Below are positions 1 through 40,688 of a stretch of DNA of 40,688 bases, one piece after another. Numbering within the stretch: the stretch's first letter is position 1; every line of letters starts with the position of its first letter. The notes beneath the pieces were generated by a model. That model saw nothing but the letters and a program-made list of their open reading frames with translations, made no database searches and was not told where the DNA came from. A program made the position numbers and the translations under genes. This DNA is from a virus, in the IMG/VR virus record IMGVR_UViG_3300011115_000550, positions 1 to 40,688 of that record; one strand, 5' to 3'.

Positions 1-127
1 CCGCCCGCCGTACATGCGCCGGGCAAACTCGCGTCCGATCCACGGGCTGCCGGCCACTCGGTCGATGTAGGCTCCGTCTTTGTCGCCCCAGCGGTCTCCG
101 GTCGGCTGCATCACGCCGAATGATGAA
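1..127. repeat. 127-bp terminal direct repeat (left copy)
   Basis: Bases 1-127 are identical to 40562-40688. An exact 127-base overlap at both ends is what a de Bruijn assembler using k=127 leaves when it closes a circle, so the natural unit is probably 40,561 bp, circular or circularly permuted. The repeat lies inside a glycosyltransferase gene, which argues against it being a biological terminal repeat. Confidence 0.93.
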
Positions 128-489
128 CCAGCCCGCGGACGGCGATCCAAAGGACCAAAATATCGCTTGCACTCTTCAGCGATCTCTTCCGCCGTCCGGT
201 TCGGGTCAGGCCAGGTGTCATCGCCACCAGTCACAAACCATTCTGCAGATTGGTCCTTCGCCATCACAGAGCTTATGATTTCGTTCGTGGCCGCCGCGTA
301 GCCGGGATAGTCAAATCGCTCCAAAACCAAATCCGCGCTATTACTCACAATGAACGGTGATGGCGTTGTTCCGGGACACGCCATATCCCGGTACAGAGCG
401 ATCTTGTACCCGCGCTCCCGCCATCGATCCAGCACCGGACGAACCTGCTCCACGGGCCGCGCTGAAGGAATGCAAAGCCAGACACTCAC
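1..489 (-). CDS. Glycosyltransferase, N-terminal part (gene spans the contig ends)
   Basis: The GTG start at 489 overlaps the stop of the preceding glycosyltransferase by four bases (GTGA). The frame stays open to base 1 and continues at 40561 down to the stop at 40292, giving about 252 residues in all. This part carries an acidic GGDDTWPD motif near residue 90, which resembles the metal- and nucleotide-sugar-binding DxD site of GT-A fold enzymes. The second part carries a histidine-rich THYHDHWGR segment. It belongs to the glycan island with gmd and the fucose synthase, so GDP-fucose is a plausible donor. The enzyme class is inferred from motif and context; donor and acceptor are unknown. 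Confidence 0.78.
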   Translation of the reverse strand, partial: MSVWLCIPSARPVEQVRPVLDRWRERGYKIALYRDMACPGTTPSPFIVSNSADLVLERFDYPGYAAATNEIISSVMAKDQSAEWFVTGGDDTWPDPNRTAEEIAEECKRYFGPLDRRPRAGSSFGVMQPTGDRWGDKDGAYIDRVAGSPWIGREFARRMYGGR

Positions 490-1229
490 GCCATCACCGC
501 CCGGCAGTGGTCGTCCCAGTGCGGAAGCCGCGTCCAACTTGGAGAGGACTTTATCTGCTCACGGCTGTAATCCTGCGTGTTCAACGCGTGGATTCGGGCA
601 ATCATGCGAGGATCACCGTCAAAGTTTCCTGCCCACACCCAAGGCGTCGAACGTATCCCGAGCGTTTTCAGATCCCGAATAAACACCGAATCCTCGCCCG
701 TGCCGCCGCGAGCCACCGGAAGCGCCTCGAATGGCTTCTTCTCCCACACTCGCCGCCAATAACAGAGCGACGTGCCGAGGCAGTAGCGCTGGTCCGCGTT
801 GAAGTACACCCACGCCTGGCCGGGCTCCACATCGCCCGACTTTGATTCCGTCCGCTCACGCCAGAACAGCATTTCGCGGTATCCTACCGCTTCGGCCCCG
901 GACTCCTGCAGCAGCGCAACTTGCTCCGTGATCCTATTCGGATGTGACCAGTCATCATCGTCCCAGTGGACTATGATGTCCGTCGCCGGTGCCAGTTTGA
1001 TGGCAATGTTCCGCAGTTCGCCGATGGTCAGGCCCGCAGACGCAAACTGGTAGATCACCTCGTTTTCGGCGAAAACTTCCGGATGTAACCAGTACGGGGC
1101 GCCCGAGTCCAGCACTACCAGAACCCGCCTCGTCGCGTCGTAGGTCTGCGCCCTGAAGGCGTCAACCGCCCGCTTCGCAAGTTCGTTCCGGCCCGATGTC
1201 AACATGATCGCGCAGACGGACGGCTTCAC
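486..1229 (-). CDS. Family 2-like glycosyltransferase
   Basis: GT-A type glycosyltransferase of about 247 residues. The N-terminus (VCAIMLTSGRNELAKRAVDA) is the usual GT2 opening beta strand and donor-binding loop. The motif HWDDDDWSHPNRI near residue 93 is a classic acidic DxD site, and GGTGEDSVFIRDL near residue 180 supplies the ED residues often used as catalytic base. I chose GTG at 1229 because it overlaps the upstream stop by four bases (GTGA) and has a GGCGG-like ribosome site; an in-frame GTG at 1235 is the alternative. It is the first of four glycosyltransferases in the island and probably acts on a capsid, tail or host-surface acceptor. The substrate cannot be told from sequence. 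Confidence 0.88.
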   Translation of the reverse strand: MKPSVCAIMLTSGRNELAKRAVDAFRAQTYDATRRVLVVLDSGAPYWLHPEVFAENEVIYQFASAGLTIGELRNIAIKLAPATDIIVHWDDDDWSHPNRITEQVALLQESGAEAVGYREMLFWRERTESKSGDVEPGQAWVYFNADQRYCLGTSLCYWRRVWEKKPFEALPVARGGTGEDSVFIRDLKTLGIRSTPWVWAGNFDGDPRMIARIHALNTQDYSREQIKSSPSWTRLPHWDDHCRAVMA

Positions 1230-1375
1230 GCGCACACCGCCAATGGTGCAGCCGCCATCAACTCAATCAACTTGTCGGCCTGTTTACTCCGCGCCAGTTG
1301 CCGCGCAACGACATCGGCATCGGCATCGGCATCGGCATCGGCTTTTATGGCCAGCTGGCCGTGGTACGCGATCAT
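1226..1375 (-). CDS. Small protein with an Asp-Ala repeat
   Basis: A 49-residue protein starting at an ATG that overlaps the stop of the zinc-ribbon gene (ATGA) and ending in a GTGA overlap with the glycosyltransferase. Residues 12-20 are an alternating Ala-Asp stretch encoded by five tandem CATCGG hexamers (plus-strand view). The rest is a helical, Lys/Arg/Leu-containing tail. I do not recognise a family. The tight coupling on both sides supports translation. Because the hexamer changes length in whole codons, slippage would lengthen or shorten the linker without breaking the frame. Confidence 0.6.
   Translation of the reverse strand: MIAYHGQLAIKADADADADADVVARQLARSKQADKLIELMAAAPLAVCA
1312..1341. 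repeat. Hexanucleotide tandem repeat (CATCGG) x5
   Basis: Five perfect copies of CATCGG lie inside the small Asp-Ala protein gene. They encode the alternating Asp-Ala run on the minus strand. A simple repeat of this kind can change copy number by slippage. Confidence 0.95.
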
Positions 1376-1527
1376 GCGTTTTCTCCCTTGCCTTTCCAAT
1401 CCTTCGACCTGCAATCGTGATTCGGACAGCGCGCCGGGTCCTGTTTCCGTGGCTTTTTCATCCACTCCCACCCGCATTTTGCGCACTTGCGCCCCAGTGC
1501 CGCGATTCGTTCAGCCAGTGTTTCCAT
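1372..1527 (-). CDS. Small zinc-ribbon protein
   Basis: A 51-residue reading frame between terL and the glycan genes. It contains Cys15-x2-Cys18 followed by GWEW and then Cys34-x4-Cys39, the spacing of a small zinc ribbon, with a basic linker (KKPRKQ). It begins at ATG 1527 and ends in an ATGA overlap with the Asp-Ala protein. A TATACT -10-like box lies just upstream. Small zinc ribbons in phages often bind nucleic acid, but no specific role can be assigned. It could be the first gene of the glycan operon or a late gene following terL. Confidence 0.72.
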   Translation of the reverse strand: METLAERIAALGRKCAKCGWEWMKKPRKQDPARCPNHDCRSKDWKGKGENA

Positions 1528-1540
1528 GTCAGTGGAATTA

Positions 1541-1546
1541 AGTATA
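1541..1546 (-). promoter_or_regulatory. Possible -10 box upstream of the zinc-ribbon/glycan operon
   Basis: TATACT on the minus strand lies 13 bases before the zinc-ribbon ATG, in the only gap (1528-1571) between terL and the glycan island. No good -35 box is visible at 16-18 bases. If real, it starts the transcript that runs through the glycosyltransferases, gmd and fcl. Confidence 0.35.
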
Positions 1547-1571
1547 ATCCATTCGGCTGGAAACGCACCAT

Positions 1572-2918
1572 CTAATATTCTGAAATCGTCAGACCACCCA
1601 ACAAACCGCCGTATTGCGTCGTCACCGTCAGCGGTTCCGGGTCGATCAACAATTCGGTGACTGCCCAGACCAGCGCGTCCAACCGGTCAGGTGACTTCTG
1701 GTTCCCCTGCGGAGTCCACCCGCACATCTCATCTTCCAGCTCAAGGAAAAAGCCAACGTGGTGCACCCGTCCCTGCTCATAGAGCGCTGAAACCGGCTCC
1801 GCTCTGATGTACTTGCCTCGACTGGCCCGGACCGCGCGAAACGGGATATTCGGGTCTGCGCCCAATATGTTCGCGCCCACCAGATCCCCGCCGTTGTTGA
1901 CCTCACCCACAATCCGATCCGCCCGCCTGCTTCGGAATGCCGCGATTGCCACTCGTGCCCATTCCGCCGCCGAATATTTGCCGCTCAGGTCGTCGAGGAT
2001 GACGACGTGCCCGGACACCGTAAGCGCCGCCACTATGATTCCGGTCTCGTCCGAGTTCTCGTTGTGCGTGACAGCCGGGTCGATGGCGACAACAATCCTA
2101 ACCAGCAGATCCCACCGCACCTCTACCAGCGGAATCCGTGTCGCATCAATCAGTGCCCGTGTCCACAGCGCGCCCGGCACGTCGTCCAGCAGTTCCGCCT
2201 CCAACTCCTGCCGGCCCAACCGAGTGCCCTCGTATTTGCGGACGATCGAATCGAAGAACGCCGGCGCCAGATTCGCTTTGTTGTCGTAGCTGCGCCCGCG
2301 CGTTACCACCGTGCCCGGGTCTTTGATGATGTTCCGGAGCACTTCCACCGGCTTCGGTGTGGTGGTTATCACCGCCTGCGGGTTGTCGCCGAGGCGCAGG
2401 CCGAACATCGCCTGATCCCACGAATCCGCGTAACGCCACGCTGCCAGTTCATCACACCACAGTTTTTCGTGTTGCTTGCCGCGCAGCCGCTCCGGTTCGT
2501 CGGCGGTGAAGACCAACGACTTCGCGCCGTTCGGCCAGGCCAGTTGCCGGTTCCTGTATGCCGGCCGCTCGCCATCCGGACAGATCGCCAGAATACCGGA
2601 CTCTCCCTCGATCATGATGTCTCGCGCGTCGTCCAGCGTGGCCCCGATCAAATTCACGTATTCGTTGGTTTTCACCCACTCACGGACCGCCTCGGCACCT
2701 GTGCGTGTCTTGCCCCAACCCCTGCCAGCCATGATGAGCCAGTAGCGCCAGTCGCCGCCCGGCAGCACCTGGTCAGGCCTGGCCCGGAACTTTCGCCAGT
2801 CCCAGAGAATTGCTTCGGCGTCCGCGTCCGTCAGACCGCTAAGATACCGGCGTCTTTCCGGTGCGGGCAGCGATAAGATCAAGTTCAGCCGCGAGTCGTT
2901 CGATGTTGCTGTGCTCAT
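1572..2918 (-). CDS. terL: Terminase large subunit
   Basis: The 448-residue packaging motor that cuts concatemeric DNA and pumps it through the portal. Walker A is GRGWGKT at residues 65-71 and Walker B is LWCDE at 153-157. The C-terminal RNase H-like nuclease shows AIDPAV near residue 279 and a conserved DRLDALVWA near residue 416 supplying the late metal-binding acid. Length is normal for a siphovirus TerL. The start overlaps the end of the small subunit gene by about 80 bases. Its downstream neighbour is a zinc-ribbon gene and the glycan island rather than the portal gene, which is unusual. Confidence 0.97.
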   Translation of the reverse strand: MSTATSNDSRLNLILSLPAPERRRYLSGLTDADAEAILWDWRKFRARPDQVLPGGDWRYWLIMAGRGWGKTRTGAEAVREWVKTNEYVNLIGATLDDARDIMIEGESGILAICPDGERPAYRNRQLAWPNGAKSLVFTADEPERLRGKQHEKLWCDELAAWRYADSWDQAMFGLRLGDNPQAVITTTPKPVEVLRNIIKDPGTVVTRGRSYDNKANLAPAFFDSIVRKYEGTRLGRQELEAELLDDVPGALWTRALIDATRIPLVEVRWDLLVRIVVAIDPAVTHNENSDETGIIVAALTVSGHVVILDDLSGKYSAAEWARVAIAAFRSRRADRIVGEVNNGGDLVGANILGADPNIPFRAVRASRGKYIRAEPVSALYEQGRVHHVGFFLELEDEMCGWTPQGNQKSPDRLDALVWAVTELLIDPEPLTVTTQYGGLLGGLTISEY

Positions 2919-3273
2919 GCTTTACGGCTCCGGTCAGGTTCACGTCCGACTTTTCGCGGAATCCCATCTGCGTCTTAGCGTAAAAACAGCAAGCCCAGGC
3001 CTCGCCACGCAGCATAGCATTGACAATTCCCATCATGCAGATTGCGTGTATCCGCTCTTTGCCGGTCGCCAGTTCGTGCGCGAACGCCCGCTTTAGCGTT
3101 TCCACCGCTACGCCCCGCTCGCCGATCTGCGTTGCAATCTGTTCTTCCGTCTTCCCGGCCCCGCGCAGCGCCTGAACCAAATTGCGTTCCGTTTGCGTTG
3201 GTTCGTATGGTTTGGGTCCACTGCCAGGCCGCGCCCCCCCTCGTTTTCCTTTTATTGGGCTCCGAGAGTTCAA
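2839..3273 (-). CDS. terS: Terminase small subunit (TerS)
   Basis: DNA-recognition subunit of the packaging complex, about 144 residues. It opens with a Gly/Arg-rich GARPGSGPKP segment, common at the start of phage small terminases. A helix-turn-helix region follows (LVQALRGAGKTEEQIATQIG, about residues 34-53), and the C-terminal part is helical. I chose TTG at 3273 because it overlaps the methyltransferase stop by four bases (TTGA) with AGGAG eight bases upstream. An ATG at 3306 is the alternative. It directly precedes and overlaps terL, the normal arrangement. Confidence 0.85.
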   Translation of the reverse strand: MNSRSPIKGKRGGARPGSGPKPYEPTQTERNLVQALRGAGKTEEQIATQIGERGVAVETLKRAFAHELATGKERIHAICMMGIVNAMLRGEAWACCFYAKTQMGFREKSDVNLTGAVKHEHSNIERLAAELDLIAARTGKTPVS

Positions 3274-4196
3274 ACGGCACGCTCCTGTTCCGGCACATCT
3301 CCGCACTCAACCGGCCCGATTTCAGCAACCGCCTGCTTTGCATCGCCCTTTATGAAAACAAGAACGTTCTGGTGCGTTTTCCCCAGTTTACGGCTCGAAG
3401 TGAATTGTTTCCCCGCGCGGATTGGCAAAGATCCAACTGACGTAACCAGAATGGCTTCGTTGTACAAGTGCGCCCCGGCGTCCTGAAACGCGCGGACCGT
3501 CTCGCCCACAAAGTTTCGGTACAACCCTTTTTTGTCTCGAATGTCGCCGACCACAAAACAAGCAAACCGGTCGGCCTTCAGCATCCCGACGCACGCCTTT
3601 ACGATTGCCCGGTATGATTTCAGAAAGTCGGCCCAGTCCATCGCGGACAGGTCCAGCGGATCATCGCTGTACTTTTCGAGGTCGCCGTAAGGTGGACACG
3701 AGAACACCAGATCATACTCACCCGGTGCGATTGTCGCTGCGTCGGCACTGTTGCCGTTGATCCAGCGCGGCTTCAGTTCCCCGCAAATACCCGCCTGCTG
3801 TTCGTTTGCCGCCAGTTGTGCCGCCGAAAGGTCGATGCCCGTATATTGCCGCCCCAAGATGGATGCGACGATACCGCGCACACTGCCGCCCGCGAACGGG
3901 TCGAGGATTGAACCGCCGACCGGACAGAACCAGCGATAAACGAGTTCGCATAGAACCGGGTCGAAGATGGATGTGCCGGTTGCTTCTGTTCCCGTACGCT
4001 GTGCCCGGTCTTCGTTGAACTGCTGCCAGCCGCCGCCGCCGCCGCCAGCTACCTGTGCGTTGGCCTTCCGTCCATCGCCCGGCGTTTTATCGTCCCGCAC
4101 AACCAGTATTCCGTTGTGCTCTGACAACTCAAACGCTGGCTTTTGTACTGGGAAAACGCTACACTCTGACTGCAATGAACACCCCCACGGCTTCAA
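3270..4196 (-). CDS. DNA methyltransferase (N6-adenine/N4-cytosine type), detached from its ParB partner
   Basis: SAM-dependent amino-methyltransferase. The catalytic motif IV is SCPPYGDLEKYSDDP near residue 165. The SAM-binding motif is DPFAGGSVRG near residue 99, after TSIFDPVLCELVYRWFCP. The order (DPFAGG before PPY in the fold's usage) fits the group of phage methylases usually fused to a ParB-like N-terminal domain. Here the ParB part (4365-5162) is a separate gene in the same frame, with several stops between them and a plus-strand gene overlying the gap. The start is uncertain: TTG at 4196, TTG at 4127 or GTG at 4100. Target sequence unknown; likely protects phage DNA from host restriction. 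Confidence 0.85.
   Translation of the reverse strand: MKPWGCSLQSECSVFPVQKPAFELSEHNGILVVRDDKTPGDGRKANAQVAGGGGGGWQQFNEDRAQRTGTEATGTSIFDPVLCELVYRWFCPVGGSILDPFAGGSVRGIVASILGRQYTGIDLSAAQLAANEQQAGICGELKPRWINGNSADAATIAPGEYDLVFSCPPYGDLEKYSDDPLDLSAMDWADFLKSYRAIVKACVGMLKADRFACFVVGDIRDKKGLYRNFVGETVRAFQDAGAHLYNEAILVTSVGSLPIRAGKQFTSSRKLGKTHQNVLVFIKGDAKQAVAEIGPVECGDVPEQERAV
4137..4172 (+). promoter_or_regulatory. Plus-strand promoter for the small inserted gene
   Basis: The box TACACT at 4160-4165 (within CGCTACACT) lies nine bases before the ATG at 4175, so the message would start about three bases before the gene. The -35 region is weak (TGGCTT at 4137-4142, 17-base spacer). The same GCTACACT core occurs at the RHH promoter near 15975. 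Confidence 0.4.
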
Positions 4197-4420
4197 ACCG
4201 TTCCGAACTTATTACCGCACTAGAGTCGGCAAAACGCGAGCTATCCCGCTGCATGGGAGGCGTCGATCCGGCCGGCTGCGTTGCGGCTGCCAAAGACATC
4301 ACAGCCCTTCGGTTGCAGCTTCGAGACGATGTTTTGTTCATGGCACACATTCAGGTTTGCATCACTACGCCGTTATCGGTTCCGCCATCAAAGCGCGCCC
4401 GCGTCCGTCGCCCCGCATAG
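4175..4420 (+). CDS. Small plus-strand protein lying in the split ParB-methyltransferase locus
   Basis: An 81-residue frame on the opposite strand from all neighbours. Residues 9-54 look like two amphipathic helices (SELITALESAKRELSRCMGG, then AAAKDITALRLQLRD), and the C-terminus is basic. It has its own near-leaderless promoter signal. It sits in the interval that separates the ParB-like gene from the methyltransferase, overlapping the last bases of the ParB-like frame and the possible first bases of the methyltransferase frame. This is the layout of a moron: an autonomous inserted gene. I recognise no family. It might be expressed from a quiescent genome, but that is inference. Confidence 0.5.
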   Translation: MNTPTASNRSELITALESAKRELSRCMGGVDPAGCVAAAKDITALRLQLRDDVLFMAHIQVCITTPLSVPPSKRARVRRPA

Positions 4421-5162
4421 TTTTACCGTTTTTCAATTTCATTGCTGGCCTCGGACTTCCGCCCGGAGAATTGCCCCCCCCCGCCGTGCCTTTGCGCGAT
4501 CCAGCGGCATTGGTGACCCCCCCGGAATGGCGTGGAGGCGTTCCGCCTCCAGCGCCGCGGCCCAGTTCTGACTGAATCCCAAGCGCCATCCACGCCCGCT
4601 TTCGGTCCTGCCAGTATCCCTGCCGCGCATCCAGCACGCTAAACGGAGGCACTCCAAACCGTTCCGCAAGTGTTTGTTTTGCGGATTCCGTTGTTTCTCC
4701 TGCCTGATCCTGAAAGCAAAACTCAGCCTCATCAAACCCCGTCAGCGTCAGGTCGAAGTCCAGCGCCTTTAGTTCGCCAAATTCCAGCGCCAGCGCGTCC
4801 ATGTCCCATTCCGCCCAGTTCACCGACCGGTTCGCCAACAGCCGAAACGCTTTAACCTGCGCCGGGCTCCACCCATCGCACGGGATCACCGGTACTTCCG
4901 CCATCTTGAGCACGAGCGCGCCCTTCAAACGAAGGTGCCCGTCGATTACGTCCCCGTTCGACCGCGCCAGAATCGGTACCGTAAAACCGTACTCTCTGAT
5001 GCTGGCGACGATGCGATCCACCGCTTTATCGTTCTTCCTCGGGTTTCGCGCGTATGGCACCAGCCGGGTGGCCGGCCAGTACTCAATGCGGATCTGTGGT
5101 GATGTGTTTTTGGATTTCCGCCCGGAGCCGGGTGGCTTAGGAGTGCCTTTGACAAATGGCAT
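4365..5162 (-). CDS. ParB/Srx-fold N-terminal domain protein of the phage ParB-methylase type
   Basis: 265 residues. The ParB-like domain spans about residues 25-140: LVPYARNPRKNDKAVDRIV, then the nuclease/CTPase-type loop NGDVIDGHLRLKGAL, and LLANRSVNWAEWD. A linker follows (PPFSVLDARQGYWQDRKRAW) that I associate with the region joining ParB and methylase domains in fused phage methylases. The last 60 residues are Gly/Pro-rich low complexity encoded over C9 and C7 homopolymers (plus strand 4474-4482 and 4517-4523). It probably guides or regulates the neighbouring methyltransferase. An indel in the homopolymers cannot be excluded, but the stops beyond 4365 would still separate the two genes. 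Confidence 0.82.
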   Translation of the reverse strand: MPFVKGTPKPPGSGRKSKNTSPQIRIEYWPATRLVPYARNPRKNDKAVDRIVASIREYGFTVPILARSNGDVIDGHLRLKGALVLKMAEVPVIPCDGWSPAQVKAFRLLANRSVNWAEWDMDALALEFGELKALDFDLTLTGFDEAEFCFQDQAGETTESAKQTLAERFGVPPFSVLDARQGYWQDRKRAWMALGIQSELGRGAGGGTPPRHSGGVTNAAGSRKGTAGGGNSPGGSPRPAMKLKNGKTMRGDGRGRALMAEPITA

Positions 5163-5176
5163 TATGCAAACTCATG

Positions 5177-5533
5177 CTAACACGCAATACGTGAGAGGAT
5201 GTGCACCTTAGCCAGCGCGCCCCGAAGTCTCTTCACCTCGTCGCGCAGCAGCTCTAATTCGTCTGTGTTTCCTATCTCTGGCTTTTTCATCCGGCGCAAA
5301 CTGTGGATCACCGAGGTATGATGCATACCGAAGACCTTGGCGATCTGCGGTAAACTGTATCCCTGAGCCCGCAGCGTCTCCATCACATCGCGCCGCGCCG
5401 CAACATTAAGCCGGGTGTTTGTGCGCCGCATCGGGTCGGCGCCAAATCTACGCTTTGCGGCCATGATCGCTTTGGTTAGCGAGCCGTGCAAAATAGGTTC
5501 GGAGATGGTGCGGAAAACCGAATCGAGTTTCAT
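5177..5533 (-). CDS. Stand-alone DnaA domain IV-like DNA-binding protein
   Basis: 118 residues starting at an ATG coupled (ATGA) to the upstream membrane-protein gene. Residues 58-82 (QGYSLPQIAKVFGMHHTSVI and following) match the helix-turn-helix and the DHTTVIHS-type signature of DnaA domain IV, the part that reads DnaA boxes. A short coiled coil follows at about 90-110 (ELELLRDEVKRLRGAL). No AAA+ ATPase domain is present, so it cannot melt an origin alone. It may compete with host DnaA, recruit replication proteins or regulate transcription. The fold call is confident; the role is inference. Confidence 0.85.
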   Translation of the reverse strand: MKLDSVFRTISEPILHGSLTKAIMAAKRRFGADPMRRTNTRLNVAARRDVMETLRAQGYSLPQIAKVFGMHHTSVIHSLRRMKKPEIGNTDELELLRDEVKRLRGALAKVHILSRIAC

Positions 5534-5712
5534 GGCCGAACCAAAGTCGCAGCAATAACCACAAACTCGACACCCGCCAGCACCGCAAACCCGAGCGCCC
5601 ACCGTCGCCAGTGCCGAACCCGCGTTCGGTGGATATCGGCCAGTTCAAACGCCGCGAGTGCCATTTCGCCCTGCTGCTCGATCAGAATCATAATGTCGTC
5701 GTAATTGTTCAT
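5530..5712 (-). CDS. Small single-pass membrane protein
   Basis: 60 residues, starting at an ATG overlapping the HNH stop and ending in an ATGA overlap with the DnaA-like gene. Residues 1-33 are soluble with acidic and amphipathic character (NNYDDIMILIEQQGEMAL); an Arg/Trp-rich hinge follows (RVRHWRRW). Residues 39-58 form one membrane helix (ALGFAVLAGVEFVVIAATLV). By the positive-inside rule the N-terminus is probably cytoplasmic. No family recognised. Its place in the early operon suggests host modulation rather than lysis. Confidence 0.68.
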   Translation of the reverse strand: MNNYDDIMILIEQQGEMALAAFELADIHRTRVRHWRRWALGFAVLAGVEFVVIAATLVRP

Positions 5713-6062
5713 TTTTTGCGCCCCATGCAATCAAGATACAAGTCGTAATGCGCCGCCGCTTCCCACTCCATCACCAGCCGGTGAAGGTCTTCAAACGCCT
5801 TTCGGCCGGCATCATACTCCATGTGATGCGCCCGGCAAAGTGGCACACAGGAAGAATCCGGCCCCTTGCTGCGCATTCCGTTGTTCTTCGTGTGGGCTGC
5901 GTCGCACCGTTGCCGCGGATCGTCCATCCCGCAGGCCACGCACTTTCGGTCATGCAGCCAGTCCATGTACGACCGATCCCGCGCCGGTCCGCGCCGAGGT
6001 TTCGCTCGGCGTTGCGGAATTGGCGTTGGGGCGCGCTTAAGATACTCTCGCCGCTGAATCAT
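5709..6062 (-). CDS. HNH endonuclease-like protein (DUF968-like)
   Basis: 117 residues. After a basic N-terminus, zinc ligands Cys41-x2-Cys44 lead to an HNH-type core: CDAAHTKNNGMRSKGPDSS with His57 as candidate general base, then CVPLCRAHHMEYDAG with Cys76 and His79/His80. This pattern is typical of small phage HNH proteins in replication/recombination regions. It could nick or cut DNA during replication, recombination or packaging. It overlaps the gene upstream by 26 bases and couples to the membrane protein downstream. I see no sign of a homing element. Confidence 0.8.
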   Translation of the reverse strand: MIQRREYLKRAPTPIPQRRAKPRRGPARDRSYMDWLHDRKCVACGMDDPRQRCDAAHTKNNGMRSKGPDSSCVPLCRAHHMEYDAGRKAFEDLHRLVMEWEAAAHYDLYLDCMGRKK

Positions 6063-6378
6063 TTACCAGGTCATCGCGAAAAAAGTCATCGTTCCAGGCG
6101 TTCCAGGTGGCCGCAACCACCATCTTTCCTTCGAGCCCGCGCGCCCAGACCTTGTAATCCGAAGGGAAAATGCCTGAGCCCCTGTCGGCTTTGAGGTCTT
6201 TTCTGCGATTGCGAAGGTCTTCCTTGGCCATCTCGAATCCCTCGGCAAGCGTGCTCACGTAGTTTACGGGCTCGTAGTGGCCTTCTTCGTCCTCGACAAT
6301 CAGCGTGGCAGTTCCGAGGTCAGTATCGCGGAGGATCTGAATCGCGAAGCCCGGTGTGGCTGCTGTGGTGTTTTTCAT
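6037..6378 (-). CDS. Conserved-looking hypothetical early protein
   Basis: 113 residues from an ATG overlapping the zinc-finger stop (ATGA). N-terminal beta-rich part (GFAIQILRDTDLGTATLIVE), an acidic turn, then a basic helix (EMAKEDLRNRRKDLKADRG) and a Trp-containing C-terminus (VVAATWNAWNDDFFRDDLV). Soluble, no zinc ligands, no membrane segment. No family recognised; it lies between a zinc-finger protein and the HNH gene in the early operon. Confidence 0.7.
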   Translation of the reverse strand: MKNTTAATPGFAIQILRDTDLGTATLIVEDEEGHYEPVNYVSTLAEGFEMAKEDLRNRRKDLKADRGSGIFPSDYKVWARGLEGKMVVAATWNAWNDDFFRDDLVNDSAARVS

Positions 6379-6635
6379 GCGCCACCTGTTCCTTGTGCCG
6401 CCCCTGCCGCCTGATCGTTCGCGCACGCCTGGCAGACCTGGAACCGGCGTTCCTGCGGTGGGTGTGACAGCCCCTGCCGCATCACAATCAGGATCACCGA
6501 GAGCGCGGATTGCGGAAACTGGCCGTCGCATAGTTCACACGGTTCCGTTTCGGGCTCCGGTGCCACGTAACCCGGATGCCATGCTTCCAGCCCTGCCGGA
6601 CCGGCGTAATCAGATTCAAAAAAGTCTCTTGCCAT
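6375..6635 (-). CDS. Small zinc-finger-like protein
   Basis: 86 residues with two CxxC pairs, Cys33-x2-Cys36 (CELCDG) and Cys68-x2-Cys71 (CQACAND), separated by about 31 residues, as in a treble-clef or zinc ribbon. The first 30 residues are acidic and Pro-rich. The ATG at 6635 overlaps by one base (TGATG) the stop of a 17-codon duplicated frame, and the end overlaps the next gene by ATGA. Possible nucleic-acid or protein-binding role; no family recognised. Confidence 0.7.
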   Translation of the reverse strand: MARDFFESDYAGPAGLEAWHPGYVAPEPETEPCELCDGQFPQSALSVILIVMRQGLSHPPQERRFQVCQACANDQAAGAAQGTGGA

Positions 6636-6687
6636 CACCGGCGCACCTCGATGATGCGGCTCCGGTCGGCCATTTCCTGATCGCTCA
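6635..6687. repeat. 53-bp direct repeat, copy A
   Basis: Matches 7155-7207 with three mismatches (50/53). The repeats flank the heptad-repeat gene, so the gene sits in a duplicated cassette. Each copy encodes the peptide SDQEMAD followed by RIIEVRR and a stop. Confidence 0.9.
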
Positions 6688-6688
6688 C
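6635..6688 (-). CDS. 17-codon remnant frame duplicated from the 34-residue gene
   Basis: GTG at 6688 overlaps the heptad-repeat stop (GTGA) and the frame reads SDQEMADRSRIIEVRR before a TGA. It equals the C-terminal half of the 34-residue gene at 7155-7259, from the 53-bp duplication. It may act only as a translational bridge to the zinc-finger gene rather than as a functional peptide. Confidence 0.35.
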   Translation of the reverse strand: MSDQEMADRSRIIEVRR

Positions 6689-7158
6689 AGGCAGACCAAC
6701 TCAGAAATATCCACTCCCCGCGCCCTGTCTTCATCTGTCAGGTCGCAGTTATCAACATCGCCACTCACCCACGTCAGGTCACCGGTCACCCCGGTCAGGT
6801 CGCCACTGACCCAGGTCAAATTGCCACTCACCCCGGTCAGGTCACCACTGATTTGCGACAAATTGCCCCGGACCCCGGTCAGATCGCCACTCACCCCGGT
6901 CAGATCGCCACTCACCCCGGACAGCTTGCCACTGACCCCGGTCAGGTCGCCACTCACCCAGGTCAAATTGCCACTGACCCCGGTCAGATTACCGGTCACC
7001 TCGGTCAGGTCACCGGTCACCCCGGACAGATTGCCACTCACCCCGGACAGATTGCCACTGACCCCGGTCAGGTCGCCGGTCACCCCGGTCAGATCGCCAC
7101 TGACCCGAGTCAAATTGCCGGTCACAACCCCGAGAACTTGCATTAGTTCCCGCTTCAC
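6685..7158 (-). CDS. Heptad-repeat protein, (S/T)G(D/N)L(T/S)xV repeats
   Basis: 157 residues. After a 12-residue start, residues 13-138 are 17 regular seven-residue units of the type SGDLTGV plus one decayed unit, then a 19-residue acidic cap (DLTDEDRARGVDISELVCL). Leu and Val recur every seven residues with 3/4 spacing, suggesting a regular solenoid or coiled rod, with Gly and Ser/Thr between. The DNA is a 21-bp tandem array. Similar heptad proteins with a GVDIxDL tail occur in other phages as hypotheticals (from memory). GTG at 7158 couples to the 34-residue gene (GTGA). Unit number may vary by recombination. Function unknown. Confidence 0.75.
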   Translation of the reverse strand: MKRELMQVLGVVTGNLTRVSGDLTGVTGDLTGVSGNLSGVSGNLSGVTGDLTEVTGNLTGVSGNLTWVSGDLTGVSGKLSGVSGDLTGVSGDLTGVRGNLSQISGDLTGVSGNLTWVSGDLTGVTGDLTWVSGDVDNCDLTDEDRARGVDISELVCL

Positions 7159-7207
7159 CGACGCACCTCGATGATGCGGCGCAGGTCGGCCATTTCCTGA
7201 TCGCTCA
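7155..7207. repeat. 53-bp direct repeat, copy B
   Basis: Partner of 6635-6687 (three mismatches). It covers the 3' half of the 34-residue gene and is presumably the source copy because it is attached to a full leader and promoter. Confidence 0.9.
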
Positions 7208-7259
7208 TGCCGTCCTCGGCGATAATTTGTACTGCCGTCAGTGTTTCTGTGTTTGTCAT
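7155..7259 (-). CDS. 34-residue leader protein of the heptad-repeat cassette
   Basis: ATG at 7259, AAGGAG 15 bases upstream, stop overlapping the heptad-repeat start (GTGA). The sequence begins MTNTETLTAVQIIAEDG and ends in RIIEVRR; it looks like one amphipathic helix. The start region resembles that of the pentapeptide-repeat protein, which also has TGQIIAEG shortly after its start. It may be a regulatory or coupling peptide. Confidence 0.5.
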   Translation of the reverse strand: MTNTETLTAVQIIAEDGMSDQEMADLRRIIEVRR

Positions 7260-7292
7260 TTTTGCGGAAACCGGCTCCTTTGCCAGTAATTA
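7253..7292. repeat. Duplicated gene leader, copy 1
   Basis: This stretch (minus strand: GGCAAAGGAGCCGGTTTCCG, then the ATGACAA start) is nearly the same as 14782-14820, the leader of the pentapeptide-repeat gene. The two repeat-protein genes therefore share a duplicated ribosome-binding region. Confidence 0.85.
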
Positions 7293-7293
7293 A

Positions 7294-7324
7294 ATTATAC
7301 GCCTGCTTGCGCAACATGCGCAAG
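7294..7324 (-). promoter_or_regulatory. Promoter with overlapping TGCGCA palindrome (site a)
   Basis: A perfect palindrome CTTGCGCA-N3-TGCGCAAG spans 7306-7324. On the minus strand its upstream half gives a -35-like TTGCGC, followed after 18 bases by a consensus TATAAT (7299-7294). Transcription would start near 7287 and read the 34-residue and heptad-repeat genes. It overlaps the last codons of the helicase gene. A protein bound to the palindrome would block this promoter. Confidence 0.65.
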
Positions 7325-9292
7325 TAAAATAATGCGATCCGGCACCTGCCGCCGATACTTTGTCAGCAGTCGCAGCCCCAGCGCCGCCTGCCGCGCGGTC
7401 AAATTTCCCTGCTGCGCCAGCGACTTGCCAATCCCGCTGTCAATCCTCGAAAACCCGGCTCCGTCCAGCTCCCGCGCCCCATCACAGCACCCGGCAATGA
7501 TCTGCAGACCCTCGTGGATAGCTGCGATCCGCTCCGGTGTCATCTTCGCCGCCTCCCGGTCGATCTGCGTCCGCGTCGTCTCTTCCGTTGCCGCCCGGTC
7601 CCGCGCAGAGGTCGGAATCACTACCGCCTGCGGTTCCGGCAGCGCGTCGAGCGCCTGGTCCAGGATTGCCTGCTTTGCGACCAGCGTCCGCGCCATGCTG
7701 GCATCAATTGATCCTTCCAGCACCAGGTGTTCGACTGTCACCATGTCGTGCTGGCCGATCCGGTGCGCCCGGTCCTCGCACTGAGTGATGTTGCCGGGCA
7801 CCCAATCCAGCTCAGCGAACACTACGTGTGACGCAGCCGTCAACGTCAGCCCGACACCGGCCGCCTGAATCCCGCCGATGAACACACGACATCCCGCGTC
7901 CGTCTGGAACCGCTCGACCTGCGCCTGCCGCTCCATCACCGGCACTTCGCCGAAGATCACCGCAGCGCCTTCAAACGCCTCGCGCAACCCGTGAATCATT
8001 GCGTGGTGGTGCGCGAACACGATCACCTTGCAGCCCGACTCCAGCACGCCGGTAACGTGCTCGATCACATACGGGATCTTCGCCACTGCCGTATCCCGCC
8101 GCACCTGAGCCATTTCCGTGAACGCCACAGATGCCGCCTTCTTCAGCGTTGCCACCGCGTCGGCGTATTCGTCCGCGGTTCCGGCCTTCGCCAACTCTAC
8201 CGCCAGCCGCGCGCGCTCGATGTCGCCCTCGTTACGCGCCCAGGCCTCCTGTTCGCGCTCGATTGCGTCCGATGCGCCGTTCGCCGCGATCTCGATCACC
8301 GAGCGCCGCTTCGCCGGCAATTCCTTGAGCACATCCCGCTTCAGCCGCCGCACCATGATCGACGCCCGCAGCTTCTTCTGCAACTCGTCAAGGTGAGACG
8401 ATCCAGACATATCCCACCCGTAGCCGTTTTCCTGCGCCGCGCAATATCGTTTCGCGTAGCTGAACAGGTTCCGGAACTCGCCCGGGTTCAGCGCGTGAAA
8501 CAGCGGGAACCCTTCGATTGGCCGGTTCGGAATCGGTGTCCCGGTCAGGAACACCCTTCGCCTCGCTGCTATTGGCAGCACCTCCGGTTTGGCTGGCGTC
8601 TTCTTCTTCGCCTTCCGCGCGGGCTCGCCGAGAATGGCCACCGTGCGCTTCGCCAGCGGATTCTTCATATAGTGGGCCTCGTCGGCGATCACCATATCCC
8701 AGTGCACTGAGCGCAGCGCGGCCGCGTGCCGGTCGGCGACGTCGTAATTCACGATCAGGATGTCGCCGAACACCACCGGGCAAAATGAGCCTTCCGCGAT
8801 CACGATCTGGAACGCGCGGACCAGCCAGCGGTTCAGTTCGTTCCGCCAGTTCACCTTCAAACTGGCCGGGCAAAAGATCAGGATCCGCTGGATGGTCGGG
8901 TCAGAATTTATCACGCCTATGGCCTGAACGGTCTTTCCGAGCCCCATCTCGTCGCCAAACAGCACGTTTGTTCGCGCCAACGCGAATGCAATCCCGGCCC
9001 GCTGGTACGGCAGATAGGCCAGCCCATCCGGGCAGGGAACATCCACGTCTGGCGCATCATCCGCCCGGGTCAACACCACCGCCGCGGCCCGTTCATCTGC
9101 CGCCTTTGCGTTTGCGGCTTCCAGCGCCTGAACCGCGGCCGAGTCGCGCAATGTGTCGGCCTTCGCCGCGCTGTCGGTCCACCAGTATTTGTTTATGCCG
9201 TCCCACCGGAATCCAGCCGATTTCGGAACGGCGCGTTCGTCATAGCTGCAGCGGGCGATAAACCGGCTGCCTTGTTTTACGATTTGCACCAT
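7295..9292 (-). CDS. SNF2-family helicase/translocase
   Basis: 665 residues. An N-terminal small domain (about 1-50, FIARCSYDERAVPKSAGFRW) resembles the DUF5710/HARP-like segment seen before such helicases. Motif I is GDEMGLGKT at 113-121, the DEAH box lies at 204-207, motif III is LTGTPIPNRP, and motif VI is QCEDRAHRIGQ, as in SMARCAL1-type annealing helicases. These use ATP to move on duplex DNA and remodel forks. It is the only helicase seen, so it probably works in phage replication next to the candidate initiator. A palindromic operator-like site lies 11 bases upstream of its start, and another overlaps its 3' end. Confidence 0.93.
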   Translation of the reverse strand: MVQIVKQGSRFIARCSYDERAVPKSAGFRWDGINKYWWTDSAAKADTLRDSAAVQALEAANAKAADERAAAVVLTRADDAPDVDVPCPDGLAYLPYQRAGIAFALARTNVLFGDEMGLGKTVQAIGVINSDPTIQRILIFCPASLKVNWRNELNRWLVRAFQIVIAEGSFCPVVFGDILIVNYDVADRHAAALRSVHWDMVIADEAHYMKNPLAKRTVAILGEPARKAKKKTPAKPEVLPIAARRRVFLTGTPIPNRPIEGFPLFHALNPGEFRNLFSYAKRYCAAQENGYGWDMSGSSHLDELQKKLRASIMVRRLKRDVLKELPAKRRSVIEIAANGASDAIEREQEAWARNEGDIERARLAVELAKAGTADEYADAVATLKKAASVAFTEMAQVRRDTAVAKIPYVIEHVTGVLESGCKVIVFAHHHAMIHGLREAFEGAAVIFGEVPVMERQAQVERFQTDAGCRVFIGGIQAAGVGLTLTAASHVVFAELDWVPGNITQCEDRAHRIGQHDMVTVEHLVLEGSIDASMARTLVAKQAILDQALDALPEPQAVVIPTSARDRAATEETTRTQIDREAAKMTPERIAAIHEGLQIIAGCCDGARELDGAGFSRIDSGIGKSLAQQGNLTARQAALGLRLLTKYRRQVPDRIILLAHVAQAGV

Positions 9293-9302
9293 GCCCTAAT
9301 TG

Positions 9303-9319
9303 TTGCGCAAAGTGCGCAA
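9303..9319. promoter_or_regulatory. TGCGCA palindrome upstream of the helicase gene (site b)
   Basis: TTGCGCA-N3-TGCGCAA in the 31-base gap between the initiator and helicase genes. A -35-like TTGCGC is present, but I see no convincing -10 before the ATG at 9292, so it may be an operator acting on read-through or on helicase translation rather than a promoter. Confidence 0.6.
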
Positions 9320-9323
9320 GTAA

Positions 9324-10016
9324 TCAACCTGTTTGTTCGGCCATCCCGAGATCCCGCATAGCTTGGTCGATAGAAACGTACTCCGACGATTTGGTCTCCC
9401 GCAACGGGTCCGGTGCCGGCTGAATCTTCAGTTTGCCGATCACCACCGGAAACCACGCCCACGAAGCCCGTGGTGCGGCCCGTCTCCGGTGGAGGATAGA
9501 CAGCCCCACCCGAAGGCGATCAATCGAACCTGCCGCGTCCAGCGTTCTCCGGGCGATATCCTCGTCGGGCTCGCCGTCCAGCCTTTGCGCTCCCGGAAAG
9601 TTCCGTAGTTCGGCCTGCACCTCGCGGAGAACAAGTTCGTCGGTAGTTCTTGGATGTTCTTGATTTACATATAAGGATGAGATACGCACCGGCGTGCGTA
9701 TCTGACCGGCACACCCGTGCGTATCTGGACCTTCGAGATACGCACGTGTGTGCGTATCTGAAAAAGGCAATCTATACTCATTTCCGTACCGGCCGCGAGT
9801 GCAGAACAGGTGCCCAATGACTACAAGCTCTGCCAGACGATTCTGTAGTTCGCGCGGACTGATCCCCATCATGACCGATATACGCAACTGCTTCATTTTT
9901 ACAATCGGTTTTCCGCGCCCCTGATCGTCGAGAAACAGGTAAAAAAGGCGTGCGCCTTCCGATAGGTTCAAATCTGTGAGTATTGCCGAGCGAAGTCGAA
10001 AACGGTCAGGCTGCAT
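9324..10016 (-). CDS. Winged-helix protein, candidate replication initiator
   Basis: 230 residues. Residues about 15-80 form a winged helix: LSEGARLFYLFLDDQGRG, then LRISVMMGISPRELQNRLAE as the helix-turn-helix, then a wing ending in RGRYGNEYRL. This resembles the DNA-binding domain of phage O-like and plasmid Rep proteins. The middle is poorly ordered and its DNA carries five copies of a 9-bp iteron-like repeat; the C-terminal half is helical. ATG at 10016 is preferred because GGAGG lies seven bases upstream; GTG at 10022 is too close to it. It lies directly upstream of the SNF2 helicase. Initiator role is inference from fold plus repeats. Confidence 0.72.
   Translation of the reverse strand: MQPDRFRLRSAILTDLNLSEGARLFYLFLDDQGRGKPIVKMKQLRISVMMGISPRELQNRLAELVVIGHLFCTRGRYGNEYRLPFSDTHTRAYLEGPDTHGCAGQIRTPVRISSLYVNQEHPRTTDELVLREVQAELRNFPGAQRLDGEPDEDIARRTLDAAGSIDRLRVGLSILHRRRAAPRASWAWFPVVIGKLKIQPAPDPLRETKSSEYVSIDQAMRDLGMAEQTG
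9679..9758. other. Candidate replication origin: iteron array inside the initiator gene
   Basis: Five copies of GATACGCAC or its complement GTGCGTATC occur at 9681-9689 (+), 9694-9702 (-), 9717-9725 (-), 9737-9745 (+) and 9750-9758 (-). Two are inverted pairs with the same 4-base gap, flanking a single copy. An AT-richer stretch (TTGATTTACATATAAGGATG, about 9659-9678) abuts the array as a possible unwinding element. Lambda-type phages also keep iterons inside the O initiator gene, so position supports an origin. Confidence 0.62.
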
Positions 10017-10044
10017 TGTCACCCCTCCATGAGGTGCGAGGAAA

Positions 10045-10067
10045 GCCCGGTGATGGAGACACCGGGC
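10045..10067 (-). terminator. Hairpin upstream of the initiator gene, weak terminator
   Basis: An 8-bp stem GCCCGGTG/CACCGGGC with a 7-base loop, followed on the minus strand by TTTCC. It lies in the 85-base gap between the cytosine methyltransferase and the initiator gene. The short T-run makes termination partial at best; it could lower transcription into the initiator. Confidence 0.4.
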
Positions 10068-10107
10068 CGGTTCCTCTTCCGTGTCAGGAGCAACCCCGAC
10101 AAACTCA

Positions 10108-11151
10108 TTATGCCATCAATCCCGCGCGTCGAGCCAAACCCGGCTTGTAAACCTGCGCGATGTACTGCGACAGCGCAAACGGGATTTTGGCGATTTTCGC
10201 GCTTGCGGCCTTGCGTGCGTTGGAACGTGAATTGAAAAGAGAACCGGCACCATGCGGCTTACCCTTTACCAATCCACCGGTAAACCCTTTACTTCCGTCA
10301 TTTTCAATGGCGTTAAGTATTTGCGACGCGCGGTCGCCGCCGATCTTCAGCCCGTCCGCTTCTATGCCGCAGTCCCGCGATGTGAACCGGGCACCTTTGC
10401 CGACATCCGTGCGCCGGCCGGTTTCGCTGGCAACCTTGATACCATCTAGCGGATTCTGTTTTTCGGTATCCGAACGGCCATCGTTCAATCGCGGCGTCTC
10501 GCGATCGCGCCATAATCTTTCGCTGGCTGAACCTTTCCATTTCACTCCTTCATCCAGCGCGTTGCGCCCCAGCGGCCCAGTTCCAACTGGCAGATGCTCA
10601 TGCAGCAACTTGCGCTGCCCGTACTTCAGATCGTCCATCGCACGCTTCGCCTTCGGACGCCCGATCGGCATCAGCGCCGGTACGTCGCCCCATAAATGGA
10701 AACTCCCGAAGTTCCACTTGCTGCGACCAACCCACGGCTGTGCACCACGGACATTTTCGACCACCATCGGAATGTGATGCCCTGCTGCTTCCGACGCCTC
10801 CCGCTGAATCCGAAAGCACGCGTCGAACAAGCGATTGTCCGGCCCTTCGGTTTCCCATGTCAACCGCAGAGCCTTAGCCGCCTTCGAGTTGTTCGGGTCT
10901 TTCGACCGGCTCCACGGCATCGCCAACCAACTGTACGACTGGCATGGTGGCGACGCGACGATGCAGTCCGCATCTCTGAACATGGATCCGTGGATTGTGA
11001 GCACGTCCTGAACCACAAGCTGCGCCGGGTACTTGTCATCGCCGTACCGGTGCCGCGTGATGTCAAAGCCGATCACGTCGTAGCCTTCGGCAAGGAAACC
11101 TTCGGACCATCCTCCGAGCCCGCAGAATAGGTCGATACACAGCGGTTTCAC
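10108..11151 (-). CDS. DNA (cytosine-5) methyltransferase
   Basis: 347 residues from GTG 11151, which overlaps the upstream stop (GTGA) and begins immediately before motif I. Motif I (DLFCGLGGWSEGF, near residue 6) binds SAM; motif IV (SPPCQSYSWLAMPW, near residue 60) contains the catalytic Cys; motif VI is VVENVRG. The C-terminal half is long and irregular, fitting a target-recognition region. Orphan phage enzymes of this kind methylate phage DNA against host restriction; no cognate nuclease is visible. It lies downstream of the DUF1064 nuclease-like gene. Confidence 0.93.
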   Translation of the reverse strand: MKPLCIDLFCGLGGWSEGFLAEGYDVIGFDITRHRYGDDKYPAQLVVQDVLTIHGSMFRDADCIVASPPCQSYSWLAMPWSRSKDPNNSKAAKALRLTWETEGPDNRLFDACFRIQREASEAAGHHIPMVVENVRGAQPWVGRSKWNFGSFHLWGDVPALMPIGRPKAKRAMDDLKYGQRKLLHEHLPVGTGPLGRNALDEGVKWKGSASERLWRDRETPRLNDGRSDTEKQNPLDGIKVASETGRRTDVGKGARFTSRDCGIEADGLKIGGDRASQILNAIENDGSKGFTGGLVKGKPHGAGSLFNSRSNARKAASAKIAKIPFALSQYIAQVYKPGLARRAGLMA

Positions 11152-11576
11152 GCTCGCTCCATCTGCGCCACGTCGGCCTTCGTCCACTCGACAAACCGGA
11201 CGTCTGGAAACATGGCCCGCGCCATCTTTGCTTTCATTTTGTACATTGCCGTCTTTGCTCCCTTTGCATCGACCGCAGTATCCACGCCGTCGAGCACAAA
11301 CCGGAAATCTGATTTGTACACCGTCTTCCGAATATTCATGCCCGGGTTGCCGGCAAAGATCACAAACACCGGCTGCAGCTCCAGCCGCGAAATCTTGCCA
11401 CACCGCTCCCATAACTTCAGGATCACGTAAGCCCGCGCCTCCAGTTTTGACTGGAAGGTGATGCCGTCAACTGCTTTCGTGCGGTTCCGCATCTTGGAAA
11501 CAGGCAGCGCATCCGATCCGAACGGGTCCGGTCGGCCCATATTCCGGTACAGCTGCGCTGCCTGCTTCGTGGTCAT
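11148..11576 (-). CDS. DUF1064 family nuclease-like protein
   Basis: 142 residues. The stretch VDGITFQSKLEARAYVILKL, then LELQPVFVI, YKSDFRFVLDG and VDAKGAKT has the order of the DUF1064 family: an early Glu, then Asp and DxK, as in PD-(D/E)XK resolvase-like nucleases. Candidate acidic and Lys residues are E in SKLEA, D in KSDFRF and DAK. Likely a recombination or Holliday-junction nuclease acting on phage DNA. ATG at 11576 overlaps the upstream TAA by one base. Family call good; enzymatic activity inferred. Confidence 0.85.
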   Translation of the reverse strand: MTTKQAAQLYRNMGRPDPFGSDALPVSKMRNRTKAVDGITFQSKLEARAYVILKLWERCGKISRLELQPVFVIFAGNPGMNIRKTVYKSDFRFVLDGVDTAVDAKGAKTAMYKMKAKMARAMFPDVRFVEWTKADVAQMERA

Positions 11577-12142
11577 TACTGAATGTTCCGCTTCTTCTTC
11601 AGCACTTCGCCGATGAGTTGTCCGACCGCCATAACCTCCGCGTCGTCGCTGGCAAACGGCAGGTTTTCACCATCTGCCAACGTGCCCGGCAGATCTTCCT
11701 GCACCGCCCGCGGCTCGTACCAGATCGTCATCGTAGACAGCATCGTCGATGCCATGTACCGCTCAATCTTGCCGCAGCCCTCCGCGTCGGCCAGCTTGAT
11801 GGTGCAGAGCACGTTGGTCTCGACCTTGCCCGACTTAACCGAATCTTTCCCCTCGCGCTTTTTTTTACGGATCACCTGAATACCGGACATCCCCAAGCAG
11901 TCCAACTCCAGCGCCAGCCCGGCCAGTTCCGAGTTGTCGGGCTGTAGGTAAATCCGTGTCACCTGCAGGTCATCGTCTTCCGGTGTCCAGGCCTTCGTGT
12001 CCTCGGGCAGCGTCGGCCACTCTAACTGCTGTGTGATTTTGCCGGTCAGCGGAAAGCTGAACTTCGCGCTGGCCACGTGCTGCCGTACCGCCTTCGCCTC
12101 ACGCGGAAAGGCTTGTTTGCATATTAGCTTTTTTGTTGGCAA
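11576..12142 (-). CDS. Hypothetical early protein
   Basis: 188 residues starting at TTG 12142, supported by AAGGAG seven bases upstream, overlapping the DUF3268 gene by 44 bases. The sequence is mixed beta and helix; notable parts are a repeated-strand segment (LAGLALELDCLGMSGIQVIR), a basic patch (RKKKREGKDSVKSGKV) and an acidic C-terminus. It sits between a zinc-finger protein and the DUF1064 nuclease, where many phages keep recombination or single-strand-binding proteins, but no such signature is visible, so I assign no function. Confidence 0.75.
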   Translation of the reverse strand: MPTKKLICKQAFPREAKAVRQHVASAKFSFPLTGKITQQLEWPTLPEDTKAWTPEDDDLQVTRIYLQPDNSELAGLALELDCLGMSGIQVIRKKKREGKDSVKSGKVETNVLCTIKLADAEGCGKIERYMASTMLSTMTIWYEPRAVQEDLPGTLADGENLPFASDDAEVMAVGQLIGEVLKKKRNIQ

Positions 12143-12524
12143 TTCGTTTCTCCTTTTGTCGTTCCTGCAACTTCAAGATGGCGTCCTGCGCCTGATCGGG
12201 TGTCATCGTCCCGATCTCAACGTGCCCGCATACTGCCTTGAGCACCATATACCGTTTTCGCTGCGTCAGTTTCTCCGCGGTGCCGATGTCCCGCAGAACC
12301 GCGTGAATTCGAGCCCGCAGCCTGCGAAGGTGCGGGCTCGCCATCGTTCCTGCTGGACGCGCCAGAGGATCACCGTGCCGCGTGGCAACGTAGGAATCGC
12401 AGCCAGGGTATCCGGTGCAGACCCATAAGTTCGCGCGCCCCTGAGCCGTGTCCCCATAGATCTCGGTGGGATCTCGAAGCACGGACGCTGAACCGCAATA
12501 CGGGCACACCGGGCCGGTGGTCAT
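12099..12524 (-). CDS. DUF3268 zinc-finger protein
   Basis: 141 residues. CPYCGSASVLRDPTEIYG (Cys7, Cys10) followed by LWVCTGYPGCDSYV (Cys36, Cys42) and a PHLRRLRARIH helix is the pattern of DUF3268 zinc-finger-containing phage proteins. The second half (KLTQRKRYMVLKAVCGHVEI onwards) is helical and basic at the end. ATG at 12524 overlaps the Gp157 stop (ATGA). Probably nucleic-acid binding in DNA metabolism; exact role unknown. Confidence 0.85.
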   Translation of the reverse strand: MTTGPVCPYCGSASVLRDPTEIYGDTAQGRANLWVCTGYPGCDSYVATRHGDPLARPAGTMASPHLRRLRARIHAVLRDIGTAEKLTQRKRYMVLKAVCGHVEIGTMTPDQAQDAILKLQERQKEKRIANKKANMQTSLSA

Positions 12525-13159
12525 TCCACCCTCAGATGTTCGCCGCGCGGGTCCAGCCGGGCTCCCGGTACTCCCTGCTTCCCGGTTCCGCCGCAGTGTG
12601 CGCACATAATGTCAATCGCTTGGCACATGGGACACACAGCGTTCAGACTTGATCGGATCGATTCGATGTTCGGCAGGATCTGGCCGCCGCAGGTCGTCAT
12701 TTCCGAGCCAGCCCGGTCCAAAAGATCCGCCCAAGCCGATAGCGACATCTTGACCACGATGCTTTTGTACTCGTCAGGCAATATAGAGACATCTGTCACC
12801 GTCACCGGTGCGACGCCACCGTTCGCCTGGATGCGGAAGCGGCCCGTCTCCCCTTCCAGCTTCCGCAGCCCAAACGCCTGCATGATGCCGAGTACGGACG
12901 CATTCAGCCGGTCCCGGCGTGATTCCCACGCCTTCGCCCGCTGCGATTGCACCAGCGCCTCAGCCTTCGCCACTGCCGCCTGTGCATCGCACGCCCGGAT
13001 GTACCGGCGCACTCCGTCTACCTTGCGGACCTCGGCCCCTGCGTACTGCTGGATCGCTTCCTCTGCCGCCGTTATTGCTTCGGCCCCTTCCGCTTCCTGC
13101 CACGCCGTCATCAGTTCGTGGATGCCGGCCTCGATGTCGAATAACGATAATGCGCTCAT
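12521..13159 (-). CDS. Gp157-like protein with C-terminal zinc fingers
   Basis: 212 residues. Residues 1-100 form a long helical region rich in Ala, Glu and Arg ending in RDRLNASVLGIMQAFGLRKL, then ETGRFRIQANGGVAPVTVTD, the arrangement of the siphovirus Gp157 family (reported to be associated with phage resistance in streptococcal systems). The C-terminus adds a DnaJ-like CPMCQ...CAHCGGTGK zinc module. Start ATG overlaps the ParB-like stop. Expected in the early replication/recombination block; biochemical role unknown. Confidence 0.82.
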   Translation of the reverse strand: MSALSLFDIEAGIHELMTAWQEAEGAEAITAAEEAIQQYAGAEVRKVDGVRRYIRACDAQAAVAKAEALVQSQRAKAWESRRDRLNASVLGIMQAFGLRKLEGETGRFRIQANGGVAPVTVTDVSILPDEYKSIVVKMSLSAWADLLDRAGSEMTTCGGQILPNIESIRSSLNAVCPMCQAIDIMCAHCGGTGKQGVPGARLDPRGEHLRVE

Positions 13160-13980
13160 GACTTCTCCTTCCGGTCCGGATGCGCCAGGATCGGGAAGCC
13201 TTCTCCGGTGCGAATCAGGAGCGTGCGGCTTTGTTTTTCTTCAGCCGCATAATTCCACGCCTTAATGCACATCGCCAAAATAAATCCTGGCTTCGCTGTC
13301 CGTGATCGAATGCCGCAGTTTGCCGCCAGCCACGACCGCAACGAAAACTCTGGGTCTGTTTTTGTTAAACTCTCCCCGCGCCGCACGCGATCATAAAATA
13401 ATTCGAACCGGTCCCATTTTCCTTCTAGCGCCGCCGACAGCCCGATCAGACACGCCATCGATGTAGTCATTCCATACGCTCGTCGCGCTGCAATGTAATT
13501 CACTACACCCCTTGTCTGCTGATATTTTTCGATAACGGCAATCATTTCCTGCGACGAAGGAGTAAGATTGGAACCGCTAAAAGCAAGTTTGTCGTAATCC
13601 CACAGGACGATCAACCGCGATGCTGCCGCTATTGTCGTCGAGTTGCATTCGCCGGTTGAGCCAACCATATCAGAGAATTTTTTGGTGAGCCCGCCATCAA
13701 TCGTGAGGTAGTAGGATCGCGGAATACCCGTTACGACCAGCACGTCTTCCATTGTTACGCCGCTCGCTATGCACGCCATCAACCGATGTTGGCCGTCCAT
13801 AATGTCGCCAGATTCGTCAATCTTGACCGTCTCGCCGTTGGACCTAAACACGCCGGCCAATAAATCTCGTCTGATTTTTTCGACCATATTAGCTCGGACA
13901 TTCCGATTGTTGTGGTTGGTCGCCATCCACTCAGCCGCCATTTTCGGCGTAACGTCCATAAAAACTGCCGTTTTCTTCAT
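13156..13980 (-). CDS. ParB-like DGQHRL-motif protein
   Basis: 274 residues. KMAAEWMATNHNNRNVRANM, then VFRSNGETVKIDESGDIMDG and the signature DGQHRLMACIASG near residue 62 match the ParB/DUF262-like fold found in phage DNA proteins. The C-terminal two thirds is helical. ATG at 13980 couples to the small membrane gene upstream (ATGA); a longer frame upstream is a shadow. Such domains bind or hydrolyse nucleotides or nick DNA; which applies here cannot be told. It is the second ParB-like protein in the genome, the first being at 4365-5162. Confidence 0.78.
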   Translation of the reverse strand: MKKTAVFMDVTPKMAAEWMATNHNNRNVRANMVEKIRRDLLAGVFRSNGETVKIDESGDIMDGQHRLMACIASGVTMEDVLVVTGIPRSYYLTIDGGLTKKFSDMVGSTGECNSTTIAAASRLIVLWDYDKLAFSGSNLTPSSQEMIAVIEKYQQTRGVVNYIAARRAYGMTTSMACLIGLSAALEGKWDRFELFYDRVRRGESLTKTDPEFSLRSWLAANCGIRSRTAKPGFILAMCIKAWNYAAEEKQSRTLLIRTGEGFPILAHPDRKEKS

Positions 13981-14159
13981 GCTGACTCCATACACCGCAG
14001 ATACGCGGCACTGAATTCTTCCTTCGCCCGCTCCCATGCGTGAGCTGCGGCCCAACAGACCGAAGCCACCGCCCGCAAAGAACGCGCCAGCCCGGCCCGG
14101 TGCACCACCAGAACCAGCAGACACGCCCCGCCCACCGCTAACAACTGAAGCGCAATCAC
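13977..14159 (-). CDS. Small membrane protein
   Basis: 60 residues from GTG 14159 overlapping the pentapeptide stop (GTGA), ending in ATGA with the next gene. Residues 2-21 are a hydrophobic helix ([18 protein letters not shown]), followed by a basic, then amphipathic tail. Single-pass, probably N-out. Small membrane proteins in early operons often alter the host envelope or exclude other phages; no family recognised. Confidence 0.6.
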
Positions 14160-14788
14160 TTTGCATCCGCCAGTAGAGTCTTCGCCCATGACTGAGCGGT
14201 AGTGAGGCAGAATCTTGTCATGGTGCGGTTGGCTCGGCCCTTCCAGTGCTCTACGGCTTCGGCCTCGCTGAAATGTCTGCATCCGTGCATGATTCGCAAT
14301 CCGTGGTCTGCCGTAAGATATGCAAAAAACGGCGATGACCATTCGCTAACGCCTATGATTTGGAGAAATTTACCCGTGAAGGTATAGTGTCCATGCTTGG
14401 CCCCGGCGAGGTTGGCCCCGGTGAGGTTGGCCCCGGTGAGGATGGCTCTGTAGAGGTTGGCTCCGTCGAGGTTGGCCCCGGTGAGGTTGGCCCCGGTGAG
14501 GCTGGCTCTGTAGAGGTTGGCCCCGTCGAGGTTGGCCCCGGTGAGGTTGGCTCCGTCGAGGTTGGCTCCGTAAAGGTTGGCTCCGTCGAGGTTGGCCCCG
14601 GTGAGGTTGGCCCCGGTGAGGTTGGCCCCGGTGAGGCTGGCTCTGTAGAGGTTGGCCCCGTCGAGGTTGGCCCGATTTGCGACCTTTGCAACTACCAACT
14701 CGGCTAGTGAGTCGTAGTCGCCCTCTGCGATTATCTGGCCTGTGTATCTGTTTGTGATGCTGTGTTTTTCTCTGGATGTTGTTGTCAT
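14156..14788 (-). CDS. Pentapeptide-repeat protein
   Basis: 210 residues. An N-terminal segment ([20 protein letters not shown]) leads into about 22 tandem A(N/D/S)LxG pentapeptides at roughly residues 43-150, which fold as a right-handed quadrilateral beta helix. The C-terminal 60 residues are non-repeat, with [20 protein letters not shown] and a helical end. Pentapeptide proteins such as MfpA and Qnr mimic DNA and bind gyrase, so a role in protecting or redirecting gyrase is possible but unproven. The repeat array is a 15-bp tandem repeat. ATG at 14788 follows AAGGAG by 12 bases; an ATG at 14845 is the alternative. Its leader is duplicated at 7253-7292. Confidence 0.9.
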
Positions 14789-14820
14789 TTTCGGAACCGG
14801 CTCCTTTGCCAGTGATTTAA
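14782..14820. repeat. Duplicated gene leader, copy 2
   Basis: Near-identical to 7253-7292 and includes the stop of the upstream gene, AAGGAG and the ATGACAA start of the pentapeptide gene. The shared leader joins two otherwise different repeat-protein genes. Confidence 0.85.
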
Positions 14821-15065
14821 CTTTGGTTGTCTTCTGTCGCGACAAACTTGGTGCCGCTGGCCAGTGTCAACGCCGCCTGCGCCGCCGCTTCTTCCGTCAC
14901 AACCGAGGTTGCCGCCGCCGCGCCGGTTGCCTTCTTCCCCGCCCGTCGCTTTGCGTACCGGTGCAGCAATGCGCATGTGTCCAGCAGAGCCTCCTGCGTC
15001 TCGACATCGAAATCGTCGAACTGATCCAGCCAAGCGTCTTGCGTGCTTTTCCGTGGCTTCGGCAT
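14817..15065 (-). CDS. Hypothetical early protein
   Basis: 82 residues, ATG overlapping the upstream TGA by one base (TGATG). N-terminal acidic helix ([20 protein letters not shown]), basic hinge ([12 protein letters not shown]), then an Ala/Thr-rich tail. No family recognised; soluble and probably helical. Confidence 0.62.
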
Positions 15066-15454
15066 CAATATCCGCCGCCGTAATCTTCCGCGTCACCAGG
15101 CGCCGCACCGCCCGGCTTCGTGTAGCGTGACCAGCCGCGGTTCGGCAGCCAGGCGTCATCGTCGCCCTTGCGCTTCGGAAACAGCCCTCCGCCCTTCTTA
15201 CTTTGGCCGAAAGCCAGACGCGCGTTGCACTTGCGCTCCCGGTCGTCGAGCGTGCGGCAGGCCAGCTCGAAATACTCGTAGTCGCCAACCAGCCGGTGCT
15301 GGAGCACCAGTTCCTGCCCACCGCAGACGCCGCAGGTCCGGTCAGCCTCGAACACATCCTGCACGCCCGCGATGGCCTTAAAAACGTCTCTAATTGTTTC
15401 GCCGGCGACCTCAAACATGATCTGCCCGGATCTCGTCTTATACTGTGCTTTCAT
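15065..15454 (-). CDS. Zinc-binding hypothetical protein, single-stranded-DNA-type tail
   Basis: 129 residues. Residues 41-44 (CGVCGG) plus later Cys in FELACRTLDDRERKCNAR make a four-Cys zinc site. The final 40 residues are Gly/Asp/Pro-rich, ending in DAEDYGGGY, an acidic flexible tail like that of single-strand binding proteins. I recognise the general type in phage early regions but not its biochemistry. Starts in an ATGA overlap with the gene upstream. Confidence 0.72.
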   Translation of the reverse strand: MKAQYKTRSGQIMFEVAGETIRDVFKAIAGVQDVFEADRTCGVCGGQELVLQHRLVGDYEYFELACRTLDDRERKCNARLAFGQSKKGGGLFPKRKGDDDAWLPNRGWSRYTKPGGAAPGDAEDYGGGY

Positions 15455-15771
15455 CTTTTCCCCTGTTGTGCTGCTTCTTTTTCTGCCTGCCTGCGCCTAA
15501 CTTCCCGAACCGAATCCATGACCTGCTCGAAGCACCAAGCGTATAGGTCCGCGCTGGTAGAATCCCGGTCGCCCTCCAGGCACTGAGCCTTCTGCGAACA
15601 GAAGAAATCCATGCTCTGATAGTTGCCGAGGTTCAGCTTGAACGAAACGCTGCGGACGATCTCTACCGTGCGCTCCGGTTTGTCAGGTTGTGGTGGTTTG
15701 GGTGTTGCGATGGTACCGTCGTCAAAATATCCGAACGGGTCGAACTCTACTGCGGAACGGAGTGCATCCAT
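15451..15771 (-). CDS. Hypothetical early protein under TGCGCA-palindrome promoter
   Basis: 106 residues. Acidic N-terminus (FDPFGYFDDG), a Pro-rich linker, then a beta-like core (VEIVRSVSFKLNLGNYQSMD) and a basic C-terminal helix (VREVRRRQAEKEAAQQGKR). No family recognised. It is the second gene after the RHH regulator, and its likely message starts at or next to its ATG, with operator site c immediately upstream, so it may be co-regulated with the RHH gene. Confidence 0.7.
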   Translation of the reverse strand: MDALRSAVEFDPFGYFDDGTIATPKPPQPDKPERTVEIVRSVSFKLNLGNYQSMDFFCSQKAQCLEGDRDSTSADLYAWCFEQVMDSVREVRRRQAEKEAAQQGKR

Positions 15772-15777
15772 ATCTGA

Positions 15778-15808
15778 ATATTACTACACTCTTGCGCAAG
15801 CTGCGCAA
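15778..15808 (-). promoter_or_regulatory. Promoter with overlapping TGCGCA palindrome (site c)
   Basis: Palindrome TTGCGCA-N3-TGCGCAA at 15792-15808. Minus-strand -35 TTGCGC (15808-15803) is followed by GTGTAGTAATAT, giving a TAGTAA or TAATAT -10 box. The last -10 base is only about six bases from the ATG at 15771, so the message would be leaderless. GTGTAGTAA is also found beside site e. Confidence 0.6.
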
Positions 15809-15810
15809 CT

Positions 15811-15963
15811 TTATTTGATGTTTTTGGCAATCAGGTCCGCTACGAACTTGGTGCCGCTCATGCCGGCTTTCGCCGCCGCAACGTCGATTTTTAGCCGCAG
15901 GCCCGGTGTTACAAAAACGGACATCTTAGTCTGTGGTGTGGGAGGTTTCGGCGCTTTGCTCAT
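15811..15963 (-). CDS. Ribbon-helix-helix DNA-binding regulator
   Basis: 50 residues from ATG 15963. After a Pro-rich arm, residues 13-18 (KMSVFVT) form the DNA-reading beta strand, followed by helix A (GLRLKIDVAAAKAG) and helix B (SGTKFVADLIAKNIK). This is the minimal Arc/CopG fold. It opens the early operon right after the strong terminator, and its own promoter carries two TGCGCA sites. RHH dimers commonly bind short palindromes in tandem, so it is the best candidate to bind the TGCGCA palindromes elsewhere in the genome. An upstream ATG at 15996 would put translation through the promoter and is rejected. Confidence 0.8.
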   Translation of the reverse strand: MSKAPKPPTPQTKMSVFVTPGLRLKIDVAAAKAGMSGTKFVADLIAKNIK

Positions 15964-15965
15964 AC

Positions 15966-15992
15966 TGCGCAAGTGTAGCATGTTTTGCGCAA
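15966..15992 (-). promoter_or_regulatory. RHH promoter with two TGCGCA sites (site d)
   Basis: Extended -10 box TGCTACACT at 15980-15972, eight bases from the ATG, so the transcript starts about two bases before the gene. TGCGCA occurs at 15966-15971 and 15986-15991, 20 bp apart (two helical turns), bracketing the -10. The T-run of the adjacent terminator covers the -35 region. The layout suggests autoregulation. Confidence 0.6.
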
Positions 15993-15994
15993 AC

Positions 15995-16056
15995 AAAAAA
16001 AAGCGGCCACCGGATTACCAAACCTCGGAGGAAGGATTTGGTTGCCGGTGGCCGCT
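15995..16056 (-). terminator. Strong rho-independent terminator after the tail/lysis operon
   Basis: A 12-bp perfect outer stem AGCGGCCACCGG/CCGGTGGCCGCT with an imperfect inner arm, followed on the minus strand by eight T then GTTT. It lies just after the last late gene and directly before the RHH promoter, cleanly separating late from early transcription. Confidence 0.9.
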
Positions 16057-16089
16057 CGGGGCACAACGCGGGAGCGTGGCTCCTGAACT

Positions 16090-16335
16090 TTACTGTGGCT
16101 TCGACCGGAAAACCCCGGAATCGTTTAGGCTTCCGACCGTCAAATCTATGAGTTTCGAGATCCCTGCCACGTTCGCTTCCGGCACAATCTCACCCGCCGC
16201 TGCCGACGCCTTAATCACGTTCAGCATTATCTGTTTTTTCGTGGTGCCAGGTGTTCCGTGCGCTGCGGCCTCGATGCCCTGAATGGCGCTCAGAATCTGC
16301 GGAAGGTGCCCGAGTAAATAGGCAAATAGTTTCAT
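16090..16335 (-). CDS. Small late protein downstream of the holin candidate
   Basis: 81 residues from ATG 16335 overlapping the holin stop (ATGA). Largely helical (FAYLLGHLPQILSAIQGIEA, then VIKASAAAGEIVPEAN). No clear membrane segment though the N-terminal 20 residues are fairly hydrophobic. Position next to the holin-like gene and before the terminator suggests a lysis accessory or virion component; family not recognised. Confidence 0.65.
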   Translation of the reverse strand: MKLFAYLLGHLPQILSAIQGIEAAAHGTPGTTKKQIMLNVIKASAAAGEIVPEANVAGISKLIDLTVGSLNDSGVFRSKPQ

Positions 16336-16652
16336 GAGGTCGCCCCTTTTTTGACAATGCCATGATACACCGACTGCTGAATTACCCACTGGCCCATCGT
16401 GTGCATGATAGTTTCCATCATGGCCCAACCGGACGGAGTGGACGCGGTAATGTGCCAACCGGTGTCCACCGTGCCGGTGATTGCCGCTTGAACGCCGATT
16501 GACGAAATGAACGCAGCAAGGATCGAAATCGTTTTGTTTATCCGGTCCGAATTTTCAGTGACCCAAGGGAAGTTTGACCGCTTCAAAAACTGAATCAGAT
16601 AGGTGATGATGCCAGCCAGTGCCAAATGGTGTGTTATCGAATCTTCCATCAT
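16332..16652 (-). CDS. Holin-like membrane protein
   Basis: 106 residues. Hydrophobic helices at about 6-22 (THHLALAGIITYLIQFL) and 42-62 (ISILAAFISSIGVQAAITG), with charged residues between (KRSNFPW, NSDRINK) and a third weak one near the C-terminus (WAMMETIMHTMGQWVI). Size and topology fit a class II/III holin or a phage membrane accessory. GGAGG lies eight bases before ATG 16652. The candidate endolysin lies 9.4 kb away, so this is a call by topology and position only. Confidence 0.6.
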   Translation of the reverse strand: MMEDSITHHLALAGIITYLIQFLKRSNFPWVTENSDRINKTISILAAFISSIGVQAAITGTVDTGWHITASTPSGWAMMETIMHTMGQWVIQQSVYHGIVKKGATS

Positions 16653-16654
16653 TT

Positions 16655-16735
16655 TCAGCCCCTCCAGTCCTGCTCATCAGCTTTCGGCGACCCCGTTGAG
16701 AGCGCCAGCAGCACAACCCAAATAATTTACTTCAT
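16655..16735 (-). pseudogene. Broken signal-peptide-like small gene (in-frame TAA at codon 3)
   Basis: An ATG overlapping the upstream stop (ATGA) reads Met-Lys-stop, and the same frame continues as IIWVVLLALSTGSPKADEQD before a TGA just before the holin gene. Read through, it would be a typical short exported peptide with a hydrophobic core. Either a codon mutated to TAA or translation begins at a downstream GTG. Confidence 0.35.
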
Positions 16736-17112
16736 GATGAAATTGTATCCAAAAACGGCGCAATCGAATCAAGTTCGGCTGCCGTACACTTCACCCCGGC
16801 AAGATCCGTGATCGGGATCAGGTCCAATACGACCTCTACCTCCACATCGCAGACCGCGCTCATCTGCCTTTGGTAGTCCACCAGACACTCGTCTCTGATT
16901 TGCCGCACGCCGGGCCGTCCTTCGATCTCGGATGAGTTGTCCGGCGTGAATAGTTTGTTCCGCGCGTCGAGCGCCAGCGCGGTGTCTGCCAGAAGTGCCC
17001 GCGAGAGCCGGATCAGTCGAAACTGAGCCACCGGAGACAGACTGGTTTCCAGCAGCCTGCGAAGGAAACCCACATCGGACACCGCGAGAAGTTGTCTTAC
17101 GTTGCATGTCAT
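16732..17112 (-). CDS. Hypothetical late protein
   Basis: 126 residues following the hub/fibre gene. Helical N-terminus (VGFLRRLLETSLSPVAQFRL), a middle with ALALDARNKLF, and a beta-rich, acidic end (VEVEVVLDLIPITDLAG). Soluble; no signal peptide. Its position after the receptor-binding end of the tail protein suggests a tail-associated or chaperone role, but nothing in the sequence proves this. Confidence 0.7.
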   Translation of the reverse strand: MTCNVRQLLAVSDVGFLRRLLETSLSPVAQFRLIRLSRALLADTALALDARNKLFTPDNSSEIEGRPGVRQIRDECLVDYQRQMSAVCDVEVEVVLDLIPITDLAGVKCTAAELDSIAPFLDTISS

Positions 17113-17123
17113 ATGTTTTTATT

Positions 17124-20100
17124 TTAAGTTCTCCCGATCAGAATTCCACCAGAAAAAACCATTGTCAAAAACGTCGGCAAGACGGTGACTGTGAGACCCA
17201 CGTTCACCCCGCTGTAAAAATTCAGTGTGGATATGGACAGCGGTACGCTCAATGCGCCCGCCAATGATAGCGTCATTCTGGAGGTCGCTCCAGTGCCGTC
17301 AATATTAGTCACCCCGGTCGAAAACGTAAATCCACGGTCGCCCGAGAACAGGCCAAACCCATTGGTTACGCTCATGCCAATTCCGTATGCGGCGGCCCCT
17401 GGGGAGTTGTAGAATACAAACTTATTCAAAGTGTTTCCGCCAGCGGTGTTGTCGTACTTATAGGGGCTGAGGATGATGTCAGGAACCAGATTGGCCGTTG
17501 ACGACTGCCCTCCTACTGTTGTTTGCGCTCCAAGTAATTCGCTGGTTGTTGCCAGCGAGCCTGAATAAATGGTCGTAGCTGCAAAGGTCGGAGCCAATCC
17601 GTTGATGTCGGCAGCAACCAGTGACCGGAACGTCGGTACCGCAGCGCCCCCAGAGGAAGGCCCGGCAAACACCTTGTTTGCGGTCTGCGCCGGAAGTATT
17701 GGAACAGCGCCCAAAGTCAGGTCCAGTGTGGATATGGACAGCGGTACGCTCAGTGCGCCCGCCAATGATAGCGTCATTCTGGAGGTCGCTCCAGTGCCGT
17801 CAATATTAGTCACCCCGGTCGAAAACGTGAACCCACGATCCCCAGAAAATAGACCGAATCCATTACTGGCACTCATGCCAATTCCGTATGCGGCGCTTCC
17901 TGGGGAGTTGTAGAACGCAAACTTATTCAGGGTGTTTCCGCCAACTGTGTTGTCGTACTTGAACGGGGATAGAATGATGTCAGGCACCAGATTGGCCGTT
18001 GACGCCTGGCCGCCTACTGTTGTTTGCGCTCCAAGTAATTCGCTGGTTGTTGCCAGCGAGCCTGAATAAATGGTCGTAACGGCAAAGGTCGGAGCCAGTC
18101 CGTTGATGTCGGCAGCAACCAATGACCGGAACGTAGGCGTCGCCACGCCTCCAGAGGAAGGCCCGGCAAACACCTTGTTCGCCGCCTCCGTTGCCCACGT
18201 CAGCGCCAACGTGCCCGATGTCGTGATGGGTGATCCTCCCACCGAAAACTCAACAGGAGCAGTCAGAAAAATACTGGTTACAGTGCCAGCGCTGCCGCCG
18301 TCTGTCGGACCAGCTGCCAAAATACCAGTTGATGCACTGGCACCGGAAGCCCCGCCGCCAAGGCCTTCCCAGAATTCGAGATACGATCCAATCTGGTTTA
18401 CGTTGATGATCTTGACCGTATACCTGTAGTGCCCGTACCCGACCGTAACCGGGTCGTTCGTCTCCATGTACGGGTAGCACGGCACCAGCTCGCCGGTGAT
18501 CTCCTGAATGACATAGGATCCGTTCAGTTGCGTTGCTGCGTTCGCCGGCGTCGTGATCGCAATCGTGAGGTACTGGCCCGGGAACAGACCCGGAAGATAC
18601 GTCTGAAACTCGATCTCCTGTGGGATCACAGAATATGCCGCGAGCGCCTGCTGCGCTTCGAGCAGCCCGGCCGCCAGACTGGCCTGCTCGCTGTCGTCGG
18701 TGATCTGCTGATACTTGCCGGTCCCGTGCTCAATGGCCGCACGCGATGTCACTAGCGCCGTGTTCTCCACTTGGATCACCCCGGCATCAGCGCGGACGTA
18801 CTGAATCTGCAGCGAGCTTCCAACGTTCAGCGGTGTTGCAATGCTGATTGCGGTCGAGCCCGGCGTGTAGACCAGCCCTGCGGTGGTCGTGCCGAGAACG
18901 CCTACGGACATCGTGGTGGTGCCGAACACCGTTGTTCCGCCGTTCGTCGTAGTGCTGCCCCATGTGAAGTTCGTCGTGCTCTCTGACAGCGCCGCCACAT
19001 ACCCGGATCCCGCGGCCTTGTTCCGAACCTTGAACGTGAGTCCGATCCGCGCGTCCGCATTGACCAGCGGGTTCTCCCACGTTGGCAAGCTGAATGTCAG
19101 GCCCGCCTGGCTGGCCTTCGCGTTGATGGCGTCAATTAGGTTCTGAATTGTTGCGTTGTTGCTGGACCCGATCAGCACCTGGCCGAACAGAGTATTGTCC
19201 AGTGAGGTGACGAACGTATACACCGTGTCGTTGGTGCTTGAGAGCCCGCCCACGCCCGCGTTGGTCCACACCGCCGTGTTGTCGGTCGTCGTCGCGTTGA
19301 GAACCGTGCTCCACGTTGGCTGGACGCCGCCCGAGGTGCCAGCCGTGGTGCATCGCTGAATGTTCCCGTTGCTGTCGATGATGATCTGTCCGAGCACGTA
19401 GGGCGAAGCAGCCGCCCAGTTGTAGGTGCTGCCCGATACCGGGAATTTAAAGGTTATCGTGTCGTTCGCGGACGGCTGCCCGGTGAAGGTACCCGTCGCC
19501 GTGTTCTGTGTGTTGGTCGTGATCCAAGCGTTTGTGACTTCCGAGCACGCCCGCAGAAGCGTGAAGGTCTTTTGCCCGGCTCCGACAAACAACTCCGACG
19601 ATTGCGGGAATGCGCCGGTCGAGATCCGGATCGCCTGCCGGTTGCGGTAATCCTGCCGCGAAGGCGTGAATCCGAGCGTCTCCCAGATCTGATTCGTGAC
19701 AGTGAACGGAGCCGCCTGCGCCGATTGCGCGCGGAAGTATACCTGTTGCGTGCCCGGGTCCACGCCCCACACGAACCCGGCCTGTGTCGCCAGATTGGAG
19801 AATATTTCGCTGATCTTCGGGTAGTCGGTAATGTTCAGGCGGGCAATGGTTGGCCCGGTGCTGATCGTGCCCGCAGACACCTGCGAACCAGCCGCCAGCG
19901 TCAGAAGATCGTTGAAGATGTATCCCGCCGTCTGGTTCGTGTACAGGAGAGGCGGAACCATGATCGTGTCGAAGACCTGCTCCAGCGACACCGCCGTAAT
20001 CGTGATGAACTGATCGCCATCGTTGCCGAACCACTTATCTTCCAGCCGGTCGATGGTGCCCGCGAACACAAGCGTTGCTCCGAGCGACGTCTGGTCATAC

Positions 20101-21521
20101 AGATAGATCAGAGTTCCAATGGTCGGCTGGTACGTGTCGCCGGATGCGATTCGAAGCGAAATACTGGCCTGCCCGCGCTGCCGAAGCTGAAGCGAAAAAC
20201 TATGGTCGCTGCCTCCGCCTCCGATGTGAAGGTATGAGGAACGGTCGGTCAGGCCGATGGTCGGCTCATTGATTAGCAGCCATCCAGAAGGTGGAGCCGT
20301 TCCACCACCAATTGCAAAGTATCCGACCAGTGTTGCGTTTGCACTGTTGGTCGTCCACCGGGCTGTGATTGCTGTCGATGACACCGACAGTGCCGCAATG
20401 GAATCCACGACAGGAGTGTCGTTGTCGGCAACATCAAAACCATCCTTGGAATCGTAGCAATGAACGTTTGAGGTGAGTGAAGAGTTTGCCCATTTCTCCT
20501 GAATTGCTGTGGCGGAAACCCTTCCAGATGTATCGCGGGCTGAAATACCTAAACGCACTCCGCGCGTAGTTTCGACATGCGTTTTTTGTGCAGCACACAG
20601 CATTAACGCAGAACTGCGAAACCCTACAGTATCGGATTGAGATTGCGGAGCCGATCCGGTTGGCTTAGTAAAAAATCCCGCAAACCCATTCGTGACTTTG
20701 AGCACCAAGCTCGCAATGCGAAACGCTCCGGACGGCAGCGTTTGAAGTTCCACGGTGAACCCATCGGCATTGTATGATCCATGCCGCGCCCGAAATGAAA
20801 TCGCACCTAGACTACTCAGCCCCTGGATACAGGCTTCGCCAGCCGCAGCGCCTGTTGGCTGGCTGAAGTTCGCGTAAGCATTTTTTTGTGTCTGCGCGTC
20901 TTGGTCGAACATTGACCAAGCCCATTGCCCCGCGTTCGCGCCTGACGCCGCACTTACGGCATTCGGCCCCGTAACACCTATTCCGATAGCGGCAGACGCT
21001 GATGATGCTGGCAATGCTGCTGTGGTGCCGCCAGCATGGAGGTGTAGAACAAAATTAGGCGTGAACCCGGCTCCAGTAACTGCCTGCGTCGCACCGGCTG
21101 TTGCCATCGTCCAATTGAGAGCGGCACTGTTGAGAACTTCGCCGCTCTCCAGCGCGAGGCAATGAATCGAATATGCTGTGTTGTCAGTATTTGCTGACCA
21201 TGTGAGCGTAAACCCATCAGTGCCGATTGCAAGCGTCGCCTGGCTTTCGGTTGCGTATGCCCCGTCGCAAAAAATGATTGGTACTGCCGCAAAGATTCTC
21301 CCAGTCGTGCTGGTTGCCAACCCGTTTTGTGATGCCCCGCAGACCGAATACGAACCACTCGGACTCCAGAATCCCACCATCTGCCGGAAATTACTTTCCC
21401 ATCCGTTCTGATTTCCCGCGCCGGATGACCAGAAAATAATAGCGGCAGGCTGAAATCCGAGCCCCCCTATTACCTGATCGCCAATCGAATTACTTTTCGA
21501 GAATGTTATAGAAGCGCTCAT
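17124..21521 (-). CDS. Large tail hub/fibre fusion protein with tandem C-terminal repeats
   Basis: 1465 residues, the largest gene. Residues 1-390 are a lectin-like N-terminal section (repeated ADGFTVELQ/TDGFTLTWS, SVDSIAALSVSSTAI). The middle, about 430-1100, looks like a baseplate hub/tail-tip protein (TIGTLIYLYDQTSLGATLVF, LEAQQALAAYSVIPQEIEFQ). Then come two 167-residue tandem repeats starting ANKVFAGPSSGG, a motif common in tail fibres. It overlaps the tape-measure stop. Fusing hub and receptor-binding sections in one chain is unusual. The C-terminus (GGILIGRT) probably faces the host. Binding target unknown. Confidence 0.82.
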   Translation of the reverse strand: MSASITFSKSNSIGDQVIGGLGFQPAAIIFWSSGAGNQNGWESNFRQMVGFWSPSGSYSVCGASQNGLATSTTGRIFAAVPIIFCDGAYATESQATLAIGTDGFTLTWSANTDNTAYSIHCLALESGEVLNSAALNWTMATAGATQAVTGAGFTPNFVLHLHAGGTTAALPASSASAAIGIGVTGPNAVSAASGANAGQWAWSMFDQDAQTQKNAYANFSQPTGAAAGEACIQGLSSLGAISFRARHGSYNADGFTVELQTLPSGAFRIASLVLKVTNGFAGFFTKPTGSAPQSQSDTVGFRSSALMLCAAQKTHVETTRGVRLGISARDTSGRVSATAIQEKWANSSLTSNVHCYDSKDGFDVADNDTPVVDSIAALSVSSTAITARWTTNSANATLVGYFAIGGGTAPPSGWLLINEPTIGLTDRSSYLHIGGGGSDHSFSLQLRQRGQASISLRIASGDTYQPTIGTLIYLYDQTSLGATLVFAGTIDRLEDKWFGNDGDQFITITAVSLEQVFDTIMVPPLLYTNQTAGYIFNDLLTLAAGSQVSAGTISTGPTIARLNITDYPKISEIFSNLATQAGFVWGVDPGTQQVYFRAQSAQAAPFTVTNQIWETLGFTPSRQDYRNRQAIRISTGAFPQSSELFVGAGQKTFTLLRACSEVTNAWITTNTQNTATGTFTGQPSANDTITFKFPVSGSTYNWAAASPYVLGQIIIDSNGNIQRCTTAGTSGGVQPTWSTVLNATTTDNTAVWTNAGVGGLSSTNDTVYTFVTSLDNTLFGQVLIGSSNNATIQNLIDAINAKASQAGLTFSLPTWENPLVNADARIGLTFKVRNKAAGSGYVAALSESTTNFTWGSTTTNGGTTVFGTTTMSVGVLGTTTAGLVYTPGSTAISIATPLNVGSSLQIQYVRADAGVIQVENTALVTSRAAIEHGTGKYQQITDDSEQASLAAGLLEAQQALAAYSVIPQEIEFQTYLPGLFPGQYLTIAITTPANAATQLNGSYVIQEITGELVPCYPYMETNDPVTVGYGHYRYTVKIINVNQIGSYLEFWEGLGGGASGASASTGILAAGPTDGGSAGTVTSIFLTAPVEFSVGGSPITTSGTLALTWATEAANKVFAGPSSGGVATPTFRSLVAADINGLAPTFAVTTIYSGSLATTSELLGAQTTVGGQASTANLVPDIILSPFKYDNTVGGNTLNKFAFYNSPGSAAYGIGMSASNGFGLFSGDRGFTFSTGVTNIDGTGATSRMTLSLAGALSVPLSISTLDLTLGAVPILPAQTANKVFAGPSSGGAAVPTFRSLVAADINGLAPTFAATTIYSGSLATTSELLGAQTTVGGQSSTANLVPDIILSPYKYDNTAGGNTLNKFVFYNSPGAAAYGIGMSVTNGFGLFSGDRGFTFSTGVTNIDGTGATSRMTLSLAGALSVPLSISTLNFYSGVNVGLTVTVLPTFLTMVFSGGILIGRT
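17223..17693. repeat. Fibre repeat, copy 1 (501-bp offset)
   Basis: Closely similar to 17724-18194 at a constant offset of 501 bp (167 codons), in frame. Differences are scattered substitutions, indicating an older duplication of the receptor-facing domain. Confidence 0.88.
17724..18194. repeat. Fibre repeat, copy 2
   Basis: Partner of 17223-17693. The two copies encode parallel ANKVFAGPSSGG...ATSRMTLSLAGALS domains near the C-terminus of the tail protein. Confidence 0.88.
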
Positions 21522-23974
21522 CGTGTACTCGGGCTGAACTTTGGAGACGCGCTCTTCAGATACTGGCTGATCTCGCGCACCACGCCCCGCGCATCCCTCG
21601 CGTTGTGAACGTGGAACGTGTTGCTCTGGTTCCCTGAGCTATTGTCTACGCTCGACATTGATCCACCACCAGCCCCCGCAAAAGCGAATGAACCCATGCC
21701 CGGCGCACTTGGTGCCGACATCAGGCTTCGCGTCCGCTCTGCAGTGATTATGGTCCCAGCCGTACGAGGAACGAAGAGTTCCGGGCCGCGCTCGCCGACC
21801 AGCGAAGGAACACCCACCGGAGGTTGGCCGCCGTTTGCGAATGGAATAATGGAGTTTACGCTCATTGCAACGGTCAGGGCATCAACCGAAGATGTGAGAA
21901 TACCCATTGCTGTGACCTCTGCAGTGGCCGCGGCTGTTGTTGCTGCAGCAGACGCGGTATTTGAGGCAACAATAGCCGCGGCGCTGGTGGTGGATGAAGT
22001 CCCGAATATCACCCCGAGCGCCGACGTTGCGGCCGTCTCTAAACCTGTTTTGATTATTAATTGCTTTATTGCCGCCGTGAGCGTCGCTCCAAGGAGCTGC
22101 TGGCCGATTCCTTTGAGTGAGTTCTTGATTTCTTTCCCAATATTGCCGCCGTTGACGATTGCTCCGGCAGCGGCGTTGCCCACCGCCCCAGGAATCTGCC
22201 TTCCGATTCCTTCGATACTGCGCCGTAAATCATCCCGACCATGCGTGTCGTCGTACATTTTCTTCTGTTTTTTTTCTATGCTTGCCACCTCATTTAGTTC
22301 TTTATCTGCACCAATACCCTGAGCACTGTTCAACGCAATCTGTTCTTCCAGAATTTTACGCCGCAAAGCAAGTTGTGTCCCCAATGGGATCGCTACAGCC
22401 TGAGCCATGTCTAATGTCTTTTGCTGTCCGGCAATTGATGCTTGCTGGTACTGGCTCGTATAGACTCCCAATGTTTTTAGTATCTCGATTTGTCCCAGCG
22501 CGGTACCGGAAAGCATCCCCTGCCCGCGAATCGGAACCTGCGCTATTTCCGGCTTCGGCTCGTACTGCCGCCTTTCTTCGGTCGCTTCCCGCTTCGCCGC
22601 CCGGGGGCCGTACTCAAGCTCCTCTTTTGCCATCTTCAGGTTGAATTCGTGGATTTTCTCCGCGAATGCCTGAACCTGCTTCTCCTGCAGGTCGTCTGCG
22701 GTCTTCCGCTCTGACAGTATCTCTTGGTTCAGCCGCCCGAGCGTGCGCCCAATCTCCCGCTGGATCTCAATATACCTACGGCCGCCCTGCTCTACTTCCG
22801 CGAGCCGCTGCTGCCAAAATTCGGTTTCCTCCGCGTGTGTAACCGCGTGATCCGCCTGCAGGTCGGCCAGCATCGTCGAGTTCGCCGACCTAATTGCGGA
22901 CATCTCGGCCTGCACCCGTTCCGCTGCCCGGTTCGCCGCCTCGGTAGCCTTATTCTTCTGTTCCTGGCTGTCGCCGAGCACCAGACCTATCGTTTCTAGC
23001 GCCGTTATTCTGGTTGCCTGCTTTGCAACCGCCTGTTGCGTTTCCGCCTTCTGCATATCAACACGCAAACCATCGAGAGCCTTACGGTGCCTTTGAATTG
23101 TACTTTCGATTGATAGTGCGCCCTGCTCGACCAGTCCTTCATTGAGCTTGATCAGCCCTTTGATCTTTTCTTCTTCTTCCGCAATCTGGGCCGAAGTCAT
23201 GGAAATCGCGTCCCGAGGTGCGTTTTCCATGCTTAGTTTTTGTGGCTGTTCAAGCGCCTTGGCCGATGTCTTGCCAAGCGTCATTTCATTTATTCGATTT
23301 TGACCAGCCTGCAATTTTTCGCCAAGTTGCTGAACTTCGGCACCGACCCTTTGCGCGTTTTCGGCAGCTTTCTTCTCAGCCTCGCTGATTCCGCTCCACA
23401 GGTTTAGCGCTTTGCCAAGGTGCTCGACCATCCGAAACACGGCTTCGCCCACCGCAATCGCGCCGACAACGGGAAAGATCGTCTGCGCCGCCGCCCCGAG
23501 ACCAGGTATCATCGTCAGTGCCCGTTCCGCCGCCCGCAGTGCTCCAGAACCTTCTGACACACGAATAGCCCCGGACACAGCCTGCATCTGCGTGAGTTCG
23601 CCGTGCGCAGCCTTTGCTGACGCCCGAGTCATATCCAACTGAGCTTTAAGCGCGGCCTGTGCCACCGTCGCTTGTTTCAATTCGGATTCATAAGACGCCA
23701 GAGCCGCCGCTGCTTCTTTGCTGCCGGCAGCCGCGAACGATCCAAAGTTAGCCTGCGCCTCGGCCATGTTTTTCGTGGCCGTGCGGACCGCCTGTTCCGC
23801 CGCCGCGAACTGTGCCTTGATGGCATCGGCACCAGACGCCGCACCATTGGCTATGGCCTTTGAGATATCGGCCCCGCCCTTCGTAGCGGTTGCCTGCGCC
23901 GACTGCAGCGCCGACCGCAGCCCGGTCTGATCCGCTGTAATACTGACGCTTACACTTCCGAGTTCTTCAGGCAT
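21518..23974 (-). CDS. Tail tape measure protein
   Basis: 818 residues. N-terminal beta-like start (LGSVSVSITADQTGLRSALQ) then a long Ala/Gln/Glu coiled-coil region, a hydrophobic central stretch (MIPGLGAAAQTIFPVVGAIA), and further coiled coil. Near the C-terminus, Ala-rich hydrophobic helices (SSTTSAAAIVASNTASAAAT) and PSLVGERGPELFVPRTAGTI, a common tape-measure ending. It sets tail length and threads through the tube; 818 residues would suggest a tail of roughly 120 nm by the usual 1.5 angstrom per residue. It follows the frameshifted chaperone pair, the standard siphovirus order. Confidence 0.94.
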   Translation of the reverse strand: MPEELGSVSVSITADQTGLRSALQSAQATATKGGADISKAIANGAASGADAIKAQFAAAEQAVRTATKNMAEAQANFGSFAAAGSKEAAAALASYESELKQATVAQAALKAQLDMTRASAKAAHGELTQMQAVSGAIRVSEGSGALRAAERALTMIPGLGAAAQTIFPVVGAIAVGEAVFRMVEHLGKALNLWSGISEAEKKAAENAQRVGAEVQQLGEKLQAGQNRINEMTLGKTSAKALEQPQKLSMENAPRDAISMTSAQIAEEEEKIKGLIKLNEGLVEQGALSIESTIQRHRKALDGLRVDMQKAETQQAVAKQATRITALETIGLVLGDSQEQKNKATEAANRAAERVQAEMSAIRSANSTMLADLQADHAVTHAEETEFWQQRLAEVEQGGRRYIEIQREIGRTLGRLNQEILSERKTADDLQEKQVQAFAEKIHEFNLKMAKEELEYGPRAAKREATEERRQYEPKPEIAQVPIRGQGMLSGTALGQIEILKTLGVYTSQYQQASIAGQQKTLDMAQAVAIPLGTQLALRRKILEEQIALNSAQGIGADKELNEVASIEKKQKKMYDDTHGRDDLRRSIEGIGRQIPGAVGNAAAGAIVNGGNIGKEIKNSLKGIGQQLLGATLTAAIKQLIIKTGLETAATSALGVIFGTSSTTSAAAIVASNTASAAATTAAATAEVTAMGILTSSVDALTVAMSVNSIIPFANGGQPPVGVPSLVGERGPELFVPRTAGTIITAERTRSLMSAPSAPGMGSFAFAGAGGGSMSSVDNSSGNQSNTFHVHNARDARGVVREISQYLKSASPKFSPSTR

Positions 23975-23980
23975 CCGTTT

Positions 23981-24699
23981 TTACCCTCGCGCCCAGTCTG
24001 GCAGTTGATCCGGAACCACCCCGGGCCGCATCTGCGCCAGTTGTGAATTCAGCAGCGCCGCTCGCATCTGGCCTTCATCGTGTTCCGCCTGCCGTTTGTT
24101 TCGGCTTCCGCGCCCAAGGAAATCATCACCGGTGAACGGCACCGCGCCTTCCTTCAGCCGCATGTTGATCTGTAAAGCTTGGGATTCGGCCCACCGCCGC
24201 GCATCGGCCTGCTGCACCGCTTCCAGTGCGTAGAATTCCAGCGGGCTCAATATCCACAGCCGCCGCGCTGTCAGTGCGAGACCGTGCGGCGAAGTTCCGT
24301 AAGCCCAGAGGTCTAACCAGCGGTTGCCGGTGTCGGTGCCGTCGCCGCGCTCTGGCTGTTCTCGGTCGGCTGAACTTTTCCCCAGGCCTCGGTAACCGCC
24401 TCGGTCATCGGCCCCACATCGTGCAGACCGAGCGCATCCGAAACGGAGTCCGGATTCAGCCCTGCCCACTTCAGCTTCCCGGCCGTGTTGATGTGCGCGA
24501 ACGCTGCCAGATTCGCAGCCAGCCGCCGAAACGACTCGTTGCTCTCCGCCGAGGAATATGGCTCTTCGTCGGTCGGTTGCCGCATGACCTTTGAGATGTC
24601 GATTCCCCATTCTTCCAGCCGCCTCAATGCTCCCAGTGTCACCTTCAGCACGTAGGCGTCGCCATCGATGACGACGCCCGGGTAGTTGACTAAATCCAT
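23981..24699 (-). CDS. Tail assembly chaperone, -1 frameshift fusion product (G-T type)
   Basis: Predicted 239-residue product: residues 1-108 of the shorter chaperone, then a -1 shift at the slippery heptamer and 131 residues in the next frame (SSADREQPERGDGTDTGNRW onward, ending PDQLPDWARG). The second frame has no good start of its own in the overlap and carries protein-like sequence (WILSPLEFYALEAVQQADAR). In lambda, gpG and gpGT made this way recruit tail tube protein to the tape measure. Gene position between tail tube and tape measure is exactly as expected. Confidence 0.88.
24313..24699 (-). CDS. Tail assembly chaperone (G type)
   Basis: 128-residue unshifted product. Starts with VNYPGVVIDGDAYVLKVTLG, a typical beta-rich chaperone opening, then RLEEWGIDISK and a helical middle; it ends in an Ala/Pro/Thr tail. 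It carries TGG GGA AAA G at codons 106-109, where a -1 shift gives the longer form. Made in excess over the fusion, it probably coats the tape measure during tail assembly. Confidence 0.9.
   Translation of the reverse strand: MDLVNYPGVVIDGDAYVLKVTLGALRRLEEWGIDISKVMRQPTDEEPYSSAESNESFRRLAANLAAFAHINTAGKLKWAGLNPDSVSDALGLHDVGPMTEAVTEAWGKVQPTENSQSAATAPTPATAG
24376..24382 (-). promoter_or_regulatory. Slippery heptamer for -1 frameshift (G GGA AAA)
   Basis: On the minus strand the heptamer GGGAAAA is in the required X XXY YYZ phase (codons Trp106-Gly107-Lys108). A -1 slip gives AGT TCA GCC, entering the long downstream frame. A GC-rich region able to fold follows within 10-40 bases. Lambda uses GGGAAAG at the same place. 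Confidence 0.88.
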
Positions 24700-24718
24700 G
24701 TCACTGAGGTTATCAGGT

Positions 24719-25198
24719 TTATACGAAGGACGGCGAACCCGCGGTGCTCAGTTCGATGTTCGCTTCGAATACTTTACCGATCATCCCCGAGATTTCGAAC
24801 TTGGTCACATATGCCGCAAACGCATCGGTCGAGCCGACTTCGGGCACGTTGTTTGTGTTCGTGGTTCCGTTCGGGTATTGAATCTGCCAGTTGCGCAGCA
24901 GCCGGCCAATGAGCATGAACCGCAGCCCGTAAGGCGTCGAATTGTTGTGTGATGGATCTTCGGGCTGCCACTGGATCTTGAAGTCGATTTTGCCGATGTC
25001 CAGTAAGGTCGGAAGCCGACGCCGCCACAAGTCGCCAAAGTTCGTCACGTCCACCACTTCGGCCAGCGTGGGAATCTTAATGTCGCTCGCGTTGGCGATG
25101 GCCGCGAAAGTCGAAGGCGAGCTGGTGTTCCCGACCAGCAGCACGAGCCCGGCTGTGGGAAGTCCGGCACCGATTGTGGAAGTCTGAGTTGTAGGCAT
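24719..25198 (-). CDS. Major tail tube protein
   Basis: 159 residues; beta-rich throughout (GLVLLVGNTSSPSTFAAIAN, IKIPTLAEVVDVTNFGDLWR, RRLPTLLDIGKIDFKIQW, VTKFEISGMIGKVFEANIEL), the profile of siphovirus tail tube subunits that stack as hexamers. Flanked by the DUF3168 protein and the tail chaperone, the expected order. ATG at 25198 with upstream GGAG. Confidence 0.9.
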   Translation of the reverse strand: MPTTQTSTIGAGLPTAGLVLLVGNTSSPSTFAAIANASDIKIPTLAEVVDVTNFGDLWRRRLPTLLDIGKIDFKIQWQPEDPSHNNSTPYGLRFMLIGRLLRNWQIQYPNGTTNTNNVPEVGSTDAFAAYVTKFEISGMIGKVFEANIELSTAGSPSFV

Positions 25199-25213
25199 TT
25201 CGTTTTTTCTCCT

Positions 25214-25642
25214 TTAATTCACTGCCGAATTGTTGAAAATCTTCGCATCCGTGGTCCGTTGGAACCGCATCGGCTGAGTCTGCGGGTAAACCTGCGTTCT
25301 CTGGTTCACGATGAAGTTTGCGTTGTTCACGAGCCCGGTGTATCCGTAAGCGTTGAACGTTGCGAGGAACGATTCCAGCGCCGCTTCGACCTGCCGCGCC
25401 CGCTCCGGGTCCGTATCCCACACGTCGAACTGATATCGGGAGAACCCGGTCGTCATGGCATACGGGAAAGCGTAGTCAGTCGTGTTGCTGACCAGCGTCA
25501 CCACGATTGCAGGCATATCCGTGCCCTGCTTCAACTGCGCTTCGAACCACCGGAAGTTTGCCGACGTGGCCCCGCCGAGCAGCGCCGTCAGCCCCGTGTT
25601 GAGCAATGCGGCGGTCCTCAGTTTGGTCTCGACCGACGTCAT
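25214..25642 (-). CDS. DUF3168-like tail terminator/completion protein
   Basis: 142 residues. N-terminal helix (VETKLRTAALLNTGLTALL), then MPAIVVTLVSNTTDYAFPYA, SRYQFDVWDTDPERARQVEA and ALESFLATFNAYGYTGL match the DUF3168/gpU-type fold, a ring that caps the tail tube and joins it to the head. Overlaps the upstream gene by four bases. Order before the tail tube gene is typical. Confidence 0.85.
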   Translation of the reverse strand: MTSVETKLRTAALLNTGLTALLGGATSANFRWFEAQLKQGTDMPAIVVTLVSNTTDYAFPYAMTTGFSRYQFDVWDTDPERARQVEAALESFLATFNAYGYTGLVNNANFIVNQRTQVYPQTQPMRFQRTTDAKIFNNSAVN

Positions 25643-26055
25643 ACCGCGATGACCTTCAGCCTCAGCCGGGTTTGTGTCTTCTGGCTGTCGGGCTCGACCC
25701 CGTCAAGGTTGTACGTGTTCGTGCTGCCGTCCGGGTCGGTGATGACCGCCTGTAGGCCCGACTGGATCAGCGGGAAAATCTGCGGGTAATAATATGAATC
25801 CAGCAGGACGTGCCGGAACCCGTGCGTCTCAATCTGTGTCGCCGCCCGCTGGTCCCCGGCCTTGATCCTTGCGTCCGACTCGACCGCGTCCATACAGGAG
25901 ATCGGACCGAGGAACGCGGAGAACGTGCCACTGGGTGCGCCGGAAGCGCCGATGGTGCCATCAGGTGAATTGATCTGGCAGTATGAAACGAACAGCCCGG
26001 TGTCTACCGCTGCTGGCATCACTCCCGCCAGTGCGAATGCCATTGTCTGGAGCAT
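25639..26055 (-). CDS. Head-tail joining protein candidate
   Basis: 138 residues. It starts at ATG 26055, sharing a base with the peptidase stop. Beta-rich, with LGPISCMDAVESDARIKAGD and RHVLLDSYYYPQIFPLIQSG, ending VEPDSQKTQTRLRLKVIAV. Size, beta content and position between the connector/peptidase genes and DUF3168 fit a head-closure (stopper) protein. No motif proves it. Confidence 0.68.
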   Translation of the reverse strand: MLQTMAFALAGVMPAAVDTGLFVSYCQINSPDGTIGASGAPSGTFSAFLGPISCMDAVESDARIKAGDQRAATQIETHGFRHVLLDSYYYPQIFPLIQSGLQAVITDPDGSTNTYNLDGVEPDSQKTQTRLRLKVIAV

Positions 26056-26486
26056 TATGTGATGGCCTCCAGCGGAACATCGAACTTCGGATCCCACGGA
26101 CACTCTTTGCCGGCGAGGTCGTAACACCAGCGCCGCGGCCCACCGGTTCGGATGTCCATGTGAATATAGCCGTCCGGTTTTAGCGACACGCCAAGCCCAC
26201 CCGCCGCGAACGCGGGCACCTTCAGCGCCGCCTGGTACATCTGGTGCGGGCTCATCGCCGGGTTGGTCACCACGTCTGCCGCGTTGCCAAGCCTGTGCTG
26301 TGAGTTCTTCGCGCCGCCCACCTTCGCGTTGTGCACCTCGCAGCGATAACCTGAGTCCGGAACGACGGCGCGATCAACTACCGCTCGAAACTGTTCCATC
26401 GCCACCGGCAGAGCGTCCACACACTCGTTCCGCCCGCAGCACGGGCAGGCCAGTTCGGAAACGCTGAAATGTTCGGTCGGCTGCAT
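26055..26486 (-). CDS. Peptidase M15 family (D-Ala-D-Ala carboxypeptidase-like) endolysin candidate
   Basis: 143 residues. Zinc-peptidase signature: SGYRCEVHNAKVGGAKNSQH with His64, GNAADV with Asp71, and GYIHMDIR with His109, the H-x6-D...H set of M15/VanY-type enzymes. An added Cys cluster (CPCCGRNECVD) near residue 14 may bind another zinc. It cleaves peptidoglycan cross-bridges or stem ends. It sits amid head-tail joining genes rather than beside the holin candidate, so it might be a virion-associated wall enzyme instead of, or as well as, the endolysin. Confidence 0.88.
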   Translation of the reverse strand: MQPTEHFSVSELACPCCGRNECVDALPVAMEQFRAVVDRAVVPDSGYRCEVHNAKVGGAKNSQHRLGNAADVVTNPAMSPHQMYQAALKVPAFAAGGLGVSLKPDGYIHMDIRTGGPRRWCYDLAGKECPWDPKFDVPLEAIT

Positions 26487-26489
26487 ACC

Positions 26490-26954
26490 CTATACTCCCG
26501 CCGTCTGCCGCTGAACCTGTTTCCAGAACCGGTCCCTGAAGCTAAAGGCGTCCGTGACCTGTTCAATCATGACGAACGAACCCGAGTTGTCGTCGATATC
26601 CCGCAGCGCTGCCGCCTGTGCTCTCATTTCCTTTGCAGCGTTCGGGTTCATCTTCACATCGAGCAGTTGACTGATGATTGTCAGCCGCGCCTGGTTTGCA
26701 GACAGCGAGTCCAACAGCGTAGCCGCGATCCGCCGCCACGACACTGGGATCGTCGGAACGTAGCCACCAGACGGAGGTGAAGAGCCCATTCCGCTCTGCC
26801 AGACCGACTGCTCAATCAGCGTTGCGGCCGCGATCTCTTCGTCTTCGAACGCATAAACCCGGTTGCCCGTCGCGTCATTCTCCACAGTGTCGGAGCTCAA
26901 CAGACGAGGGTAGTCAACCGAGGGATTCGAGCCGTATTGGTAAGAGAAAGCCAT
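26490..26954 (-). CDS. Head-tail connector (gp6-like) candidate
   Basis: 154 residues from ATG 26954. PSVDYPRLLSSDTVENDATG, then FEDEEIAAATLIEQSVW and a helical C-terminus with ATLLDSLSANQARLTIISQL. The acidic DEEI followed by helices is the pattern of gp6/gp15-type connectors that dock on the portal. Located after the capsid terminator and before the joining proteins. A longer upstream frame crosses the terminator and is rejected. Confidence 0.75.
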   Translation of the reverse strand: MAFSYQYGSNPSVDYPRLLSSDTVENDATGNRVYAFEDEEIAAATLIEQSVWQSGMGSSPPSGGYVPTIPVSWRRIAATLLDSLSANQARLTIISQLLDVKMNPNAAKEMRAQAAALRDIDDNSGSFVMIEQVTDAFSFRDRFWKQVQRQTAGV

Positions 26955-26963
26955 AAAGTCGTC

Positions 26964-27005
26964 AAATAAAAACGCCGCGCCCGCCGTGTTCGGGCAAGCG
27001 CGGCG
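26964..27005 (-). terminator. Rho-independent terminator after the major capsid gene
   Basis: Stem CGCCGCGC/GCGCGGCG with extra pairing inside, followed on the minus strand by TTTTTATTTG. Placed right after the most abundant structural gene; readthrough is needed for the connector and tail genes, so it probably sets a dosage step. Confidence 0.85.
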
Positions 27006-27032
27006 AAGGTGCACTACAGGAGAAATCCGCCG

Positions 27033-28424
27033 TTAAACGCCCTGCCCGGTGCTGCCCACGACCGAGCGCCCATCGACCTGAGTTCCGCCCATGACCAGCA
27101 GGCCTTTGAAGTTCTGGTTCATCGTAAAGAAGTTGCCGAGGGAGGGATCGACGCCGCCGCCAACCCGCATTGTGTTAGGCATTTCCTGAAAGATCTGCGG
27201 TGTTTCGTAGCCGTTGAGGAAACCGAGTTCCAACGCGGGCCGCGCCTGAGAGTTCGGGTCGTACATCAGGCCCCACGCCGTGTCTTTCACACCAGATGTG
27301 GTGCAGACGATGGGGATCCACTTGTCCTGAATCGGAACAATGCCGCTCGCCGCCCAGTTCTCCATGCGGAGCCGCTGACTCGGGAAGCCCTGCGCGTTGG
27401 TCGTACCACCGCCGACGCTGATATCGGCCTGAATGGCCTTGGTCAGAGACATGGCAGTCGTGTGCAGCGCCGGGCCGTACCAGAGATAGAGCGTACCGTC
27501 GAACGTGATCGGCTGGCCGTCGAGATCCAACTGCTTCTGCATCACGGTCATGGCGTCCAGAAGACCCTGAAAGGAAAGCGCCGGGTTGTTGCTGGCCGCT
27601 CCGTAGGTGGTGGTCACCAGATTGGCAAAGGTTGAATTGAACAATGTGCTGTTCAGCCCGCCCGATGACATGTAAAGCGTGGTGATGAATTCGGACATGG
27701 TGCGCCGCCCAGAGATCGCGAGCCGGTTGGTGAGGTCCGCAAAAATGCCAAGATCATCGTTGATGATCGCGCGCCAGTTGACGCTCATGCCGCCCTGATA
27801 AAGCTGCGGCTGGTATGTCACGCGCTGCGTGCTGCCGACTGTTTCGCGGGCTGCCTGCTGCATTGAGCGCTGCGTGGGAGGTTCGCCGGCTCCGTGCGGA
27901 ACCAGCGTGGTGTCCGAACCCGATGCAGCCGGAATCCGAGTGAACGGGCGAGTGCCGCCGTCCATTTCATAGATGGCCCGCAGCCGGAAGTCGCGCAAAG
28001 TCTTCTGCTTGACCATCGGCATCGTCGCCACCGGAGCCGCAGTGTAGTACCCGTACAGCGTACGGTCGAGGATGTCAACCGTGAGCGCCGAATAATCGGA
28101 GTAGCTCATTGTTTCCGTCAGACCGATGGTTTTGCCGCCAGTACCGACGAACAGATCCGGGTAACTTTCGCGCAGTTCCGATATTGCCCAATGATTCGTC
28201 GGATTCATGGCCTGCTGGAGCAGACGCGGTTCCTGCCGGCCAGCGATAACATCGGCCATAAGCCGAGCCGCTTCCACCACGCGCCGCTTGTGCGTCAGAT
28301 CCGTAGCGAATCTGCGACCGCCAGGCGCATAACCATCATTTGCCATGCGGTCAACAATCGCGCCGTTATTGTCGAACGCGCCGAGGTGTTGCATTCCCGA
28401 GCCGGGTGTGTCGTCGAATCTCAT
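27033..28424 (-). CDS. Major capsid protein
   Basis: 463 residues, longer than simple HK97-fold capsids. N-terminal arm with RFATDLTHKRRVVEAARLMA, then LTVDILDRTLYGYYTAAPVA, a T-loop/E-loop-like segment (YEMDGGTRPFTRIPAASGSD), then FDGTLYLWYGPALHTTAMSL and MENWAASGIVPIQDKWIPI near the C-terminus, which is characteristic of capsid subunits. AAGGAG seven bases before ATG 28424 indicates strong expression, followed by its own terminator. Adjacent to decoration and protease genes. If the glycan island modifies virions, this protein is a plausible acceptor. Confidence 0.9.
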   Translation of the reverse strand: MRFDDTPGSGMQHLGAFDNNGAIVDRMANDGYAPGGRRFATDLTHKRRVVEAARLMADVIAGRQEPRLLQQAMNPTNHWAISELRESYPDLFVGTGGKTIGLTETMSYSDYSALTVDILDRTLYGYYTAAPVATMPMVKQKTLRDFRLRAIYEMDGGTRPFTRIPAASGSDTTLVPHGAGEPPTQRSMQQAARETVGSTQRVTYQPQLYQGGMSVNWRAIINDDLGIFADLTNRLAISGRRTMSEFITTLYMSSGGLNSTLFNSTFANLVTTTYGAASNNPALSFQGLLDAMTVMQKQLDLDGQPITFDGTLYLWYGPALHTTAMSLTKAIQADISVGGGTTNAQGFPSQRLRMENWAASGIVPIQDKWIPIVCTTSGVKDTAWGLMYDPNSQARPALELGFLNGYETPQIFQEMPNTMRVGGGVDPSLGNFFTMNQNFKGLLVMGGTQVDGRSVVGSTGQGV

Positions 28425-28453
28425 GATTGATCTCCTTTTTCCTTTTTGCTCGA

Positions 28454-28966
28454 CTATGCGCCGATCTTCAGGCGAACGATTGCGTTGGTGTCGGTCACGC
28501 CGGCAGTGATGCTGGCCGCGCCCACGTAATTCCCGAATGAAACGTTTCCGCGCGTCTTGTCGATTGTGAGGTTGTAGGTCACGTTCGTGGTCGCGTCGAG
28601 TGTTCCCGAAGCAAACAACTGGTCGCCGCGAGCGATGGTCTGCACCGAGTTCGGCGACTGGGTGGACTGCCCGATCACGGTCAGGAAAAATTGCCCGTCC
28701 GTCGCAAATACGGTGCCGCCCAAAGTCGAATCGTAAGCATCAACTGCCACCGCCGCAACGGTGCCGAGCAGCACCGGCATACCGCTGGTGACCTGGGTCG
28801 GGCACGGCATAAAAATATTATTTTGCGGGCTGCCTTTCTTCGCATCGTTCACATTGGCTAACGCCCGCTGGCGACGCCGGTGAACTGTGAGGTAGAAGGC
28901 TCCAATGATGACAAGAGCCAGGTACGCCACAAATGGAAGGATCAGAAACAGAAATGCTGTCGTCAT
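28454..28966 (-). CDS. DUF2190-like capsid decoration protein with N-terminal membrane segment
   Basis: 170 residues. Residues 53-170 (MPCPTQVTSGMPVLLGTVAA, GGTVFATDGQFFLTVIGQS, DQLFASGTLDATTNVTYNLT, ending VRLKIGA) match DUF2190 decoration/head-stabilising proteins. Residues 5-28 are a strong hydrophobic helix (AFLFLILPFVAYLALVIIG) and RRRQR follows. ATG 28966 has an AAGGTGG site nearby, so the long form is probably made; an internal ATG at codon 53 could give the soluble form. Membrane anchoring of a decoration protein is unexpected. Confidence 0.75.
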   Translation of the reverse strand: MTTAFLFLILPFVAYLALVIIGAFYLTVHRRRQRALANVNDAKKGSPQNNIFMPCPTQVTSGMPVLLGTVAAVAVDAYDSTLGGTVFATDGQFFLTVIGQSTQSPNSVQTIARGDQLFASGTLDATTNVTYNLTIDKTRGNVSFGNYVGAASITAGVTDTNAIVRLKIGA

Positions 28967-28967
28967 G

Positions 28968-30398
28968 TTATGCCACCTTCTTTCCGGCTGCAGCCTTGGC
29001 CGCGTCCGTGTTTCCCATCAGCTCGCCGAAGACCGATTCGGCCTTCTCAGTGAGATCCTGTGTTGCTTTCACCAGCCGGATTCCGGCCGCTTCGCGCGCC
29101 GCGATGTCTTCTGCGGTCGGAGCCTGCCCGAAGGATAACGCGCCGCCCATGCCGGTGATTGCGCCCGAGCCGGTCATGGCCGCGATAAACTCGCCCATTG
29201 CCTTCGACTCGCGCAACACGGTCTCGTTAAACTTCGCGGTGTCGATGTTGCCGTCTGCCGTTTCCGGCAGCGCGCCTTCGAGGCACTGGGTGATGATCTT
29301 GTTTTTTGCCACGGCTGGCAGGCTCACCGATTCGAGCAGTGAGGTAGCCTGATCCCGGGCCGCGGTCCGGAGCAGCTGCGCACGGTACGGTGCGACTGCC
29401 TCCTGAATGAGTCGTTTGGTTGTCGCTTCGTCCATTTCGTCTGTCTCCTGTAAGATTCCTGCGTCTCGCGCCGCTTCAGCTAGCGCCATGCCACCGCGCC
29501 CGGCCTTGGTGACGTAATCCACGGATTCGGCATAATCAATGCTGCTGAGAACTGGTTTGCCGTCTACCGTTTTGCCTGATACTGAGCCGCCCGCGCGAAT
29601 CGAAAGACCGATGTGCGGAGCCCGTTCCTCGACCAGTTGCGCGTAGTCGGCCATGACTTTAGCCTCTGCGTACAGGCCCGGACCCTTTGCGCCGTTGTGC
29701 TGGTAGGTCGCGTCGGTCGTCAGGATGGCCGCGAGGTTGTTCAGATCGCCTTCGGGCCGCGCCGCCGATTCCTGCGCTGTCGGGTGGTTCCAGAACATCA
29801 GCGTTCCGGCCTTGAAATGTTTTGGGCCATCGCGCTCGAGAACGTCCGCGGGATAGTGTGCAGAAGATCCAGTGCCAGGCGATATCAGTTTTACGGGGTA
29901 GCGCGTCCGCGCCGCTTCCGTGCAGGTCACAGCGCCGAGCAGTTCACAGCCGCCCGATTCGACCAGCAAAACCGCCGAGGTTTTCGGCTTCGAAGCAGCT
30001 TCGGTCATCTTGCAGGTTGCGCCGAGCTTGCCAGCCGCGTCATGGATCGACTGAATCTGGCCCATGTCTCGTTTGCTGTTGCGGGCTCCCGCTTCGGCAA
30101 CTTCCGCCGTCTCAACTTCGTAGGTCGTCAGCGGGCACACGTCAACCGCAGCGGTTGTGTCGATCTTGGCTGTTGCGCCTGATATAGTGTACGGTGCCTT
30201 CTTCAGATCCGAGTTGTGCGAATAGACCACATCCCCGCTCTGATCGTCGCCGAAGACCGCCACGAGGTAACACCAGTCTGGTGTTTCTCGGCACATATCG
30301 TTCAGGGCGTCGCGCAGCCGCCGCTGGATGTCGTCGTGACACATAGCCGCCGCCGCTTCCTGTAACTTTTGGGCGAGAATCAGAAAACCGTTCTTCAT
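28968..30398 (-). CDS. Capsid maturation protease/scaffold fusion
   Basis: 476 residues from ATG 30398 (TTG at 30437 possible). Residues 1-130 are a helical N-terminal section; about 140-310 is a protease-like domain with SGGCELLGAVTCTEAARTRY, KHFKAGTLMFWNHPTAQESA and ERAPHIGLSIRAGGS, the His and Ser candidates of a herpes-type assemblin fold seen in phage protease-scaffolds. The C-terminal third is helical and Ala/Glu-rich (scaffold-like), ending AAKAAAGKKVA. Gene order protease-decoration-capsid is standard. Confidence 0.84.
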   Translation of the reverse strand: MKNGFLILAQKLQEAAAAMCHDDIQRRLRDALNDMCRETPDWCYLVAVFGDDQSGDVVYSHNSDLKKAPYTISGATAKIDTTAAVDVCPLTTYEVETAEVAEAGARNSKRDMGQIQSIHDAAGKLGATCKMTEAASKPKTSAVLLVESGGCELLGAVTCTEAARTRYPVKLISPGTGSSAHYPADVLERDGPKHFKAGTLMFWNHPTAQESAARPEGDLNNLAAILTTDATYQHNGAKGPGLYAEAKVMADYAQLVEERAPHIGLSIRAGGSVSGKTVDGKPVLSSIDYAESVDYVTKAGRGGMALAEAARDAGILQETDEMDEATTKRLIQEAVAPYRAQLLRTAARDQATSLLESVSLPAVAKNKIITQCLEGALPETADGNIDTAKFNETVLRESKAMGEFIAAMTGSGAITGMGGALSFGQAPTAEDIAAREAAGIRLVKATQDLTEKAESVFGELMGNTDAAKAAAGKKVA

Positions 30399-30437
30399 CT
30401 GCCCGCAATCGTAAACGAGTTGCCCCAGTTCGAACAA

Positions 30438-30463
30438 TAGAAACGTGTATTATCGTAGTCGAT
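30438..30463. promoter_or_regulatory. Candidate divergent promoter pair between protease and plus-strand gene
   Basis: TATTAT (30448-30453, plus strand) lies ten bases before ATG 30464. On the minus strand the same bases read GATAAT, a -10 for the protease gene. The boxes overlap, so the two directions would compete. -35 boxes are weak. Confidence 0.4.
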
Positions 30464-30739
30464 ATGCTGAAATGCACTGTTGACGACTGCACAAACGACC
30501 GCGCGGACCAAAACCCGAAAGCTACCAACCGTCACTGCCGGCAGCATCAGGCCGAAACGCAGGCCAAATACAAAGCCACACTACTCGATCAGAAGCACGG
30601 AAAAGGGTTTTCTGAAGGTGTTTCGGCGATGCGTGATTGCCTGGCAGATGCGTTCAACCAGGTTGGGTCCGGAAGTTACGATGGATATGAAATCGCCGCG
30701 CTGATCCGGAAGGCACCCGGTCCGCTCCCTATTGCGTAA
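30464..30739 (+). CDS. Small zinc-finger protein on the opposite strand
   Basis: 91 residues, plus strand within the minus-strand head module. Cys4, Cys9, Cys25 and His28 (CTVDDCTNDR...HCRQHQ) make a zinc site; the rest is helical with a basic middle (ETQAKYKATLLDQKHGKGFS). It converges on, and overlaps by 11 bases, a minus-strand small gene. No family recognised. Its own promoter and orientation suggest a moron or early-expressed regulator. Confidence 0.6.
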   Translation: MLKCTVDDCTNDRADQNPKATNRHCRQHQAETQAKYKATLLDQKHGKGFSEGVSAMRDCLADAFNQVGSGSYDGYEIAALIRKAPGPLPIA

Positions 30740-30887
30740 GAGCCTGTTGTAGCGCCTGGACCAGAAGTGCCCGGTGAGCAGCCTCGCGGCTCTGCTCCAC
30801 CTGTAACGCCTGCCATTTCGGCATCCCATCGACCAGCATGGCGTCGTGCCTCGCGTCGATCAGCCGCGCCGCCTCTAAGTGGCCCAT
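30729..30887 (-). CDS. Small helical protein
   Basis: 52 residues from ATG 30887, overlapping the gene upstream by 13 bases. Amphipathic helices (HLEAARLIDARHDAMLVDG, WQALQVEQSREAAHRALLVQ). No family recognised; located between a beta-rich structural-type protein and the plus-strand zinc-finger gene. The good helical periodicity and coupling support a real gene. Confidence 0.55.
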   Translation of the reverse strand: MGHLEAARLIDARHDAMLVDGMPKWQALQVEQSREAAHRALLVQALQQALTQ

Positions 30888-31156
30888 GTAACGCTGACGG
30901 TCGTTCCGGTCGGAACGTATAGGAACGCTTGCGTGAGGTCGAGCCGGTCGGTGATATCCGCCTCGCTCGCCGCAAACTGGGTGACGGTCGAAGCCGCCAG
31001 CGATGTGCCCCGAGTCGCCGAAACGTTGGTATCGCCGAACCGTGCAGTGCCGCCCGTAGCCGCGAGCCATAGACGCCTGGCAAACTGGCCCTGTGTCGTC
31101 GAGATTGCTACTTTTGCATTTGCGCCGACGATATCGGCCGCTGTCTGGATGGTCAT
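30875..31156 (-). CDS. Small beta-rich virion-type protein
   Basis: 93 residues from ATG 31156. VGANAKVAISTTQGQFARRL, GGTARFGDTNVSATRGTSLA and AFLYVPTGTTVSVTWAT give an all-beta, Thr/Ala-rich protein, typical of phage head-decorating or fibre-like small structural subunits. It begins seven bases after a TATAAT box, so its mRNA is probably leaderless. Not recognised by name. Confidence 0.6.
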   Translation of the reverse strand: MTIQTAADIVGANAKVAISTTQGQFARRLWLAATGGTARFGDTNVSATRGTSLAASTVTQFAASEADITDRLDLTQAFLYVPTGTTVSVTWAT

Positions 31157-31185
31157 GCCCAAAATTATACGGCATAATCGAAGGC
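31157..31185. promoter_or_regulatory. Divergent leaderless promoter pair
   Basis: Minus strand: consensus TATAAT at 31169-31164, seven bases before ATG 31156. Plus strand: CATAAT at 31173-31178, seven bases before GTG 31186, with TGGTCA at 31150-31155 (17-base spacer) as a weak -35. Both transcripts would begin at or next to their start codons. Confidence 0.55.
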
Positions 31186-31629
31186 GTGAACATCCGAGCG
31201 TCCGCAGACTTCAAGCCGGGCAACATCGCGGCCATCGAGCAGGCCATCACGAAACGCGCGATTGCCGCTGTGACCCAAGGAACGCAGGTTGTCGAGACCG
31301 CCGCGAAAACTCTGGTGCCGCGCGATACCGGCGAGCTGGCTGGCAGCATCGGAAGCGTAGTCACGCTGACGGGCCGCACCGTGGTCGGAACTATCTATGC
31401 AGCCGCGAAACACGCCGCGTTTGTCGAGTACGGTACCGGGCTCATCGGCCAGGCCAACCCGCACGGGCCGCTTCCACAGACTGGTGTTCCGTTCACGGGC
31501 CGGTGGATTTACGATTATAAAAACCAGCAGTGGCAGGGTATGCCGGCGCAGCCGTACATGCGCCCGGCCCTCGACCAGTCAGGCCCGGCAATCCTTGGAG
31601 CTTTCAGGGATCAGGGATTCAAGGTCTAA
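31186..31629 (+). CDS. HK97 gp10-like head-tail/tail-completion protein, inverted
   Basis: 147 residues from GTG 31186. VPRDTGELAGSIGSVVTLTG, AAAKHAAFVEYGTGLIGQ and QPYMRPALDQSGPAILGAFR are the conserved DTGxLxxSI, YxxFVExGTG and MRPAL motifs of HK97 gp10-like proteins, which form part of the neck/tail junction. It is on the plus strand, opposite all other structural genes, convergent with the MuF-like gene (4-base overlap), and has its own near-leaderless promoter. Family call is strong; why it is inverted is unclear. Confidence 0.88.
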   Translation: MNIRASADFKPGNIAAIEQAITKRAIAAVTQGTQVVETAAKTLVPRDTGELAGSIGSVVTLTGRTVVGTIYAAAKHAAFVEYGTGLIGQANPHGPLPQTGVPFTGRWIYDYKNQQWQGMPAQPYMRPALDQSGPAILGAFRDQGFKV

Positions 31630-32426
31630 GCCTTCAGCCGGAAGTCGAGCGAACAAAAGCAGCGCGGGTGTGCGCACGGCAGCTGGTCCCCACTGAGGAA
31701 TGCGTCGGTGATCCCGATCCAGCCTTCCGCCTCGTTGTCGATGCAGATCTGGCACGGGTTGCCCGATTCCGTCACCCACTCTTTTTCGTTTAGCCCGGCT
31801 GCCGTCGCCATCTCGCTCCGACCCCAGTTGTAGGCGTTGTTAACCTCGGTCTGAGCAATCATTTCCGCGCGAACGCTTGAGAACTGCCGCACCTCGGCCT
31901 GTATCGCCCGGGTGATCTGGTCTGCTGTCCCTCCCGACTGCACCGCGCCGGTGATGGCCGCCCGAATCCGCTGTTTCGTGGTCTCCGCGAAGTCGCCAGT
32001 CAACTTGCCGAGCGAATTCCGCTCCAGATACCCGGACATTGCCGTGTCCGGGATCCTCGCGCCCGACGCCAGTTCGGATTCCAACTGCGCCTCAGCCTTC
32101 CTGATGGCATAAGAGATCAGCGCCTGGTAATCAGCCTGCTCCGTTGCTGTTGCCGTGAAGATCAGTGGGGAAACGGAATCGGGGAAGTATTGTAGCGCCC
32201 GGTCCTCCGCGTCTTCCTTCTCCGACTCCTGCAGCCGTGGCCGCACCGCATCAACGATATCCGCGCCCTGCCGTTTGAACATACCGGCCATCAGGCGTTT
32301 GACCTTCCGATGAATCGGGTTGATGGACCGCGCGTGTACACGGTGCCGAAGAGACCGCCGCTCTGACGCCTCGATGAATTCCACAGCCGCAGCCGCCAGG
32401 TCGAGCGCCTCGGCCAGCCCGATCAT
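31626..32426 (-). CDS. MuF/SPP1 gp7-like head morphogenesis protein
   Basis: 266 residues. A helical N-terminal half (RHRVHARSINPIHRKVKRLM, SEKEDAEDRALQYFPDSVSP) and the C-terminal MuF core: VRAEMIAQTEVNNAYNWGRS, WVTESGNPCQICIDNEAEGW, and LPCAHPRCFCSLDFRL, the conserved AQTE and C-x-x-C...HP.C segments of the family. These minor head proteins assist capsid assembly or DNA ejection. Located after the portal, as usual. Confidence 0.9.
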   Translation of the reverse strand: MIGLAEALDLAAAAVEFIEASERRSLRHRVHARSINPIHRKVKRLMAGMFKRQGADIVDAVRPRLQESEKEDAEDRALQYFPDSVSPLIFTATATEQADYQALISYAIRKAEAQLESELASGARIPDTAMSGYLERNSLGKLTGDFAETTKQRIRAAITGAVQSGGTADQITRAIQAEVRQFSSVRAEMIAQTEVNNAYNWGRSEMATAAGLNEKEWVTESGNPCQICIDNEAEGWIGITDAFLSGDQLPCAHPRCFCSLDFRLKA

Positions 32427-32491
32427 GCCCGGGCCAATATCATCGTGCAGTGCTGAAGTGTGGCGAGGATCATGTCAAACTTCATCGTCAT
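32423..32491 (-). CDS. Very small peptide before the MuF gene
   Basis: A 22-codon frame, ATG at 32491 (MTMKFDMILATLQHCTMILA), ending in an ATGA overlap with the MuF-like gene. It starts just after the stop of the membrane protein, with AAGGCAG upstream. Short and mildly hydrophobic; may be a coupling peptide only. Confidence 0.35.
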   Translation of the reverse strand: MTMKFDMILATLQHCTMILARA

Positions 32492-32496
32492 CTGCC

Positions 32497-32748
32497 TTAC
32501 GGCTTGGGTGCGTGCGCAAAAGCAGACAGCAGCGTCGTAATTACCGGGACTGCGGCCACGATTGCAGCACCAATCAGGGCAATCTTTGTTCCGAGTCGCG
32601 CAAACTCGATCTTCATGTCCGTTATGTCCTGATTCATCGTTACGTGCCGCCTCTCGTCCTGCTTCTCGTGTTCGTCGAATCTGGTGGAAAGAACTCCGAT
32701 TGCGTAACCCCAGTCCGTGTGATTCGTGCTCTGCTGTTTTGGCTCCAT
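32497..32748 (-). CDS. Coiled-coil/membrane protein, XhlA-like
   Basis: 83 residues. Residues 20-52 form a charged coiled coil (TRFDEHEKQDERRHVTMNQD), and 55-76 a C-terminal membrane helix (KIALIGAAIVAAVPVITTLL). This is the layout of XhlA/hemolysin-type holin accessories and of some tail-associated anchors. A second lysis-type candidate in the head module, far from the holin candidate. Function by topology only. Confidence 0.6.
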   Translation of the reverse strand: MEPKQQSTNHTDWGYAIGVLSTRFDEHEKQDERRHVTMNQDITDMKIEFARLGTKIALIGAAIVAAVPVITTLLSAFAHAPKP

Positions 32749-32760
32749 CGGGCTCCATAC

Positions 32761-33048
32761 TCAGTTCGTTCTGAATATCTGAACATCACATACCGGCGTC
32801 CAGTGCCGAACCTGCCCGACCATTTCCGCCGTCCATTCCGCCCCGCAATTCGGGCATGCCCACCTGTCGCCGCTCCGCATTGCACGCATCAGCCGTGAGG
32901 TACAGCAGTCATCGGACGCAAAGGTTTCCAGCGGACCGGCCGGCAAAGGTTCCTGCAGCTTGACCGCATGTGCCGCCTTGACCTGCTCGGCCGCACCGCA
33001 TGTGCATCGATCCACCGCTTCGCGCAGTTCCCGATATGTCGCGCTCAT
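32761..33048 (-). CDS. Small cysteine-rich zinc-binding protein
   Basis: 95 residues. Cys15-x-Cys17 (RCTCGAA), Cys48-Cys49, Cys65-x2-Cys68 (CPNCGAEW) and Cys86 could bind one or two zinc ions. Starts by ATGA overlap with the portal stop. CPNCGAEW is a standard ribbon knuckle. No family recognised; nucleic-acid or assembly role possible. Confidence 0.68.
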   Translation of the reverse strand: MSATYRELREAVDRCTCGAAEQVKAAHAVKLQEPLPAGPLETFASDDCCTSRLMRAMRSGDRWACPNCGAEWTAEMVGQVRHWTPVCDVQIFRTN

Positions 33049-34982
33049 GACTGCAGCCGCTCGGAGAACCGCTTTGCCGCCTCGATCAGCCGCCTTGCTT
33101 CCTGCGTGGTTTGTTTTGCCACCGGCACCGCGGGCTCCACGGGCTCGTCAGGCTTTCGCCGCACCGGGTCGTATAGGTCCGGTCCGGTGTCTGGATACTG
33201 CTGGTCCACCAAGTCATCGCCGCCGTCAATATCAAGCAGAGTGTACAGTTTGCGCACTCCGGCCCGCTCGTCGATGCCCGCAATCGATCCGGTGCCCAGT
33301 GTCATCGCCTGAACCACCGCGCCGACCTCGTTCGGTATGTCGCCTTCGAGGATCGAAGGAAACGTGACCATGACCTCGACGCGCACGGGATTCGGTGCCG
33401 CCGCCTCATACCTGACTGTCTCGCCGCGCTTCGACACCCGCCGCGCCTCCGCGATCACCACGGCATTTGCCGGCACTTTGCGCCGGTTGACTGCCTCGCG
33501 CAGCGTACCGCTGGTCGCGCCCATGTTGACCTGCAGAACATATTTCGCAATCGTGACCAGATCATCACGCCACGCCTCCTGCTTTTCCAGAAAATTGAGT
33601 TCGGTCGGTCGGTCGAGCGATTGGGCTGTTGCCAGGTTGCCGGTGCTGACGTCGCCGCCGAACGTCTCCGGAATCCCGAACACCCGCCAGACCATTAACT
33701 CAAAACGCCGCACTTCCTCCGGATCTCCACCGGCCCCAGTCGTTTTGAACGCCTGCAGGCTGGTGCCCGGGCCGCTGGCAAACGTACTGCCGTTGACCGC
33801 ACTCGGGTTCTGATCCCACAGCGCGGAAGCCGGTCCCACTGTGGTGCTCAACTGCGCCTTCACGCCTTCCAGTGCAGCTGGGCCACCCTTCGTGGTGATC
33901 GTCATCGCCACCTGCGCGAGCGCCTGCTTTACAGTCGCGCAAGCCTCCAAAAACCGCTTCGAGGCTTTCGCCCAGTCGAGCGCCGCGTACACCAGCGGGC
34001 AGCCGAACAGCCACTTCGAGACGGCCCCGCATTTCCGGTGCAGCACCGGCGTTTCCCACATCACCGGGTGCCCGTTGATCTGCTTCGGCTTCTCTGCCGG
34101 GTAGTACCCAAGCGCGGGATACCACGCATATTGTGACTTGGTGGACGTGCTCCCGGTCTTCGGGTCGAAGATCCGCTGCGTCCACACCCGCTGATAATAC
34201 TGCGGGCTGTCCGAATCGTCCGGGTCGGTGACAATCTCCTGAATCTCAAGCGCGTCGATCATGCGAACGTTGACTTCGCCGGTGTTTATCTTGTCCGAGA
34301 ACAGTGCGAAAAACAGGTTGCCGTCGTACATCTTGCGCCGCTCAAGGTCGGCCAGCGCAATCTGGCCCAAAGTGCGCTTGTTCCGTTCAAAGAACGTTTT
34401 TAGGACGTCGTTCGCGTCCGCATCCGGGCTCGACACCTCGACGCCGCGCCCAAACACGTACTGCGCCGTCACGTTAATTCCCCGCTGAATCGTCGGATTC
34501 TTGACGTAGTTCAGCCGCGAAATCATGATTATCTGCTGGATGCCCCACCGGGAAAACTCCAGCCACGACATATTGACCTGCCGCTGCCAGCCCACGTTCT
34601 GCAATGCGAGGTTGATGTCGCTGAATGCGCCCACCGCGCCAGCCGGAACCGATTCCTGCAGGTCCAGGCTGTTGGATCCGGACCGAAGGCTTTCCAGCGC
34701 CGCGCCGATCATGCGGTCGGTATCTGCCACCACACCGGCTGGAACCCGCCACGGTCCAGAACCAGCCATTGCGCGCGCCTCGACCAGTTCCGAGATACGC
34801 TCCAGCGCCTCCGCGTTGTTCATGCGATCCATAGCCTGATTCCGCGCGGACACGTCGTCGAGCTTGTGATTGAGCCACCGGTTTTCGTTGCGGAGTTGCG
34901 ATGTCTGGTCTACGGGTGGATTGAGCCATCGAAGCGCCCGGGTGCAGATTTGCTCGATGAAAGTCCGGAATCTTTGCCGCAT
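33045..34982 (-). CDS. Portal protein
   Basis: 645 residues, long for a portal. LVEARAMAGSGPWRVPAG, then YVKNPTIQRGINVTAQYVFG, RKMYDGNLFFALFSDKINTG, RMIDALEIQEIVTDPDDSDS, DWAKASKRFLEACATVKQAL and VWRVFGIPETFGGDVSTGNL give the portal clip, stem and crown order; GIPETFGG and LATAQSLDRPTELNF are diagnostic. Dodecameric DNA gate; partner of TerL. It is first in the head module, preceded by a terminator and a promoter, and separated from terL by the glycan island. Confidence 0.94.
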   Translation of the reverse strand: MRQRFRTFIEQICTRALRWLNPPVDQTSQLRNENRWLNHKLDDVSARNQAMDRMNNAEALERISELVEARAMAGSGPWRVPAGVVADTDRMIGAALESLRSGSNSLDLQESVPAGAVGAFSDINLALQNVGWQRQVNMSWLEFSRWGIQQIIMISRLNYVKNPTIQRGINVTAQYVFGRGVEVSSPDADANDVLKTFFERNKRTLGQIALADLERRKMYDGNLFFALFSDKINTGEVNVRMIDALEIQEIVTDPDDSDSPQYYQRVWTQRIFDPKTGSTSTKSQYAWYPALGYYPAEKPKQINGHPVMWETPVLHRKCGAVSKWLFGCPLVYAALDWAKASKRFLEACATVKQALAQVAMTITTKGGPAALEGVKAQLSTTVGPASALWDQNPSAVNGSTFASGPGTSLQAFKTTGAGGDPEEVRRFELMVWRVFGIPETFGGDVSTGNLATAQSLDRPTELNFLEKQEAWRDDLVTIAKYVLQVNMGATSGTLREAVNRRKVPANAVVIAEARRVSKRGETVRYEAAAPNPVRVEVMVTFPSILEGDIPNEVGAVVQAMTLGTGSIAGIDERAGVRKLYTLLDIDGGDDLVDQQYPDTGPDLYDPVRRKPDEPVEPAVPVAKQTTQEARRLIEAAKRFSERLQS

Positions 34983-34994
34983 GGTGTAAGGGTA

Positions 34995-35033
34995 TCAAAA
35001 ACAAAGGACCGAAGCCTTCAGAGCTATCGGTCC
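34995..35033 (-). terminator. Rho-independent terminator upstream of the portal gene
   Basis: Stem GGACCGA/TCGGTCC followed on the minus strand by TTTGTTTTTGAT, at the end of the glycan island just before the portal start. Confidence 0.82.
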
Positions 35034-35065
35034 GATGTTGCACCAGATGGGACTGTCCGAAATTC

Positions 35066-35074
35066 AGTATAGCA
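35066..35074 (-). promoter_or_regulatory. Extended -10 promoter before the terminator and portal gene
   Basis: TGCTATACT on the minus strand, an extended -10 box. Start near 35059. The terminator follows within 65 bases, so this promoter yields either a short RNA or, with readthrough, the portal transcript. Confidence 0.5.
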
Positions 35075-35077
35075 ATA

Positions 35078-35953
35078 TCAGGCCACACCGAACAGGTTCA
35101 GGCCCGCAAAATAGGCTGCGCCGTGCTCGCGCATCAGCCGCCGCACTTCCGCTTCCTGCCACGGTTCTCCGTCTGGATGATAGTATGACTGGTCAATCAC
35201 ACCGCGCTTCCATTCGTCCGGAACCGGCGAAAATTGCCACGTTGCGGCCGGCGATGCATGGTTGCCGAAAATCGCCAGACTGTACATCTGGTCGATTTCG
35301 GCCACCGACTTATTCGGCCAGCGGAGCCGCTCCGTGACCTTGTACAGCGCGTGTTTCGCCACCAGCCGCCGCTCGCACGCCCCCCAGTAATGGAGTACAC
35401 CGCCCGCTCCGTGCTGGAATGGCCGGTATTCCGGCATCCCGTGCCGTGGCTCCCGGCAATGGAACTTATCGCCGCTCCAGCCCATGCTGAAGTTGTCAGG
35501 GAACGCCACAGTAACCCACCGATGGCCCCAGATGCCGTTCTCGTGATATTCGTCGGTCCCGTTACGCATCTGGTAGAGCGGAAGTTGAAACGCGCTGCCA
35601 GTCGCAGAATACTCGATTGCGAACCGCAACCGCTCTATAGTATTTGAATTTGTGAGGTTCGCTGTCATGACCTCGTCAGCGTCCACGATGGCAATATGGG
35701 TTGCGCCGTTCTGCCGCGCGATCTCTAGCGACTCCTGCCGGTGCCGCATTTCGTCCCACATCGGATCCGGATGGTGAATCAGGTGCACCCGGCCCGGATG
35801 GTCCGCCATAACAGACCGGATGATGTCCTGCGAGGTGTCCGTGCACGCATGGAGCCCGACGACCAACTCGTCGCACCAGAGCAGCGCCACCCGCGCGGAC
35901 ATGCCTAATATCCAGCCTTCGTTCCGGACCGGCATTAGCCCTATAAGTTTCAT
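35078..35953 (-). CDS. Family 2-like glycosyltransferase
   Basis: 291 residues from ATG 35953. Opens with MKLIGLMPVRNEGWILGMSA, typical of GT2 enzymes, with DIIRSVMADHPGRVHLIHHP and the metal-site THIAIVDADEVMTAN (DxD-type). C-terminal half is Trp-rich (WGHRWVTVAFPDNFSMGWSG), probably the acceptor region. Third of four glycosyltransferases; last gene of the island before the terminator. Substrate unknown. Confidence 0.85.
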   Translation of the reverse strand: MKLIGLMPVRNEGWILGMSARVALLWCDELVVGLHACTDTSQDIIRSVMADHPGRVHLIHHPDPMWDEMRHRQESLEIARQNGATHIAIVDADEVMTANLTNSNTIERLRFAIEYSATGSAFQLPLYQMRNGTDEYHENGIWGHRWVTVAFPDNFSMGWSGDKFHCREPRHGMPEYRPFQHGAGGVLHYWGACERRLVAKHALYKVTERLRWPNKSVAEIDQMYSLAIFGNHASPAATWQFSPVPDEWKRGVIDQSYYHPDGEPWQEAEVRRLMREHGAAYFAGLNLFGVA

Positions 35954-35972
35954 CCAAACAACTCCATCCGCA

Positions 35973-36674
35973 TCAGTAACCTCCGTCCGCGACCAGAATC
36001 GTATTCGGCTCGTGCACCCCATCTGCCGTCCCATACGCGAAGAATTCAGGTGGATCTGTCAGCGGGATCGAATGCCGATAGGCCAACACGCTCAGCGCCG
36101 TCTGGTCGTGCCGGTGTCCGAGAACCTCCGGACCGCCGCACGGTGACTGCCGCCCGACGCCCGGCCCGTTCTTCCACGGTCCGCAAAATGCCCGCGTCTC
36201 CATCCCGAGCCGCACGTACTCGTCGAGCAGCGCCATGCCGCTCGCGTGCCGCAGTGACACCGCGAACGCCGTTGCCACCACATGCGGAATCCGAGAGTTA
36301 AGAATCCGAGCCGTGTCGATGTGTTCGCCCGGAAACAGCGTCTTGTATGCCGCATCTGCGGTCCACTGGTTGTTCATCCAGCCGTTTCGGCTGATCCACG
36401 CCCCGTGCTTCTCTGCCTCGTACCAGATTGGGTCGAGATCAGAGACCGGGTAGATACAGGCATCTGCCCACATCAGCATGTCGAAACCTTCCGCTGCCGC
36501 CAATTCCATCGCAGCCGGTTTGAACGCATACGGGATATCGTTGTGTGCCGGCGAACCTTCCGGCAGATCATCGAACGTTATGTGTATCTCTCCAAGCGCC
36601 TGAAGTCGATCCGTTAGCCGATTCATGCCATTCCGGTACGATCCCGTCGCTACTGTTACCACCGCTCTGCTCAT
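35973..36674 (-). CDS. Glycosyltransferase-like protein
   Basis: 233 residues, starting in an ATGA overlap with the zinc-ribbon-type gene. ALGEIHITFDDLPEGSPAHN, then FDMLMWADACIYPVSDLDPI (a WADACIYP metal-site-like motif), RNGWMNNQWTADAAYKTLFP and GHRHDQTALSVLAYRHSIPL resemble phage and LPS sugar transferases of the GT8/GT-A type. Acceptor unknown. Fourth transferase of the island. Confidence 0.75.
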   Translation of the reverse strand: MSRAVVTVATGSYRNGMNRLTDRLQALGEIHITFDDLPEGSPAHNDIPYAFKPAAMELAAAEGFDMLMWADACIYPVSDLDPIWYEAEKHGAWISRNGWMNNQWTADAAYKTLFPGEHIDTARILNSRIPHVVATAFAVSLRHASGMALLDEYVRLGMETRAFCGPWKNGPGVGRQSPCGGPEVLGHRHDQTALSVLAYRHSIPLTDPPEFFAYGTADGVHEPNTILVADGGY

Positions 36675-37027
36675 ATGTGCTCCTGCGTGCCGGGCCGCTT
36701 AGGTACTGGTCCGTGAGACAAATACCCTCGCGTTTTTTTGCCGCATCGAAGGCATAGAATCCGCACCACTCCATCGCGTGCCGTTGCCCCTGCGCGCCGC
36801 CATTCGTGCCTCGCCGCCAAAGCGCACTGCTTCGGTTTCTCGTCGAGCCAGGGTAGTATCGTCACCGATGCGGCTGGCATTCTGCGAGGCTGTCGCATCA
36901 CATTAGTCATGCTCTGTACCGGCAGAGATATGCTTCGCGGTGGATCGTCACTGTGATTTGCTTCCAGCCGGGTCCATAGCGGAGTTATCCCGGCTTTGAT
37001 TTTGTCGATTAGTTCGCGGTCAATCAT
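36671..37027 (-). CDS. Hypothetical protein with C-terminal zinc-knuckle-like region
   Basis: 118 residues if started at ATG 37027 (MIDRELIDKIKAGITPLW); a GTG at 37102 would overlap the FkbM stop and add 25 residues. The middle is Pro/Ser-rich (PPRSISLPVQSMTNVMRQPR). HEWRRAGATARDGVVRILCL and CLRCGK near the end could bind zinc with His/Cys. Lies between the FkbM methyltransferase and a glycosyltransferase. No family recognised. Confidence 0.58.
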   Translation of the reverse strand: MIDRELIDKIKAGITPLWTRLEANHSDDPPRSISLPVQSMTNVMRQPRRMPAASVTILPWLDEKPKQCALAARHEWRRAGATARDGVVRILCLRCGKKTRGYLSHGPVPKRPGTQEHI

Positions 37028-37074
37028 ATATTTAGCGCTTTCTTCAGCGCCCACCAAAGCACCCAGACGAACAC
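37024..37074 (-). CDS. Possible 16-residue membrane peptide
   Basis: GTG 37074 to a TGA overlapping ATG 37027 (ATGA). Sequence VFVWVLWWALKKALNI is a short hydrophobic helix with two Lys. The perfect overlap favours translation, but the size makes it uncertain. Confidence 0.28.
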   Translation of the reverse strand: MFVWVLWWALKKALNI

Positions 37075-37098
37075 CGCGCCGGGTCACCAGTTCGCCAA

Positions 37099-37689
37099 TC
37101 ACCCCCGCACCACCACCAGATTAGTCTGGTTCACCAAAGTGGCCCGATACCCGGCCGCCGTTGCCGCGCCCAGCAACTCCGTGGTTCTGCTGTCGTGCTC
37201 CACGCAAACGCACCGCGGAAAGTGCCCGATGTGCAGCATGTGCAAAAACAGGTTCGCCGAGTGCCCTTCCGCGTCGATGTTCCAAAAGTCGAACCCGCCG
37301 AACTGGTCCGCGATCTGCTCCAGCGTGATCGCCGGGACCATCAGCGAGCCTCGGAACTTCGCGATCCCCTTCCACCGCTCGTATTCTTCCGGGTTGCTGG
37401 TGCTGACCGCATCGTCGGTCACCTGTAGCGTCTGGATGCCGAGCCGCACCGCCGCGCACGCCTGCAGTAACTTGATCCGCCTGTCGTCCCCGTAGGCGTC
37501 AAGCAGCGTCTGCATCGGCCCGGGCGACGGCTCAATAATCAGGCCACCCCAACCCACTTCGTACAGCGCCCGCGTGTTCGAAAACACAAGCGGATTCCAG
37601 CCGCCGATGTCCAAAAACAGGCCCGGTGCCGCGCCTTCGAATGCGTCAAGTATTGCGGCCTGCTCGCCGCTCTGTGAATAATCCTGCAT
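37099..37689 (-). CDS. FkbM family SAM-dependent methyltransferase
   Basis: 196 residues from ATG 37689, preceded by GGAGG. GLFLDIGGWNPLVFSNTRAL is motif I for SAM; GLIIEPSPGP follows; ITLEQIADQFGGFDFWNIDA and EGHS match the FkbM C-terminal motif (DVEGxE type). These enzymes O-methylate sugars or lipids, fitting methylation of a phage-made fucose. It is preceded by operator-like site e, so a separate promoter may drive it and the downstream transferases. Confidence 0.9.
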   Translation of the reverse strand: MQDYSQSGEQAAILDAFEGAAPGLFLDIGGWNPLVFSNTRALYEVGWGGLIIEPSPGPMQTLLDAYGDDRRIKLLQACAAVRLGIQTLQVTDDAVSTSNPEEYERWKGIAKFRGSLMVPAITLEQIADQFGGFDFWNIDAEGHSANLFLHMLHIGHFPRCVCVEHDSRTTELLGAATAAGYRATLVNQTNLVVVRG

Positions 37690-37710
37690 TATGACCTCCA
37701 TCGAAACGTT

Positions 37711-37735
37711 ACTACACTTTGCGCAGATTGCGCAA
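37711..37735 (-). promoter_or_regulatory. TGCGCA palindrome promoter-like site (site e)
   Basis: TTGCGCA-N3-TGCGCAA at 37719-37735; on the minus strand TTGCGC can be a -35 with GTGTAGTAAC 15 bases later as a -10 region. The GTGTAGTAA tract matches site c. It lies in the 49-base gap before the FkbM gene, the only intergenic site of this kind in the glycan island. Confidence 0.6.
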
Positions 37736-37738
37736 GCT

Positions 37739-38338
37739 CTACCGCTGGAAATACATTGGCGCAGGGTATCCAAGCGCCTCGGTTACGGCTTGCCGACATC
37801 CGGTCAGGTGGTAATCGTCCACGATAACCCACCCGCCCTTCGACACCTTCGGCACCAGCGCGTCCACGCAGGCCTTCGTGCTCTCGTACAGGTCGCCGTC
37901 AAGCCGAAGCACCGCAATCCGTCCGATGTCAGCGCCCGGCACCGTGTCCGCGAACAGGCCCGGGTGGTAGACCAGCATATCGTCCGTTATGCCCCACTCC
38001 CGCATGTGCTCCTGAACCGCTGCCAGCGTGCAAGAGCTCAACCCGGCTTCGTGCCCGGCTGCCAAAAACTCCGCATCGTTCGGACCAGCTGCAGGAATAC
38101 CGGCGAAGGAATCGAACAGGTGAACACGCCGCTCGCTTCCCGTGTTCATGATCGCGCGAGCCATCGCTGCAGCCTGCGCACCACCGAACACCCCGCACTC
38201 AACAAAGTCGCCGGGCACGTCAGCTAGAATCGCAGCCAGCGCGGTAGAGTAGCTGGCCCAGACCGTCTCCCGGCTGGACAGCGCCGCCAGTGCCACGTTA
38301 TTCATCCAGGCTTCAAACGGCCAATGGATGATGCTCAT
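37739..38338 (-). CDS. TylF/macrocin O-methyltransferase family protein
   Basis: 199 residues from ATG 38338 overlapping the fucose synthase stop (ATGA). DFVECGVFGGAQAAAMARAI is the SAM loop; VLRLDGDLYESTKACVDALV and GGWVIVDDYHLTGCRQAV are the diagnostic motifs, with Asp residues that bind the metal. TylF-type enzymes O-methylate deoxysugars (macrocin in tylosin), so methylation of fucose or a fucosylated glycan is likely. Confidence 0.9.
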   Translation of the reverse strand: MSIIHWPFEAWMNNVALAALSSRETVWASYSTALAAILADVPGDFVECGVFGGAQAAAMARAIMNTGSERRVHLFDSFAGIPAAGPNDAEFLAAGHEAGLSSCTLAAVQEHMREWGITDDMLVYHPGLFADTVPGADIGRIAVLRLDGDLYESTKACVDALVPKVSKGGWVIVDDYHLTGCRQAVTEALGYPAPMYFQR

Positions 38339-39303
38339 AGTTCGGCCTCCGTCACATCCACCTTCACGATTTCCTTCTGATCCACAATTGATTGGATCCC
38401 GTGCTCCAGTGGAATCCGCGGTGCCCATCCCATTCGAGTTATCCGGCTCACATCCAGCAACTTACGCGGTGTCCCTTCCGGCTTCGTCGTGTCAAAAACT
38501 ACGTCTCCCGTGTACCGAGTCGCCCGCGCGATTATCCCGACCAACTCCCGAATGGTCATGTCTTCGCCGGTGCCGACGTTGATGATTTCCCCAGAATCGT
38601 AGTCCTGCATCAGCATCACAGCCGCGCGCGCAAAGTCGTGAGAGTGCAGAAACTCCCGCCGAGCGTTCCCCGTGCCCCAAACTCGCACGACTGGCAAACC
38701 ACGCCGCCGCGCGTCAATGAACCGGTCGATCAGGTCAGGGATAACGTGGTCTGACTTGTCGCCCGGCCCGTAAAGGTTGGTTGGCATCGCGCAGATTGCG
38801 TTGAACCCGTATTGTGTCCGGTATGCCTGCGCCATCTTGATTCCGGCAATCTTAGCCACCGCATACGCCTCGTTCGTCGGCTCCAGCGGGCCGGTCAATA
38901 GTGCGTCCTCGCGGATCGGCTGTTCCGCCATCCTCGGGTAGATACAAGACGAACCAAGCAACAACAGTTTTTTTACGCCGTGCTGCCGGGCCGCGTGGAG
39001 CACGTTCGCCTGAATCATCAGGTTGTCGTAAATGAAATCAGCCGGTCGCGTGCTGTTCGCCATTATGCCGCCAACCGTCGCCGCGCACAGAAACACGTAC
39101 TCCGGACGCTCCGAGGCGAAAAAATCGTTTGCTGCTCGCTGGTCCCGAAGGTCTAGCGTCCATTCCCATGTCGGCATCATCGCGTTTGAGATATGAGGAG
39201 CTAGGATTACCTGATAGTGCCCCTCCCGCGCCAACTCTGATCTGATTGCCGAGCCCACCAGGCCCCGGTGCCCGGCGACAAAGATTTTGCTGTCCAGCTT
39301 CAC
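38335..39303 (-). CDS. fcl: GDP-L-fucose synthase
   Basis: 322 residues from GTG 39303, which overlaps the gmd stop (GTGA) with AAGGAG five bases upstream. Rossmann loop GHRGLVGSA at 11-19; GSSCIYP near 118; YAVAK with catalytic Tyr147 and Lys151; [20 protein letters not shown] near the end. Converts GDP-4-keto-6-deoxymannose to GDP-L-fucose with NADPH. Directly downstream of gmd, as in bacterial colanic acid clusters. All catalytic residues present. Confidence 0.95.
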
Positions 39304-40295
39304 TGCGACTCCTTCTTTGCCAGTGCCAGATCGTGATCGATCATACGTTCCACCATCGCCCCAAACGAAATCTTGGGAATCCACCCCAGAACGGCCCGCG
39401 CCTTGCTTGCATCACCCCGGAGGTCATCTACCTCCGAAGGCCGAAAATACCTATTGTCTATTTGGACACAAGATGGACCTAACTTCAACCGTTCCGCTGA
39501 TCGCAATAGAAACTCAAAAACTGTGTGGGACTCTCCCGTCGCCACGACGTAATCATCCGGCTGCTCCTGTTGCAGCATCAGCCACATGGCCTCCACGTAA
39601 TCCGACGCATGGCCCCAATCCCGTATAGCGCTAAGATTACCCAGGAACAGCTTATCCTGGAGCCCGCATTTGATTCGCGCCAGGCCCCGGGTAATCTTTC
39701 TGGTGACGAACGTCTCCCCGCGACGCTCCGATTCGTGATTGAACAGGATCCCGTTGCAGATGAACATCCCAAACGCTTCGCGGTAGTTCACCGCATACCA
39801 GTGCGCCGCCACCTTGCTTGCCGCGTAAGGGCTGCGCGGTGCAAATGGTGTTTGCTCGTTCTGTGGTGCAGGTTGGTTCCCGTACATTTCCGAAGACCCC
39901 GCCTGATAGAAGCGAACCTGCCGTCCGCTGCAGTCCTGATGATCTCTCACAGCTTCCAGTAGCCGCAGCGTCCCGGTTGCCACCACATCGGCAGTGTATT
40001 CCGGTTGGTCGAAACTGACGCGAACATGGGACTGGGCCGCAAGGTTGTACACCTCATCCGGTTTCGCCTTCTCGACGATCCGCCGCAGGCCGGTCCCGTC
40101 AGTCATGTCTCCGTAGTGCAGAGTCAGCCGGTTGTCGGGCTCGTGCGGGTCCATGTAGATACCGGCCAGGCGCTGCGTGTTGAAACCTGACGCGCGCCGC
40201 ACAATCCCATGCACCTGATAGCCCTTCCCAACCAGCAGTTCAGCCAGGTACGAACCGTCCTGTCCGGTGATCCCCGTTATCAGAGCGCGTTTCAT
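39300..40295 (-). CDS. gmd: GDP-mannose 4,6-dehydratase
   Basis: 331 residues. NADP loop [13 protein letters not shown] at 7-19; AGSSEMYG with Ser134/Glu136 near 132-139; PYAASK with Tyr157 and Lys161 of the YxxxK catalytic set. It makes GDP-4-keto-6-deoxy-mannose, the first step to GDP-L-fucose. Length is slightly short but complete. ATG overlaps the glycosyltransferase stop by four bases. The phage copies the host pathway's first two steps to make its own donor sugar. Confidence 0.96.
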
Positions 40296-40688
40296 GCGAT
40301 GGGCTCGTGACCGGGAAACCAGGCCGCTTTCCGAGCCTCAAAGATGCGCTTGTACCTGTGCCATTCCTCGTGGCTGTTCGCGCGTTCCAGAAACGCCGGC
40401 ATCCGGTCAGCGTTGCCGCGTTCCTCGCCGGGCCGCGGCCGGCCCCAGTGGTCGTGATAGTGCGTGAGGTCTGGACGCTGCCAAAAGACGCCAATCTTTT
40501 CGGCCACCGCCTGCAGTTCCTCATCCACGCCCATGTGCGTGTATTCCGGCCAATACGGTCCCCGCCCGCCGTACATGCGCCGGGCAAACTCGCGTCCGAT
40601 CCACGGGCTGCCGGCCACTCGGTCGATGTAGGCTCCGTCTTTGTCGCCCCAGCGGTCTCCGGTCGGCTGCATCACGCCGAATGATGAA
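40292..40688 (-). CDS. Glycosyltransferase, C-terminal part (continues from base 489 through the ends)
   Basis: The C-terminal half of the gene described at 1-489. An internal ATG at 40675 is not a separate start; the protein reads through the duplicated end. It ends WFPGHEPIA at the stop, which overlaps the gmd ATG. The [14 protein letters not shown] stretch may supply a metal-binding or catalytic His. Confidence 0.78.
40562..40688. repeat. 127-bp terminal direct repeat (right copy)
   Basis: Identical to 1-127; an assembly overlap marking a closed circle. Confidence 0.93.

Follow-up and report, generated by a model that had tools for sequence, protein, structure and literature searches.

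Ribbon-helix-helix (RHH) DNA-binding proteins act as dimers that place a two-stranded ribbon in the major groove. Arc and Mnt of phage P22 are phage-encoded RHH repressors that operate within one immunity region. MetJ and CopG are autoregulated and place two dimers on adjacent short palindromic boxes about 8–9 bp apart. The geometry of RHH–DNA complexes has been described (PMC3325190). RHH regulators are also encoded by archaeal viruses: F55 of Sulfolobus virus SSV1, which maintains viral dormancy and recognises tandem 8-bp repeats located in early promoters or next to them; SvtR of SIRV1; and AvtR of AFV6, which has eight potential sites. Most virus RHH regulators known to date act as repressors, but AvtR can both repress and activate (PMC5569661). 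Dispersed operators are represented by the stoperators of mycobacteriophages L5 and Bxb1, where one repressor serves many asymmetric 13-bp sites that share one orientation and lie mostly outside promoters (PMC6550527).

The window analysed here, i.e. the whole stretch of DNA under study, is a record of 40,688 bp from a soil phage with its main genes on the minus strand. It encodes a 50-aa protein that, on comparative sequence grounds, very probably controls the phage's genes as a master regulator that also limits itself, since this phage and at least 14 relatives pair an RHH protein with a box at the −35 position of many promoters, its own included. Like F55, SvtR, and AvtR, it is predicted to be a small viral RHH protein that acts on several promoters of the virus besides that of its own gene. 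Those proteins, however, belong to archaeal viruses and promoters and read an unrelated box, whereas the box described here lies within a bacterial −35 element and is common to many phages. Arc is among the closest folds to the window protein, but Arc and Mnt are confined to one immunity region while the window boxes are spread over the genome. Adjacent boxes about 8–9 bp apart and sites in the own promoter are shared, at the sequence level, with MetJ and CopG, which control cellular or plasmid genes through different boxes and have no phage-wide promoter set. The dispersal of many sites over a phage genome for one, here putative, repressor resembles L5 and Bxb1. Their repressor is unrelated, and in contrast to asymmetric stoperators mostly outside promoters, the boxes of the window group are palindromic and promoter-bound, 30 of 95 being located at −35 with 17/18 bp spacing. 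In the open-licence literature, TTGCGCAA was found mainly as eukaryotic C/EBP sites and otherwise in unrelated contexts, and no published account of gene control in this uncultured soil phage group was found there.

Genome and probable host

The window carries an exact direct repeat of 127 bp at its termini (1–127 and 40562–40688), and both ends carry pieces that match a single orthologous gene of several relatives. The phage genome is therefore probably complete and circular in the assembly, with a unique length of about 40.56 kb. One contig of the phage group defined by portal homology was binned with an Acidobacteriia genome. The host is probably an acidobacterium, and promoters of such hosts are little studied. 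A 141-aa protein encoded at 5177–5602, near ParB-like and methyltransferase genes, contains a DnaA domain IV or HTH-like segment and is possibly a second DNA-binding regulator or an origin binder.

The 17-bp palindrome and the promoter of the RHH gene

Exact copies of the palindrome TTGCGCA-N3-TGCGCAA are located at 7307–7323, 9303–9319, 15792–15808, and 37719–37735, the four positions given in a sequence-only reading of this DNA; the 40,688 bp contain no further copy. The count in shuffled genomes by which that reading proposed to check the motif gave none in 100 dinucleotide shuffles of the window. Among all dyads with 7-mer arms and gaps of 0–12, this palindrome is the most repeated one in the window (shuffle maximum, 1). 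Every site of the set is intergenic or directly ahead of a start codon. The term ‘genome-wide’, used in the same reading, has to be narrowed. It stands for the four exact sites together with the variant pair at the RHH promoter; the 6-bp TGCGCA by itself occurs in the window at chance frequency. Also, the exact 3-base gap holds for all four 17-mers but is peculiar to this phage, the family-wide signature being TTGCGCA plus TGCGCA boxes; the exact 17-mer was absent from 24 relatives and then from 39 further phage records. Isolated 17-mers or 16-mers elsewhere in IMG/VR are mostly chance occurrences and alone do not predict an RHH gene.

The 50-aa RHH regulator gene (MSKAPKPPTPQTKMSVFVTPGLRLKIDVAAAKAGMSGTKFVADLIAKNIK; 15811–15963, minus strand, ATG at 15963) was recognised by profile, AlphaFold, and Foldseek. 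Its promoter reads TTGCGCAA-AACATGC-TACACT-TGCGCAGT-ATG. The TTGCGCAA box (15985–15992) lies between the −35 and the −10 (TACACT). A second site, TTGCTCATACTGCGCAA (15956–15972), is a one-mismatch 17-mer with TGCGCA at 15966–15971; it is located just past the −10 and covers the predicted transcription start and the first RHH codons. The TGCGCA pair that had been placed 20 bp apart at this promoter is indeed present, at 15966 and 15986. One relative (G039) shares this layout, TTGCGCAA-AACCATG-TACACT. A strong intrinsic terminator (15994–16062, minus strand; −38.2 kcal/mol, z −7.1, followed by U8) closes the late side and separates the late operon from the RHH gene, which begins just downstream.

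Predicted target promoters in the window

Putative operator a (17 bp, 7307–7323) forms a TTGCGC-N18-TATAAT promoter, and its predicted target encodes a repeat-rich, LbR_Ice_bind-like protein with a weak minor-head PHROG match (6685–7259, minus strand). Operator b (17 bp, 9303–9319) is located directly 5′ of the start codon of an SNF2-family helicase gene (7295–9292, minus strand); in G014, a gene identified as helicase-like from motifs read by eye is also preceded by a TTGCGCAA box. Operator c (17 bp, 15792–15808) lies on the −35 of the promoter for a conserved early gene (15451–15771, minus strand), the first of a series of early and recombination genes that includes a Gam-like (12521–13159) and a resolvase-like gene (11148–11576). 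Operator e (17 bp, 37719–37735) lies on the −35 of a leftward promoter upstream of the structural operon. The first gene ahead of the structural genes (portal, protease, capsid) is methyltransferase-like (37099–37689, minus strand); it had no match in Pfam and was judged FkbM-like by eye from the segments FLDIGGW and FDFWNIDAEGH.

Since sites a, b, c, and e each stand ahead of an operon or gene, boxes precede most major leftward transcription units. The target list of the sequence-only reading is retained for the RHH gene, the helicase, the early gene, and the repeat-rich gene. It was corrected for the glycan island, because the sugar genes (37739–40295) lie upstream of leftward promoter e; site e instead faces 37099–37689 and the structural operon. 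This island in the late region comprises genes for a TylF-type methyltransferase, which has orthologues in some relatives only, and two nucleotide-sugar dehydratases/epimerases.

Family membership and fold of the 50-aa protein

The AlphaFold model of the window protein (pLDDT 87) contains helices at 20–33 and 37–48 and an extended N-terminal stretch; in this model, which is of a monomer, the beta strand is unassigned. The top Foldseek matches were nearly all RHH proteins (prob up to 0.97, E ≥ 0.3), the nearest solved folds being Arc, PutA, CopG, AmrZ, and RHH antitoxins (E above 0.3). E-values that high are usual for 50-residue proteins. The family profile reaches RHH structures with a best E of 0.005. 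Taken together, the model, Foldseek, and the profile agree with the RHH arrangement of one beta strand and then two helices within about 45 aa, and the gene's own promoter has the tandem or palindromic operator boxes, at the sequence level, expected of this class. The strand [KR]-x-S-x-[FYL]-V is for the most part conserved across the family, including the K/R-x-S-x-F residues; by analogy with known RHH proteins, alternate residues of this strand are predicted to face DNA.

The window protein had no match among the named family models of Pfam, NCBIfam, and PHROG. As a lone query against IMG/VR, the phage records, and the relatives, it retrieved nothing significant. The Pfam model RHH_1 misses most family members; the protein of one relative (G067) passes it and also fits the window family profile. 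In 399 acidobacterial genomes, the profile gave weak matches only (best E 8e-6). The function of a 50-aa gene that is invisible to family databases thus becomes assignable once the regulators and operators of several relatives are compared.

Co-occurrence of the box and the RHH gene

Relatives were collected by portal homology, and 48 related phage records were surveyed for RHH genes. Several relatives carry many TTGCGCAA boxes although the exact 17-mer is absent. In G014, a 61-aa ORF between two such boxes was the best match to the window protein, insignificant when taken alone. A profile made of these two members revealed further short RHH proteins, each with a box or near-variant at its own 5′ end, and an eight-member profile revealed a ninth protein (E 1.9e-11) with a box 38 bp ahead of its gene. 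The family is present in 14 of the 48 records, the window protein being joined in the profile by 13 other phage proteins; the weaker matches are those in G067, G035, and G071 (E 1e-5 to 2e-3).

RHH-positive genomes contain 95 copies of TTGCGCAA in 612 kb, of which 32 are at −35/−10 spacing, against 10 copies in 658 kb, none at this spacing, in the 18 RHH-negative genomes read. At least four sites were present in 12 of 14 RHH-positive versus 2 of 34 RHH-negative records (Fisher p about 1e-7), and TTGCGC or GCGCAA lies within 60 bp of the own start in 11 of 14 RHH genes versus 70 of 572 (12%) other genes (p 5e-8); these p-values are optimistic, because development of the profile and of the box drew in part on the same genomes, and gene starts in all counts are predicted ones. 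The two site-rich RHH-negative records (G045 and G070) are partial contigs of 29 and 25 kb. The three remaining RHH genes carry the variants TTGCGAAA, TTGCGTAA, and TGAGCACGTGC. Variant boxes, TTGCGCA-YR-TGCGC instead of TTGCGCAA, are required for G035 and G056 to fit. The box of G067 sits within a longer open frame, and some TTGCGCAA copies in RHH-positive phages are intragenic.

The RHH label is scattered on the portal tree, with about nine changes, at least six of them forced by well-supported branches. Shared ancestry alone therefore does not explain the association, with the reservation that this tree represents one gene and not the whole genome and that phage modules recombine. A further genome, L491, found via RHH protein similarity alone, has TTGCGC-N17-TACAAT ahead of its RHH gene and contains 7 boxes within 20 kb, a check made after the pattern was already known. 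The link between box and RHH protein, proposed earlier from the window alone, is borne out by their joint presence and absence across phages and by the boxes in the RHH genes' own promoters. The resulting fifteen natural pairs of a protein and its putative operator, which differ in residues, box sequence, and spacing (8 vs 9 bp), are a data set on how RHH proteins read DNA.

Promoter position and box spacing

In the non-coding DNA of the group, TTGCGC is the hexamer most associated with a −10 at 16–18 bp (22 of 124, p 4e-13); TTGACA is hardly used. The distance from TTGCGCA to TAnnnT in RHH-positive phages peaks at 17 and 18 bp, with 21 and 20 cases on the coding strand and 2 and 3 on the other. 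The −35 overlap first noticed for sites in the window is accordingly a rule across RHH-positive phages (41 coding-strand cases vs 5). A second box, if one can be recognised, is 8 bp away from the first in 20 of 56 promoters (at least 5/6 matches), other spacings accounting for 0–2 each. The 9-bp spacing was seen in two promoters only, both in the window, and it is this spacing that gives the window its 17-mer. The earlier idea that tandem half-palindromes suit two RHH dimers is supported by the second box being 8 bp off in relatives and 9 bp off in the window.

Half of the box promoters in RHH-positive relatives (25 of 50) have the predicted start codon 33–41 nt past the initial T of TTGCGC. 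Start codons at or beside the expected transcription start suggest that leaderless mRNAs may be common in these phages. TAGTAC or a similar hexamer often adjoins the 5′ side of TTGCGC in G005, G040, G042, and G052 (TTTAGTACTTGCGCAA). TAGTAC, which is one of the hexamers most enriched in the group's non-coding DNA, is possibly an operator extension or a separate element.

Mode of regulation

In the scheme that we favour, the 50-aa protein would serve the phage as its own RHH transcription factor, with the TTGCGCA/TGCGCA boxes as operators. A pair of its dimers would occupy two neighbouring TGCGCA boxes, 9 bp apart here and 8 bp apart in most relatives. As the upstream box takes the place of the −35, binding would block RNA polymerase. 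The units shut off would be the helicase, the early and recombination genes, the operon below 7.3 kb, and the structural operon, and the protein would limit its own expression from its own promoter. We regard it as likely, with good though not full confidence, that a phage-encoded autoregulated RHH repressor of this kind occludes the −35 of most major transcription units. Physical binding, repression over activation, and a use in timing or immunity are what we infer. Repression appears to fit best the own-promoter boxes of the window, G035, and G005, which lie in the spacer, beside the −10, or over the transcription start. For the window promoter, this placement away from −35 at the same time counts against the general scheme. 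Occlusion with autoregulation would also be the most economical interpretation and is in keeping with the archaeal virus proteins F55, SvtR, and AvtR.

The protein could conversely be an activator, the box substituting for a missing −35 and the bound protein recruiting RNA polymerase at a certain stage. T4 MotA recruits RNA polymerase in this way at its own box. The almost invariant placement of the box at −35 (17–18 bp), the scarcity of TTGACA, and the extended −10s at some promoters (G056) are in line with this. We consider it unlikely, given that those three own-promoter boxes suit occlusion better and that viral RHH regulators are so far mainly repressors, AvtR being capable of both (PMC5569661). 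The boxes might instead be read by a factor of the host, or by a host sigma factor with a preference for TTGCGC, with no part for the RHH protein. TTGCGC does occupy the −35, and the probable acidobacterial host has little-studied promoters, but the boxes are concentrated on the RHH genes' own promoters and vanish in RHH-negative relatives, presumably with similar hosts, so that this reading was rejected as very improbable. An antitoxin function, with the other boxes coincidental, is hinted at by weak matches to Pfam Antitox_RHH in half of the members tested (5 of 10). The search for a toxin family next to the RHH gene was negative, however; the neighbour at 15451–15771 has no family match and is not a toxin partner, because its orthologues also occur in RHH-negative relatives, and with sites spread across many promoters a toxin–antitoxin pair was dismissed as hardly credible. 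Chance or composition would account for TGCGCA alone and for most 17-mers elsewhere in IMG/VR, but is practically negligible for the boxes in view of the shuffles, the comparative counts, and the 17–18 bp peak. A partition site was also rejected: the boxes are at promoters and unclustered, and no ParA neighbour was recognised.

A more far-reaching reading, which we put forward tentatively and think doubtful as a whole, is an undescribed family of RHH master regulators whose operator took over the −35, such that polymerase and regulator share one set of eight bases at most promoters, with box spacing (8/9 bp) co-evolving with the protein, which is possibly a promoter-selectivity factor (activator). 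The protein, operator, targets, and spacing variants make up a testable transcription circuit for a large uncultured soil phage group, probably of acidobacteria.

Integrase genes and phage lifestyle

Neither a tyrosine integrase nor a serine recombinase, such as a genome with the lysogeny repressor of an integrating phage would be expected to encode, was detected in any RHH-positive record tested. Since, in addition, the portal-homology group is almost absent from bacterial genomes, a role in lytic timing is somewhat more likely than one in integrated lysogeny; extrachromosomal lysogeny may still be compatible with integrase absence. The RHH-negative relatives G001 and G015 (L167–L169, L189–L191) carry a tyrosine integrase, and temperate RHH-negative members may use a different regulator.
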